Of a DNA stretch of 48,769 nt, positions 1 to 48,769 are shown in pieces. The notes beneath the pieces were generated by a model. It was not told where the DNA came from, made no database searches, and worked only from the letters and a program-made list of their open reading frames with translations. Location: positions 1-48,769 of the forward strand of contig NZ_FOTI01000022.1 in NCBI RefSeq assembly GCF_900114545.1, written 5' to 3'. This stretch comes from Halanaerobium salsuginis (lineage in GTDB: Bacteria; Bacillota; Halanaerobiia; Halanaerobiales; Halanaerobiaceae). How positions within the stretch are numbered: position 1 is the stretch's first letter; each line of letters begins with the position of its first letter. The position numbers were made by a program, and so were the translations under genes.

Positions 1-204
1 TGTTTTTTTATCTCGAAGAGAAGTATCCTGAATCATTTGAGTTTTTCTATCATGAATCTTTTCTGCTTTTTTGCCGCAGACAGGACATTTAACATGATCT
101 ATTTTATAGTCAGCTACAAAAACTAAATATTCCTCCGTTTTAATTAAATCTGTTGCAACTAGGTCTGGTAAATCCATTAAATCTGTGATAAGATTATTAT
201 GCAT
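1..204 (-). CDS. ISL3-family transposase, N-terminal fragment cut by window edge
   Basis: The first 68 codons are visible, starting from an ATG at 204 with an upstream AAGGAG (AATAAAGGAGTCAAGCAAATG). The protein begins MHNNLITDLMDLPDL and carries a C-P-x-C-G zinc-finger half (residues 40-44, CPVCG) followed by a basic stretch KKAEKIHDRK. This is the layout of the zinc-finger N-terminus of ISL3-type DDE transposases, whose job is to bind the element ends. The catalytic part lies outside the window, so intactness cannot be judged. An imperfect inverted repeat around and upstream of the start supports an element end near 271. The family call rests on motif pattern only. Confidence 0.7.
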   Translation of the reverse strand, partial: MHNNLITDLMDLPDLVATDLIKTEEYLVFVADYKIDHVKCPVCGKKAEKIHDRKTQMIQDTSLRDKKT

Positions 205-271
205 TTGCTTGACTCCTTTATTGAATTTTTGGTGTTGTAACTATTTAATTCAACGGAGCCAGGCAAATGCC
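201..271. repeat. Imperfect inverted repeat, possible ISL3 element end
   Basis: GCATTTGC-(TTGACTCC)-TTGAA at 201-225 faces TTCAACGGAGCCAGGCAAATGC at 249-270; read inward from 271 on the minus strand the outer arm starts GGCATTTGCCTGG. ISL3 elements have GG-starting terminal repeats close upstream of the transposase start, so 271 could be the outer edge of the element. The inner arm overlaps the start codon and could instead form a translation-dampening hairpin. No second end is available to confirm either. The remaining intergenic DNA to 364 is AT-rich without recognisable features. Confidence 0.45.
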
Positions 272-364
272 TTTTTTATTTAGATATTTTTAGATTTACA
301 GTTTTTTCTTCACAACATTAATTATACAACCTAAATTTTAAATAAATCTTAAAAATTTATAATA

Positions 365-398
365 TCAGCCAGGAAGAGTTTAAAATCTCCCTGGCTGA
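365..398 (-). terminator. Terminator of the first sugar ABC operon
   Basis: TCAGCCAGGAAGA pairs with TCTCCCTGGCTGA (13 bp with one mismatch) just after the binding-protein stop codon. On the minus strand it is followed by an AT-rich but imperfect U tract. Position and stem strength support intrinsic termination of the 5058-408 operon. Confidence 0.7.
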
Positions 399-407
399 AT
401 AAATTAA

Positions 408-1400
408 TTAATCTCCATAATAAAAATCAACATTATCTTTTGTAACCAGGTTAACACCGGTATCTACATAATTTGGAAGAGGATTTATTCCTGCTTCTTT
501 CCAGTCACCATCACCAATTGGGTTTAATAAACCTTCATTGAGATGGAACAGGAACATCTGACCCCAGTAGCCCATATTCCAGGTTCCCTGTGCCAGTGTA
601 GCATCAATAATTCCGTCTTTAACATAATCTAAAGTTCCTTTGTCAGTATCAAAACTAACTATATCAATTGAATCAACCATATCAGCTTCTTTGACAGCAG
701 TAGCTGCACCTACACCGGTAGAAGCTTCGGTTGTAAATACACCAACTAGATCTGGATTAGCCTGAATCATAGATCCCATAGCTCTGGCAGAAGCAGCTTG
801 ATCTGATTGACCATCCTGGATAGAAACAACTTCCATATCTGGATAATTATTAGCAATTGTCTCTTCAAATCCTTGAGCTCTTTCTTCGTGATTTAGCTGA
901 CCTGGAATAGTTATTAAACCTAAGTCACCTTTTTCATCATTAAGTTCAGCAAGATAATTAGCTGCTGTTACTCCAGCTTCATAGTTAGAAGTAGCTAAAA
1001 AAGAATATCTGTCAGAATCAGGTGCATCAGCATCGAAAGTAACAACGGGAATTCCAGCTTCCATAGCTCTGTTAATTGGACCAGCTAGTGCATCAGGATT
1101 AATGCAGGTTAATAAAATACCTGCTGGGTTTTGAGAAATAACCTGTTCTAATACTGTTACCTGTTGATTAATATCATAATCATTGGCTCCAGTATATCTG
1201 GTTGAAACTCCTAAGTTTTTAGCTGCATCTTCCATACCACGATAGGCAGGTTTCCAGTATTCAATTCCAGAAACAAAAGTTACCATTACATACTCATCAT
1301 CAGGATCACCTTTTAGTGGTGTATCATCTTGAGCAGCAACTGTACCAATAAAGCTAAGACTTAAGACAAGAACCATCATTAAAACTAATAATTTTTTCAA
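408..1400 (-). CDS. Sugar ABC transporter substrate-binding protein (RbsB-like)
   Basis: This is a periplasmic binding protein of the ribose/galactose type (Peripla_BP_4), the external sugar receptor for the permease and ATPase encoded just upstream. I chose the TTG at 1400: GGAGGGG lies 6 nt before it, while the ATG at 1415 overlaps that same Shine-Dalgarno. This gives 330 aa with a signal peptide (KKLLVLMMVLVLSLSFIG, then TVAAQDD) and no lipobox Cys. The family hallmark VSGIEYWKPAYRGMEDAAK follows, and VVTFDADAPDSDRY and VGVFTTEASTGVGAATA line the two lobes. It is the last gene of the operon and is separated from the permease by a 20-nt perfect palindrome. The ligand is likely a simple sugar but cannot be fixed from sequence; a pentose is inferred from the neighbourhood. 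Confidence 0.88.
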   Translation of the reverse strand: MKKLLVLMMVLVLSLSFIGTVAAQDDTPLKGDPDDEYVMVTFVSGIEYWKPAYRGMEDAAKNLGVSTRYTGANDYDINQQVTVLEQVISQNPAGILLTCINPDALAGPINRAMEAGIPVVTFDADAPDSDRYSFLATSNYEAGVTAANYLAELNDEKGDLGLITIPGQLNHEERAQGFEETIANNYPDMEVVSIQDGQSDQAASARAMGSMIQANPDLVGVFTTEASTGVGAATAVKEADMVDSIDIVSFDTDKGTLDYVKDGIIDATLAQGTWNMGYWGQMFLFHLNEGLLNPIGDGDWKEAGINPLPNYVDTGVNLVTKDNVDFYYGD

Positions 1401-1436
1401 GCTAAACCCCTCCATTTTTAATTTTTATTTAATCTG

Positions 1437-1456
1437 TAATCCTGATATCAGGATTA
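1437..1456. repeat. 20-bp perfect palindrome between permease and binding-protein genes
   Basis: TAATCCTGATATCAGGATTA is its own reverse complement and sits in the 78-nt gap between the permease stop and the TTG start of the binding protein. In RNA it can form a short hairpin. It has no U tract, so it is more likely an mRNA processing or stability element, or a protein-binding site, than a terminator. Confidence 0.55.
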
Positions 1457-1478
1457 ACAGCTAAATAAACAAATTTAA

Positions 1479-2447
1479 TTATTTTGCACCATGAACCTTC
1501 ATATCAATAATTACTGCCGTTAGTAAAACTAAACCAATAACTAATTGCTGCCAGTAAACTGATACTCCTAATAGAACAAGCGCATTATTTACCAAAGCTA
1601 CCAGGATAATTCCTAAAAATGCTCCCAAAACAGTTCCTTCTCCACCAGTTAAACTAGCACCACCAATTACTGCTCCAGCAATGGCTCTTAATTCAGCTCC
1701 TGTTCCAGCTGTTGGAGTTGCAACTCCAAAACGAGCTAAATTAAGAATACCAGCAAAACCAGCTAAAGCTGAGCAGAGAATATAAACTAAAATTTTGGTT
1801 CGATTAACATTAATTCCGGAGAACTTGGCTGCTTCTTCATTTGAACCAACATAATAAATTTTACGGAAAATTTTTGAATTTCTCATTAAAAAGTCCATAA
1901 CTATGACTAAAATTATCAAGATCAAACCAGGATTTGGAATGCCAAAAGTTTTGCCGCCACCTATAAAATCAAATAAATCAGAAATTTCCCCTATACTTAC
2001 AGGTGATCCTTTTGTAACAATATAGGCTAGACCTCTTGCAATTGACATCATACTTAAAGTAGTAATAAAAGGACTTAATTTAATTTTAGTTACAAATTGT
2101 GAAATACTAAACCCAATAAAAATAGATAAAACCATTGAAACCAAAACAGAAATCCAGATATTAACTCCAAGTGTAACCATTGTCATACCAGCTAGCACAT
2201 TACTAAATGCCATTACTGAGCCGACTGATAAATCAATTCCACCAACAACTAAAACTAAAGTCATACCAACTGCCATAATTCCATCCATTGATAAACCAAT
2301 TAGAGTTGTATTAATATTGTATCTGCTTAAAAATCCTGGTGCAAAAACACTTAAAAGCAGTGCAAAAGCAATTATTACTAAAGCAAGTGAAGCTTCTCGA
2401 AAGCCAAATAACTTTTTAAGAAAACTAGAGTTTTGTGCATTTTCCAT
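1479..2447 (-). CDS. Sugar ABC transporter permease (RbsC-like)
   Basis: A 322-aa, very hydrophobic inner-membrane protein of the BPD_transp_2 family, forming the channel for the sugar delivered by the binding protein at 408-1400. The signature of this family is present: MTLVLVVGGIDLSVGSVMA (about residues 62-80) and AIAGAVIGGASLTGGEGTVLGA (about 255-276). About eight to ten membrane segments are evident. The ATG at 2447 is preceded by GGAGGG. It follows the ATPase gene by 21 nt, so it is co-transcribed with it. Confident as to family; substrate unassigned. Confidence 0.9.
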   Translation of the reverse strand: MENAQNSSFLKKLFGFREASLALVIIAFALLLSVFAPGFLSRYNINTTLIGLSMDGIMAVGMTLVLVVGGIDLSVGSVMAFSNVLAGMTMVTLGVNIWISVLVSMVLSIFIGFSISQFVTKIKLSPFITTLSMMSIARGLAYIVTKGSPVSIGEISDLFDFIGGGKTFGIPNPGLILIILVIVMDFLMRNSKIFRKIYYVGSNEEAAKFSGINVNRTKILVYILCSALAGFAGILNLARFGVATPTAGTGAELRAIAGAVIGGASLTGGEGTVLGAFLGIILVALVNNALVLLGVSVYWQQLVIGLVLLTAVIIDMKVHGAK

Positions 2448-2468
2448 TCCGATTTATCCCTCCAATAA

Positions 2469-3971
2469 TTAGTTATTAAAATCATCTTTTCTACCAGAAG
2501 CATACATCATAACTTCTTCTTCGGTTGCTGTCTTAGCATCTAACTCACCAACAAGTCTTCCCTGATGCATAATTAAAATTCTGTCACTCAAGCCTAAAAT
2601 TTCTGGTAATTCAGAAGAAATAAACATTACTGCATGACCATTGTTAGAAAGTTCCCGAAGAGTAGCATGTATTTCAAATTTAGCGCCAACATCAATTCCT
2701 CGAGTTGGCTCATCTAAAATCAAAACTCTGGGATCAACAGCAAGCCATTTTGCCAATAATACTTTTTGTTGATTACCACCACTTAAACTTTTAACAGGCT
2801 GCTCTAAATCAGCATATTTAGTATTCATGATTTTTACAAATTTTTCTCCGACCGCAGCTACCTTTTTCTTATCTACCATACCATTTCTTGTCACCTGTTC
2901 TAAATCAGCTGCCACTACATTAGCATTTAGATCCATTTCTAGAAAAAGTCCCTGAGCTTTACGGTCTTCTGTGATATAAATCAAACCTTGATCAATGTTT
3001 TCTCTGGTATTATTAGCTGTAACATCCTTATCAAATAATTTAATCGTACCACTATCAGGCTGATTTATGCCAAAAACTGTCTGCATTGTTTCAGAACGAC
3101 CAGCACCAATTAAACCAAATACACCAACAATTTCTTTTTCATTAATTTGAAAACTAATATTTTCAAATTCATCTTCTCGACTTATATTAGCGACCGATAA
3201 AACACTTTTTCCAATTTCAGTTCCTTTATCCGGATAAGATTGGTCCAATTCTCGACCAACCATCATGCGAACAATATCATCTGGCTCAATTTCAGCAACC
3301 TGACCAGAACCAACATAAACACCATCTCGCAAAACTGTATAGCTATCACAAATATGAAAAATTTCTTTTAAGCGATGACTAATAAAAAAGATGGCTATAC
3401 CTTCTTTTTTCAATCTAAGTAGATTTTCAAATAATATTTTAGACTCTGATTCTGTTAAAGAAGAAGTTGGTTCATCTAAAATTAAAACACGAGCATTAAT
3501 AGAAAGAGCTTTAGCAATCTCTACCATTTGCTGTTCAGAAATACTCAATCTGCCAACTGGCTGCTTAACATCTATCTTTAAGTTGAGCCGTGCTAAAACT
3601 TTTTCCGCTTCCAGACGCATTTCCTTAAAGTTAACTAGACCACGTTTCTTTTCAGGAACTCTCCCCATAAAAATATTTTCAGCAACGCTAACTTCTGGAC
3701 ACAGGCTCAATTCCTGATGAACAATACTAATTCCTCGCGCCTGCGCTTGACTAGGATTTAAATCAACTAATTTTTCTCCATCAAAAAGAATATCACCTTC
3801 ATCTGGCTGTAAAATACCAGTCATAATATTCATTAAAGTTGATTTACCTGCCCCATTTTCTCCACAAACAGCCTGAATTTCACCAGAACTAATTTGAATA
3901 TTAACATCTTTTAAGGCCTGGGTGCCATAAAAGGATTTACTAATACCTTTCATTTCTAAAAGTGCACTCAT
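2469..3971 (-). CDS. Sugar ABC transporter ATP-binding protein, tandem NBDs (RbsA-like)
   Basis: A 500-aa double-ATPase of the RbsA/MglA/XylG type that powers the permease at 1479-2447. The first domain has a canonical Walker A (GENGAGKST, about 38-46), signature SISEQQMVEIAKAL and Walker B VLILDEPTS. The second has the degenerate Walker A GLIGAGRSE usual for this family, then the signature LSGGNQQKV and Walker B VLILDEPTRGID. Its ribosome binding site AAAGGAGG lies inside the end of the upstream regulator gene (AAA AGG AGG TAG), leaving a 10-nt gap, so regulator and transporter form one transcript. Confidence 0.92.
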   Translation of the reverse strand: MSALLEMKGISKSFYGTQALKDVNIQISSGEIQAVCGENGAGKSTLMNIMTGILQPDEGDILFDGEKLVDLNPSQAQARGISIVHQELSLCPEVSVAENIFMGRVPEKKRGLVNFKEMRLEAEKVLARLNLKIDVKQPVGRLSISEQQMVEIAKALSINARVLILDEPTSSLTESESKILFENLLRLKKEGIAIFFISHRLKEIFHICDSYTVLRDGVYVGSGQVAEIEPDDIVRMMVGRELDQSYPDKGTEIGKSVLSVANISREDEFENISFQINEKEIVGVFGLIGAGRSETMQTVFGINQPDSGTIKLFDKDVTANNTRENIDQGLIYITEDRKAQGLFLEMDLNANVVAADLEQVTRNGMVDKKKVAAVGEKFVKIMNTKYADLEQPVKSLSGGNQQKVLLAKWLAVDPRVLILDEPTRGIDVGAKFEIHATLRELSNNGHAVMFISSELPEILGLSDRILIMHQGRLVGELDAKTATEEEVMMYASGRKDDFNN

Positions 3972-3981
3972 TTAAATTTAA

Positions 3982-5058
3982 CTACCTCCTTTTTAGCTCT
4001 TTACATGAATCTCTAACTATTAATTCAGGATTATATAAAAATCTGGGTTTTTCAACCCCGATTTCCAACATATTAAATAGCAGACGAGCTGCATGTCTGC
4101 CTAATTCAGCTTTTGGATGTCTAACTGTAGTTAGACGAACATTATTAGAAGCAGCCAGAAATGAATCATCAAATCCAATCACAGATAAATCATCTGGTAT
4201 TTTAAGCTTTTTATCTAAAATTGCCTGAATTACTGAAATAGCAACTTCATCATTATAACACAATACTGCTGTTGGACGATCGGCTTTATTCAATAATTTA
4301 TTTGTATAATGATAAGGATAAGAAGCTATCTGACTGGTGATATAACTGCCAATTTCTACTGAATCAAGGTCAACCTGATAGTCTTTTAAAGCAGCAAGAA
4401 ATCCTTTTTTTCTAATATCACCCTGAAGATCATCTTGTTTAAAAATTCCAGCAATATTTCTATGACCCAGCTGTAGCAAATACTGAGCTGCTTTATAAGC
4501 TCCTCGATAATCATTAACTATTGCATAAGAGGGATCAAGACTTTTATAATAGGCATTTAACATGACATAGGGAATCTTTTTATTATTTAACTCCTGATAT
4601 AAATCCATATTTAATTTATTAACCGCACTTTTAGTTGGTTCAATAATTAATCCATCTACCTGATCATTAATTATTTTTTTTAAATGCTTGCGTTCTTTAT
4701 CAGGATCATTATCAGTATTAGCAAGTGTTAATGTGTAATGTTTAGAACTAACAACTTCTTCAATCCCTGAAATAATCTGAGGAAAAATGTAGTTAGAAAG
4801 ATAAGTTGTAATTACTGCAATCTTCTTTTCTCGCTTAACTTTTTTAGGATCTTTATAAAAAGTACCTTTACCACGCTGACGATAAACTACTCCATTTTTT
4901 TCTAATTGGTCAAGAGCTCTTCTGATAGTATCTCTACTAAAACTAAAATGTTCAGCTACTTGTGATTCAGAAGGTAATATTTCTCCATCTGTTAAATTAT
5001 TATCATTAATATACTCTTTATAAAAATCCATTACTTTTTCATATTTTGCTTTTTTCAT
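3982..5058 (-). CDS. GntR/LacI-type (AraR-like) transcriptional regulator of the sugar ABC operons
   Basis: A repressor with an N-terminal GntR winged helix (about residues 1-70: LPSESQVAEHFSFSRDTIRRALDQLEKNGVVYRQRGKGTF) joined to a LacI/periplasmic-binding-protein-type effector domain (KIAVITTYLSNYIFPQII to the C-terminus). This is the domain architecture of the arabinose repressor AraR. I chose the ATG at 5058 (AGGGG 13 nt upstream, MKKAKYEK); the further ATG at 5097 lacks a ribosome binding site. It is the first gene of the operon and sits behind a sigma-A promoter with a GTATGTACAA site that is one mismatch from the AraR half-operator pattern GTACGTACAA. Autoregulation and control of the next operon are inferred. 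The effector is unknown. Confidence 0.87.
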   Translation of the reverse strand: MKKAKYEKVMDFYKEYINDNNLTDGEILPSESQVAEHFSFSRDTIRRALDQLEKNGVVYRQRGKGTFYKDPKKVKREKKIAVITTYLSNYIFPQIISGIEEVVSSKHYTLTLANTDNDPDKERKHLKKIINDQVDGLIIEPTKSAVNKLNMDLYQELNNKKIPYVMLNAYYKSLDPSYAIVNDYRGAYKAAQYLLQLGHRNIAGIFKQDDLQGDIRKKGFLAALKDYQVDLDSVEIGSYITSQIASYPYHYTNKLLNKADRPTAVLCYNDEVAISVIQAILDKKLKIPDDLSVIGFDDSFLAASNNVRLTTVRHPKAELGRHAARLLFNMLEIGVEKPRFLYNPELIVRDSCKELKRR

Positions 5059-5086
5059 TATACCACAACTTCCCCTACAATTATTT

Positions 5087-5101
5087 AAGTTGTACATACT
5101 T
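5087..5101 (-). promoter_or_regulatory. Candidate AraR-type operator
   Basis: On the minus strand AAGTATGTACAACTT lies 11 bp downstream of the -10 box of the regulator promoter. GTATGTACAA differs by one base from the half-pattern of known Firmicutes AraR operators (ATTTGTACGTACAAAT). The octamer GTATGTAC recurs at the same place, in opposite orientation, in the promoter of the neighbouring operon (8851-8858). Confidence 0.5.
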
Positions 5102-5112
5102 TTCTGATTTTT

Positions 5113-5141
5113 ATTATATAATAATTTTCTGAATAAATCAA
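5113..5141 (-). promoter_or_regulatory. Sigma-A promoter of the regulator-ABC operon
   Basis: The -35 TTGATT is at 5136-5141 and the -10 TATAAT at 5113-5118, with a 17-bp spacer on the minus strand, 55 bp upstream of the regulator start. Of 29 bases from -35 to -10, 27 match the promoter of the second sugar operon. Confidence 0.8.
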
Positions 5142-5154
5142 CAGTTTTAATAAA

Positions 5155-5192
5155 TTAACTTAAAGAGCAGTTTAAACTGCTCTTTAAGTTAA
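5155..5192 (-). terminator. Terminator of the second sugar ABC operon, 38-nt perfect palindrome
   Basis: The arms TTAACTTAAAGAGCAGTTT and AAACTGCTCTTTAAGTTAA are fully self-complementary. The element lies 21 nt after the stop of the binding-protein gene at 5213 and before the next promoter. The U tract on the minus strand (AATTTATT) is weak, so it may act mostly as a 3'-end stabilising stem. Confidence 0.7.
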
Positions 5193-5212
5193 CATTTTAT
5201 AACAAATTAAAC

Positions 5213-6148
5213 CTATTGAAATGGTAACTCATCGTAATTATATTCATCAACAATCATAGTTGGAGTTACATTAAATTGAGGAACTTCTTTGCCATCAAAA
5301 TGATCTTTAATTGCTCGCATAGTAATTCTGCCCATTTCAGTTGGAAAAACTGCTAAAGTACCAGTCAAACGACCTTTACCAACATCATCAATAGCATCTG
5401 GATTTCCATCAATTCCTAAAGTAAATACTTCTTTATTCATTGATCGAGCACCCTGAGCTGCCCCCTGGGCCATAGCATCACTCATGCCGAAAAATAAATC
5501 GATACCAGGTCTAGCCTGTAGTAAGTTTTCAGCAACATTGAGACCTTTTTCTCTCTCCCAATCTGCTGGTTGAGATGCTGCAATTTCTATTTCAGGAAAT
5601 TTTTCTAAAACTTCCATAAATCCACCTTTACGTTCAGTGTTATGATAACCAGGAACTCCTTCTAAAATTGCAATTTTACCATCTAACTCACCATATTTTT
5701 CATGTAATAATTCAACAGCTCTTAAACCCACTTTACGTCCCCCAGCTCTTTGATCATAGCCAACATAAGAAACTACATCTCCACTGGGAAGCTCAGTTAA
5801 AGAATTAAAAACAAAAACAGGAATTCCCGCTTCATTTGCTTTTTCAACAGCTGGAGCTACAGCCTTATTGTTAATAGCACATAATGCTATAGCATCAACT
5901 TCCCGTTGAATCATATCTTCTACCATACTAACTTGTTTTTGGAAATTAGTTTCTCGATCAGGAGCAAGTTTATAAAGCTTCCAACCATATTCTTCAGCCA
6001 TTTGAGTAGCACCTTCATTAGTAGCTTTATAAAAAGTACTGGTTAAAGCAGGTGAAATCATTGCAACTTCGATCTGATCCTGGGCAGTAACTATCAGGCT
6101 AAAAGTTGTTAAAATAACTAACAGCATAATTATAGTTTTCTTTAACAA
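5213..6148 (-). CDS. Sugar ABC transporter substrate-binding protein
   Basis: A 311-aa periplasmic binding protein of the Peripla_BP_4 family serving the permease and ATPase encoded upstream. The start is a TTG at 6148 with AGGAGG 7 nt before it. The signal peptide (KKTIIMLLVILTTFSLIVTAQ) is followed by the mature sequence DQIEVAMISPALTSTFYKAT. It has no lipobox cysteine, so the product is probably soluble in a periplasm. Typical motifs include GIPVFVFNSL and LGIDGNPDAI. It is clearly divergent from the binding protein at 408-1400, so the two systems probably recognise different sugars. The preceding intergenic gap holds an unused, perfect Shine-Dalgarno (6212-6222). Confidence 0.88.
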   Translation of the reverse strand: MLKKTIIMLLVILTTFSLIVTAQDQIEVAMISPALTSTFYKATNEGATQMAEEYGWKLYKLAPDRETNFQKQVSMVEDMIQREVDAIALCAINNKAVAPAVEKANEAGIPVFVFNSLTELPSGDVVSYVGYDQRAGGRKVGLRAVELLHEKYGELDGKIAILEGVPGYHNTERKGGFMEVLEKFPEIEIAASQPADWEREKGLNVAENLLQARPGIDLFFGMSDAMAQGAAQGARSMNKEVFTLGIDGNPDAIDDVGKGRLTGTLAVFPTEMGRITMRAIKDHFDGKEVPQFNVTPTMIVDEYNYDELPFQ

Positions 6149-6211
6149 TTTAATTCCTCCTTTTAATTTGGCTAAATAATTAAATTACCTTTACTTAATT
6201 ATCTTTATTTT

Positions 6212-6222
6212 ATCACCTCCTT
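6212..6222 (-). promoter_or_regulatory. Orphan full-length Shine-Dalgarno, no start codon follows
   Basis: On the minus strand AAGGAGGTGAT is complementary over 11 nt to the usual 16S rRNA 3' end, yet the bases after it (AAAATAAAGATAATTAAG) contain no ATG, GTG or TTG at a usable distance. It lies 8 nt past the permease stop and 64 nt before the binding-protein start, which has its own AGGAGG. This resembles the STAB-SD element known from Bacillus cry3A, where a non-initiating 30S site protects downstream mRNA from 5' exonuclease. Confidence 0.5.
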
Positions 6223-6230
6223 CATCTAAA

Positions 6231-7232
6231 TTAATTAGACTTAAGATTGGCAAAAAATGAACTTAAGGTACCTTCTTGATCTTCTGAGCTCTGCTTTCTA
6301 ACTACATCAACTGTTACAGCCAGTAAAATTATTAGTCCAAGAATAACTCGCTGCCAGTGTGAAGAAACTAAAAGAAGATTGAGACCATTTCTGACAACTC
6401 CCATAATTAAAGCTCCAATTAGTGAACCAACAATTCTACCACGACCTCCACTTAAACTTGTTCCTCCAATAACTACAGCAGCAATAACATCTAATTCAAA
6501 ACCATCACCTGCAACTGAAGTGGCTGCATCAAGTCTACCAGCAAGAATTAGTCCAGCCAGCGCAGCAAAAAAACCTGTCAAAGCATACACTATTGTTTTA
6601 TAATATTTAGTATTTATACCAGATAAAATAGCAGCTTCTTCATTGCCCCCTAATGCATAAGCATAACGACCAATTTTAGTTTTATTTAAAAGGAAATAAC
6701 AAATTAAATAAGTAATTACCATTAAGATAGCTGGAAATGGTACAGGACCAATCATTCCAGCTCCTAAGTATTTAAAACTTTCCGGTAAACCATAGATAGG
6801 AGCACCATCAGTATAAACAAAAGCAAATCCCCTTGCGACTCCCATCATACCAAGAGTTGAAATAAAAGGTGGTAATGGAATTCTGGTAATCAAAACTCCA
6901 TTTATTATTCCTAACACTCCGCCAGCTAATAGGCCAAAAATAACTGCCAACCAGACATTCCAGCCATGACTAACCATCATCCCGGCGGTTAGGCAGCTAG
7001 ATAAACTGAGAACTGATCCTACAGATAGATCAATTCCACCTGTAATAATAACAAATGTCATTCCAGCAGCTGCTATCGCTATTAAAGAAGACTGTCTTAA
7101 AATATTCATTAAATTAGTTAAGGTTAAAAAATGAGGTGAAGCAACTGTCATGATAATACCTAATAAAATTAAACCTGTTAAAGCGCCTAACTCTTTTCCC
7201 AGCGAATTTTTTAATTTATTAATTATTGCCAC
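6231..7232 (-). CDS. Sugar ABC transporter permease (RbsC-like)
   Basis: An inner-membrane permease of the BPD_transp_2 family, about 333 aa, with the family signatures MTFVIITGGIDLSVGSVLS and VIAAVVIGGTSLSGGRGRI. I chose the GTG at 7232 because AAGGAG lies 8 nt ahead of it. A GTG at 7241 is in frame but overlaps the Shine-Dalgarno and shares bases with the stop codon of the preceding ATPase gene. The protein then starts VAIINKLKNSLGKEL. Translation is probably coupled to the ATPase, whose TGA (7238-7240) is 5 nt upstream. Confidence 0.9.
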   Translation of the reverse strand: MAIINKLKNSLGKELGALTGLILLGIIMTVASPHFLTLTNLMNILRQSSLIAIAAAGMTFVIITGGIDLSVGSVLSLSSCLTAGMMVSHGWNVWLAVIFGLLAGGVLGIINGVLITRIPLPPFISTLGMMGVARGFAFVYTDGAPIYGLPESFKYLGAGMIGPVPFPAILMVITYLICYFLLNKTKIGRYAYALGGNEEAAILSGINTKYYKTIVYALTGFFAALAGLILAGRLDAATSVAGDGFELDVIAAVVIGGTSLSGGRGRIVGSLIGALIMGVVRNGLNLLLVSSHWQRVILGLIILLAVTVDVVRKQSSEDQEGTLSSFFANLKSN

Positions 7233-7237
7233 TCTAC

Positions 7238-8728
7238 TCACTCCTTAGTTGCTAGACTTAGTATTTTTTCTTGATCTGCTGCATCAATATCTAATTCACC
7301 AGCTATTTTGCCTTGATTCATTACAATAATTCGATCGCTCATCCCTAGAATTTCAGGTAATTCAGAGGAAACCATGATAATTCCAACTCCACTAGCAGCA
7401 AGTTCATTCATTAAAGAATAAAATTCCTTTTTAGCTCCAACATCAATCCCTCTAGTTGGTTCATCAAAAATTAAAATCTTGGTCTCTCTAATTAACCATT
7501 TAGCAAGTACAACTTTTTGCTGATTCCCACCACTTAAAAATCTAACCTCCTGTTCTCTGTCAGGAGTTTTTATATTTAATTTTTCAATAAATTCATCTGC
7601 TAAATCTGCTTCTTGATCAGCTTCAATTACTAAACCATTCATAATTTGATTAATATCAGTTAAAGAAATATTTTCTTTAACTGAGCGGACAAGTACCAAA
7701 CCCTGTTTTTTCCGATCTTCAGTAATAAAGGCAATACCATTTTCAATTGCATCACGAGGAGTATTTATTTTTACTTCCTGGCCTGCAATAATAATCTTAC
7801 CAGCTGATTTTTTATCTGCTCCAAATATCGTTCTCATTAATTCAGTTCTACCTGAACCAACTAAACCAGCAAAACCTAGAATCTCTCCTTTTTGCAAGCT
7901 AAAACTAATATCCTTAACCTGATTACCGCGTGAAATATGTTCAACTTTCAATATTTCTCCCTGTAAATTAGAGCTTTTAGTGGGAAACTGTTCTTTTAAT
8001 TCTCGGCCTACCATCTCTTTAATTAAAAGTTCTTTTTCAGTTTCTTCAATTAAATGAGTATTAATATATTGACCATCTCTAAAAACAGTTACTCGATCAG
8101 CAACCTGCCAGAGTTCTTTTAAACGGTGAGAAATATAGATTATGGAAATACCTTTTGCTTTTAAATTATTAATCGTCTTAAAAAGCTCCTCAATCTCACT
8201 TTCTCCCAGAGCAGCTGTTGGTTCATCCATAATAATAATTTCAGAATCCATCGAAAGTGCTTTGGCTATTTCTACCATTTGCTGCATGGCAACTCCCAAA
8301 TCTGCAATCCTGGTTGTAGGGTCTAACTTAATTCCCAGATCAGTCAAAATTTTTTTAGTCTGCTGATTAATTGAATCCTGATTAATTATAGTTCCAGCTT
8401 TCGTATTTTCTCTGCCTAAAAAAATATTTTCTGCAATAGATAAGTACGGTACTAAATTAAATTCTTGATAAATAACACTAATCCCCAAATCGCGACTATG
8501 TTTAGGTCCTTTTATTTCAACTTCTTTACCTTTGAATTTAATCAGACCACCATCTTTTTTATGAACTCCTGATATGATTTTAATTAAAGTAGATTTTCCA
8601 GCCCCATTTTCTCCAACTAAAGCATGGACCTCTCCTTTCTTTAATTTAAAATCTACCTGATCTAAAGCCATAACACCAGGAAATTTTTTAGTTATCGCAG
8701 ATAATTCTAAAATGCTGTTTGTATTCAT
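7238..8728 (-). CDS. Sugar ABC transporter ATP-binding protein, tandem NBDs
   Basis: A 496-aa RbsA/XylG-type double ATPase. NBD1 has Walker A GENGAGKST (about 39-47) and Walker B IIIMDEPTA; NBD2 has the degenerate GLVGSGRTE, signature LSGGNQQKV and Walker B ILIFDEPTRGID. The start is the ATG at 8728, with AAGGAG 8 nt upstream. The frame is open further up to an ATG at 8839, but that start has no ribosome binding site and would add a 37-residue tail absent from the family. A leader of about 140 nt therefore separates promoter and start. It is the first gene of a three-gene operon (ATPase, permease, binding protein). Confidence 0.91.
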   Translation of the reverse strand: MNTNSILELSAITKKFPGVMALDQVDFKLKKGEVHALVGENGAGKSTLIKIISGVHKKDGGLIKFKGKEVEIKGPKHSRDLGISVIYQEFNLVPYLSIAENIFLGRENTKAGTIINQDSINQQTKKILTDLGIKLDPTTRIADLGVAMQQMVEIAKALSMDSEIIIMDEPTAALGESEIEELFKTINNLKAKGISIIYISHRLKELWQVADRVTVFRDGQYINTHLIEETEKELLIKEMVGRELKEQFPTKSSNLQGEILKVEHISRGNQVKDISFSLQKGEILGFAGLVGSGRTELMRTIFGADKKSAGKIIIAGQEVKINTPRDAIENGIAFITEDRKKQGLVLVRSVKENISLTDINQIMNGLVIEADQEADLADEFIEKLNIKTPDREQEVRFLSGGNQQKVVLAKWLIRETKILIFDEPTRGIDVGAKKEFYSLMNELAASGVGIIMVSSELPEILGMSDRIIVMNQGKIAGELDIDAADQEKILSLATKE

Positions 8729-8850
8729 AGTAAACACTCCTTTTATGGCCTCAAATTCACCTAACCGCTCTAAATAAAATAGAGAATTTTCTGATTTAAA
8801 ACTTAAAATACTAACTACAAAACACAAATAACCATACATTTAATAAAAAT

Positions 8851-8901
8851 GTATGTACCTTTATCATCTAAAATTATATAATATTTTTCTGAAAAAATCA
8901 A
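8851..8901 (-). promoter_or_regulatory. Promoter and putative operator of the second sugar ABC operon
   Basis: The -35 TTGATT is at 8896-8901 and the -10 TATAAT at 8873-8878, with a 17-bp spacer containing TTTTTCTGAAAA (plus-strand reading). GTATGTAC (plus strand) is at 8851-8858, just beyond the expected start point. The arrangement matches the promoter at 5113-5141, including the position of the GTATGTAC octamer, so the same regulator is likely to act here. Confidence 0.75.
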
Positions 8902-8956
8902 ATATTTAATTTAATCTAATAATTCTGTTTAAATTTGCTTGTTTTAGGCAAAAAAC

Positions 8957-8995
8957 AAAGCCTGCTAAAACAGCTAAAATGTTCTAGAAGGCTTT
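8957..8995 (-). terminator. Intrinsic terminator of the UPF0237-UPF0210 unit
   Basis: AAAGCCTGCTAAAACA pairs with TGTTCTAGAAGGCTTT (two mismatches, 7-nt loop). On the minus strand the stem is followed by GTTTTTTG. It lies 35 nt past the stop of the UPF0210 gene. Confidence 0.8.
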
Positions 8996-9029
8996 ATTTT
9001 AAACTTATATTTACTTAAATAGATAATTT

Positions 9030-10388
9030 TTAATTCTTTAAGCTCTGGAGTGGAGCAGGAATTCTGCCTCCCCGGGCAATAAATTCATTGCTACTATAAT
9101 CACTTAGTTTCATAATTGGAGCTCTTCCAAAAAGACCTCCATAAACTACTTCATCTCCAACATCTTTACCAGGTACTGGTATTATTCTCACAGCTGTAGT
9201 TTTACTATTAACCATTCCAATAGCAGCCTCATCGGCTATTATAGCCGAAATTGTTGTAGGAGCTGTACTACCTGGTACGGCAATCATATCAAGTCCAACT
9301 GAGCAAACAGCAGTCATCGCTTCTAATTTTTCAATACTGAGAGCTCTTTTTTCAACTGCTTCAATCATACCAGCATCTTCGCTTACAGGAATGAAAGCAC
9401 CACTTAAGCCACCCACATGAGAAGATGCCATAACTCCACCTTTTTTTACTGCATCATTTAAAAGTGCAAGAGCTGCAGTTGTTCCATGGGCTCCGCAAAC
9501 TTCAATTCCCATTTCTTCTAAGATCCGGGCCACACTATCTCCAACAGCCGGAGTAGGCGCTAAAGATAAATCAACAATACCTGCCTTAACTCCTAGCATT
9601 TCAGAGGCTTCTTTAGCTACTAATTGACCCATTCTAGTAATTTTAAAAGCTGTTTTTTTAATTGTCTCTGCTACAACATCAAAGGCTTCTCCTTTAACTT
9701 TTGTCAAAGCTGCTTTGACTGCCCCAGGGCCAGAAATTCCAACATTTATCATACACTCACCTTCTCCTACACCATGAAACGCGCCAGCCATAAATGGATT
9801 ATCTTCAGGTGCATTGGCAAAAACAACTAGTTTACTAGCAGCTACTCCACCCTGATCAGCTGTTAATTCAGCTGCTTCCTTTACTATTTCCCCCATTTGC
9901 TTAACTGCATCCATATTTAAACCTGCTCTGGTAGTACCAATATTAACTGAAGAACATACTCTTTCAGTACTGGCGAGAGCTTCTGGGATTGAATTAATCA
10001 AAATTTGATCTGATTTTGTCATCCCTTTATGTACTAAAGCTGAAAAACCTCCAATAAAGTCAACTCCGACTTCTTGAGCAGCTTGATCCATTATTTTAGC
10101 AAATTCTACATAATTACTATCTTTACTGGCTGCTGCCACTAGAGAAATTGGAGTTACAGAAATTCTCTTATTAATTATTGGTATATCATATTTAAGTTCT
10201 ATCTCCTCAGCTACTTTAACTAAATTTCCAGCATAACTAATTATTTTACGATAAATTTTTTCCCGGGCTGCTTTACCATCACTATCTGCACAATCACTAA
10301 GTGAAATACCCATTGTAATTGTTCTAATATCAAGTTTTTCTGCTTCTAGCATTCTGATAGTTTCCATTATTTCATAGGTGTTTATCAT
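9030..10388 (-). CDS. UPF0210 (DUF711, PFL-like) family protein
   Basis: A 452-aa protein matching the UPF0210/DUF711 family throughout: start [20 protein letters not shown], internal [31 protein letters not shown] and ending [12 protein letters not shown]. The fold is reported to resemble pyruvate formate-lyase-like proteins, but the biochemical role is not established and I do not assign one. The ATG at 10388 has GGAGG about 10 nt upstream. It lies downstream of an ACT-domain gene (UPF0237), a pairing conserved across many Firmicutes, which suggests that the ACT protein senses a ligand for this partner. The 152-nt gap between them contains no clear terminator. Confidence 0.88.
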
Positions 10389-10540
10389 TTTTGACTTTCC
10401 TCCTAAAACTTCTCCTGGTAAAATATAAAATTCTTTAGTTAATACTTAACTAGTTCTTAACCTATAATTATTTAAACTTTTGAAACTTCTATCCCCAACA
10501 AAATACGGCTAGATAAGATGTTCAACTAGCTTTTTTTAGT

Positions 10541-10810
10541 TTAAATTCTGTGCATAGAACGAAATATATCTTCATGCTGCAGTTTAATAGAAACTCCCAG
10601 TTCATCTCCTTTAGATTTTAAATCTTTTTTTAGATCTTCTAATGAAGTCTCCAGTCTTTCCAATTCAACTAACATAGTCATTGTAAAATATTCATCAAGA
10701 ATTGTCTGGCTAATATCTAGGATATTAACCTTTTTTTCTGAGAGAAGACTGCTTACCTGAGCAATAATTCCAATTTGGTCCATCCCAATTACACTAATAA
10801 TTGCTTTCAC
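10541..10810 (-). CDS. UPF0237 ACT-domain protein
   Basis: An 89-aa single ACT domain (MKAIISVIGMDQIGIIAQVSSLLSEKKVNILDISQT) of the UPF0237 family. ACT domains bind small ligands, often amino acids, usually as dimers. Translation starts at a GTG (10808-10810) preceded by GGGAGA. It is immediately upstream of the UPF0210 gene on the same strand and is probably co-transcribed. Function is unknown beyond a regulatory guess. Confidence 0.87.
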   Translation of the reverse strand: MKAIISVIGMDQIGIIAQVSSLLSEKKVNILDISQTILDEYFTMTMLVELERLETSLEDLKKDLKSKGDELGVSIKLQHEDIFRSMHRI

Positions 10811-10917
10811 TACTAATCTCCCTTTCTACTTTAAAATAAAAAATTTAAAATTTTATAACAGCAAAAATTTATTCTTATCCTTTATATTATCATTTATTCT
10901 TGTGCTTTACAACAAAA

Positions 10918-10942
10918 AACCGCTAGTAGTAAACCAGCGGTT
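10918..10942 (-). terminator. Intrinsic terminator of the xylR-xylB operon
   Basis: On the minus strand AACCGCT, an 11-nt loop, then AGCGGTTTTTTG: a 7-bp GC-rich stem with a T run. It lies 58 nt past the xylulokinase stop. A second AT-only stem (AATTTAATTT/AAATTAAATT) precedes it. Confidence 0.78.
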
Positions 10943-10999
10943 AGCAATTTAATTTAGAGCAAATTAAATTAGTTAAATTTTATTCTTTAATAAACTTAG

Positions 11000-12493
11000 C
11001 TATTTTAAATCTTTAAATCTTAATTTTAAATCTTGATAAAGTTTCCTATAAATAGAATATTTTTCATTATAATAAACCACATTTTCAGGAATCGGCTCAA
11101 TTATGTTAACTACCTTGACTAATTTTTCTACTATAGAAGCAAAATCAACAAAGATTCCTGCCCCAACTCCTGCAATTATTGCTGCTCCAAAAGCTGGCCC
11201 CTGTTCAATATTTAAAAGACTAATTGGATAACCAAAAATATCAGCAGTAATCTGCTGCCACAACTTGCTCTGGGAACCTCCTCCAATAAGCCTAATTTCC
11301 TCAAATTCAATTCCCCGCTCCGAGATCAATTCTAATGAATCACGAAGGCCAAAAGTAACTCCTTCCATAACACTTCTAATAAAATGTCCCTGCTGATGCT
11401 TACCTGAGATACCAAAAAATACTCCTCGTGCATCTGCATCTGCATGTGGTGTTCTTTCTCCATACAAATAAGGCAAAAAGATTAAACCTTCACTTCCTGC
11501 TGGGACTGCAGCAGCTTTTTGATTAAGGCTATCATAATCAAGTTGATCCGCAAAAAGACTTTCTTTTAACCATTTAAATGACATTCCAGCAGCCAACATA
11601 ACGCCCATCATATAATAACTCTCAGGAACAGCATGGTTAAAAAGATGAATTCTACCGGCTGGATCTGCCTCTGGCTGATCTGTCTGAGCTACCACTACAC
11701 CAGATGAACCAAGGCTGGCCATTACTCGACCTGGTTTAATTATACCACTGCCAACTGCACCACAAGCATTATCTGCTCCACCAGCAATTACCTTAGTTGT
11801 TATAGCAAGACCTGTTAGCTCAGCTGCCATTTGGCTTACCTTACCAACTACAGTAATTGATTTTAGTAAAGGTGGCAAAATATCTCTTTTTAGCTCAAGT
11901 AGATCAATTATTTCCTGTGACCACTTCCCAGACTTAATATCACAGAGTAAAGTTCCAGCGGCATCGGAAATATCCATTCCCATTTCACCAGTAAGCATAA
12001 ATCTAATATAATCTTTTGGTAATAAAACTTTAGCTAATTTTTGATAATTTTCTGGTTCATTATTTTTGAGCCAGAGAATTTTAGGAGCAGTAAATCCTTC
12101 TAGGGCAGGATTAGAAACAAGTTTAGCTAACTTTTCTACTCCCCCCACTTTTTGATATATTTCTTTACATTCAGCTGAAGTTCTAGTATCACTCCATAAA
12201 ATAGCTTTTCTGATAACTTTATTTTGCTGATCCAGAAAAACTGAGCTATGCATCTGACCCGAAAAACTAACTGCTTTAATCTTATTTTTATCAATTTTAT
12301 TTTCTATAAGCAGAGTTTTAATTACTTTTTGAGTAGCCTGCCACCAATCTATAGGGTTTTGCTCTGCCCACCCAGGATTGGGAGTGAATAACGGATATTC
12401 TTCACTATTTTCAGCTGCAATTTTCCCCTCCTGATCCATTAAAAGCGCCTTAACTGCACTTGTCCCTATATCTAAACCTAGTATGTAATTCAT
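11000..12493 (-). CDS. xylB: Xylulokinase
   Basis: A 497-aa FGGY-family sugar kinase that phosphorylates D-xylulose to xylulose 5-phosphate, the entry to the pentose phosphate pathway. The N-terminal ATPase fold starts MNYILGLDIGTSAVKALLMD. GQMHSSVFLD and LWSDTRTSAE are typical xylulokinase substrate-domain segments, and the C-terminal half has GSSGVVV, PYLYGERTPHADADARG and IRLIGGGSQSKLW. The ATG has AGGAGG 6 nt upstream. It follows the ROK regulator by 30 nt, so the two are one operon. No xylose isomerase (xylA) is present in the window, so the partner enzyme must be elsewhere. Confidence 0.92.
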   Translation of the reverse strand: MNYILGLDIGTSAVKALLMDQEGKIAAENSEEYPLFTPNPGWAEQNPIDWWQATQKVIKTLLIENKIDKNKIKAVSFSGQMHSSVFLDQQNKVIRKAILWSDTRTSAECKEIYQKVGGVEKLAKLVSNPALEGFTAPKILWLKNNEPENYQKLAKVLLPKDYIRFMLTGEMGMDISDAAGTLLCDIKSGKWSQEIIDLLELKRDILPPLLKSITVVGKVSQMAAELTGLAITTKVIAGGADNACGAVGSGIIKPGRVMASLGSSGVVVAQTDQPEADPAGRIHLFNHAVPESYYMMGVMLAAGMSFKWLKESLFADQLDYDSLNQKAAAVPAGSEGLIFLPYLYGERTPHADADARGVFFGISGKHQQGHFIRSVMEGVTFGLRDSLELISERGIEFEEIRLIGGGSQSKLWQQITADIFGYPISLLNIEQGPAFGAAIIAGVGAGIFVDFASIVEKLVKVVNIIEPIPENVVYYNEKYSIYRKLYQDLKLRFKDLK

Positions 12494-12523
12494 CTTTTTC
12501 CTCCTGAAAATTATTTTTAATTT

Positions 12524-13687
12524 TTAACTTATAATTTCTATACTGGAGTTAAAAACAAGAGCTGCCAAACCATAAACTGCAGCTTTACCATCTAATTCAG
12601 TAAAATTAATTTTTACATAATCACCTGAAATTTGCAGAGAACGTTTGGATATTATTTTTTTTATCGTCGGCAAAAGTTTTTCCTGTATTTTAAGAATTTC
12701 ACCACCAATAATAATTTGTTCTGGACTTAAACTATTAATAATATTAACTAATCCAATTCCAATATTAGCAGCATACTCTTTAAGTAACTGGTCTAAATTG
12801 TTTTCACCAAAGTCAAGCTGAGCTATTTCAACAAGTGAAACCTCTCGAGCTAGATATTTACTTATATTATTTTTTAGATAATTCTCAGAAGCCATTGTTT
12901 CCCAGCAACCATTATTACCACAGTGACAAACCGGGCCATCACTATCAATAATTAAATGACCAAACTCACCTGCATTACCACTGGCACCAGTATATAATTT
13001 TCCATCCAGAATTATACCACAACCGATTCCTTCATTAATTGAAACAAAAACTAAATTGTCATCATCAGGATAAATAAATTCTTTTTCTCCAATTACAGCT
13101 GCTTTAGCCTCATTTTCAATTAAAATTGGAAATGAAAAATACTCAGCCAGAACTTCACTTATTGCAAGCTTTTTCCAGCCTAAATTAGGAGCAAACTCGA
13201 GTCGTTTTTTAGCACGATTAATTAAAGCAGGTACAGCTATACCTAATCCCAAGATTTTTTCAGCTTTAATCTGTTGATCAGATAATACTGTTTCAATCTT
13301 GTCTTTAATTTCCAATAAACTTGCCTGAGCAGTTTGATTTTGATCTAAAATGAAATTTTGAGCTGAAATAACACTAAAATTAAGATCAAATAGAAACAGC
13401 TGACAATTATTAACTCCTATGTTAACAGCTAGCATATAACCTTTTTTAGGATTAACCTTGATATAAACAGGCTTACGCCCTCCGTTTGAGCTGCCTTTTT
13501 TAGTCTCTATAACATATTCTTCCTCAATCAATGTTTTTACATGATTAGTAATTGTAGCAGCACTATAATTAGTGTTTTCTGCCAGCTCTTTTCGAGTAAT
13601 TGGTCCATAACGATGAATTATTTTAAATATTGAACCTTGATTTAAATTGTGAATAAATGTGGAGTTTCCTACTCGCTGCTTATTCAT
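12524..13687 (-). CDS. xylR: ROK-family transcriptional repressor, XylR-like
   Basis: A 387-aa protein with an N-terminal winged helix (ITRKELAENTNYSAATITNHVKTL) and a C-terminal ROK sugar-kinase-like sensor domain. The ROK zinc motif is visible (GPVCHCGNNGCWE, about residues 255-267), as is GLGIAVPALI. The ATG at 13687 is chosen because AAGGA is 9 nt upstream; a TTG at 13696 overlaps that site. In Firmicutes, ROK regulators beside xylB repress xylose genes and are released by xylose. A 33-nt near-palindrome 43 nt upstream is the obvious candidate operator. The xylose specificity is from context. Confidence 0.85.
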   Translation of the reverse strand: MNKQRVGNSTFIHNLNQGSIFKIIHRYGPITRKELAENTNYSAATITNHVKTLIEEEYVIETKKGSSNGGRKPVYIKVNPKKGYMLAVNIGVNNCQLFLFDLNFSVISAQNFILDQNQTAQASLLEIKDKIETVLSDQQIKAEKILGLGIAVPALINRAKKRLEFAPNLGWKKLAISEVLAEYFSFPILIENEAKAAVIGEKEFIYPDDDNLVFVSINEGIGCGIILDGKLYTGASGNAGEFGHLIIDSDGPVCHCGNNGCWETMASENYLKNNISKYLAREVSLVEIAQLDFGENNLDQLLKEYAANIGIGLVNIINSLSPEQIIIGGEILKIQEKLLPTIKKIISKRSLQISGDYVKINFTELDGKAAVYGLAALVFNSSIEIIS

Positions 13688-13729
13688 CTCTATCAATCCT
13701 TAATTTTTATATTACTAAATATTTTTAAG

Positions 13730-13762
13730 TTAATTTAAGTATTATTTTAATACTTAAATTAA
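13730..13762. promoter_or_regulatory. 33-nt dyad upstream of xylR, candidate operator
   Basis: The arms TTAATTTAAGTATTA and TAATACTTAAATTAA are exact inverted copies separated by TTT. The element lies between the cupin gene and xylR. Long dyads starting TTA/TAA and located at the regulator's own promoter are typical of XylR-type ROK operators, though the bases do not match the Bacillus consensus. It could also serve as an AT-rich terminator for the cupin gene. Confidence 0.5.
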
Positions 13763-13825
13763 TCGCTTTTGTTTATATTCTTGTTTGAATTAAATATTCC
13801 TCTATTTTTTTATTATTTACTAGAA

Positions 13826-14161
13826 TTAGCCTAAAAATTCCTGCCTCTGGGGAGTGAAAATATCTAGAATAATAGAATCTTCCAGTGCCTTTACTCCATG
13901 AACTGTATTAAATGGAGCATAAAAACTATCCCCTTCTTCTAGAATCATAGTATCTTCACCAACTCTTATTTCAAATTTACCAGCCAGAATATAGCTTAAC
14001 TGTTCATGAGCTTCATGACTATGAGCTTCTCCTACTCCCCCTGCTTTAAAATGAACTTCAACTGCCATCATGCTGCCACCTCTACTCAAAACTTTTCGCT
14101 TGCTTTTTTCATCTAGTTTTTCATAATCAATCTCTGAATTTTTAAAAATTAATTTTTCCAT
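13826..14161 (-). CDS. Small cupin-domain protein
   Basis: A 111-aa single-domain cupin. The metal-binding motif HSHEAHEQLSYILAGKFE gives two histidines plus a Glu/Gln, and the second cupin motif is FYAPFNTVHGVKAL. Such proteins are often sugar isomerases or lyase accessories (for example the KdgF type acting on unsaturated uronates), but no substrate can be read from the sequence. The ATG has GGAGGAT upstream. It is on the same strand as xylR and is divergent from the epimerase at 14450. Confidence 0.82.
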   Translation of the reverse strand: MEKLIFKNSEIDYEKLDEKSKRKVLSRGGSMMAVEVHFKAGGVGEAHSHEAHEQLSYILAGKFEIRVGEDTMILEEGDSFYAPFNTVHGVKALEDSIILDIFTPQRQEFLG

Positions 14162-14370
14162 AATTATTATCCTCCTCTAAAATAAGCTAAGTTAAATTTT
14201 TGCTGACTAGAATTTAAACTATAATAAAAAAATATATTTTCTTATTAATATTTTCTCATAAAAATTTGCAGAACGCAATTAAATCAAAGCTTTTTAGAAA
14301 CAAATAAATTTAAATACAGGAAAAAACAAAATACTATTGAATATAATTAAATAAGTAGGTAAAATCAAAA

Positions 14371-14396
14371 AATTAAAATTAAGCTTAATTTTAATT
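14371..14396. repeat. 26-bp perfect palindrome in the divergent cupin/epimerase region
   Basis: AATTAAAATTAAG and its exact reverse complement CTTAATTTTAATT abut with a HindIII-type AAGCTT centre. It lies 54 bp upstream of the epimerase start in a 288-bp divergent intergenic region that otherwise shows only AT-rich DNA. It could be an operator for either gene; no known consensus matches. Confidence 0.45.
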
Positions 14397-14449
14397 AAAA
14401 GTCTAATTTGACTAATCGTAAAACAGCTCAATTAAGGAGAGTGTATTTA

Positions 14450-15439
14450 ATGAAAGTATTATTTATTGGTGGAACAGGTACAATTAGTCAGGCGGTCTCT
14501 AAACTTGCAGTAAAAAAAGGAATTGATTTATTTTTATTTAATAGAGGTAACAATAAAAATTTAATTCCCGAAGGAGCTCAGCTAATTAAGGGCGATATTA
14601 GCAATAGAAAAGAGGCTGAGGAAAAACTAAAAGGTCATCACTTTGATGCTGTAGTAAACTGGATTGCTTTTAAGCCAGAACAGGTTAAAGCAGATATCGA
14701 GTTATTTAAAAATAAAACTAAACAATATATTTTTATTAGTTCAGCATCTGTTTATCAGAAACCACAAACAGATTATTTAATAACTGAATCAACTCCTCTA
14801 GCTAATCCATACTGGGAATATTCGCAAAATAAAATTGCCTGTGAAAATACTCTTTTAGCAGAATATCGTCGAAACTCTTTCCCGGTTACTATAGTTAGAC
14901 CTTCCCATACTTATAGCAAAAGCTCTATTCCAGCTACTTTAAATAGTTCTAAAGCTCCCTGGTCCCTCGTAGATCGGATGCGTAAAGGTAAAAAAATACT
15001 TGTCCATGGTGATGGTACCTCGCTCTGGACCATGACAAACAATAAAGACTTTGCAAAAGGTTTTGTGGGATTATTAGCTAATCCCAAAACAATTGGTCAT
15101 GCTTTTCAAATTACTTCTGATGAAACTCTGACCTGGAATCAAATATTTAAATCAATTGCTGATGCAGCTGGTGTAGAAGTAGAATTAATCCATGTTGCTT
15201 CGGAAAAAATAGCTCAATATGATAGTAAATATACTGGATCTCTATTAGGTGATAAAGCTGTCAGTGTGGTTTTTGATAACAGCAAAATCAAAAAGTTTGT
15301 TCCTAGTTTTAAGGCTACTATACCTTTTAGTGAAGGTATTAAAGAATCAATTGCCTGGTTTGAAAACCATCCAGAAGCTCAGCAAATAGATCAAGAATGG
15401 AATGACTTTATTGATAAAATAATCGCTGAAAATGAATAG
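14450..15439 (+). CDS. NAD-dependent epimerase/dehydratase-like protein (extended SDR)
   Basis: A 329-aa Rossmann-fold protein with the dinucleotide motif LFIGGTGTISQAV (residues 3-15), DAVVNWIAF and an active-site-like YxxxK (YSQNK, near residue 124). Lengths and motifs fit the extended short-chain dehydrogenase family related to nucleotide-sugar epimerases. The ATG at 14450 has AAGGAG 10 nt upstream; an in-frame TTG at 14408 has no ribosome binding site. The HD hydrolase follows 37 nt downstream. The substrate is unknown, and it may act on free or modified sugars given the locus. Confidence 0.82.
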   Translation: MKVLFIGGTGTISQAVSKLAVKKGIDLFLFNRGNNKNLIPEGAQLIKGDISNRKEAEEKLKGHHFDAVVNWIAFKPEQVKADIELFKNKTKQYIFISSASVYQKPQTDYLITESTPLANPYWEYSQNKIACENTLLAEYRRNSFPVTIVRPSHTYSKSSIPATLNSSKAPWSLVDRMRKGKKILVHGDGTSLWTMTNNKDFAKGFVGLLANPKTIGHAFQITSDETLTWNQIFKSIADAAGVEVELIHVASEKIAQYDSKYTGSLLGDKAVSVVFDNSKIKKFVPSFKATIPFSEGIKESIAWFENHPEAQQIDQEWNDFIDKIIAENE

Positions 15440-15476
15440 CTATTTTATAATACTAGAGCTGGCAAGGAGGTAAGTT

Positions 15477-16001
15477 ATGGTGAAAAGCAGGTTAATAGCT
15501 GAGTTAAAAACTTATTTTGCAGATGATCAAAAAAGAATAAATCATGCTTTAAAGGTCACTGAATTTGCTGAAAAATTAATTATTCGTTTTAAACAAAAAT
15601 ATCCATCAGCCAATATAAATGAACAAATTATTATTTATTCAGCTGTATTACATGATATAGGTATCAAAAATGCTGAATTAAAATATAATAGTTCAGCTGG
15701 TCACTATCAAGAAATTGAAGGACCACCTGTAGCTAAAAAAATAATGCAGTCTCTCGATATAGATTTTGAGATGATGGATGAGATTGCTGAAATAATAGGT
15801 CATCATCACAGTCCTGGTAAAGTTGGTAGTAATAATTTCAAAATTCTTTATGATGCCGATTGGTTAGTTAATCTACCAGATATTTATGAACTTAATGCCT
15901 GTACTTCTGCTGAAATTCAAACTAAAATTGATAAGATTTTTTTAACAGAAATAGGCAAAGAGTTGGCTGCTGAACTATATCTGCCAGCTGAAAAAAATTA
16001 A
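15477..16001 (+). CDS. HD-domain phosphohydrolase
   Basis: A 174-aa HD-superfamily metal-dependent phosphohydrolase: an N-terminal His (RINHALKVTEFA), the HD pair (SAVLHDIGIKNAE), then HHH (EIIGHHHSPG) and a C-terminal Asp (LYDADWLVN). The four metal-binding positions are all present, so it is likely active, probably on a nucleotide or sugar phosphate. The start ATG has AAGGAGG upstream. It is co-transcribed with the epimerase-like gene and ends at a bidirectional terminator shared with the convergent GH127 gene. Confidence 0.82.
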   Translation: MVKSRLIAELKTYFADDQKRINHALKVTEFAEKLIIRFKQKYPSANINEQIIIYSAVLHDIGIKNAELKYNSSAGHYQEIEGPPVAKKIMQSLDIDFEMMDEIAEIIGHHHSPGKVGSNNFKILYDADWLVNLPDIYELNACTSAEIQTKIDKIFLTEIGKELAAELYLPAEKN

Positions 16002-16014
16002 TCTGTATATATAT

Positions 16015-16073
16015 AAAGGCTAGCTTAATTATTGTCTAATCAAAACAGCAATTTAAATTAAGCCAGCCTTTTT
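16015..16073. terminator. Bidirectional terminator between HD gene and GH127 gene
   Basis: AAAGGCTAGCTTAATT pairs with AATTAAGCCAGCCTTTTT (one mismatch). A-run/T-run flanks on both sides let it serve the convergent transcripts ending at 16001 and 16112. Confidence 0.82.
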
Positions 16074-16111
16074 AAGATCATAAATTAAAGTTATTTACTT
16101 TATACTATAAG

Positions 16112-18067
16112 TCAATTTTGATTTAACCAGACTGTCATTTCTCCTATTCCCCGATTGTTCCAGGCATAATAGGGAATAGCTTTAATTTTAATAGGCTGTT
16201 TAACTGGCTTTTGAACGCTGTACAAACCACCCTGCCAGTCTATTTGGTCTAATTTAAGAGCATTACTTTCAATAACAGCAACTCCATCTAGTAAGTCTTG
16301 ATCAAATTTAGACTTTAATTCCGGGCTATCAGCTAGAGATATAGCAGCCAAATTTTTACCATTGTCAATTTCTTCTAAAGCATAAACAATTGGTCCTCTC
16401 TGCAGAGCAACTTTGTTAATATCTTCTTTTACTGCTGGATTAGCATAAATCTTTTCAACTGGCATTTTTAAAACTAACTCTATTTTTTGCTGTCCCCATT
16501 CCTTTTTTAAACTCAAATATCCCTTCTCATTTATCTGAGTATCACTAATAGTCTGATTATCTATCTTTAAATTAAATTCTTTACACCAGCCAGGTATCCT
16601 TAAATTTAATTCAAATTCAACTGCTTTTGGATTGGCAAATTCTAAGCTTATTCTTTCTGTCCAGGGATAATTAGTTTGCTGAACTAATTTAATTTTTTCA
16701 CCTTTCATCTCAAACTCTGCCTGATTTGCTGTATAAAGATTTACATATAAACTAGCTGATTTTTTACTATAAATATAGCTGCCAATGGAAGCCAAAAGCC
16801 GGGCTAAGTTAGGAGGACAGCAGGCACAGCCAAACCACTTCTGTCTTGTTATTTTAACATGTTGATGATCTTTCCTTGCCTGATCAACTTCAGGCTTTAC
16901 TTCTAATGGATTAACATAGAAAAAGCGCTTGCCATCAGCCGACATTCCACTTAAAGCTCCATTATATAAAGCTCTTTCTAAAACATCAATATATTCGCTT
17001 TTCTGATCAATTTTATGCATTCTATCTGCAAAAAATATCAGAGCAACCGCTGCACATGTTTCTGTATAAGCCGTATCATTTGGCAAATCATAATCGATGG
17101 TAAAGGCTTCGCCATGGACAGTCGAGCCTAATCCCCCTGTTATGTACATTTGTTTTTGAGTAGTGTTTTCCCAGAGCCTATAAGCTGTTTTGAGTAAAGA
17201 CTCATCTGCTGTTTCTAAAGCTAAATCAGCTATACCACTATACATGTAAAGAGCTCTAACTGCATGACCAACAGCTTTATCCTGTTTACGTACCGGTAAA
17301 TGAGCCTGATAATATTCTCGAGCTGTATTTGAATTGAAATCAGGCCAATGATTCTTTTCATTTCTAGCTTGCCATTCTTGATCAAAATAAAATGGTTCCT
17401 GACCTCGTTGATCAATAAAGTATTTTGCCAGAGTTAGATACTTATTTTTGCCAGTTAATTTAAATAGTTTTACCAGAGCTAGCTCTATTTCTTGATGGCC
17501 AGGATAACCTTTTAACTTATCTGCTTCTGGTCCAAACTTACTAGCAATTAAATCAACATTTTTTTCCATAATCTCTAATAATTTATCTTTACCAGTTGCT
17601 TGATAATAAGCAACTGCTGCTTCAATAAAGTGACCACTACAATATAACTCATGACATTCAGCGAGATTTTTCCATTTCATTTTAGGCTCTTTAACTATAA
17701 AATAAGTATTTAAATAGCCATCTTCTAGCTGAGCTTCGCCGACTAAATCAATCACCTCATCTGCTCTTTTTTCTAATTCTGGATCTGGATTGCTAGCTAA
17801 CTGATAAGCAACAGCTTCCAGCCACTTAGCAACATCACTATCCTGAAAAACCATACCATGAAATTCTCCCTGACTTTTACCTGCCGCAATCTTAAAATTT
17901 TCGATCGCATGACTTGGCTCAGCATCACTAAGCTCATCATTTAGAGCCTGCCATTGATAGGGAATAACTACTTCCCTCACCAATTTATTTTTATCTGCCA
18001 GCAGGCCAGAATTCAATTTTACATTTTTTAAATTGATATCTTGTAATTTATTCTGATTTTTTTCCAT
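16112..18067 (-). CDS. Glycoside hydrolase family 127 beta-L-arabinofuranosidase
   Basis: A 651-aa GH127 (DUF1680) enzyme that removes terminal beta-L-arabinofuranose from plant glycans or glycopeptides. The characteristic catalytic elements of Bifidobacterium HypBA1 are here: AYTETCAA supplies the acid/base Glu and a zinc Cys (about residues 333 and 335), and FGCACCPPNLAR supplies the paired cysteines (about 415-416), the first being the nucleophile. There is no signal peptide, so it acts in the cytoplasm on imported oligosaccharides. I start at the ATG 18067 (AAGGG 8 nt upstream) rather than the GTG at 18076. It is the last gene of the AraR-SBP-permease-permease-GH127 operon. Confidence 0.92.
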   Translation of the reverse strand: MEKNQNKLQDINLKNVKLNSGLLADKNKLVREVVIPYQWQALNDELSDAEPSHAIENFKIAAGKSQGEFHGMVFQDSDVAKWLEAVAYQLASNPDPELEKRADEVIDLVGEAQLEDGYLNTYFIVKEPKMKWKNLAECHELYCSGHFIEAAVAYYQATGKDKLLEIMEKNVDLIASKFGPEADKLKGYPGHQEIELALVKLFKLTGKNKYLTLAKYFIDQRGQEPFYFDQEWQARNEKNHWPDFNSNTAREYYQAHLPVRKQDKAVGHAVRALYMYSGIADLALETADESLLKTAYRLWENTTQKQMYITGGLGSTVHGEAFTIDYDLPNDTAYTETCAAVALIFFADRMHKIDQKSEYIDVLERALYNGALSGMSADGKRFFYVNPLEVKPEVDQARKDHQHVKITRQKWFGCACCPPNLARLLASIGSYIYSKKSASLYVNLYTANQAEFEMKGEKIKLVQQTNYPWTERISLEFANPKAVEFELNLRIPGWCKEFNLKIDNQTISDTQINEKGYLSLKKEWGQQKIELVLKMPVEKIYANPAVKEDINKVALQRGPIVYALEEIDNGKNLAAISLADSPELKSKFDQDLLDGVAVIESNALKLDQIDWQGGLYSVQKPVKQPIKIKAIPYYAWNNRGIGEMTVWLNQN

Positions 18068-18108
18068 TTCAATCACCCTTATTTAAATTGTATTTATATA
18101 TAATAATT

Positions 18109-18933
18109 TTACCCCTTTAAACCTGATAAAGTAACTCCTTTAACAAAATATTCCTGAGCAAATAGAAAAGCAATTAAAATTGGTAATAAACTGATAACTG
18201 TTCCAGCCATTAAAACAGGCCAATTTGTAGAATAGAGCCCCTGCATTGAGGCAAGCCCTAATGGTAAAGTCATTTTACTGGTTGTATTAATAAAAACTAA
18301 TGGGCGAATAAAATCATTCCAAATTCCCATATAAGTAAAAATAGATAAGGTGGCCAGAGCTGGTTTTGATAATGGTAAGAAAATCCTGAAAAATATTCCA
18401 AAAGGAGTACATCCGTCAATCCGGGCGGCTTCTTCAAGACTTTCTGGAATTGTTAGGAAAAACTGACGCATTAAGAAAGTTCCAAAAGCTGAAACCAGAC
18501 TGGGAACTATAAGAGAAAGATGAGTATCAACCCAACCTAATTCTCTCATTAAAATAAAGGTAGGAACTAATAAAACATGGAACGGCACAATTAAAGTTGC
18601 CAGATAAAGAGCAAAAATTATATCTTTACCAGGAAATTTCATTCTTGCAAAAGCAAAACCTGCCATAGAACTAGTCAGCACCTGAGCAACAACTACTATT
18701 ATTGAAATTTTTAAACTATTAAAAAAGAATTTTATAAAAGGAAATCTATCTGACACCTTTAAATAATTTTGCCAGACAATCTTATCTCCAAAGATAGTTG
18801 GTGGAAAAGAAAATACTTCATTAAGTGATTTCAAAGAAGTACTTAACATCCAGATAAAAGGTAGCACCATCGTCAAGCCACCAATTATTAAAACTATATA
18901 TATTATTGTCTTCTCTAATTTATTTTCCTTCAT
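18109..18933 (-). CDS. Carbohydrate ABC transporter permease (MalG/AraQ type)
   Basis: A 274-aa inner-membrane permease of the carbohydrate-uptake-1 type with six predicted helices. The EAA loop reads EEAARIDGCTPFGIFFRIFLPLSKP (about residues 170-195) and docks the ATPase. It pairs with the permease encoded 20 nt upstream. No ATPase gene is in this operon, so a shared MsmX-type ATPase elsewhere in the genome is expected, as for AraNPQ. Confidence 0.9.
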   Translation of the reverse strand: MKENKLEKTIIYIVLIIGGLTMVLPFIWMLSTSLKSLNEVFSFPPTIFGDKIVWQNYLKVSDRFPFIKFFFNSLKISIIVVVAQVLTSSMAGFAFARMKFPGKDIIFALYLATLIVPFHVLLVPTFILMRELGWVDTHLSLIVPSLVSAFGTFLMRQFFLTIPESLEEAARIDGCTPFGIFFRIFLPLSKPALATLSIFTYMGIWNDFIRPLVFINTTSKMTLPLGLASMQGLYSTNWPVLMAGTVISLLPILIAFLFAQEYFVKGVTLSGLKG

Positions 18934-18952
18934 TTTAATCCCCCATTAAAGT

Positions 18953-19840
18953 TTAATAGACAACCCATTTTTTAGAATTTCTTAGCTGAACTAGTGTTAC
19001 AATAAATACCAGGAAAAATAAAACATAAGCAATTGGACTGGCCTGCCCCATTCTAAAATATTCAAAAGCATTTTGATAAAGATAATGGACTAAAACTGAA
19101 GTTGATCGGGCTGGTCCTCCACCAGTCATAATATAAATTTGATCAAAAACCTGAAAAGAATTTATGATTGACATTATAATAACAAAAAACATAGTTGGTG
19201 ATAATAAAGGTAAAGTTATCTTACTAAACTTTGCCCAACTACCAGCTCCATCAATCTCAGCTGCTTCATAATATGTATTTGGAATTCCCTGTAAACCAGC
19301 TAAAAATAACAACATATTAAAGCCTAATCCTTTCCAGATACTAGTAATTATAACAGCTGGCATGGCCCAGGTAGTACTGGTTAACCAGCTGGGACCAGTA
19401 ATATTAAATAATGATAGTATATAGTTTAATAAACCAAATTGAGGATTATAGATCCACTGCCAGACCATTGCTACAGCAACTGTAGAAGAAATTACTGGTA
19501 AGAAATATACAGCTCGAAAAATTTTAACACCTTTAATTTTTTTATTTAGAATAATTGCTAACATAAGCGAAATAATTATTCCGAGAGGTACTGTGCCAAG
19601 AGTATAATAAATTGTATTCCAGAGAACTTTCCAGAATGTAGAATCACTAATTAGATTTTGATAATTTGCCAGACCAACAAAATTTATTTCTCCTAAGAGA
19701 TCCCATTTAGTAAAACTAAGTCCAAAAGAAGCTAAAACTGGTAATAAAATAAAAATTAAAAATCCTAAAAAATTTGGTAACAAAAAAATTGCTACCCAAA
19801 AATAATTATTATAAATAATTTTTTCTAGTTTCTTAGTCAT
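18953..19840 (-). CDS. Carbohydrate ABC transporter permease (MalF/AraP type)
   Basis: A 295-aa permease of the MalF/UgpA family: an N-terminal cytoplasmic segment, six helices, and the EAA loop YEAAEIDGAGSWAKFSKITLPLLSP (about 190-214). The ATG at 19840 has GGAGGTGG just upstream, beside an 11-bp intercistronic hairpin (19854-19879). With its partner at 18109 and the binding protein at 19886 it forms an oligosaccharide importer, by context for arabinose-containing oligosaccharides. Confidence 0.9.
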   Translation of the reverse strand: MTKKLEKIIYNNYFWVAIFLLPNFLGFLIFILLPVLASFGLSFTKWDLLGEINFVGLANYQNLISDSTFWKVLWNTIYYTLGTVPLGIIISLMLAIILNKKIKGVKIFRAVYFLPVISSTVAVAMVWQWIYNPQFGLLNYILSLFNITGPSWLTSTTWAMPAVIITSIWKGLGFNMLLFLAGLQGIPNTYYEAAEIDGAGSWAKFSKITLPLLSPTMFFVIIMSIINSFQVFDQIYIMTGGGPARSTSVLVHYLYQNAFEYFRMGQASPIAYVLFFLVFIVTLVQLRNSKKWVVY

Positions 19841-19853
19841 TAATCCACCTCCT

Positions 19854-19879
19854 CTCTGCCTCCTAAAAAGGAGGCAGAG
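19854..19879 (-). other. Intercistronic hairpin between binding-protein and permease genes
   Basis: CTCTGCCTCCT and AGGAGGCAGAG are exact 11-bp arms with a 4-nt loop. On the transcript the 3' arm is directly followed by the permease Shine-Dalgarno AGGAGGTGG. The anti-arm CCTCCT could pair with either AGGAGG, so it may modulate permease translation. The simplest role is a 3' stabiliser that lets the binding-protein mRNA segment outlast the permease part. Confidence 0.6.
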
Positions 19880-19885
19880 TTTTAA

Positions 19886-21157
19886 TTATTGATTTAATAA
19901 ATTATTTATTCTATCTTGCATAGATTCTGTCACTTCTTTAACAGGCTGATTAGCATACCAAATTTTTTCTAGTTCTTCTGTAGTTAAAACATCCCATGCT
20001 TCTTGAGGAGCAATTACGCTTGGTTCAAGTTTAGCATTTAAAAAATAATCAGTTAAGGCTTTAAAATTAGCTGGATGTACTTTAGGATTATACCATTTCT
20101 TTATACCTTCTGGAGTATACATTGCTTTACGATTAGGCATCCAAAGACCTACTTTAACTAAATTAGTCTGATATTTACTAGAAGAAAGAAATTTAACTAA
20201 CTTCCAGGCAGCTTCTTTATGTTTTGAACCTTTCCAGATAGCATGCAAATGTGCCTGACCAGTCGTAATAGTATCCTTCAGTTTGGGAAGAGGTGCTACT
20301 CCGATTGGAAAATCCATTTTTGCCAGTTCTTGCAAAGCCCATGATCCATCAACAACCATGGCTACTTTACCAGTTTGCAGCATTTGAGCTGTATTCATAC
20401 CTGAGTTTTCCAGAAAATTACCGGCTGGAGCAACTCCATCTTTTTTTCTTAAATCTACAATTTTTTGCAGAGCTTCCTGAGCTGCTGGCTCTTGTAAAGT
20501 TATTTTACTATAATCATCAGTAAATACAGATGCACCATTAGATAAAACTGTTGTCCACCAGAAATTTTGAAAACCAAAAACTCCAAATTGCTGAGTTCTC
20601 TTACCAGATTTAATTGTCAGTTTTTTAGCTACATCTACAAACTTATCCCAATTCCACATCTTAGCTGGATCAGCTGGTGGATAGCTTAAATTAGCTTTGT
20701 CAAATAAATTTTTATTATAAAATAACACTGGTGATACTGTACAACTGCTAACCCCATATATTTTATTATTAACCAGCATTTTAGTCTGTGAAGAAGGAAT
20801 AAAATTATCTATACCAATTTGACTATCTACTTTGTCGGTTAGATCAACCAAAACATTACGAGCAGCAAAATCACGGTAAAAAGCTGATGCTAAAAAGAAA
20901 ACATCTGGAGCTGAATTACCAGCCATCATAGTTAATAATTTTGAATGAAATTCATCAAAAGGCACCGGAGTATATTCAACTTTTATGTCTGGATTTGCTG
21001 TCATAAATTCATTTAGACCAGTTTTAATTGAATTTGTTTCCAGGGGACTGGCTTCCCACCCCATGAATTTAAGTGTTATTTGTTCTGCCATTGTCGAAGA
21101 AGTTGATAAAAATATTAGCAATATTAAAAATATTAACATTAAAACTTTTTTATGCAT
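19886..21157 (-). CDS. Extracellular carbohydrate-binding protein, SBP family 1
   Basis: A 423-aa binding protein of the maltose-binding (SBP_bac_1) family, receptor for the permeases at 18109-19840. I choose the ATG at 21157 (GGGGAGAG upstream, MHKKVLMLIFL), dropping a 30-residue in-frame extension that lacks a ribosome binding site. The signal peptide is followed by AEQITLKFMGWEASPLE, with no lipobox Cys. Typical features are DVFFLASAFYRDFAARNVLVDL, GKVAMVVDGSWALQEL and a C-terminal helical tail. It probably binds arabino-oligosaccharides, from its operon with GH127 and an AraR-like regulator. Confidence 0.9.
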   Translation of the reverse strand: MHKKVLMLIFLILLIFLSTSSTMAEQITLKFMGWEASPLETNSIKTGLNEFMTANPDIKVEYTPVPFDEFHSKLLTMMAGNSAPDVFFLASAFYRDFAARNVLVDLTDKVDSQIGIDNFIPSSQTKMLVNNKIYGVSSCTVSPVLFYNKNLFDKANLSYPPADPAKMWNWDKFVDVAKKLTIKSGKRTQQFGVFGFQNFWWTTVLSNGASVFTDDYSKITLQEPAAQEALQKIVDLRKKDGVAPAGNFLENSGMNTAQMLQTGKVAMVVDGSWALQELAKMDFPIGVAPLPKLKDTITTGQAHLHAIWKGSKHKEAAWKLVKFLSSSKYQTNLVKVGLWMPNRKAMYTPEGIKKWYNPKVHPANFKALTDYFLNAKLEPSVIAPQEAWDVLTTEELEKIWYANQPVKEVTESMQDRINNLLNQ

Positions 21158-21260
21158 TTTATTCTCTCCCCTCTTAACTTTAATTAAATATATTACAAGT
21201 AAACTTATCACCCTTTCTTGAATAAATTTTATTAGATTTAAAAACAATTAAGCAGCTAAT

Positions 21261-22382
21261 TTAGTTAAATTTAGCTGTTGAATCCCTTTTAATAAGTTTA
21301 GTTGGAACAGTAATCTTAATTGGATAATTGCGAGAATTTCCATTTATTTTATTTAATAAAAGTTGAGCAGCTTCCTGTCCCATTTCAACTTTTCGAACCT
21401 TCATTGTTGTTAAAGTAGGCCTAATTTGTCCTGCCATATCTATATCATCAAAACCAACTACTGCTATATCCTGAGGAATTTTTAAACCTGAGTCTTTAAA
21501 GGCACTAATCGCTCCTATTGCAATTAAATCAGAAACTGCAACTACTGCTGTCGGTAATTCTTTTAAATCCAAAATTTTTTGAGCAGCCTGATACCCATCT
21601 TCAAACCGCCAACCATTTTCAAAATAATTATGTGAATCAAATTGTAGGTTATGATTTTTTAAAGCTTTTTTAAAGCCATTTTTTCTCTGTTGAGAAGGTC
21701 GACTATCCTCACTTCCAGCAATAAAAGCAAAATTAGTATGTCCAAGTGTAATTAAATGTTCAGTTAAAGTTAAAGCTCCTGTATAATTATCAATATCAAC
21801 TATATCAACTTTGTCATTTAATACAGAAGGACTTATTAAAACAACTGGTAAATTTAGCTCACTAATTGTTTTTAACATTTTCTCACTATGCAGTTCTCCA
21901 CAAATTATACCATCAGCTTTTGCCTCTATATCAGCTGCTAATTTTTGATTGATATCTTCTTCATAAATATATTTAAATAAGCAATGATATTCTTTTGCTT
22001 CTGCAACAAGATCAATTCCAGCTACTACCTGGGGATAAAAAATATCATCAGCAACTTGTGAATTATATTTTAAGGGATCTTCAGATTGACCAGTTACTTC
22101 ATTTTTACCGTGCCGACAGCGTAAAAAAAATATGTTACCTGTTTTTGACTTTGCTTTATTCTGACCTGGTTGATAAGACACAAAAGTACCTTTACCAGGA
22201 TATTTTATCAAGTAATTATCTTCAGTTAATTGATTAATTGCTTTTCTAATAGTGGTTCTACTGACCGAAAATTCAGCTGTTAAATTTCTTTCTGATGGTA
22301 TTTTTTCATTATATTGATAAATATTTTTTTCAATTCTGTTTTTTAATTGTTTCATAATTTCTAAATAAGAATAATTTTGCAA
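21261..22382 (-). CDS. AraR-like GntR/LacI-type repressor of the arabinoside operon
   Basis: A 373-aa regulator with an N-terminal GntR winged helix (IPSERNLTAEFSVSRTTIRKAINQLTEDNYLIKYPGKGTF) and a LacI-type ligand domain (FYPQVVAGIDLVAEAK to IKRDSTAKFN), the AraR architecture. I prefer the TTG at 22382, 8 nt after AGAGG; the GTG at 22391 overlaps that site. It is the first gene of the operon, behind a promoter with a perfect 16-bp operator at 22450-22465, so autoregulation is strongly suggested. The ligand is probably L-arabinose, by analogy only. Confidence 0.87.
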   Translation of the reverse strand: MQNYSYLEIMKQLKNRIEKNIYQYNEKIPSERNLTAEFSVSRTTIRKAINQLTEDNYLIKYPGKGTFVSYQPGQNKAKSKTGNIFFLRCRHGKNEVTGQSEDPLKYNSQVADDIFYPQVVAGIDLVAEAKEYHCLFKYIYEEDINQKLAADIEAKADGIICGELHSEKMLKTISELNLPVVLISPSVLNDKVDIVDIDNYTGALTLTEHLITLGHTNFAFIAGSEDSRPSQQRKNGFKKALKNHNLQFDSHNYFENGWRFEDGYQAAQKILDLKELPTAVVAVSDLIAIGAISAFKDSGLKIPQDIAVVGFDDIDMAGQIRPTLTTMKVRKVEMGQEAAQLLLNKINGNSRNYPIKITVPTKLIKRDSTAKFN

Positions 22383-22449
22383 AACAATCACCTCTTAAAC
22401 CGATATTTTTATTTAAAGATATAAATTGATTTTTATATTATATTATAAT

Positions 22450-22465
22450 ACCGGTATCTACCGGT
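22450..22465. promoter_or_regulatory. Perfect operator palindrome of the arabinoside operon
   Basis: ACCGGTATCTACCGGT consists of 7-bp exact inverted arms (ACCGGTA/TACCGGT) with a 2-bp centre. It begins 8 bp downstream of the -10 box, covering the expected transcription start and early leader, a standard roadblock position for a repressor. A related half-site AAACCGATA lies nearer the start codon (about 22398-22406). Confidence 0.75.
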
Positions 22466-22473
22466 TTAATAAT

Positions 22474-22502
22474 ATAATACTCTCTCTATTCTGATTTGTC
22501 AA
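22474..22502 (-). promoter_or_regulatory. Sigma-A promoter of the arabinoside operon
   Basis: A consensus -35 TTGACA (22497-22502), a 17-bp spacer and a -10 TATTAT (22474-22479) on the minus strand. The leader to the start codon is about 85 nt. Confidence 0.85.
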
Positions 22503-22521
22503 ACTATTTATAAAATTATTT

Positions 22522-23418
22522 TTAAGCTGTAAATACTTGCAAGCCAGATTTAATAACTTCTATTTTCAAGGGTAAAGTTGGTCCTTCTTCACCATCAATG
22601 TCTGCTTTATTAAAATTAAGCTCACCTAGACTTTCAATCTCAAATAATTCATCTTGCAAATAGATAAGATTATCATTATCAGCACTTTTAGCCTGCATTA
22701 GTTTAATTCCTGCTGCAGAAATACTTAAAAAATTAGATTGTTTAATTGCAACTAAGTCAAATAAACCATCATTAATTTCTGCCTTATGAGCTATGTTTTT
22801 AAATCCACCAATACCCTTACTGTTAAAGATAAAGAAAGCCAACAAATCAGCAGTGATTTCATTGTTTGATGTTTTTATTCTTATTTTAGATGTTTTTAAA
22901 CCAGGCAGTTCGCTTAATCCTTTTAAATAATAGGCTGTTTTGCCTAAACTATTTTTTAGTTTATCATTTATTTTACTAGACAGTGCCGAAATACTTCCAC
23001 CCAGACAGGCATTAATAAAATAACTTTCATTTACTTTACCAATATCTATAGTCTTAATTTTTTGAGTTAATAATTGAGTTATACATTTTTCAATATCAGG
23101 ACTCATTCCCAGGTAAGTAGCAAAATCATTGGCTGTACCAGCTGGAATAATTCCTAGTGGAAGTTTAATTTCTTTTTTCATTAATACATTTAATATTTTA
23201 TTTACTGAACCATCTCCTCCCGCTATAAAAACTGCCTGATAATTTTCTTTGCTTAAATTTGCTGCTGCCTGCTCCCAATCATCTGTCCCCATTGTCCGAT
23301 ATGCATCAACTAAATAATTTTCTTCTCTAAATTTTTTGCGAAATAAATCTAGATAATTAGAAAATTTTTTATTACCAGCTTCTGGATTATAAATTAATTT
23401 TACTTTATTTTCTATCAT
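22522..23418 (-). CDS. Diacylglycerol/lipid kinase family protein (YegS/BmrU-like)
   Basis: A 298-aa DAGK-catalytic-domain protein. The opening KVKLIYNPEAGNKKF and nucleotide-binding FIAGGDGSVNKILNVL with GIIPAGTANDFATYL are the family signatures, and DIDGEEGPTLPLKIEV near the C-terminus is the second conserved block. It probably phosphorylates diacylglycerol or a related lipid at the cytoplasmic face of the membrane. The ATG at 23418 has AAGGAG upstream; the TTG at 23433 overlaps that site. It appears to be a single gene. Its 3' end is only about 20 bp from the AraR-like promoter, with no terminator visible, so some read-through into the arabinoside operon is possible. Confidence 0.86.
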   Translation of the reverse strand: MIENKVKLIYNPEAGNKKFSNYLDLFRKKFREENYLVDAYRTMGTDDWEQAAANLSKENYQAVFIAGGDGSVNKILNVLMKKEIKLPLGIIPAGTANDFATYLGMSPDIEKCITQLLTQKIKTIDIGKVNESYFINACLGGSISALSSKINDKLKNSLGKTAYYLKGLSELPGLKTSKIRIKTSNNEITADLLAFFIFNSKGIGGFKNIAHKAEINDGLFDLVAIKQSNFLSISAAGIKLMQAKSADNDNLIYLQDELFEIESLGELNFNKADIDGEEGPTLPLKIEVIKSGLQVFTA

Positions 23419-23585
23419 TTTTTCTCCTTTCAACTGCTGACAAATTAGCTATTTATTAAGCTACTGCAAATATAATTAAGTTTTATCATAAAAAAAGTAA
23501 TCTGTAAAATAACTAGTTAATAAAATAATTTTAATAACTTATAGTAAGTAAGCAAACTAATATATAAATTAAGCTAATAAAAAAA

Positions 23586-23636
23586 ATACTTTCAGCCAAT
23601 TAATTTATTTAAATAAATTAATTGAACTGAAAGTAT
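23586..23636 (-). terminator. Terminator of the TRAP transporter operon
   Basis: ATACTTTCAG pairs with CTGAAAGTAT, enclosing an inner AT palindrome (AATTAATTTATTTAAATAAATTAATT is split by its centre). It lies 74 nt past the dctM stop. Confidence 0.72.
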
Positions 23637-23709
23637 AATTAACAAATATTTATTTTAGAGCTAGCCTAAAAAATACATTTTTCTATTTTAAAATATAATA
23701 AACTCAGAG

Positions 23710-24999
23710 TTAACCCATTAAAAGTTTCGGTAACCAGAGAGTTAGACCTGGTACAAAAGTTAGCAGTAAAACCATTATTACAAGCACAATATAAAATGGC
23801 ATCAGTGACTTAGCTATTTTTTCAATTGGAGCATTTCCAATAGAACATCCAACAAAAAGTGTTGAACCAACTGGAGGAGTTAAAAGACCAACTCCCAGAT
23901 TTAGCATCATTACAACCCCAAAAGTTATTGGATTCATACCAACACTTGTAACAACTGGTAATAAAATAGGTGTAGCAATTAAAATTAATGGTGCCATATC
24001 CATAATTGTTCCCAAAAATAATAAAACAAGATTAACAATCAACAAAATAACTACTGGATTATCTGAAAGATGCAGTAATCCATCAGTAATCATTTTAGGA
24101 ACCTGTAGATAAGACATCATCCAGGCAAAAGCACTTGAAGTAGCAATAATAGCTACCACCATTGCTAAAGTACTTAAGGAATTACGTAAAATATCAATAA
24201 ACTTTTTCAATGGAATATCCCGATAAACAAAAAAAGTTATTATAAAAGCATATACAGCTGCAATAGCGGCTGATTCAGTTGCAGTAAAAATACCAGTGGT
24301 AACTCCACCAATAATTATTACAGCAGTTAAAAGCCCTAACAAACTATCTCTAGTTATTCTTAGTGCTTCTTTAAAACTTACTTTTTCTTCCCGGGGATAA
24401 TTTCTTTTGGCAGCAATAAAATAGCTTAAAATCATCAGAGCAATACCTAACGTAACTCCAGGCACTATTCCAGCTAAAAATAATTTAGCTACAGAAATTC
24501 CTCCTCCAGCTGCTAAGGCATAAATAATCATATTATGACTGGGAGGAATAATAATCCCCTGCACAGAAGAAGTAATTGTAACATTAATTGAATAATCTTT
24601 GTCATAACCTTTCTGCTCCATCATTGGAATCATTATTGAACCAATAGAAGATACATCAGCTACTGAAGACCCAGAAATACCACCAAAAAACATACTGGCT
24701 AAAATATTTACCATAGCTAGGCCACCACGCATCCAGCCAATTATAACATTAGAAAATTTGATTAAACGATCAGAAATACCACCTTGACCCATGATTTCGC
24801 CTGCTATAATAAAAAATGGAATTGCCATCAAAGAAAAAGAATTTATTCCACTTACCATTTGCTGAACTACCACCATAGGAGGCAGATTTAAATAAAGTGC
24901 AGTAATCATAGTTGATAAACCAAGACTAAAAGCAATTGGAATACGTATAAATAGCATGAATAAAAAAGAACCTAATAGTAATATGACTGCTGGATTCAT
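23710..24999 (-). CDS. TRAP transporter large permease subunit (DctM)
   Basis: A 429-aa membrane protein of the DctM/SiaM family with about 12 helices, the ion-coupled transport subunit of a TRAP system. Conserved segments include FIIAGEIMGQGGISDRLI, MFFGGISGSSVADVSSIGSIMIP and LNLGVGLLTPPVGSTLFVG. Its ATG shares one base with the stop codon of the small subunit (TAATG), so the two are translationally coupled. The substrate is an organic anion (sugar acid or dicarboxylate) that cannot be specified. Confidence 0.92.
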   Translation of the reverse strand: MNPAVILLLGSFLFMLFIRIPIAFSLGLSTMITALYLNLPPMVVVQQMVSGINSFSLMAIPFFIIAGEIMGQGGISDRLIKFSNVIIGWMRGGLAMVNILASMFFGGISGSSVADVSSIGSIMIPMMEQKGYDKDYSINVTITSSVQGIIIPPSHNMIIYALAAGGGISVAKLFLAGIVPGVTLGIALMILSYFIAAKRNYPREEKVSFKEALRITRDSLLGLLTAVIIIGGVTTGIFTATESAAIAAVYAFIITFFVYRDIPLKKFIDILRNSLSTLAMVVAIIATSSAFAWMMSYLQVPKMITDGLLHLSDNPVVILLIVNLVLLFLGTIMDMAPLILIATPILLPVVTSVGMNPITFGVVMMLNLGVGLLTPPVGSTLFVGCSIGNAPIEKIAKSLMPFYIVLVIMVLLLTFVPGLTLWLPKLLMG

Positions 25000-25538
25000 T
25001 ACATTTCCTCCTTAACTGCTTCTGTATCTGGTTCATCAACAATAATTGATTTGTTTTCTAAAACCCCAAAAAATTGGAAAACAGAATAAATCAAAATAAG
25101 TGCTCCGGCGATTGGTAAAGTTATAAACAAAAGACCTCTAGACCATTGAGTTGCTGGTAATCTAGTTGCCTTTGTTCTCTCATATAGCTGCCAACCATAT
25201 TTGAATAAATACCATCCAAAAGTACCAACTAAAACATTAGAAATCCGATAAATAAAAGTTTGATATTTATCTGGTACTAAACTCATAAAAAATTCAATAC
25301 TTAAGTGAACAGATTGTTTAACTCCCAATGCCATACCTAAAAAACCAAACCAGATCATCATTAATAACGCTACTTCATCAGACCAGCGAAAAGTAAAATT
25401 AAAAAGATACCGTGTAAAAACTGTTGTACTTACTATTAAAATCATAATAACTAAAAAAAGCATTGCTAAATAACTAATAATTTCTTCTGATAAATCAAGT
25501 AATGATTTAAATTTTCCCTGGCTTTTTTTTGCTTGCAT
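24999..25538 (-). CDS. TRAP transporter small permease subunit (DctQ)
   Basis: A 179-aa, four-helix DctQ-type subunit. The FTRYLFNFTFRWSDEVALLMMIWFGFLG segment (around residues 48-75) is diagnostic. I chose the ATG at 25538 (AAGGGTG 6 nt upstream), giving MQAKKSQGKFKSLLDL. This Shine-Dalgarno is embedded in one of two mutually exclusive hairpins (25545-25586), suggesting control of its translation relative to the binding protein. Confidence 0.88.
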   Translation of the reverse strand: MQAKKSQGKFKSLLDLSEEIISYLAMLFLVIMILIVSTTVFTRYLFNFTFRWSDEVALLMMIWFGFLGMALGVKQSVHLSIEFFMSLVPDKYQTFIYRISNVLVGTFGWYLFKYGWQLYERTKATRLPATQWSRGLLFITLPIAGALILIYSVFQFFGVLENKSIIVDEPDTEAVKEEM

Positions 25539-25544
25539 AAATTT

Positions 25545-25586
25545 CACCCTTTTTAAAGGGTGGAAGCATAAATTAACTTCCACCCT
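25545..25586 (-). other. Two mutually exclusive hairpins at the dctP-dctQ junction
   Basis: Hairpin A: AGGGTGGAAG and CTTCCACCCT (25557-25586, 10 exact pairs). Hairpin B: CACCCTTT and AAAGGGTG (25545-25562, 8 exact pairs), which hides the AAGGGTG ribosome binding site of dctQ. They share 25557-25562, so A and B cannot form together. A exposes the site and B closes it. Confidence 0.6.
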
Positions 25587-25613
25587 CATTAAAAATATTT
25601 ATTCTATTAAAAA

Positions 25614-26597
25614 TTACTCTTCCATTTCAAAATTCAAAATACTATTTAATAAGTCTTCATAACCTTCACTGTAATCAGGATAGAGATCCATTACTTTATC
25701 CTGGAATGCCTGTTTTTGCTCAGCATCTAAATAAGTAATATCTGCTCCCTCTTCAACAGCTAGTTTCTTAGCTTCTTCAGTTCTTTCATCCCAGGCCTGT
25801 CTCTGTACTTTAGTAGAGTCTACAGCAGCCTGTTTAATTATTGCTTGATCTTCAGAACTTAATCTATCCCAGGTAATCTTACTCATAATGATTAACTCAG
25901 GAATTCTGTTGTGTTCGTCAACTACAAAATGAGGCGCAACTTCGTGATGACTATTATAGTACCAGCCAGGGAAGTTATTTTCTGCTGCATCAACTACACC
26001 AGTTTGTAGTGCACTATAAACTTCACCCCAGGCAATAGGAGTAGGAGAAGCACCTAAAGCTTCAACCATATCCATCATTAACTGACTTTCCTGAACTCTA
26101 ATTCTTAAACCTTTTAAATCATCAGGACTGGTAACTTTTCTATCAGCTGTATAAAAACTACGCGCACCAGAATCATACCAGGTTAAACCTACGATACCAG
26201 CATTTTTTAGCCCATCAAGTACACCTTCGCCAACATCACTAAATAAAACTTGGAACATATATTCTTCACTTGGATAAAGGTAAGGTAATGATAAAACGTT
26301 CAAAGCTGGTTCAAAGTTTGCCATTGGAGTAATAGATGTTCTTACAAAATCAACAGCTCCAAATTGAACTTGTTCAATTGTAGAACTTTCGTCACCTAAA
26401 ATACCACCAGCATAAACTTCAATTTTAATTCTACCATCAGTTCTTTCTTCAACTAGTCTGGCAAATTCTTTAGCCCCTACGACTGTTGGATAACCTTCTG
26501 GTTGATTATCTGCGAAACGTAATGTCATTTCCTGAGCAGAAACACCAAAAGTAAAAACTAATAAACTAACTAAAACTAAAGCAAAAACTTTTTTCAT
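25614..26597 (-). CDS. TRAP transporter substrate-binding protein (DctP)
   Basis: A 327-aa DctP-family periplasmic receptor. The signal peptide KKVFALVLVSLLVFTFGVSAQ precedes the mature EMTLRFADNQPEGYPTVVGAKEFA. The binding-site arginine region KGLRIRVQESQLMMDMVEALGASPTPIAWGEVYSALQTG is complete; its Arg normally salt-bridges a carboxylate ligand. There is no lipobox. The ATG has AAGGGGG upstream. It is the first gene of dctPQM, 125 nt downstream of the response regulator gene; the gap contains two ATTCTGAA/TTCAGAAT motifs that may be regulator sites. Confidence 0.92.
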   Translation of the reverse strand: MKKVFALVLVSLLVFTFGVSAQEMTLRFADNQPEGYPTVVGAKEFARLVEERTDGRIKIEVYAGGILGDESSTIEQVQFGAVDFVRTSITPMANFEPALNVLSLPYLYPSEEYMFQVLFSDVGEGVLDGLKNAGIVGLTWYDSGARSFYTADRKVTSPDDLKGLRIRVQESQLMMDMVEALGASPTPIAWGEVYSALQTGVVDAAENNFPGWYYNSHHEVAPHFVVDEHNRIPELIIMSKITWDRLSSEDQAIIKQAAVDSTKVQRQAWDERTEEAKKLAVEEGADITYLDAEQKQAFQDKVMDLYPDYSEGYEDLLNSILNFEMEE

Positions 26598-26722
26598 TTT
26601 TTGTCCCCCTTAAATTTTTTCTAATCTAATTTTAACAATTATTTATTCTGAATACTATAGATAAACTTGTTATCTTATTCACTTCTTTGCTTGTTTTCAG
26701 AATATTAAAGCTAAATCGGTCA

Positions 26723-28228
26723 TTATTTAAATTTTCCAGGAGAAAACCCCGTATATTTCTTAAAAGCTCTGCTAAAGTAATTCCGGTCAGAATAACCAAC
26801 CTTAGCAGCAACTACTTTTATTTTACTTCCATTTTTTAAGAGTTTCTTTGCATTTTCCATTCTGATTTTAATTAAATAATCTTTATAATTAATTCCTTCC
26901 ACTTCTTTAAATAATTTACTTAAGTAATATTTGCTAAATGAAATATATTCTGCTACCTCTTCCAGACTAATATCTTCTTGATAATTTTCTTTAATATATT
27001 CTTTAACTGTTTCAATTACTTCTACTTTTTCATCACTTTCGTTATCACGTAAATCTTCTACTAAATCTTTAAGTATATTTTCAAAATAAATTTTTAAACC
27101 TGTTGGGTTATCAATTAGATTAATTTCTGTTTCTAATTTTTTCATTTTCAAAAATGATTTTTCCTGATCATAATATTCCATTAAACGTCTATTTAGAAAA
27201 ACTAAAAACCTTTTTAAGAAGTCTTTAATACCTGCAAGCTTATTATGTTTATTTAAATAATCAAATATATATTTAAATTCATCTAAAACACCAGTTATAT
27301 TTTTATCTACCAGACGGGCAAATATTTTCTTTTCAGTCTGATAAGGATAAGAGTTAATACTTAATTCATCATCTTCTATTTGTGACCTTGTCTGATTATA
27401 GATTTCATTTATATTATGATAATTATCATCAATATCACTATAAATTAAATTTAAATCATCGTGATATTTTTCTTTAAATTCTATTTTCATTTCTTTGACC
27501 AGTTCTTCAAATTTAGAAGAATTAACTTTTTTTGCTAAATCACTGTCAATTAGTAAGAAAATTATGTTCTGCAGACCATTATGAGAAATAAGTCCCGGAA
27601 TAAACTGTTTCAATTTTTGTTTATATTTAGCAAAAAACTGCTGATCTATTTTTTCTAGATTAGAAGAATTTAAAGTTAAAAACATATATTTATTGCTTTT
27701 AATCCCCAATAATTGCTTATGTTCAAGAAATTTATCCAGCGAAGATTCAGTATTATATACCACATTTAAAATAATCTCTTTTTCTAAAATAGGTGTTATT
27801 TTTTGCAAGCGATTGATTAATCTCTGCTGCCTTAATTTTTCTCTGCTTTTATTTTTAATTTTAGTTAAACTTTTATTAATAACTTTTTTGAAATCTTCTT
27901 CAAGATATGGTTTAACTAAATAATCACTTACCCCAATTTGAATTGATTTACGAGCATATTCAAACTCACTGTGAGCAGTTAAGATAATTATTTCTAGTTC
28001 AGGATTTTCTTTTTTTAGTTTTTCTGCAGCTTCCAACCCAGTTATTTTAGGCATTTTTATGTCCATTAAGACAAGATCAACTTCTTTTTCTAATGCTTGA
28101 AAAAAAGCTTCCTGACCGTTTGAAACTTCTGCACTTAAGATTATTTCATCAGCATAAAACTTATTTAAATAAAATTTTATCGCTTTTCTTTCTAAATGCT
28201 CATCTTCAGCTACTAATACTTTAATCAT
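26723..28228 (-). CDS. Response regulator, REC plus AraC-type DNA-binding domain (YesN-like)
   Basis: A 501-aa transcription factor with a receiver domain (acidic pair near residues 8-9, phospho-acceptor Asp56 in LVLMDIKMPK, Lys in DYLVKPY near 108), a long central region, and a C-terminal AraC double helix-turn-helix (ISLEEVAEYISFSKYYLSKLFKE, then VAAKVGYSDRNYFSRAFKKYTGFSPGKFK). It starts 4 nt after the sensor-kinase stop, so it is part of a HK-RR operon. It most likely activates the dctPQM genes directly downstream in response to the transported solute. Confidence 0.9.
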   Translation of the reverse strand: MIKVLVAEDEHLERKAIKFYLNKFYADEIILSAEVSNGQEAFFQALEKEVDLVLMDIKMPKITGLEAAEKLKKENPELEIIILTAHSEFEYARKSIQIGVSDYLVKPYLEEDFKKVINKSLTKIKNKSREKLRQQRLINRLQKITPILEKEIILNVVYNTESSLDKFLEHKQLLGIKSNKYMFLTLNSSNLEKIDQQFFAKYKQKLKQFIPGLISHNGLQNIIFLLIDSDLAKKVNSSKFEELVKEMKIEFKEKYHDDLNLIYSDIDDNYHNINEIYNQTRSQIEDDELSINSYPYQTEKKIFARLVDKNITGVLDEFKYIFDYLNKHNKLAGIKDFLKRFLVFLNRRLMEYYDQEKSFLKMKKLETEINLIDNPTGLKIYFENILKDLVEDLRDNESDEKVEVIETVKEYIKENYQEDISLEEVAEYISFSKYYLSKLFKEVEGINYKDYLIKIRMENAKKLLKNGSKIKVVAAKVGYSDRNYFSRAFKKYTGFSPGKFK

Positions 28229-28232
28229 TGAA

Positions 28233-29744
28233 TCACTCCTTAATAACAGGGATTGAAATTTTAATTTCTGTCCCCTGGTTAACCTTAGTTTTTATTTTTA
28301 AAATATCTTCACCATAATAGAGTTCTAATCTTTTTTTTACATTTAATAAACCAAGACTGTTTTTACGCTTACTATTTATTTGAGCAGGTTTAAGAGCAAC
28401 TTTGCTTGCTAAAATTTCTGTTAATCTTTCTTGATTAATCCCTTTACCATTATCTTTGACTATTATTTCAACTTTTTCTGCTTTTCTTATTATATCTATT
28501 AAAACATAACCATTAAGATCTGTATCTGATAAACCATGAATTATTGAATTTTCAACTAAAGGTTGAATAATCATTGGAGGTATTTTTATTTCGGAAATAT
28601 CACCAGTGGTTTTTATTTCAAAATTCATCTGTTCTTTAAATCGAGTTTCTTGAATAGTTAAATAAGCACGCAAAGCTGCTAGTTCTTCTTTTAATAAAAC
28701 CATTTTTCCTTTATGGTCAAGATTATAACGCATAATTTTAGATATCGCGACAATTAACTTTTGAGTTGCAAAAGCATCTTCAAACATAGCTGTTCGAGAA
28801 ACTGTATTTAAAGTATTAAATAAAAAATGGGGATCCATCTGCATTTGTAGATTCAATAATTGAGACTCTTTTAAAAGTCTTTCTTTTTCTATGTTCTCCA
28901 TTTTCTCCTGATTAAGTTTATTCTCCAATTCAGATTTTTCTTTAAGTTCTTGAATATAATTTCTAATATTTTTTTTCATTAAATTAAAAGTCTGTCCCAA
29001 TATATTTAATTCTCGATAATTTATTTCTTTAATATCACTAATTTCCCAATGGCCCAGGGAAAGATATTTTGCTGAAGTTGATAACTTGTCAATAGCTTTT
29101 AAGACATTATTAGACATTAAAACTGCAAATGCAAAAACAGCTATACTAATTAAAATTACAATTGCATATATCGTTTTAGACCTATTTTGAGTATCTACTA
29201 ATAAATTAACATAATTCTTACTATGATAAGCTAAATAAGAATTAATTAAATTTTGAGTATGACTGTTCATATAGGAATATAAAATATCAAGTTTGGTTAG
29301 CTTATTGTAAGTTGATTGATTAAATATCTGATTTGATAAAAGCTCATTAACCAACCTATCATGATAAAGCAACATATTATTTAAATTACGATAAAAGGTT
29401 CTACTTTTTGAATCTCGGTTAATTTCTGGTTTAATTTCTGCCATTAAATTATCTATTTTTTTTCTTGAATTTTGATAAATTAACTTATTTTCTGAGTTTC
29501 TTTCCTGGAATAAAAGATCAAAATGACGAGAATTTTCTGTAATCTCTAAAGAAAGACGATTTAGTTTAAAATTGATGTCAACATTATTTTGATAAATTTT
29601 TATTTCTTGATCTCGTCTGATAAAGGAAAAGAAAAACACTATATTAAGAATAATAATTATTATAATAAAAATACTAATTATCCGACTGCGAATTGATCTT
29701 TTAGGCCTAAGTAAATGAGATATTTTACTTAATATTCCGCTCAC
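28233..29744 (-). CDS. Sensor histidine kinase (YesM-like)
   Basis: A 503-aa membrane kinase with TM1 (about 21-43), an extracytoplasmic sensor of about 145 residues, TM2 (about 192-212), HAMP, and a coiled-coil linker. The HisKA-7TM/His_kinase phosphorylation motif is MQMDPHFLFNTLNTVSR (His near 304), and the ATPase has PLVENSIIHGL (N box) and VKDNGKGI (G1). The only in-frame standard start is a GTG whose first base belongs to the AGGAGG itself. An ATA codon 8 nt after AGGAGG is at ideal spacing, so the exact start is uncertain by three residues. It pairs with the response regulator at 26723. Confidence 0.88.
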   Translation of the reverse strand: MSGILSKISHLLRPKRSIRSRIISIFIIIIIILNIVFFFSFIRRDQEIKIYQNNVDINFKLNRLSLEITENSRHFDLLFQERNSENKLIYQNSRKKIDNLMAEIKPEINRDSKSRTFYRNLNNMLLYHDRLVNELLSNQIFNQSTYNKLTKLDILYSYMNSHTQNLINSYLAYHSKNYVNLLVDTQNRSKTIYAIVILISIAVFAFAVLMSNNVLKAIDKLSTSAKYLSLGHWEISDIKEINYRELNILGQTFNLMKKNIRNYIQELKEKSELENKLNQEKMENIEKERLLKESQLLNLQMQMDPHFLFNTLNTVSRTAMFEDAFATQKLIVAISKIMRYNLDHKGKMVLLKEELAALRAYLTIQETRFKEQMNFEIKTTGDISEIKIPPMIIQPLVENSIIHGLSDTDLNGYVLIDIIRKAEKVEIIVKDNGKGINQERLTEILASKVALKPAQINSKRKNSLGLLNVKKRLELYYGEDILKIKTKVNQGTEIKISIPVIKE

Positions 29745-29800
29745 CTCCTAATTAAAATACCGATTTTAATAATTAAAAATTATAGTAAATCAAACAGAAA

Positions 29801-29825
29801 AAGCCCAACTTTAAAAGCTGAGCTT
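29801..29825 (-). terminator. Terminator downstream of the CRISPR array
   Basis: In minus-strand RNA AAGCUCAGCUUU pairs with AAAGUUGGGCUU (12 pairs including two G-U), followed by UUU. It is placed to end a minus-strand CRISPR transcript before the sensor-kinase gene. Confidence 0.65.
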
Positions 29826-29925
29826 ACAATATCTATAACTTTAAATTATTAAAATTATATTATACAAATTAATAATAATTATATTATACCAACCTGTTAT
29901 ATAATTATCAAGATATTTTGTTATA

Positions 29926-31210
29926 GTTTCAATCCTTGTTGTAGTGGATTTAGTCATTAGACCTTATGATTATTGGGAGGGCGAAAATGAGAAATGTGTT
30001 TCAATCCTTGTTGTAGTGGATTTAGTCATTAGACACGATCAGAAAGATGATGAAGAAGAGGAAGAAAACAGGTTTCAATCCTTGTTGTAGTGGATTTAGT
30101 CATTAGACCTATATATAGATGGTGGTAAACCTGCTATGTCTACATGTTTCAATCCTTGTTGTAGTGGATTTAGTCATTAGACATTAACATCTCCTTTTAA
30201 TTTCTATTTCCAATTTTTGTTTCAATCCTTGTTGTAGTGGATTTAGTCATTAGACAATTGGAATTAAGGTCAGTTTCACTTATGACAATAAGTTTCAATC
30301 CTTGTTGTAGTGGATTTAGTCATTAGACAAAATTTCAAATGATTTACTTAAAATAGTCTATTGCTGTTTCAATCCTTGTTGTAGTGGATTTAGTCATTAG
30401 ACTTAATCCGCCGCCACCGCTGCCGTTTAAATTTAAGTGTTTCAATCCTTGTTGTAGTGGATTTAGTCATTAGACGTTGACGCCGAAAGCTTTAAGAAAT
30501 ATTTGAAGAAAAAGTTTCAATCCTTGTTGTAGTGGATTTAGTCATTAGACTATATCGTTTTGCCAGACATCGCCAGACCATGGAGGTTTCAATCCTTGTT
30601 GTAGTGGATTTAGTCATTAGACTAATTTAACCAAGCTTCAGAAGATGTTTCCCTGATATGTTTCAATCCTTGTTGTAGTGGATTTAGTCATTAGACTCTG
30701 CTCGGTATCCATATCGCTCTCTTTCGGAAACTGTTTCAATCCTTGTTGTAGTGGATTTAGTCATTAGACCATATATTCAGCTATATTGAAATTAGAGTCA
30801 GTATGTTTCAATCCTTGTTGTAGTGGATTTAGTCATTAGACGAATACTCTTACTGAGCTTATTGTTGAAGCCATGGTGTTTCAATCCTTGTTGTAGTGGA
30901 TTTAGTCATTAGACAAAGAAATACAAATCGATGAGCCGGATAAATATATTATGTTTCAATCCTTGTTGTAGTGGATTTAGTCATTAGACCAACGCCTGCA
31001 CTTACTTTTTATGCTCAGGCTTTCAAGTTTCAATCCTTGTTGTAGTGGATTTAGTCATTAGACAAAGAGAAGGAGAAAACCGATGACCGGGCCAGAAATG
31101 TTTCAATCCTTGTTGTAGTGGATTTAGTCATTAGACAATATTCTTTCCAGATAAGCTGGTTTTGAAGGTTGATGTTTCAATCCTTGTTGTAGTGGATTTA
31201 GTCATTAGAC
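29926..31210 (-). CRISPR. CRISPR array, 18 identical 37-bp repeats, 17 spacers
   Basis: The repeats are 37 bp: on the plus strand each starts GTTTCAATCCTTGTTG and ends TTTAGTCATTAGAC. Starts are at 29926, 29998, 30072, 30146, 30219, 30292, 30366, 30439, 30514, 30586, 30660, 30733, 30805, 30878, 30953, 31027, 31100 and 31174. All look identical, including the terminal ones. Spacers are 35-38 bp and all different. Read on the minus strand the repeat ends in ATTGAAAC, the usual 8-nt crRNA 5' handle of type I-B/III systems, so transcription runs from 31210 to 29926. The AT-rich leader at 31211-31544 and a terminator at 29801 agree. No cas gene is within the window, so the effector machinery must be elsewhere or absent. 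Confidence 0.98.
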
Positions 31211-31544
31211 CCGTTTTTGATCAACCTTATCGCTATAACAGTCATCACAACTATTCGGCTAGAAATTTATTCGGCTAAAATTTAGGATTTTTGACTGCAA
31301 AAATAGTTATTTTTAGCTAAATGCCGCGACTTTGACCATCCTGACCAAATATGATATAACTGCATTTATCAAGGTTCGCAAAAATTAAAGCAAATAAATT
31401 TGCCTCAGAATTTAACTAATTAATTAAATATAAATTATATATTATAATACTATTTTACATTATATTTTAATAATTGCAAGTTTAAATTAAACTTATAGTT
31501 AACTGCTTAAATAATAATCAAAAAATATAGCTACAAAAACGAAA
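31211..31544 (-). promoter_or_regulatory. Putative CRISPR leader
   Basis: A 334-bp stretch without genes, very AT-rich in its distal half (about 31410-31500), between the tRNA-Arg terminator and the first repeat as transcribed. On the minus strand it contains promoter-like TTGCAA, a 16-nt spacer and TAAAAT (around 31460-31490). Near the array is a tandem 16-bp repeat (31252-31283). Leader function is inferred from repeat polarity. Confidence 0.7.
31252..31283. repeat. Tandem 16-bp repeat in the CRISPR leader
   Basis: TATTCGGCTAGAAATT is followed immediately by TATTCGGCTAAAATTT (14 of 16 identical), 41 bp from the first repeat. This is a plausible leader recognition motif for spacer acquisition factors. 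Confidence 0.6.
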
Positions 31545-31573
31545 AAAGCCCGACCGAATAAACGGCGGGCTTT
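31545..31573 (-). terminator. Terminator of tRNA-Arg
   Basis: AAAGCCCG pairs with CGGGCTTT, with an inner CCG/CGG pair; on the minus strand it is followed by TTTTTTCG. It lies 34 bp past the tRNA 3' end. Confidence 0.85.
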
Positions 31574-31606
31574 AAGCATCTTCATTGAAATATCAAGCAT
31601 TATAGA

Positions 31607-31683
31607 TGGTGGGGTCAGGCGGATTTGAACCGCCGGCCTACAGATTAGGAATCTGTTGCTCTATCCAGCTGAGCTATGACCCC
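31607..31683 (-). tRNA. tRNA-Arg (anticodon CCT)
   Basis: A complete 77-nt cloverleaf on the minus strand: acceptor GGGGTCA, D arm AGCTCAGCTGGATAGAGC, anticodon stem-loop ACAGA-TTCCTAA-TCTGT giving CCT, and T arm GGCGGTTCAAATCCGCC. It ends GACCCC-A-CCA with the CCA encoded. It reads AGG codons. It has its own promoter upstream (31702-31730) and a strong terminator downstream. Confidence 0.97.
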
Positions 31684-31701
31684 TTTTACGGACACTTTAA
31701 C

Positions 31702-31730
31702 ATTATAAACTAATTTAGATTAAATTTCAA
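31702..31730 (-). promoter_or_regulatory. Promoter of tRNA-Arg
   Basis: -35 TTGAAA (31725-31730), 17-bp spacer and -10 TATAAT (31702-31707) on the minus strand, about 20 nt before the tRNA. The -35 box overlaps the last codons of the chemoreceptor gene. Confidence 0.75.
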
Positions 31731-33297
31731 ATTTTTCTACTGTATTAGAGAGCTTTTCTGCCATTACTGCCAGGTCAGTAGAAGCAGTTACTATTTCTCT
31801 GGTAGAAGAGCTCTGTTCTGCAGAAGCTGCAGCTACAGACTCTGCATTTCTGGAAGCCTCCTGGCTTACAGCGGCGATTTCTGAAATTGAGGCTTTAACA
31901 AAATCACTATTTTTATCCATCCGTTTTGATTCCTCTGCTATTTCCTCAATATAAGTAACTAAATTATCCATTGCCTGATTAATTTCAATGAAAGATGCTT
32001 CGGTTGATTTAATTACATCTACACTATTATCAACTGAAGTACTTGTTTCATCAACCTGAGAAACTGTGGTTTGAACACCTGCCTGAATTTGATTAATTAA
32101 TGAAGCAATCTGTTCAGTTGCAGTTGAAGACTCTTCAGCTAACTGTCTAATTTCATCTGCTACTACACTAAATCCTCGACCAGCTTCGCCAGCCCGAGCA
32201 GCTTCTATTGCTGCATTTAAAGCTAACAAATTGGTTTGTGAAGATATTCCGTTAATCAGTTCTACTATATCACCAATTTTTTCTGAAAGATTTCCCAATT
32301 CATGAATTTGTTCAGTTACTGTGACAGTTTGATTCTTAACTCGCCTGACCTGATCAATTGAATTATTAATAGATTTATTTCCAGTATCAAGATCACTTAT
32401 AACTTGATCAGCCTGTTCATTCATCTGAACTGACTTGTCTTCAATATTTTTGACTTCATTAATTAAACTATCAATACTTGTTTTAGTTTCATCAACTTGA
32501 GCTGACTGTTCTTCTGCTCCCGAAGCAACTTCCTGAACAGCCTTACCAACTTCTTCTGCTGAAGCAGATATTTCTTCACTTGATGCTGATAATTCTTCAC
32601 TAGCTGCTGATACTTCAGAGGCAATATCAGCAATTTTACTAATTAAATCTAAAATATTTGTCCTCATTCTATCCATATCAGAAGTCAACTGTCCAATTTC
32701 ATCTTTCTTTTCTAAATATTTGCTGTCTATTTGAGCATTTATTTTACCTTCAGCAATTTTATTAACAAATTGTGAAGCTGCTTTAATTCCTTTATTTACA
32801 CTAAATACAATAATAAAGGAAATTAAAATAGCAATTAAAACAAATATAATAACTGTTAAAACTAACTGACGATTTGCATTATCTATACCAGCAAAAGATT
32901 CATCATGTAATTCAGTTGTTGATGACATATATAACTCCTGGATATTATTTAAATTTCCTCTAACGGCTTCAAATCTATTTTTTTCTTCTTCAAAAAGACT
33001 ATATGCCTGATCATAATTGCCAGCTTGAATATTACTCCAGATAGAATTAGTTATTGTCTCAAATGATTGAAATAAAGCAGGAAATTGACTGCGCCACTCA
33101 GCTTCATTAGCAGATAATACTTCTGTAGCGGTATACTTATTAAATCTATCCCATGTTTGCTGCATATTTTCATCAAAATTATTTTTTAATTCTTCGAGTC
33201 GATTACTATTATTTTCATCCATTGCAGTCATTAAAGCTACTTTAGCCTGCTGCAGATCTCGATCAGCATTTAAAAGATAATTAAGGTTTGGTCCCAA
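31720..33297 (-). pseudogene. Methyl-accepting chemotaxis protein, 3' part of an IS-interrupted gene
   Basis: This is the C-terminal ~520 residues of a chemoreceptor: most of a four-helix-bundle sensor domain, TM2 ([20 protein letters not shown]), HAMP, and a full signalling domain with the conserved hairpin tip ([19 protein letters not shown], then [21 protein letters not shown]). The first membrane helix is missing. Its reading frame continues into the terminal repeat of the IS element, whose TTG at 33297 could serve as an unsupported start (no ribosome binding site). Joining residue N58 of the 5' part (35203-35379) to [12 protein letters not shown] here regenerates a 577-aa receptor in frame. 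The remnant would lack the N-terminal anchor and is probably non-functional as a sensor. Confidence 0.9.
33278..33284. repeat. Target-site duplication of the IS1182-type element (copy 1)
   Basis: TAATTAA on the plus strand, directly outside the inverted repeat; identical to 35204-35210 at the other end. Confidence 0.88.
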
Positions 33298-35203
33298 AAA
33301 GCCTAAATAAATATCCTTAATTTAAAAATATTTAGAGTTTTGCACCTTAAAATTTAAATTACTCAGTAAAAATAAAATTATATAGTGTGAAAAAGATCTT
33401 CCTGAACTATGGGGTGGCTGGTTTTAATCCTTTCAGCAGCTTTTTGAAGTTTGCTGCTGCAACTTTAAAGCCGAACCATATTTTTTGACACACTTCACCC
33501 CTGATAGGCATATCATCGACATTGTATTTGCGTCTGAAGACAGAAGGTAGTCCTTCTACACCAGCTCTCTGATTGCATTCTTTAATATATTCTTTTTCAC
33601 CCATTGTTTTTCTGAGTTTCCCTGTTTCATATTGTTTTTCAGTAAAATTGATTGAGTTATGTTTTTTCTTGGCTTTAATTCTGCATTCTGATTTCAGACT
33701 GCAGTCAGTACATTTTTCCTTATCAAAGATAGCATAAAATGAGTTTTTGTCACTGTTTTTTTCCTGATAGTCAGGTTTAATATCATTGGCACAGTTTAGA
33801 ATATTTTCATAGTCAGAATCAAGATCAAAGTTTTCATAAACAGTCATTTTGTTAGCAGCAGGTTTTTTACCCATTAATTCACCAGGCATGTATTTGATAC
33901 CAGCTTCAATAGCTTTTTTGGCCAGATCATAGCTGTAGTAAGCACCATCCATAAAAAGTTTAAATGGATTTTCTGGATTATCTTTAACTGCAGGATCATT
34001 AATTAATTTATCTAAAGTATCAGCACTAAAACTCTGGTCAGCATAGATATTTAGTTTAAAATCATAGCTTTTAATTACAGAATTATCACCATCAAAAAAT
34101 TCAACTACATTAGCTGTGTACCCAATATTAGCTTCATATTTCTGTCTGAAGGTCGCATCAGGATCACTGGGATTTTGCAGAATATCAGATCCTAATTCTG
34201 TACCATCTTTAGCTTCAATATTATCAGGATCAAGGTCATCAAAATCATCGTCATCATGATCTGTCTGTTCTCCAAGCATTCTTTTTAGAAGCATAAACTC
34301 TTCGGTATTAGTAACTTCTTTACCAGCATTAACTGCTGTATCATAAAGAGTTTTAGCATCTTCTAAAAGCTTTTGGAGCTTAGATTTAGTTTCGTCATTT
34401 TTGGTACGGTAGATGACATCGTTTCTGTGGGACTCTTCAAGATAGACTTCCAGTCCTTCAGGGATAAGGTCTTTAGATGATTTAGAAAGCATTTTGATGA
34501 ATTTAGTATTAACAGCATAGACCAGTTCTATTCTTGATAATTCTCTGGCAGAGGAAGAAACCATAAAAGAGTCAATTCTTGCTCTGTTACCTTCGATTTC
34601 AAGATGCTCTCTAATTAAATCAGCCAAAGATTCTACTTCCTGCTGGATTAGATCTATACCTGTTTCTTTGTAATAGTCTGTTACCCGCTCTCTAAAATTA
34701 CTGAAAGTATTTTTAGAGATGGGAGGCCTTTTTTCGCTGGTCAATCTTAAAGCATACTGATATTCCATGCTCAGATGAACATTTGCAATTAATCTTTCGT
34801 CAGTTAGATTAAAGAGTTCTTTAATCACAAGTGAGCTGATAATTATGTTAACAGGAGTATTAGGTCTAGAACCTTTATCACTGTAGAGTACTGCAAAGCG
34901 TTCTTCTTCAATTGCAGGAAAGATAACTTCCTGGAAAGTATGAGCCCAGGAATTCAAAAGATATTCCTGCAGATATTTGGGTAAATCTTTAAATGAATCG
35001 TAAAGACTTAACTGCTGGTGACTGTTGGGAACAAACATTTTATCATCCTTTCTTTGATTTCTTAACTTAATTATATCAAAGAAAGCCTGCCATCTAAAGG
35101 ATTATGGCGGATTAATTAAATTGATTTCAAGATGATAAAAGAATATTTAATTGTTATTATTTGTATATTAAAGAAATTTATTTAGGCTTTTTGGGACCAA
35201 ACC
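33285..35203 (-). mobile_element. Complete IS1182-family insertion sequence, 1919 bp
   Basis: The element is bounded by 28-bp perfect inverted repeats (GGTTTGGTCCCAAAAAGCCT plus AAATAAAT, at 33285-33312 and reversed at 35176-35203) and flanked by 7-bp direct repeats TAATTAA. It encodes a single transposase on the minus strand. Length and transposase type fit the IS1182 family. The perfect ends, intact gene and unmutated duplication indicate a recent insertion. Confidence 0.93.
33407..35038 (-). CDS. IS1182-family transposase
   Basis: A 543-aa DDE transposase: an N-terminal DUF772-type domain (VNIIISSLVIKELFNLTDERLIANVHLSMEYQYALRL), an RIDSF block near residue 160 and FMDGAYYSYDLAKKAIEAG near 360-380, both carrying aspartates expected of the catalytic core, and a CTDCSLKSEC zinc-like Cys cluster. 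It ends with a WFGFKVAAANFKKL segment typical of the family. The ATG at 35038 has AAAGGATG 6-10 nt upstream. The frame is uninterrupted and the flanking ends are perfect, so the copy is probably active. Confidence 0.92.
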   Translation of the reverse strand: MFVPNSHQQLSLYDSFKDLPKYLQEYLLNSWAHTFQEVIFPAIEEERFAVLYSDKGSRPNTPVNIIISSLVIKELFNLTDERLIANVHLSMEYQYALRLTSEKRPPISKNTFSNFRERVTDYYKETGIDLIQQEVESLADLIREHLEIEGNRARIDSFMVSSSARELSRIELVYAVNTKFIKMLSKSSKDLIPEGLEVYLEESHRNDVIYRTKNDETKSKLQKLLEDAKTLYDTAVNAGKEVTNTEEFMLLKRMLGEQTDHDDDDFDDLDPDNIEAKDGTELGSDILQNPSDPDATFRQKYEANIGYTANVVEFFDGDNSVIKSYDFKLNIYADQSFSADTLDKLINDPAVKDNPENPFKLFMDGAYYSYDLAKKAIEAGIKYMPGELMGKKPAANKMTVYENFDLDSDYENILNCANDIKPDYQEKNSDKNSFYAIFDKEKCTDCSLKSECRIKAKKKHNSINFTEKQYETGKLRKTMGEKEYIKECNQRAGVEGLPSVFRRKYNVDDMPIRGEVCQKIWFGFKVAAANFKKLLKGLKPATP

Positions 35204-35379
35204 TAATTAAAAGTTGGTAAGAAGTTTTCATCATATTCTAAAATTGCCTGGCCTAAATTTCCAATCTGATTATAACCTATTAAACCAACAATAATTAGTC
35301 CCAAAATCAGTAAAATACTTAAAAAATATAATTTTGTTTTAATTGAAAATGATAAATTTAAATTCCCCTTTTTTTTCAT
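35203..35379 (-). pseudogene. Methyl-accepting chemotaxis protein, 5' part of the IS-interrupted gene
   Basis: The first 58 codons of the chemoreceptor: ATG at 35379 with GGGAGG 5 nt upstream, then MKKKGNLNLSFSIKTKLYF, TM1 (LSILLILGLIIVGLIGY) and the start of the sensor domain (GNLGQAILEYDENFLPTFN). It ends in a TAG stop created by the first base of the IS (TTA from the target plus G). Removing the IS and one 7-bp duplicate makes TTT AAT TAT CTT, continuing exactly into NYLLNADRD of the 3' part. The 206-bp upstream region to the ZIP gene is AT-rich, without a confident sigma-D promoter. Confidence 0.9.
35204..35210. repeat. Target-site duplication of the IS1182-type element (copy 2)
   Basis: TAATTAA, identical to 33278-33284, immediately outside the inverted repeat. 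Confidence 0.88.
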
Positions 35380-35585
35380 AATAACCTCCCTAATTCTGAC
35401 TGATTAAATAATTACTAATCTTTTATAAATTAAAGTAAGTTAAGTATTTGTAAAACTAGTCGCTTTTTTCAGAAAATATTTCTTAAAAAATAAATGAATT
35501 TCTAGCTTTAAAATAAAACCCAAATTTCATTTCTAACTAATTATACGTCCAATTTATCTAATTTTTTAAAAATAATTTTAATCTC

Positions 35586-36392
35586 TTAAAATAAAATCAA
35601 ACTAATTGCCATAACAGCCATTCCAGCTATAAAACCATAGATTTCTTGATGTTCACGACCATATTTTCTTGCTGTAGGCAAAAGCTCGTCAATTGAGATA
35701 TAAATCATTATCCCGGCAACTACGGCAAATAAAATTCCAAAGACAAAATCATTGAATAAAGAACGCAAAAGAAAGTAGCCTAATAATGCACCAACTGGCT
35801 CAGCTAAACCAGATAAAAAAGAATATAGCATTGCTTTTCTTTTACTTCCAGTAGCATAAAAAATTGGTACAGAAACAGAGATTCCTTCTGGAATATTATG
35901 AATAGCAATTGCTACAGCTATTGATAAACCTAAAGCTGGATCACTTAGAGCTGCCGCAAAAGTAGCTAACCCTTCTGGAAAATTATGGATAGCAATAGCA
36001 AAAGCCGAAAAAATACCCATTCTTTCAAGGTTACTGGTAGAAACTGTTTCTGACTTTAAATGTTCTAAATCACTTTCAAGTCTTGGTTCATGTGGATTTT
36101 CATAATCAGGAACTAGCTTATCAATAATAGCAATTAAAATAATACCAGCAAAAAAAGCTAGCACTGTAAAAGTTTCACCTTTTTGAGTCCCATAAAATGA
36201 AACCAAAGCCTCTTGAGCTTTAGCCAAAATTTCTACAAAAGAAACATAAACCATTACCCCTGCTGAAAAGCCAAGTGATATTGACAAAAAAGCAGCATTT
36301 GTTCTTTTACTGAAAAATGCAATTAAACTTCCTATGCCAGTTGATAACCCAGCCAATAGAGTTAGCAAAAAGGCGAGCGAAACATTATCCAT
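35586..36392 (-). CDS. ZIP-family divalent metal transporter (ZupT-like)
   Basis: A 268-aa, eight-helix ZIP transporter importing Zn2+ or related divalent ions across the inner membrane. The two metal-site motifs [12 protein letters not shown] (helix 4, about 131-142) and [13 protein letters not shown] (helix 5, about 166-178) are intact. Before them is a His/Glu-containing loop ([16 protein letters not shown]). The ATG has AGGAGG upstream. It is monocistronic, with no recognisable Zur or MntR box in the short upstream gap. Confidence 0.88.
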
Positions 36393-36499
36393 TTATCTCC
36401 TCCTTTGCTAAAAATAAATATTTATAATGTTAAACTACTTTTATTATAATTAATTTTATAACATTATTATAAAATTTGCAAAAAAATAACAGTTATGGG

Positions 36500-37525
36500 T
36501 TAAAATTTTCTTTTTGTCTGCATTTTAATTAATTTTTTTAGTTTTTGTTTATATTTATTATCTGGTAATTGGTTTAAATATTTATTAATCCGCTGAATAA
36601 ATTTTTCTAGAATAACTTTACTTTCCTTAAGACAATCGGCTTTTTTAACATCAAGTAAAATATTATCTAGCAAATCTTGATCCAGAATATTTTTCTTTTC
36701 ATTTAATTGATTGTTATTAGATTGTCTAGCATGCTGATTAAACTCTAAACAAGAGTTATACTTAGCTCGATATTCCTTTTTTTCAAATAATAAGATTACT
36801 GGTAAAGTAATTACACCTGTTTGTAAATCCTGGGCCAATTTTTTGCCGGCTGCAGACTCTTCTCCAATAAAATCAAGCAAATCATCCTGAATTTGGAATG
36901 CCATTCCCATTTCCAGCCCTAATTTATATAAAATATTTAATTTTTTTCCCCTAATATCGCTAGCATAAGCACCTATATAACTACTTAATGCAAAAAGTAA
37001 GGCTGTTTTATGTCTAATTCTCCGATAATAATCTCTTCTATTTATTGTAAAATTGAATTTTTTTTCAGCTTGTTCAATTTCTCCCTCACAGAGTAATCTT
37101 ACATTTTTATTCATTTTGCTCAAAGTTTTTTTATCCAGATGATCAAAGAATATTGCAAAAGTTTTTGATAATAAAAAGTCGCCAATAAATACAGCTTCCT
37201 TTTTCCCAAATCTTTTTTGGGCAGTTTGCTTGCCGCGCCTTAAATCGGCATCATCTATAATATCATCATGAACAAGCGATGCCATATGCATAATTTCAAT
37301 TCCCGTACCTAAGTCTAATAAGATCTCTTTATCATAATCACCAAAACTTGCTGCCAGGAACATTAAAAACGGACGCAGCTTTTTGCCACCACCAGCTATT
37401 AAGTCAGCAACTGCTTCATTAATTATTCGTTTTTTAGAATTAGTTTGCAGGTAGATATTTTCGTTTAATTCGGTTACAATTTTTTTATAAAATCGATCTT
37501 CAATTAGCAAATTTTTCACCTTCAA
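36500..37525 (-). CDS. Polyprenyl diphosphate synthase (long-chain, HepT/IspB type)
   Basis: A 341-aa trans-isoprenyl diphosphate synthase that elongates FPP with IPP to a polyprenyl diphosphate, the tail precursor of quinones. The first Asp-rich motif is VHDDIIDDADLRRG (about 85-98), and the second is QIQDDLLDFIG (about 213-223) with GKKLAQDLQTG following. The TTG start at 37525 overlaps the stop of apbE by 4 nt; a second TTG at 37510 with AAGGTG 6 nt upstream is an alternative start. Coupling to apbE and proximity to an NDH-2-like flavoprotein suggest a role in a small quinone-linked redox chain. Confidence 0.88.
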   Translation of the reverse strand: MKVKNLLIEDRFYKKIVTELNENIYLQTNSKKRIINEAVADLIAGGGKKLRPFLMFLAASFGDYDKEILLDLGTGIEIMHMASLVHDDIIDDADLRRGKQTAQKRFGKKEAVFIGDFLLSKTFAIFFDHLDKKTLSKMNKNVRLLCEGEIEQAEKKFNFTINRRDYYRRIRHKTALLFALSSYIGAYASDIRGKKLNILYKLGLEMGMAFQIQDDLLDFIGEESAAGKKLAQDLQTGVITLPVILLFEKKEYRAKYNSCLEFNQHARQSNNNQLNEKKNILDQDLLDNILLDVKKADCLKESKVILEKFIQRINKYLNQLPDNKYKQKLKKLIKMQTKRKF

Positions 37526-38565
37526 TTTCCACCTTCAATGAGATTAAAATCCTGACTGGTGATTTCTACTTTATTTTTTAACCCAGAACTAAGATAAACA
37601 TTAAGTTCATCAGTAATAAACATTGCTTCTACTCCTGGTAAATTTTCAATAAACTTCAGTCCAGCTTTAACTCCCATAATATAAACAGCTGTTGAAAGCG
37701 CATCAGCATCAAATGAACTATTGCTAACTATACTTGCACTTAAAAGATGGCTCTCTGCTGGATAACCAGTCGCTGGATCAAGAATATGATGATATAATTT
37801 ACCATCTTTAATAAAATAACGTTCATAATTACCTGAAGTAACAATAGTTTGATCAGTAGTTTCAATAATTGCCATTACATTACCTCTATCTTTACGAGGG
37901 TCTTGAATCCCAATTCTCCACTTCGAACCATCTGCTTTACTTCCAATAACTAAAACATTTCCACCTAAATTTACAAATGCACTTTTAACATTATGTTTTT
38001 CAACAATTTTTTTGACCTGATCAGCTGCAAAACCTTTAGCAATTCCCCCCAGATCAATCTTAACTCCTGCTTTTTTAATCTCTGCCTGATGATTATCATC
38101 AATTGTTAAATACTGATACCCTATACTATCTAAAGCTGCTTCAATCTCTATCTGATCTGGCACACGAGCATTTTCTGTTCCAATCCCCCATAAATCAACT
38201 AAAGCACCAACTGTAGGATCAAATTTACCACCAGTCAATTTAGCATAATAAAGAGCTTTTTCCAGGACAATTTCTGTTTCAGGAGAAAGCTTAACTTTTT
38301 GCTCAGGATTATTATTTAACTGATAGACTTCACTGCTCTCAATTGTAGGACTCATTAAATCCTCTAAAAACTTAATTCTATCCATACTTTCCGCAACAGC
38401 AGCTTCTGCATTTTCTCCATAAGCTTTCATCTGAACTAAAGTATCCATTAAAAAAGCACTATCTTTTGCTTCTGGTAATTTTTTATTTTGATTTGAACAG
38501 CCAACTAATAAAAAAACTGCTCCTAATAATATTACTAAAATATAAATATATTTCTGTTTAAACAA
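37522..38565 (-). CDS. apbE: FAD:protein FMN transferase (ApbE), lipoprotein
   Basis: A 347-aa ApbE enzyme that covalently attaches FMN to Thr/Ser of membrane flavoproteins such as Rnf or Nqr subunits. It has a lipoprotein signal (YIYILVILLGAVFLLVGCSN, lipobox LVGC), so it is exported and membrane-anchored. Family motifs include AFLMDTLVQMKAYG, KIDLGGIAKGFAADQV (flavin/metal site), VNLGGNVLVIG and DADALSTAVYIMG. The TTG start has AGGAAGTGA upstream. It overlaps the polyprenyl synthase gene by 4 nt (one operon). No Rnf/Nqr target is in the window. Confidence 0.92.
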   Translation of the reverse strand: MFKQKYIYILVILLGAVFLLVGCSNQNKKLPEAKDSAFLMDTLVQMKAYGENAEAAVAESMDRIKFLEDLMSPTIESSEVYQLNNNPEQKVKLSPETEIVLEKALYYAKLTGGKFDPTVGALVDLWGIGTENARVPDQIEIEAALDSIGYQYLTIDDNHQAEIKKAGVKIDLGGIAKGFAADQVKKIVEKHNVKSAFVNLGGNVLVIGSKADGSKWRIGIQDPRKDRGNVMAIIETTDQTIVTSGNYERYFIKDGKLYHHILDPATGYPAESHLLSASIVSNSSFDADALSTAVYIMGVKAGLKFIENLPGVEAMFITDELNVYLSSGLKNKVEITSQDFNLIEGGN

Positions 38566-38659
38566 AATATCACTTCCTAAAAATAAATTGAAAGATCACT
38601 AAAAAACTATCATAGCCTAAATCTCGGGTAAATCACTTATATTTTATCACAAATACCAT

Positions 38660-38728
38660 AAATTGCAAAGTAAATATTCCCGAGTAATTAACTAAAGTAT
38701 TTGCAATTTATTTTTAATATGCTATAAT
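38660..38728 (+). promoter_or_regulatory. Promoter of the NDH-2-like gene with inverted-repeat pair
   Basis: TTGCAA (38701-38706), a 16-bp spacer and TATAAT (38723-38728, extended by TGC) drive the plus-strand gene. The -35 box lies in the right arm of an exact 10-bp inverted repeat, AAATTGCAAA (38660-38669) and TTTGCAATTT (38700-38709), whose centres are 40 bp apart (about four helical turns). An outer pair CTCGGG/CCCGAG is at 38623-38628 and 38679-38684. The region is shared with the divergent apbE gene and is a candidate regulatory site of unknown factor. Confidence 0.6.
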
Positions 38729-38795
38729 TGAAGTGTGAAAAAAATAACTACATTATTTTAATTTTTAGCTAGAAATTAAATGAGGAGGAAAATTT

Positions 38796-40556
38796 ATGCG
38801 CAGACATGTTGTGATTCTGGGAGCTGGCTATGGAGGTGTTTCTGCTGCCAAAAAATTGGCCCGGCTGGCAAAAAAGCATAAGGAAATAGAGATTACTTTA
38901 ATTAATAAGGGAAGTACCCACAATTTAATAACTGAATTACACGAAGTTGCTGGCAATAGAGTCTTGCCTGAAGATCTAGAGGTTAGTCTTCAAAGACTTT
39001 TTGAAAGTACTAAAGTTAACGTAATTCAGGACGAAATTACTGAGGTGGATTTCGATGGCAAAAAGCTTTTTTCTCAGAAACATGAATACAGCTATGATTA
39101 CCTGATTCTTGGTTCTGGTAGTCAACCAGCTGACTATGGAGTAAATGGAGTTAAAGAAAATGCTTTTACTCTCTGGTCAATTGAAGATGCTAAAGAAATA
39201 AATGAGCATATTAAACAGATGTTTCAGGAAGCTCAATTTGAGACTGATCCAGCTAAAAGAAGAGAATTATTATCTTTTGTAGTTACTGGAGCTGGTTTTA
39301 CTGGTGTTGAAATGGTTGGCGAACTAATTAGCTGGTTTAAAGATTTAGCTAAAGCTTATGGTATTCCACAAAAGGATATTGATCTTTACTTAGTGGAAGG
39401 ATTAGAACAAATCTTACCTAATCTAAATGATGATATGGTTGCTAAAGCTGATGCTTATTTACGAAAACATAATGTTGACGTCAAAACTGGCGCTTTTGTT
39501 ACAGAAGTTAATCCAGCTGGAATTGTTCTTAAAGGAGATAATGATCTGGTAGAAAATATAGCAACCAGAACAGTTATCTGGACTTGTGGTGTTAAAGGTG
39601 CTGCTTTAGTTGAAGGACTTGATCTGGAAAAAGATAACTGTGATCGTTTAATTGTAAATGAATATCTCCAAATTCCTAAACATAAAGAAGTATATGCAAT
39701 TGGTGATAACTCTGCTGCTCCCTGGGGTGACAACAAAACTTTGCCTGCTTTAGTTGAAGCTGCTATGCAGACTGGTGAGTGTGCTGCTAAAAATGTAACA
39801 GCTGCCATAACTGGAGGCCAAAAAGAAAGTTTAGAAGCTGCTCTACACGGAGTTATGGTTTCAATTGGTGGTGATTTTGCAGTAGCTGATGTAACCGGAC
39901 TATCTCTTAAAGGTAGACCTGCTATGCTGCTAAAGCATCTAGTTAATATCCATTACCTAGTTGGGATCGGTGGTATTAAAGAAGGATTTTCTTTTATTAA
40001 TGAATATATTCATGAACAGGCTTCTCATAAAGGCCTTGTTCCTCAATTTTTTGATCAGTTTACTCAAAAATCACATACAATTTTCATTGTCATTCTCAGA
40101 ATTTATCTGGGTATTCAATGGCTGCTAAGTGGTTGGGGTAAAGTACAAGATGGTTGGTTGGTCAGTCCTGATTATCTAGTTGCTGGCTCATCAGCATCTC
40201 CAATCGGACCTGATGCAGTTGGCTGGTATAAGGCTTTCATGGAAGCTGTAGTTATGCAGTTCCCGCTTTTCTTCCAGCGAATTGTTGTAATGTCAGAGTT
40301 TGCAATTGGTATTTCACTTACTTTTGGAATTCTAAGTGTATTAGGTGCTCTGGGATCAATTGGAATGAATATTAATTTCTTCTTATCTGGAACTGGTAAC
40401 ATGTGGTTTTTCATGTCTTCTTTCCCCTGTCTTGCTAACTCAGGTCAGGTGTTAGGTGCAGATTACTACTTGCTACCTTTAATTAAAAAAGTTATCTGGA
40501 GAAGACCTAAAAATAAAGAGTCGCATTTAAAAGAAGTAATTAAAACACGATCTTAA
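38796..40556 (+). CDS. Type II NADH dehydrogenase-like flavoprotein fused to a DoxX-like membrane domain
   Basis: A 586-aa protein. Residues 1-about 425 are a pyridine nucleotide-disulphide oxidoreductase of the NDH-2 type: FAD motif VILGAGYGGVSAA (5-17), NAD motif FVVTGAGFTGVEMVGEL (about 160-176) and C-terminal FAD motif VYAIGDNSAAPWG (about 298). From about residue 430 a second module starts (FIVILRIYLGIQWLLSGWGKVQDGW) with four hydrophobic helices resembling DoxX/DoxD proteins, ending in a basic tail. It would oxidise NADH at the membrane and pass electrons to a quinone or other acceptor. The ATG has GAGGAGG upstream. It is divergent from apbE/polyprenyl synthase, which supports a quinone-linked role. 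The fusion is clear; the acceptor is inferred. Confidence 0.87.
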   Translation: MRRHVVILGAGYGGVSAAKKLARLAKKHKEIEITLINKGSTHNLITELHEVAGNRVLPEDLEVSLQRLFESTKVNVIQDEITEVDFDGKKLFSQKHEYSYDYLILGSGSQPADYGVNGVKENAFTLWSIEDAKEINEHIKQMFQEAQFETDPAKRRELLSFVVTGAGFTGVEMVGELISWFKDLAKAYGIPQKDIDLYLVEGLEQILPNLNDDMVAKADAYLRKHNVDVKTGAFVTEVNPAGIVLKGDNDLVENIATRTVIWTCGVKGAALVEGLDLEKDNCDRLIVNEYLQIPKHKEVYAIGDNSAAPWGDNKTLPALVEAAMQTGECAAKNVTAAITGGQKESLEAALHGVMVSIGGDFAVADVTGLSLKGRPAMLLKHLVNIHYLVGIGGIKEGFSFINEYIHEQASHKGLVPQFFDQFTQKSHTIFIVILRIYLGIQWLLSGWGKVQDGWLVSPDYLVAGSSASPIGPDAVGWYKAFMEAVVMQFPLFFQRIVVMSEFAIGISLTFGILSVLGALGSIGMNINFFLSGTGNMWFFMSSFPCLANSGQVLGADYYLLPLIKKVIWRRPKNKESHLKEVIKTRS

Positions 40557-40623
40557 TCTTAGTTAATAAAAAATTAATTAAATTATTAGACTAAATTTAA
40601 TTTAAACTTAAATTTAGTAATAA

Positions 40624-40682
40624 AAAAACTGCCTGAAGAGCTTGTTGCTTTTACTAAAAGCACAAATTCCAGGGCAGTTTTT
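40624..40682. terminator. Bidirectional terminator between NDH-2-like gene and methyltransferase
   Basis: AAAAACTGCC pairs with GGCAGTTTTT, with an inner TGCTTTT/AAAAGCA hairpin. It lies between convergent genes ending at 40556 and 40688. Confidence 0.82.
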
Positions 40683-40687
40683 ATTTA

Positions 40688-41608
40688 TTATAAACTATAT
40701 TTTAAATTTAAGTAGCTATAATCACAGAAATTCTTAATTAAATAGTAATATTTTTTAAATTGTGTCTGTGTTTCAGTCAGCCTTTTTTTATTCAGAGCAG
40801 CTACGAAATAAAGTCGGTCAGAACTATCTCTACCTTCTCTAAAGCTAAAAGCCTGATAAATATCAACAGCTGAAAAGCCACTTTTTTTAAGTAAAGAAGT
40901 AATAGTATTAATTTTATAGCCTCGTTCAGTATGTAATTCTTCAAAACAAGGAATATCTTGATGATCAGGACATATTTTTAATTTAACTTGCCACAAATTA
41001 TTCTCAGGATAAACTATATCCTGCCAAAAGCAGGTATAGTCTTCGCCTTCCAACACAATTGAACGATTACCAATAGTCCTAATTCTTGCTAGAGAATTCA
41101 TATCAAAGATAAAAAGCCCATCTCTGGATAATGAGTCAGCTGCACTGGTAAAACAGGCAACTAGCTGATCTTTTTCAGTTAAATAATTTAGACTATCAAA
41201 AAAAGATACTATTAAATCTACTTTATTAGCCAGTTTAAATTTACTCATATTTTTTTCTAAAAAAAGCAGTTCAACCTGACGCTGTTTAGCAGTTTTAACA
41301 ACTGCTTTAGTTTTATTTTTTTGAGCTGATAATTTATTAAAATAAGGAAATTTGTCAGCAAAATTTTCCATAGACTTATCTAACATTGCTGATGATAGAT
41401 CAAGGGCTATTACCCGATCAATTTTATTAAGTTTAACTAAATTAACAGTCATATTACCAGTTCCTGCTGCTAACTCAAGTACTTGCTCTGGTTCTGATTT
41501 ATAATATTTTAAAAGATCTTTTAAATATCTGAACCAAAAACTATACGGGACTTGCCGCATTACATCATCGTATATTTGAGCAAAATAGTCAGTATAACTA
41601 TAGTTCAT
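40688..41608 (-). CDS. Class I SAM-dependent methyltransferase
   Basis: A 306-aa protein with the SAM-binding motif I VLELAAGTGNMT (about residues 39-50), motif II VIALDLSSAMLDKS and a later VDLIVSFFDSLNYL, as in small-molecule methyltransferases of the Methyltransf_25 group. The ATG at 41608 has AGGTG upstream; a GTG at 41617 overlaps that site. It lies 27 nt after engB at the end of the lon-engB transcript. The substrate is not recognisable. Confidence 0.82.
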   Translation of the reverse strand: MNYSYTDYFAQIYDDVMRQVPYSFWFRYLKDLLKYYKSEPEQVLELAAGTGNMTVNLVKLNKIDRVIALDLSSAMLDKSMENFADKFPYFNKLSAQKNKTKAVVKTAKQRQVELLFLEKNMSKFKLANKVDLIVSFFDSLNYLTEKDQLVACFTSAADSLSRDGLFIFDMNSLARIRTIGNRSIVLEGEDYTCFWQDIVYPENNLWQVKLKICPDHQDIPCFEELHTERGYKINTITSLLKKSGFSAVDIYQAFSFREGRDSSDRLYFVAALNKKRLTETQTQFKKYYYLIKNFCDYSYLNLKYSL

Positions 41609-41635
41609 TTTTAGCACCTATCTTTAAAAATATAA

Positions 41636-42223
41636 TTAAGAATTAAGTAGTGAATTAAGATAATTATATAATTGGGGAGTTCCATCACCAGTCTGAGCAG
41701 AAAAGAAAGTAAAATTAGAAAGCTGATCTAAATTTAATTCTTTATAGATTAGCTTCTTCTGCTTAGCTTTTTTATTATTAGATATCTTATCCACTTTAGT
41801 AGCCACTATAAGAAAACTTAGTCCACTTGCCTGCAACCATTCTACCATCATTTTATCATCTTTGGTTGGCTTATGACGAGCATCAATAATCTGTACTATA
41901 CCAATTAAGTTTTCTCTATATCTAAGATAAGTATCAATTAATTCGGCCCAGTCAGCCTTAACTTTTTGAGGAACATTAGCAAATCCATAGCCAGGTAAAT
42001 CAACTAAATAAAATTTATCATCAACATTATAATAATTTAAACACTGAGTTCGGCCAGGGGTATTACTGGTCCTGGCCAATTTTTTTTGCCTTGTGATACG
42101 ATTAATTAGAGAAGATTTACCAACATTTGATCTTCCACTAAAAGCTATTTCTGGCTGCTGCAAGCGGGGGCATTCTTCGTATTTATAAACACTTGTATAA
42201 AAATCTGCTTTAGTTATCTGCAT
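41636..42223 (-). CDS. engB: Ribosome biogenesis GTP-binding protein YsxC/EngB
   Basis: A 195-aa TRAFAC GTPase needed for 50S subunit assembly. The G motifs are all present: G1 GRSNVGKSS (30-38), G2-region NTPGRTQ, G3 DLPGYGFA, G4 ATKVDKIS and G5 FFSAQTG. I start at the ATG 42223 (AAAGGA 8 nt upstream) rather than the ATG at 42232, which touches that site. The gene overlaps the end of lon by 14 nt, a lon-engB coupling common in Firmicutes. Confidence 0.93.
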   Translation of the reverse strand: MQITKADFYTSVYKYEECPRLQQPEIAFSGRSNVGKSSLINRITRQKKLARTSNTPGRTQCLNYYNVDDKFYLVDLPGYGFANVPQKVKADWAELIDTYLRYRENLIGIVQIIDARHKPTKDDKMMVEWLQASGLSFLIVATKVDKISNNKKAKQKKLIYKELNLDQLSNFTFFSAQTGDGTPQLYNYLNSLLNS

Positions 42224-44561
42224 TATTTTCATCCTTTAATAAGAGAATATCTATCACTTCATCCATATGAGAAACAAATTTAACATTTAAATCTCTAGTA
42301 ATATCATTATCAATTTCATGATAATTGTTTTCATTCTTAGCCGGAATAATAAAATGGTTAATTCCAGCTCGCTGACCAGCCAAAATTTTGGTTTTCAAAC
42401 CGCCAATTGGCAGAACTCTACCTCGCAGAGAAATTTCTCCAGTCATCGCATAATCTCCTCTTACTTTGCGTCCAGTTAAGGCAGATGCAAGAGCAGTTGC
42501 AATAGTTATCCCAGCTGAAGGTCCATCTTTAGGCACAGCACCCTGTGGAACATGAATATGAATATCATATTTCTTATAAAAACCATCAGAAAGAGCAAGT
42601 TGATTTTGTTTTGAACGGATATAACTTAAAGCTGCTTGAGCAGATTCTTTCATTACATCTCCTAAAGAACCAGTTAAAATCAATTCACCTTTACCTGGCA
42701 CAACAGCAACTTCAATATCGAGAATATCTCCACCTGCTTGATTATAGGCAAGTCCAGTTGCTACTCCTACTCGATCTTCTAGTTCACTTTCTTGATGTTC
42801 ATAATCAGGTAAGCCAAGATATTTTTCAACACTATTAACAGCAACTAAAGCTTTATTTTTTCTTCCTTCTACAAACTCTTTAGCAACTTTACGGGTAATT
42901 GCAGCCAGACGCCTTTCTAAATTACGTACTCCAGCTTCACGAGTATATTCTCTAATAACTTTATAAATAGCATTGGTTGAAATGTTTAATTTATCACTAT
43001 CAAGGCCATGATCTTCATAAATACCTGGTAAGAGATGTCTTTCTGCAATCTTAATTTTTTCGTCTTCTGTATAACCTGGTATTTCAATTAATTCCATTCT
43101 ATCCAGCAGAGGTGCTGGTATAGTATGAATAACATTGGCTGTTGTTACAAAAAGAACCTGAGAAAGATCAAACGGAACTTCTAAATAATGATCAGCAAAC
43201 TCTTTATTCTGTTCTGGATCAAGTACTTCCAATAGTGCAGAAGCTGGATCACCTCTAAAATCAGAACTCATTTTATCAACTTCATCAAGTAAGAAAACAG
43301 GGTTTTTAGTTCCTGCCTCTCGCATAGCATTAATTATTCGGCCAGGACGAGATCCAATATATGTTCTCCGATGACCTCTAATTTCAGCTTCATCTCTTAC
43401 ACCACCAAGTGAAAGACGGACAAAATCTCTATTTAAAGCTCTCGCGATTGACCTTCCCAAAGAAGTCTTACCAACCCCTGGAGCACCGACTAAACAGAGA
43501 ATTGGACTTTTTTTATTAGAAGCTAATTTTCGAACAGCAAGATACTCCAGAATTCTTTCTTTAACATCTTTAAGTCCATAATGATTTTCTTCCAGTATCT
43601 TTTCTGATTTCTTAATATCTACTTCATCAGCTTTGCTTTTATCCCAGGGAAGATCTAAAATGCAATCAAGATAATTTCGAATTACAGTTGCTTCTGGCGA
43701 CATATCAGGGGTACGATCAAGTTTTTCAATTTCTTCCTCAACTTTTTCAGCTACTTTTTCTGGCAAGTTTAATTCTGCCAACTGCTCATAATAATACTCA
43801 ATCTCAGCGGCAGCATCACTATCTTCATCCAATTCATCTTGAATAACTTTCATTTTTTCTCTTAAATAATATTCTTTTTGATTTTTTTCAACTTTCTTCT
43901 TAACTCTACGATTAATATCTTGCTCTATCTTTAAAACTTCTATTTCATCCTGCAGCAGTGAAAGCATTTTTTCTAGACGAGCAACAATATCGGTTGCCTC
44001 AAGTAATTCCTGTAATTCTTGATATTTTAAATCCACCTGAGAAGAAATAACATCAGCCAGTCTACCTGGATCTTCAATATTACTAACTGACATAATAGTT
44101 TCAGCAGGAAGATTTCTGTTATATTTTATATAACGTTCAAATTCTTTAATAACTGTTCTCATTAAAGCTTTAATATCTTTATCAACAGTTATTTTTTCTT
44201 CTTTACAGGACTGCACTTCAGTTAAAAAGTATTCTTCTGTATCAATAAAATTAATTATTTTAGCTCTTTCTAAACCTTCAACAACTACTTTTATCATTCC
44301 ATTAGGAAGTTTAACTAACTGCTTAACTTCCGCAATAGTTCCAAAGCCATAGATATCTTCTATTTCAGGTTCCTCAACTGTTTCATCCTTTTGGGCAGCA
44401 ATAATTATCTTTTTTTCTTCCATCATTGCTTCTTCTAATGCAGCAATAGACTTGTCTCTGCCAACTAAAAGCGGAATTACCATATGAGGAAAAACAATTA
44501 CTCCTCGTGAAGCAAGTAAGGGTAATTCTAGTATTTTTTCATTTTCATTTACTTCAGCCAT
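42210..44561 (-). CDS. lon: ATP-dependent protease Lon
   Basis: A 783-aa LonA protease degrading misfolded and regulatory proteins in the cytoplasm. The N-terminal LON domain (about 1-200) starts ILELPLLASRGVIVFPHMVIPLL. The AAA+ module has Walker A GAPGVGKTS (about 356) and Walker B VFLLDEVDKM. The protease domain has the catalytic Ser in PKDGPSAGIT (near 682) and Lys in GLKTKILAG (near 724). The ATG at 44561 has AGAGGTG upstream. It follows the clpX terminator, so it has its own promoter; no CIRCE or CtsR-like repeat is evident. Confidence 0.95.
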   Translation of the reverse strand: MAEVNENEKILELPLLASRGVIVFPHMVIPLLVGRDKSIAALEEAMMEEKKIIIAAQKDETVEEPEIEDIYGFGTIAEVKQLVKLPNGMIKVVVEGLERAKIINFIDTEEYFLTEVQSCKEEKITVDKDIKALMRTVIKEFERYIKYNRNLPAETIMSVSNIEDPGRLADVISSQVDLKYQELQELLEATDIVARLEKMLSLLQDEIEVLKIEQDINRRVKKKVEKNQKEYYLREKMKVIQDELDEDSDAAAEIEYYYEQLAELNLPEKVAEKVEEEIEKLDRTPDMSPEATVIRNYLDCILDLPWDKSKADEVDIKKSEKILEENHYGLKDVKERILEYLAVRKLASNKKSPILCLVGAPGVGKTSLGRSIARALNRDFVRLSLGGVRDEAEIRGHRRTYIGSRPGRIINAMREAGTKNPVFLLDEVDKMSSDFRGDPASALLEVLDPEQNKEFADHYLEVPFDLSQVLFVTTANVIHTIPAPLLDRMELIEIPGYTEDEKIKIAERHLLPGIYEDHGLDSDKLNISTNAIYKVIREYTREAGVRNLERRLAAITRKVAKEFVEGRKNKALVAVNSVEKYLGLPDYEHQESELEDRVGVATGLAYNQAGGDILDIEVAVVPGKGELILTGSLGDVMKESAQAALSYIRSKQNQLALSDGFYKKYDIHIHVPQGAVPKDGPSAGITIATALASALTGRKVRGDYAMTGEISLRGRVLPIGGLKTKILAGQRAGINHFIIPAKNENNYHEIDNDITRDLNVKFVSHMDEVIDILLLKDENNADN

Positions 44562-44651
44562 TATCTTCACCTCTTTTAACAGTATTAATTTTACTTATAT
44601 TAGTATTTCTCGATTTCTAGCTTTTTACCTTTAAAATATTAAAAAAAGGAA

Positions 44652-44689
44652 AGAGATAATACCACCCTGATCAGAGTAATATTATCTCT
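44652..44689 (-). terminator. Terminator after clpX
   Basis: AGAGATAATA pairs with TATTATCTCT; on the minus strand the stem is followed by CTTTCCTTTTTTT. It separates tig-clpP-clpX from lon-engB. Confidence 0.8.
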
Positions 44690-44753
44690 CTAGAAAATCA
44701 AATTAGTCCTACACAGAATCTAATAGAACTCATTTATTTAAATATTAATGCTT

Positions 44754-46013
44754 TTAGGCGCTTTCTTCTTCCTCTTCTTCTTCAAGCTCAAGAACAGGAT
44801 CAGCATTTTCTATAATTACATCTTTAGTAATTATGCATTTTTTTATTTCAGGTCGTGATGGTAAATCATACATTATATCAAGCACTGCATTTTCAACTAC
44901 AGAACGCAGTCCACGTGCACCTGTTTTTCTAGCTAAAGCTTTTTCTGCTATCGCCTGCAATGCTTCTTCAGTAAATTCTAACTCTATTTCATCCATTGCA
45001 AAGAATTTTTCATACTGTTTTACTAAAGCATTACGAGGTTCCTGCATAATTCTAACCATGTCTTCAGATTCTAACTGATCTAGAGTAACCTGAATTGGCA
45101 TTCTACCGATAAATTCTGGAATTAAACCATAATGAAGTAAATCTTGTGGTTGAATATGCTTTAAAACATCACCAATATTTTTACTTTCATCTTTAGATTT
45201 TATATCAGCACCAAAACCCATAACTTTCTGGCTAATCCTTGAATTTATTAATTTATCCAGACCATCGAAAGCCCCCCCAGCAATAAATAAAATATTAGTT
45301 GTATCTATCTGAATAAACTCTTGATGAGGATGTTTACGTCCTCCCTGTGGAGGTACACTGGCAACTGTTCCTTCAATTATTTTTAATAAAGCCTGCTGAA
45401 CTCCTTCTCCAGAAACATCTCTAGTTATAGAAGTATTTTCAGACTTACGTGCAATCTTATCAATTTCATCAATATAGATAATTCCTTTTTCAGCTTTTTC
45501 GATGTCATAATCTGCTGATTGAATTAACTTAAGTAAAATATTTTCAACATCTTCCCCAACATAACCAGCTTCTGTTAAAGAAGTAGCATCTGTAATTGCA
45601 AAAGGAACATCTAGAATTCTGGCCAGAGTCTGGGCCAGCAGTGTTTTACCACAGCCAGTTGGCCCGACCATCATAATATTACTTTTCTGTAATTCGACAT
45701 CATCAACAACCATATTAGAGTTGACTCTTTTATAATGGTTATAAACAGCAACAGCCAGTGACTTTTTTGCTCTCTCCTGACCAATTACATACTGGTCAAG
45801 AATATCTTTTATTTCTTTAGGCTTAGGAACATTGCTAAATTCCAGATCCAGCTCTTCATCAAATTCTTCTTCTACAATTTCATTACAGAGCTCGATACAT
45901 TCATCACAAATATAAACTCCCGGGCCAGCAACAAGTTTCTTCACCTGATCCTGTTTTTTACCACAAAAAGAACATTTTAGTTCTCCATCTTCTTGATCTC
46001 CAAATTTAAACAT
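44754..46013 (-). CDS. clpX: ATP-dependent Clp protease ATP-binding subunit ClpX
   Basis: A 419-aa AAA+ unfoldase that feeds substrates to ClpP. The N-terminal zinc-binding domain has two CxxC pairs ([16 protein letters not shown], residues 14-40). Walker A is GPTGCGKT (about 118), Walker [11 protein letters not shown], and the ClpP-docking IGF-type loop reads KVMGFGADI (IGF replaced by MGF). The C-terminus is highly acidic ([11 protein letters not shown]). It lies 22 nt after clpP, as a co-transcribed pair. Confidence 0.95.
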
Positions 46014-46035
46014 TCTATCACCTCACAGGCTAAAA

Positions 46036-46632
46036 TTACTTTTCTTTTAAATCATTTCGGGTAATTACTTCATCTATCAGGCCATAGTCAACTGCTTCTT
46101 CAGCTGTCATAAAATAATCTTTTTCTACATCCTGAGCAATTTTCTCTGCATCCTGTCCGGTATGCTTACTGAGAATTTGATTGAGCAGTTCTCTAATCCG
46201 CATTAATTCTTTAATATGAATTTCAGCATCAGTAGCTTTACCTTGAGCACCACCAGCAGGCTGATGAATCATTACTCTAGCATAAGGCAGAGCATAACGC
46301 TTACCTGGAGCACCAGCTGCTAATAAAAGAGCTCCCGCACTTGCAGCCTGGCCCATACCAATTGTAACAACATCTGGTTTTATATACTGCATGGTATCAT
46401 ACATTGCCATAGCAGCAGTTACTGAACCACCAGGACTATTTATATATAAATAGATATCTTTATCAGGATCATCTGCTTCTAAGAAAAGCAGCTGAGCAAC
46501 TACAGCATTTGCAATATCATCTGTTACAGGTGAACCTAAAAATACAATTCTATCTTTTAATAGACGCGAATAAATATCATAAGATCTTTCCCCACGATTT
46601 GTTTGTTCAACTACCATTGGAATTAGACTCAT
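46036..46632 (-). CDS. clpP: ATP-dependent Clp protease proteolytic subunit ClpP
   Basis: A 198-aa serine peptidase forming the tetradecameric ClpP barrel. The catalytic triad is visible: Ser in [12 protein letters not shown] (near 99), His in [11 protein letters not shown] (near 124) and Asp in [10 protein letters not shown] (near 173). The short N-terminal propeptide-like [16 protein letters not shown] is standard. The ATG has AAGGGGG upstream. The adjacent clpX supplies the unfoldase, and trigger factor lies upstream by 105 nt. Confidence 0.96.
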
Positions 46633-46737
46633 TATAAAAACCCCCTTGAATTTAAAATTAGCTTTTCTATTTCAGTATAAATTATATGCAATAATTAATT
46701 AGAAAAACAGTTAGTATTTAACATTTTCTTATTTAGG

Positions 46738-48018
46738 TTAATTATTTTCGATTAAGAAATCAATTGTTTTTTGACGCTTGATATCTTCTTTTAAATGATG
46801 AAGTTGTCCTTGCATTTGGAAAATTGCTTTAATTTTTTCTGGCTCTTGATCGTGCATTTCAGCAATTTCATCAATTTCTTCATCTAATTCTTCATCAGTC
46901 ACTTCAATTTCTTCTAAATCAGCAATTGCTTCTAAAACTAGTAACTCTTTAGCTCTATCAGCAGCTGTTTCTTTATTCTGCTCTCTCCAACCAGCTTCAT
47001 CCATACCTAAATAATTAAAGTATGTTTCAACATCCATCCCCTGCTGAGAAATAGACTGAGAAAGGCTCTGGAACATTTGATCAAGCTGCTCGTCTATTAA
47101 TGTATCAGTAATATCTACTTCAGCATTTTCGCTTGCTTTTTTAATTAATTCTTCTCTAAAATTATTTTCAACACTAGTTTCTTTTTGAGCTGCTAATTCT
47201 TCTTCGATGCTAACTCTAAGTTCATCTATAGTTTCGTAATCACTTGCTTCAATAGCAAAGTCATTATCAAGCTCTGGAACTTCTTTGACTTTTATTTCTT
47301 TTAATGTTACATCAAATGTAGCATCTGCCCCCGCTAAATCATCAGCATGATAATCTTCCGGGAAAGTAACTTCTACGTTTTTAGTTTCACCAACTTTTAA
47401 ACCAATTAATTGTTCTTCAAAACCAGGGATAAAACTACCGGAACCAATCTCTAAGCTATATTCTTCAGCAGATCCGCCTGGGAATTCTTCACCATCAACA
47501 TAACCAGTGAAATCAATAATTGCAAAATCTCCATCCTGTAGTTCTTCTCTATCAGAACTTACCAGCTGGCTATGTTCATTTTGCATTTTTTCTAAACGAG
47601 CATTAACTTCATCTTCTCCTACTTCAGCATCTTCTTTTTCAATACCAAGCTCTTTGTACTCGCCAAGTTTAACTTCTGGTTTCACTTCAACAATTGCTGT
47701 AAAAGTTGCAGGTTCTCCAGCAGCAATATAGAATTCTTCAATATCAGGTTGAGCAACTGGTTCGATATCAGTTTCTTCTACAGCTTCACTGTAACCTTGA
47801 GGAATTAAGATATCAAGTGCATCTTTATGAAGTACCTCTTTGCCAAATCTATTTTCAATAATTTTACGAGGTGCCTTTCCTTTCCTAAAACCAGGAATAG
47901 ATACATCTTTAACTACTTTCTTATATGCTTGAGTTAAAGCTTGATCAACCTTATCACTTTCTATTTCAACTTCCAACTTAATTTTATTTCCTTCAAGTAC
48001 TTCTTTTTTTACTTCCAT
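46738..48018 (-). CDS. tig: Trigger factor (ribosome-associated chaperone)
   Basis: A 426-aa chaperone and peptidyl-prolyl isomerase. The N-terminal ribosome-binding domain carries the signature KDVSIPGFRKGKAPRKIIENRFG. The central FKBP-like PPIase domain is GDFAIIDFTGYVDGEEFPGG (about 160-180), and a helical C-terminal domain follows. The ATG at 48018 has GGAGG 7 nt upstream; the in-frame ATG at 48057 has none. It is first in the tig-clpP-clpX order conserved in many bacteria and lies downstream of a tRNA-Leu and a GC-rich hairpin. Confidence 0.95.
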   Translation of the reverse strand: MEVKKEVLEGNKIKLEVEIESDKVDQALTQAYKKVVKDVSIPGFRKGKAPRKIIENRFGKEVLHKDALDILIPQGYSEAVEETDIEPVAQPDIEEFYIAAGEPATFTAIVEVKPEVKLGEYKELGIEKEDAEVGEDEVNARLEKMQNEHSQLVSSDREELQDGDFAIIDFTGYVDGEEFPGGSAEEYSLEIGSGSFIPGFEEQLIGLKVGETKNVEVTFPEDYHADDLAGADATFDVTLKEIKVKEVPELDNDFAIEASDYETIDELRVSIEEELAAQKETSVENNFREELIKKASENAEVDITDTLIDEQLDQMFQSLSQSISQQGMDVETYFNYLGMDEAGWREQNKETAADRAKELLVLEAIADLEEIEVTDEELDEEIDEIAEMHDQEPEKIKAIFQMQGQLHHLKEDIKRQKTIDFLIENN

Positions 48019-48081
48019 TAATATTCCTCCTAACTGATATTTAAATAAAAATTTCAAAAAAACCCTCTATATGTTAATAAT

Positions 48082-48111
48082 CCCCGATCTGGCACCGGGC
48101 CAATATCGGGG
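48082..48111 (-). terminator. GC-rich hairpin between tRNA-Leu and tig
   Basis: CCCCGAT pairs with ATCGGGG, with an inner TTGGC/GCCAG stem on the minus strand. The following bases are ATTATTAAC with no U run, so it is either an imperfect terminator of the tRNA transcript or a leader structure of tig. Confidence 0.5.
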
Positions 48112-48131
48112 TCAATGACAGAATTTTAAAA

Positions 48132-48217
48132 TGGTGCGAAAGGTGGGACTCGAACCCACACGGGGATTACCCACTAGATCCTAAATCTAGCGCGTCTGCC
48201 AATTCCGCCACTTTCGC
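48132..48217 (-). tRNA. tRNA-Leu (anticodon TAG)
   Basis: A class II tRNA on the minus strand, 86 nt including encoded CCA: acceptor GCGAAAG/CTTTCGC, D arm TGGCGGAATTGGCAGACGC, anticodon stem-loop CTAGA-TTTAGGA-TCTAG giving TAG, a long variable arm (TGGGTAATCCCCG) and T arm GTGGGTTCGAGTCCCAC. It reads CUN codons. Confidence 0.97.
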
Positions 48218-48268
48218 TCATTCAATAATGTGAATCAGAATTTTTTCTTTTTCACAAAAGCACCTATA

Positions 48269-48297
48269 ATTTTAGCATAGGTAATTAAACTTGTCAA
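48269..48297 (-). promoter_or_regulatory. Promoter of tRNA-Leu
   Basis: -35 TTGACA (48292-48297), 17-bp spacer and -10 TAAAAT (48269-48274) on the minus strand, about 45 nt before the tRNA 5' end. Confidence 0.8.

Positions 48298-48769
<472 letters not shown>

Follow-up and report, generated by a model that had tools for sequence, protein, structure and literature searches.

Does the stretch of Halanaerobium salsuginis DNA analysed here (contig NZ_FOTI01000022.1, 48,769 nucleotides, called the window below) carry two short genes that happen to flank a mobile element, or a single chemoreceptor gene that the element has broken? A sequence-only reading of the window had proposed the latter, with a clean, recent IS1182-type insertion. 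We searched the literature without finding this receptor and insertion locus described. The features on which the answer depends are collected in Table 1.

Table 1. Features of the interrupted locus (window positions)
Feature	Position	Strand	Content
Chemoreceptor gene, whole	31720-35379	-	
Receptor gene, 3′ part	31720-33284	-	519 codons past the junction and stop: sensor remainder, TM2, signalling domain
Target duplication, copy 1	33278-33284	.	TAATTAA
IS1182-like insertion sequence	33285-35203	-	1919 bp
Terminal inverted repeat	33285-33312	.	28 bp, perfect
Transposase ORF	33407-35038	-	543 aa, intact; DUF772 and DDE_Tnp_1_6
Terminal inverted repeat	35176-35203	.	28 bp, perfect
Target duplication, copy 2	35204-35210	.	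TAATTAA
Receptor gene, 5′ part	35204-35379	-	58 codons: start, TM1, beginning of the sensor

The interrupted reading frame and its homologues

On the reverse strand, the ATG at 35379 lies downstream of an AGGGAGG-type ribosome-binding site and opens a frame of 58 codons ending F-N. The first base of the element then completes a TAG stop. When the element and one duplicate are removed, these 58 codons and the 519 downstream codons form one frame of 577 aa followed by a stop, with zero internal stops. The extent of the gene, the in-frame junction and the stop created by the insertion, all claimed from the sequence alone, were reproduced.

The joined protein matches the sensor profile 4HB_MCP_1 (Pfam) at 76.5 bits with full profile coverage (2-177/181); the 3′ half by itself reaches 42.8 bits. 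It also carries an MCP signalling domain (PF00015, 146.2 bits). It thus covers the entire sensor profile and the signalling domain of transmembrane chemoreceptors with a four-helix-bundle sensor (Pfam 4HB_MCP_1/TarH and MCPsignal), from which it differs in that its gene is interrupted; otherwise it is ordinary. Of the domains announced previously, sensor and signalling domain were recovered but HAMP was not, as no Pfam match to HAMP was obtained in the joined protein at E≤0.001. A HAMP linker is common among transmembrane MCPs and is not required of every member. Here, a HAMP-like linker probably follows TM2, and a divergent HAMP may lie between TM2 and the signalling domain.

Homologues from other species of the genus run unbroken across the junction. 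The first (G004:C20) aligns without gaps over residues 11-577 with 54% identity. The second (G006:C6) shows 50% identity over the sensor region, and the 12 residues at the break are identical in its sensor. Sequence, domain match and junction-spanning homologues thus agree, and strongly support one transmembrane chemoreceptor gene, split by an insertion sequence, rather than two genes.

The check proposed earlier, looking for an uninterrupted orthologue in close relatives, yielded only the full-length and sensor relatives at the identities given above and no syntenic empty allele. In a scan of the genome contigs, the joined protein retrieved just two remote matches, both to the signalling domain, and no named close orthologue. 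We used the neighbouring zinc-transporter gene as an anchor to seek the corresponding locus in other genomes. G001, G003, G009 and G010 have close orthologues of this transporter (75-78%), with neither a receptor nor a tRNA-Arg beside them in the stretches read (~4-16 kb each). As the receptor of G004 also lies in a neighbourhood different from that of the window locus, these stretches offer no syntenic empty site.

The element, its relatives and its target duplication

The element was confirmed as described: 1919 bp, perfect 28-bp inverted repeats and exact TAATTAA duplicates. Its first 28 bases are the reverse complement of its last 28, the first mismatch falls at position 29, and 42/46 of the terminal positions match. 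The TAATTAA copies directly abut both ends. A 7/7 flank match at the element spacing is expected by chance at a rate between ~1e-4, computed on the whole window, and 4e-4, computed on the local, AT-rich sequence; because of this low rate and of the position of the copies exactly at the ends, we do not regard the duplicate as fortuitous.

The family assignment stood with a restriction. NCBIfam NF033551 (transpos_IS1182) is by far the best model for the transposase (129.8 bits, profile positions 35-487 of 488, followed by IS5 with 46.8 bits), but this near-full-length match remains under the curated cut-off of 270. We therefore use the label ‘IS1182-like’ and not ‘IS1182-type’. PF13751 (DDE domain, 53.1 bits) and PF05598 (N-terminal DUF772, 44.0 bits) both exceed their gathering scores. 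As in the IS1182 family, one long ORF encodes the transposase with its DUF772 and DDE_Tnp_1_6 domains, terminal inverted repeats are present and the size is ~1.9 kb.

Further copies were used to define the footprint. Genome G010, another species, carries a full-length copy (94% identity) within exact TTAAACC duplicates. In the host genome, two element ends located at the ends of contigs C13 and C55 both have ATGCTAT on their outer side; from position, orientation and shared 7-mer, they are most simply read as one copy. Since these two further copies carry exact 7-bp duplicates, a 7-bp duplication looks like the regular footprint of the element family. The three sites (TAATTAA, TTAAACC, ATGCTAT) have no common palindrome. 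The IS1182 family is heterogeneous, and some of its members target palindromes (PMC5678879). IS1272, a family member, reportedly makes no target duplication and replaces inverted repeats (PMC5678879), in contrast to the apparently regular 7-bp duplication here. The present case fixes the footprint of an IS1182-like element found genus-wide.

Comparison of the transposase of the window copy with that of the G010 copy gave dN 0.023 and dS 0.231. This indicates purifying selection, the lineage of the element having been kept functional. The host genome contains no second copy of the subtype found in the window, the nearest full copy being that of G010; contig C19 carries one end of another copy, and the other host copies diverge from the window copy by 11-14%, so that the assembly holds no identical donor. 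Either the window copy arrived from outside, or no copy stayed behind when it moved, or the donor was lost. No match was found when a plasmid collection was searched with the element.

The insertion had been called recent, and a young age is plausible. Stops are generated by 5.2% of single substitutions in the 519 codons past the break, and none is present. We infer a neutral divergence since insertion below ~3.7% (95%, stops only), a loose bound that holds only if the 3′ half is not under selection. ‘Recent’ is thus compatible with, though only loosely supported by, a neutral divergence of under about 4%, and the assembly contains no identical donor.

Other occurrences of the family were seen in passing. 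Copies in genome G007 are 84% identical to the window element. Two of them (L039:2307-13156), 99.95% identical to each other and in the same orientation, might form a composite transposon; the transposase is frameshifted in one. They enclose a sigma-54 activator, a glycyl-radical enzyme and its radical-SAM activase, an HbpS-like protein and a short ORF (228 aa) resembling, by eye, the start of an AFOR gene just outside. The outer flanks of the pair are GCTATTT/ACTATTT (6/7). Pieces of ~208 bp in two species (L041:2655-2862 in G010, L042:2733-2940 in G006) consist of the left end of the element (positions 1-77), an internal segment (1051-1116) and positions 1759-1841, and may be either a deletion derivative or a MITE-like remnant. 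A lone 71-bp family end, 86% identical (G000:C52:20311-20381; L040:2312-2382), is probably an old remnant.

Fate of the receptor

We consider it very probable that an IS1182-like insertion sequence entered codon 58-59 of a single transmembrane MCP gene, duplicated TAATTAA and inactivated the receptor. In this scenario, the element would have transposed into the methyl-accepting chemotaxis protein gene with duplication of the 7-bp target, and its first base would have converted the interrupted codon to TAG. Because of this TAG, translation from the native start would end at 58 residues (TM1 and the start of the sensor). Since start, TM1 and the initial portion of the sensor are all missing from the 3′ part, we infer that the receptor is almost certainly inactive. 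Ordinary insertional inactivation is a well-supported description of the event.

The 3′ half could instead still be expressed by read-through of the transposase transcript, the fragment (TM2 and signalling domain) then affecting the chemoreceptor array. Transposase and receptor are encoded on one strand, and the 3′ frame continues without a stop into the inverted repeat, where a TTG lies at 33297. A search of 33200-35500 turned up no terminator-like site on the minus strand. A truncated 3′ product is conceivable on these grounds, although positive support is lacking: neither a ribosome-binding site nor an evolved start is apparent for the 3′ half, its product would be without TM1 and the beginning of the sensor, and its undecayed state is equally explained by young age. 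We judge this reading unlikely.

As a rule, insertion sequences seldom excise precisely. This makes it highly improbable that the locus acts as an on/off switch at the population level, in which the element would leave the site between the 7-bp duplicates at useful rates and some cells would regain the receptor, even if the exact duplicates and the intact transposase permit such excision in principle. Still less probable is a chance arrangement of two naturally separate genes or an assembly artefact: the assembly is a draft of 100 contigs with other family copies at contig ends, but homologues span the junction, the duplicates are exact, and the 11-14% difference between the window copy and the other copies makes mis-joining by repeat collapse unlikely.

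Receptor repertoire and neighbourhood

Insertional inactivation of this receptor should leave taxis as a whole intact, because 16 other receptors and CheW-domain proteins remain: in the host genome, 17 genes, the interrupted one among them, score above the cut-off for the MCP signalling domain, and three proteins have a CheW domain. None of the other receptors carries the same sensor domain at E≤1e-8, so that the particular sense served by the interrupted gene is probably lost. The locus illustrates cleanly how a bacterium that has many receptors loses one to an insertion sequence. Automated annotation could easily mistake the 3′ half (525 aa) for a complete receptor.

The receptor gene is followed by a tRNA-Arg(CCT) and, just beyond, by a CRISPR array (29926-31210) of 18 repeats of 37 bp (Rfam CRISPR-DR7, minus strand) spaced by 72-75 bp. 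The window also contains a TRAP transporter (DctP, DctQ, DctM) adjoining a two-component pair (23710-29744 together), composed of a histidine kinase (28233-29744) and an AraC-type response regulator (26723-28228).
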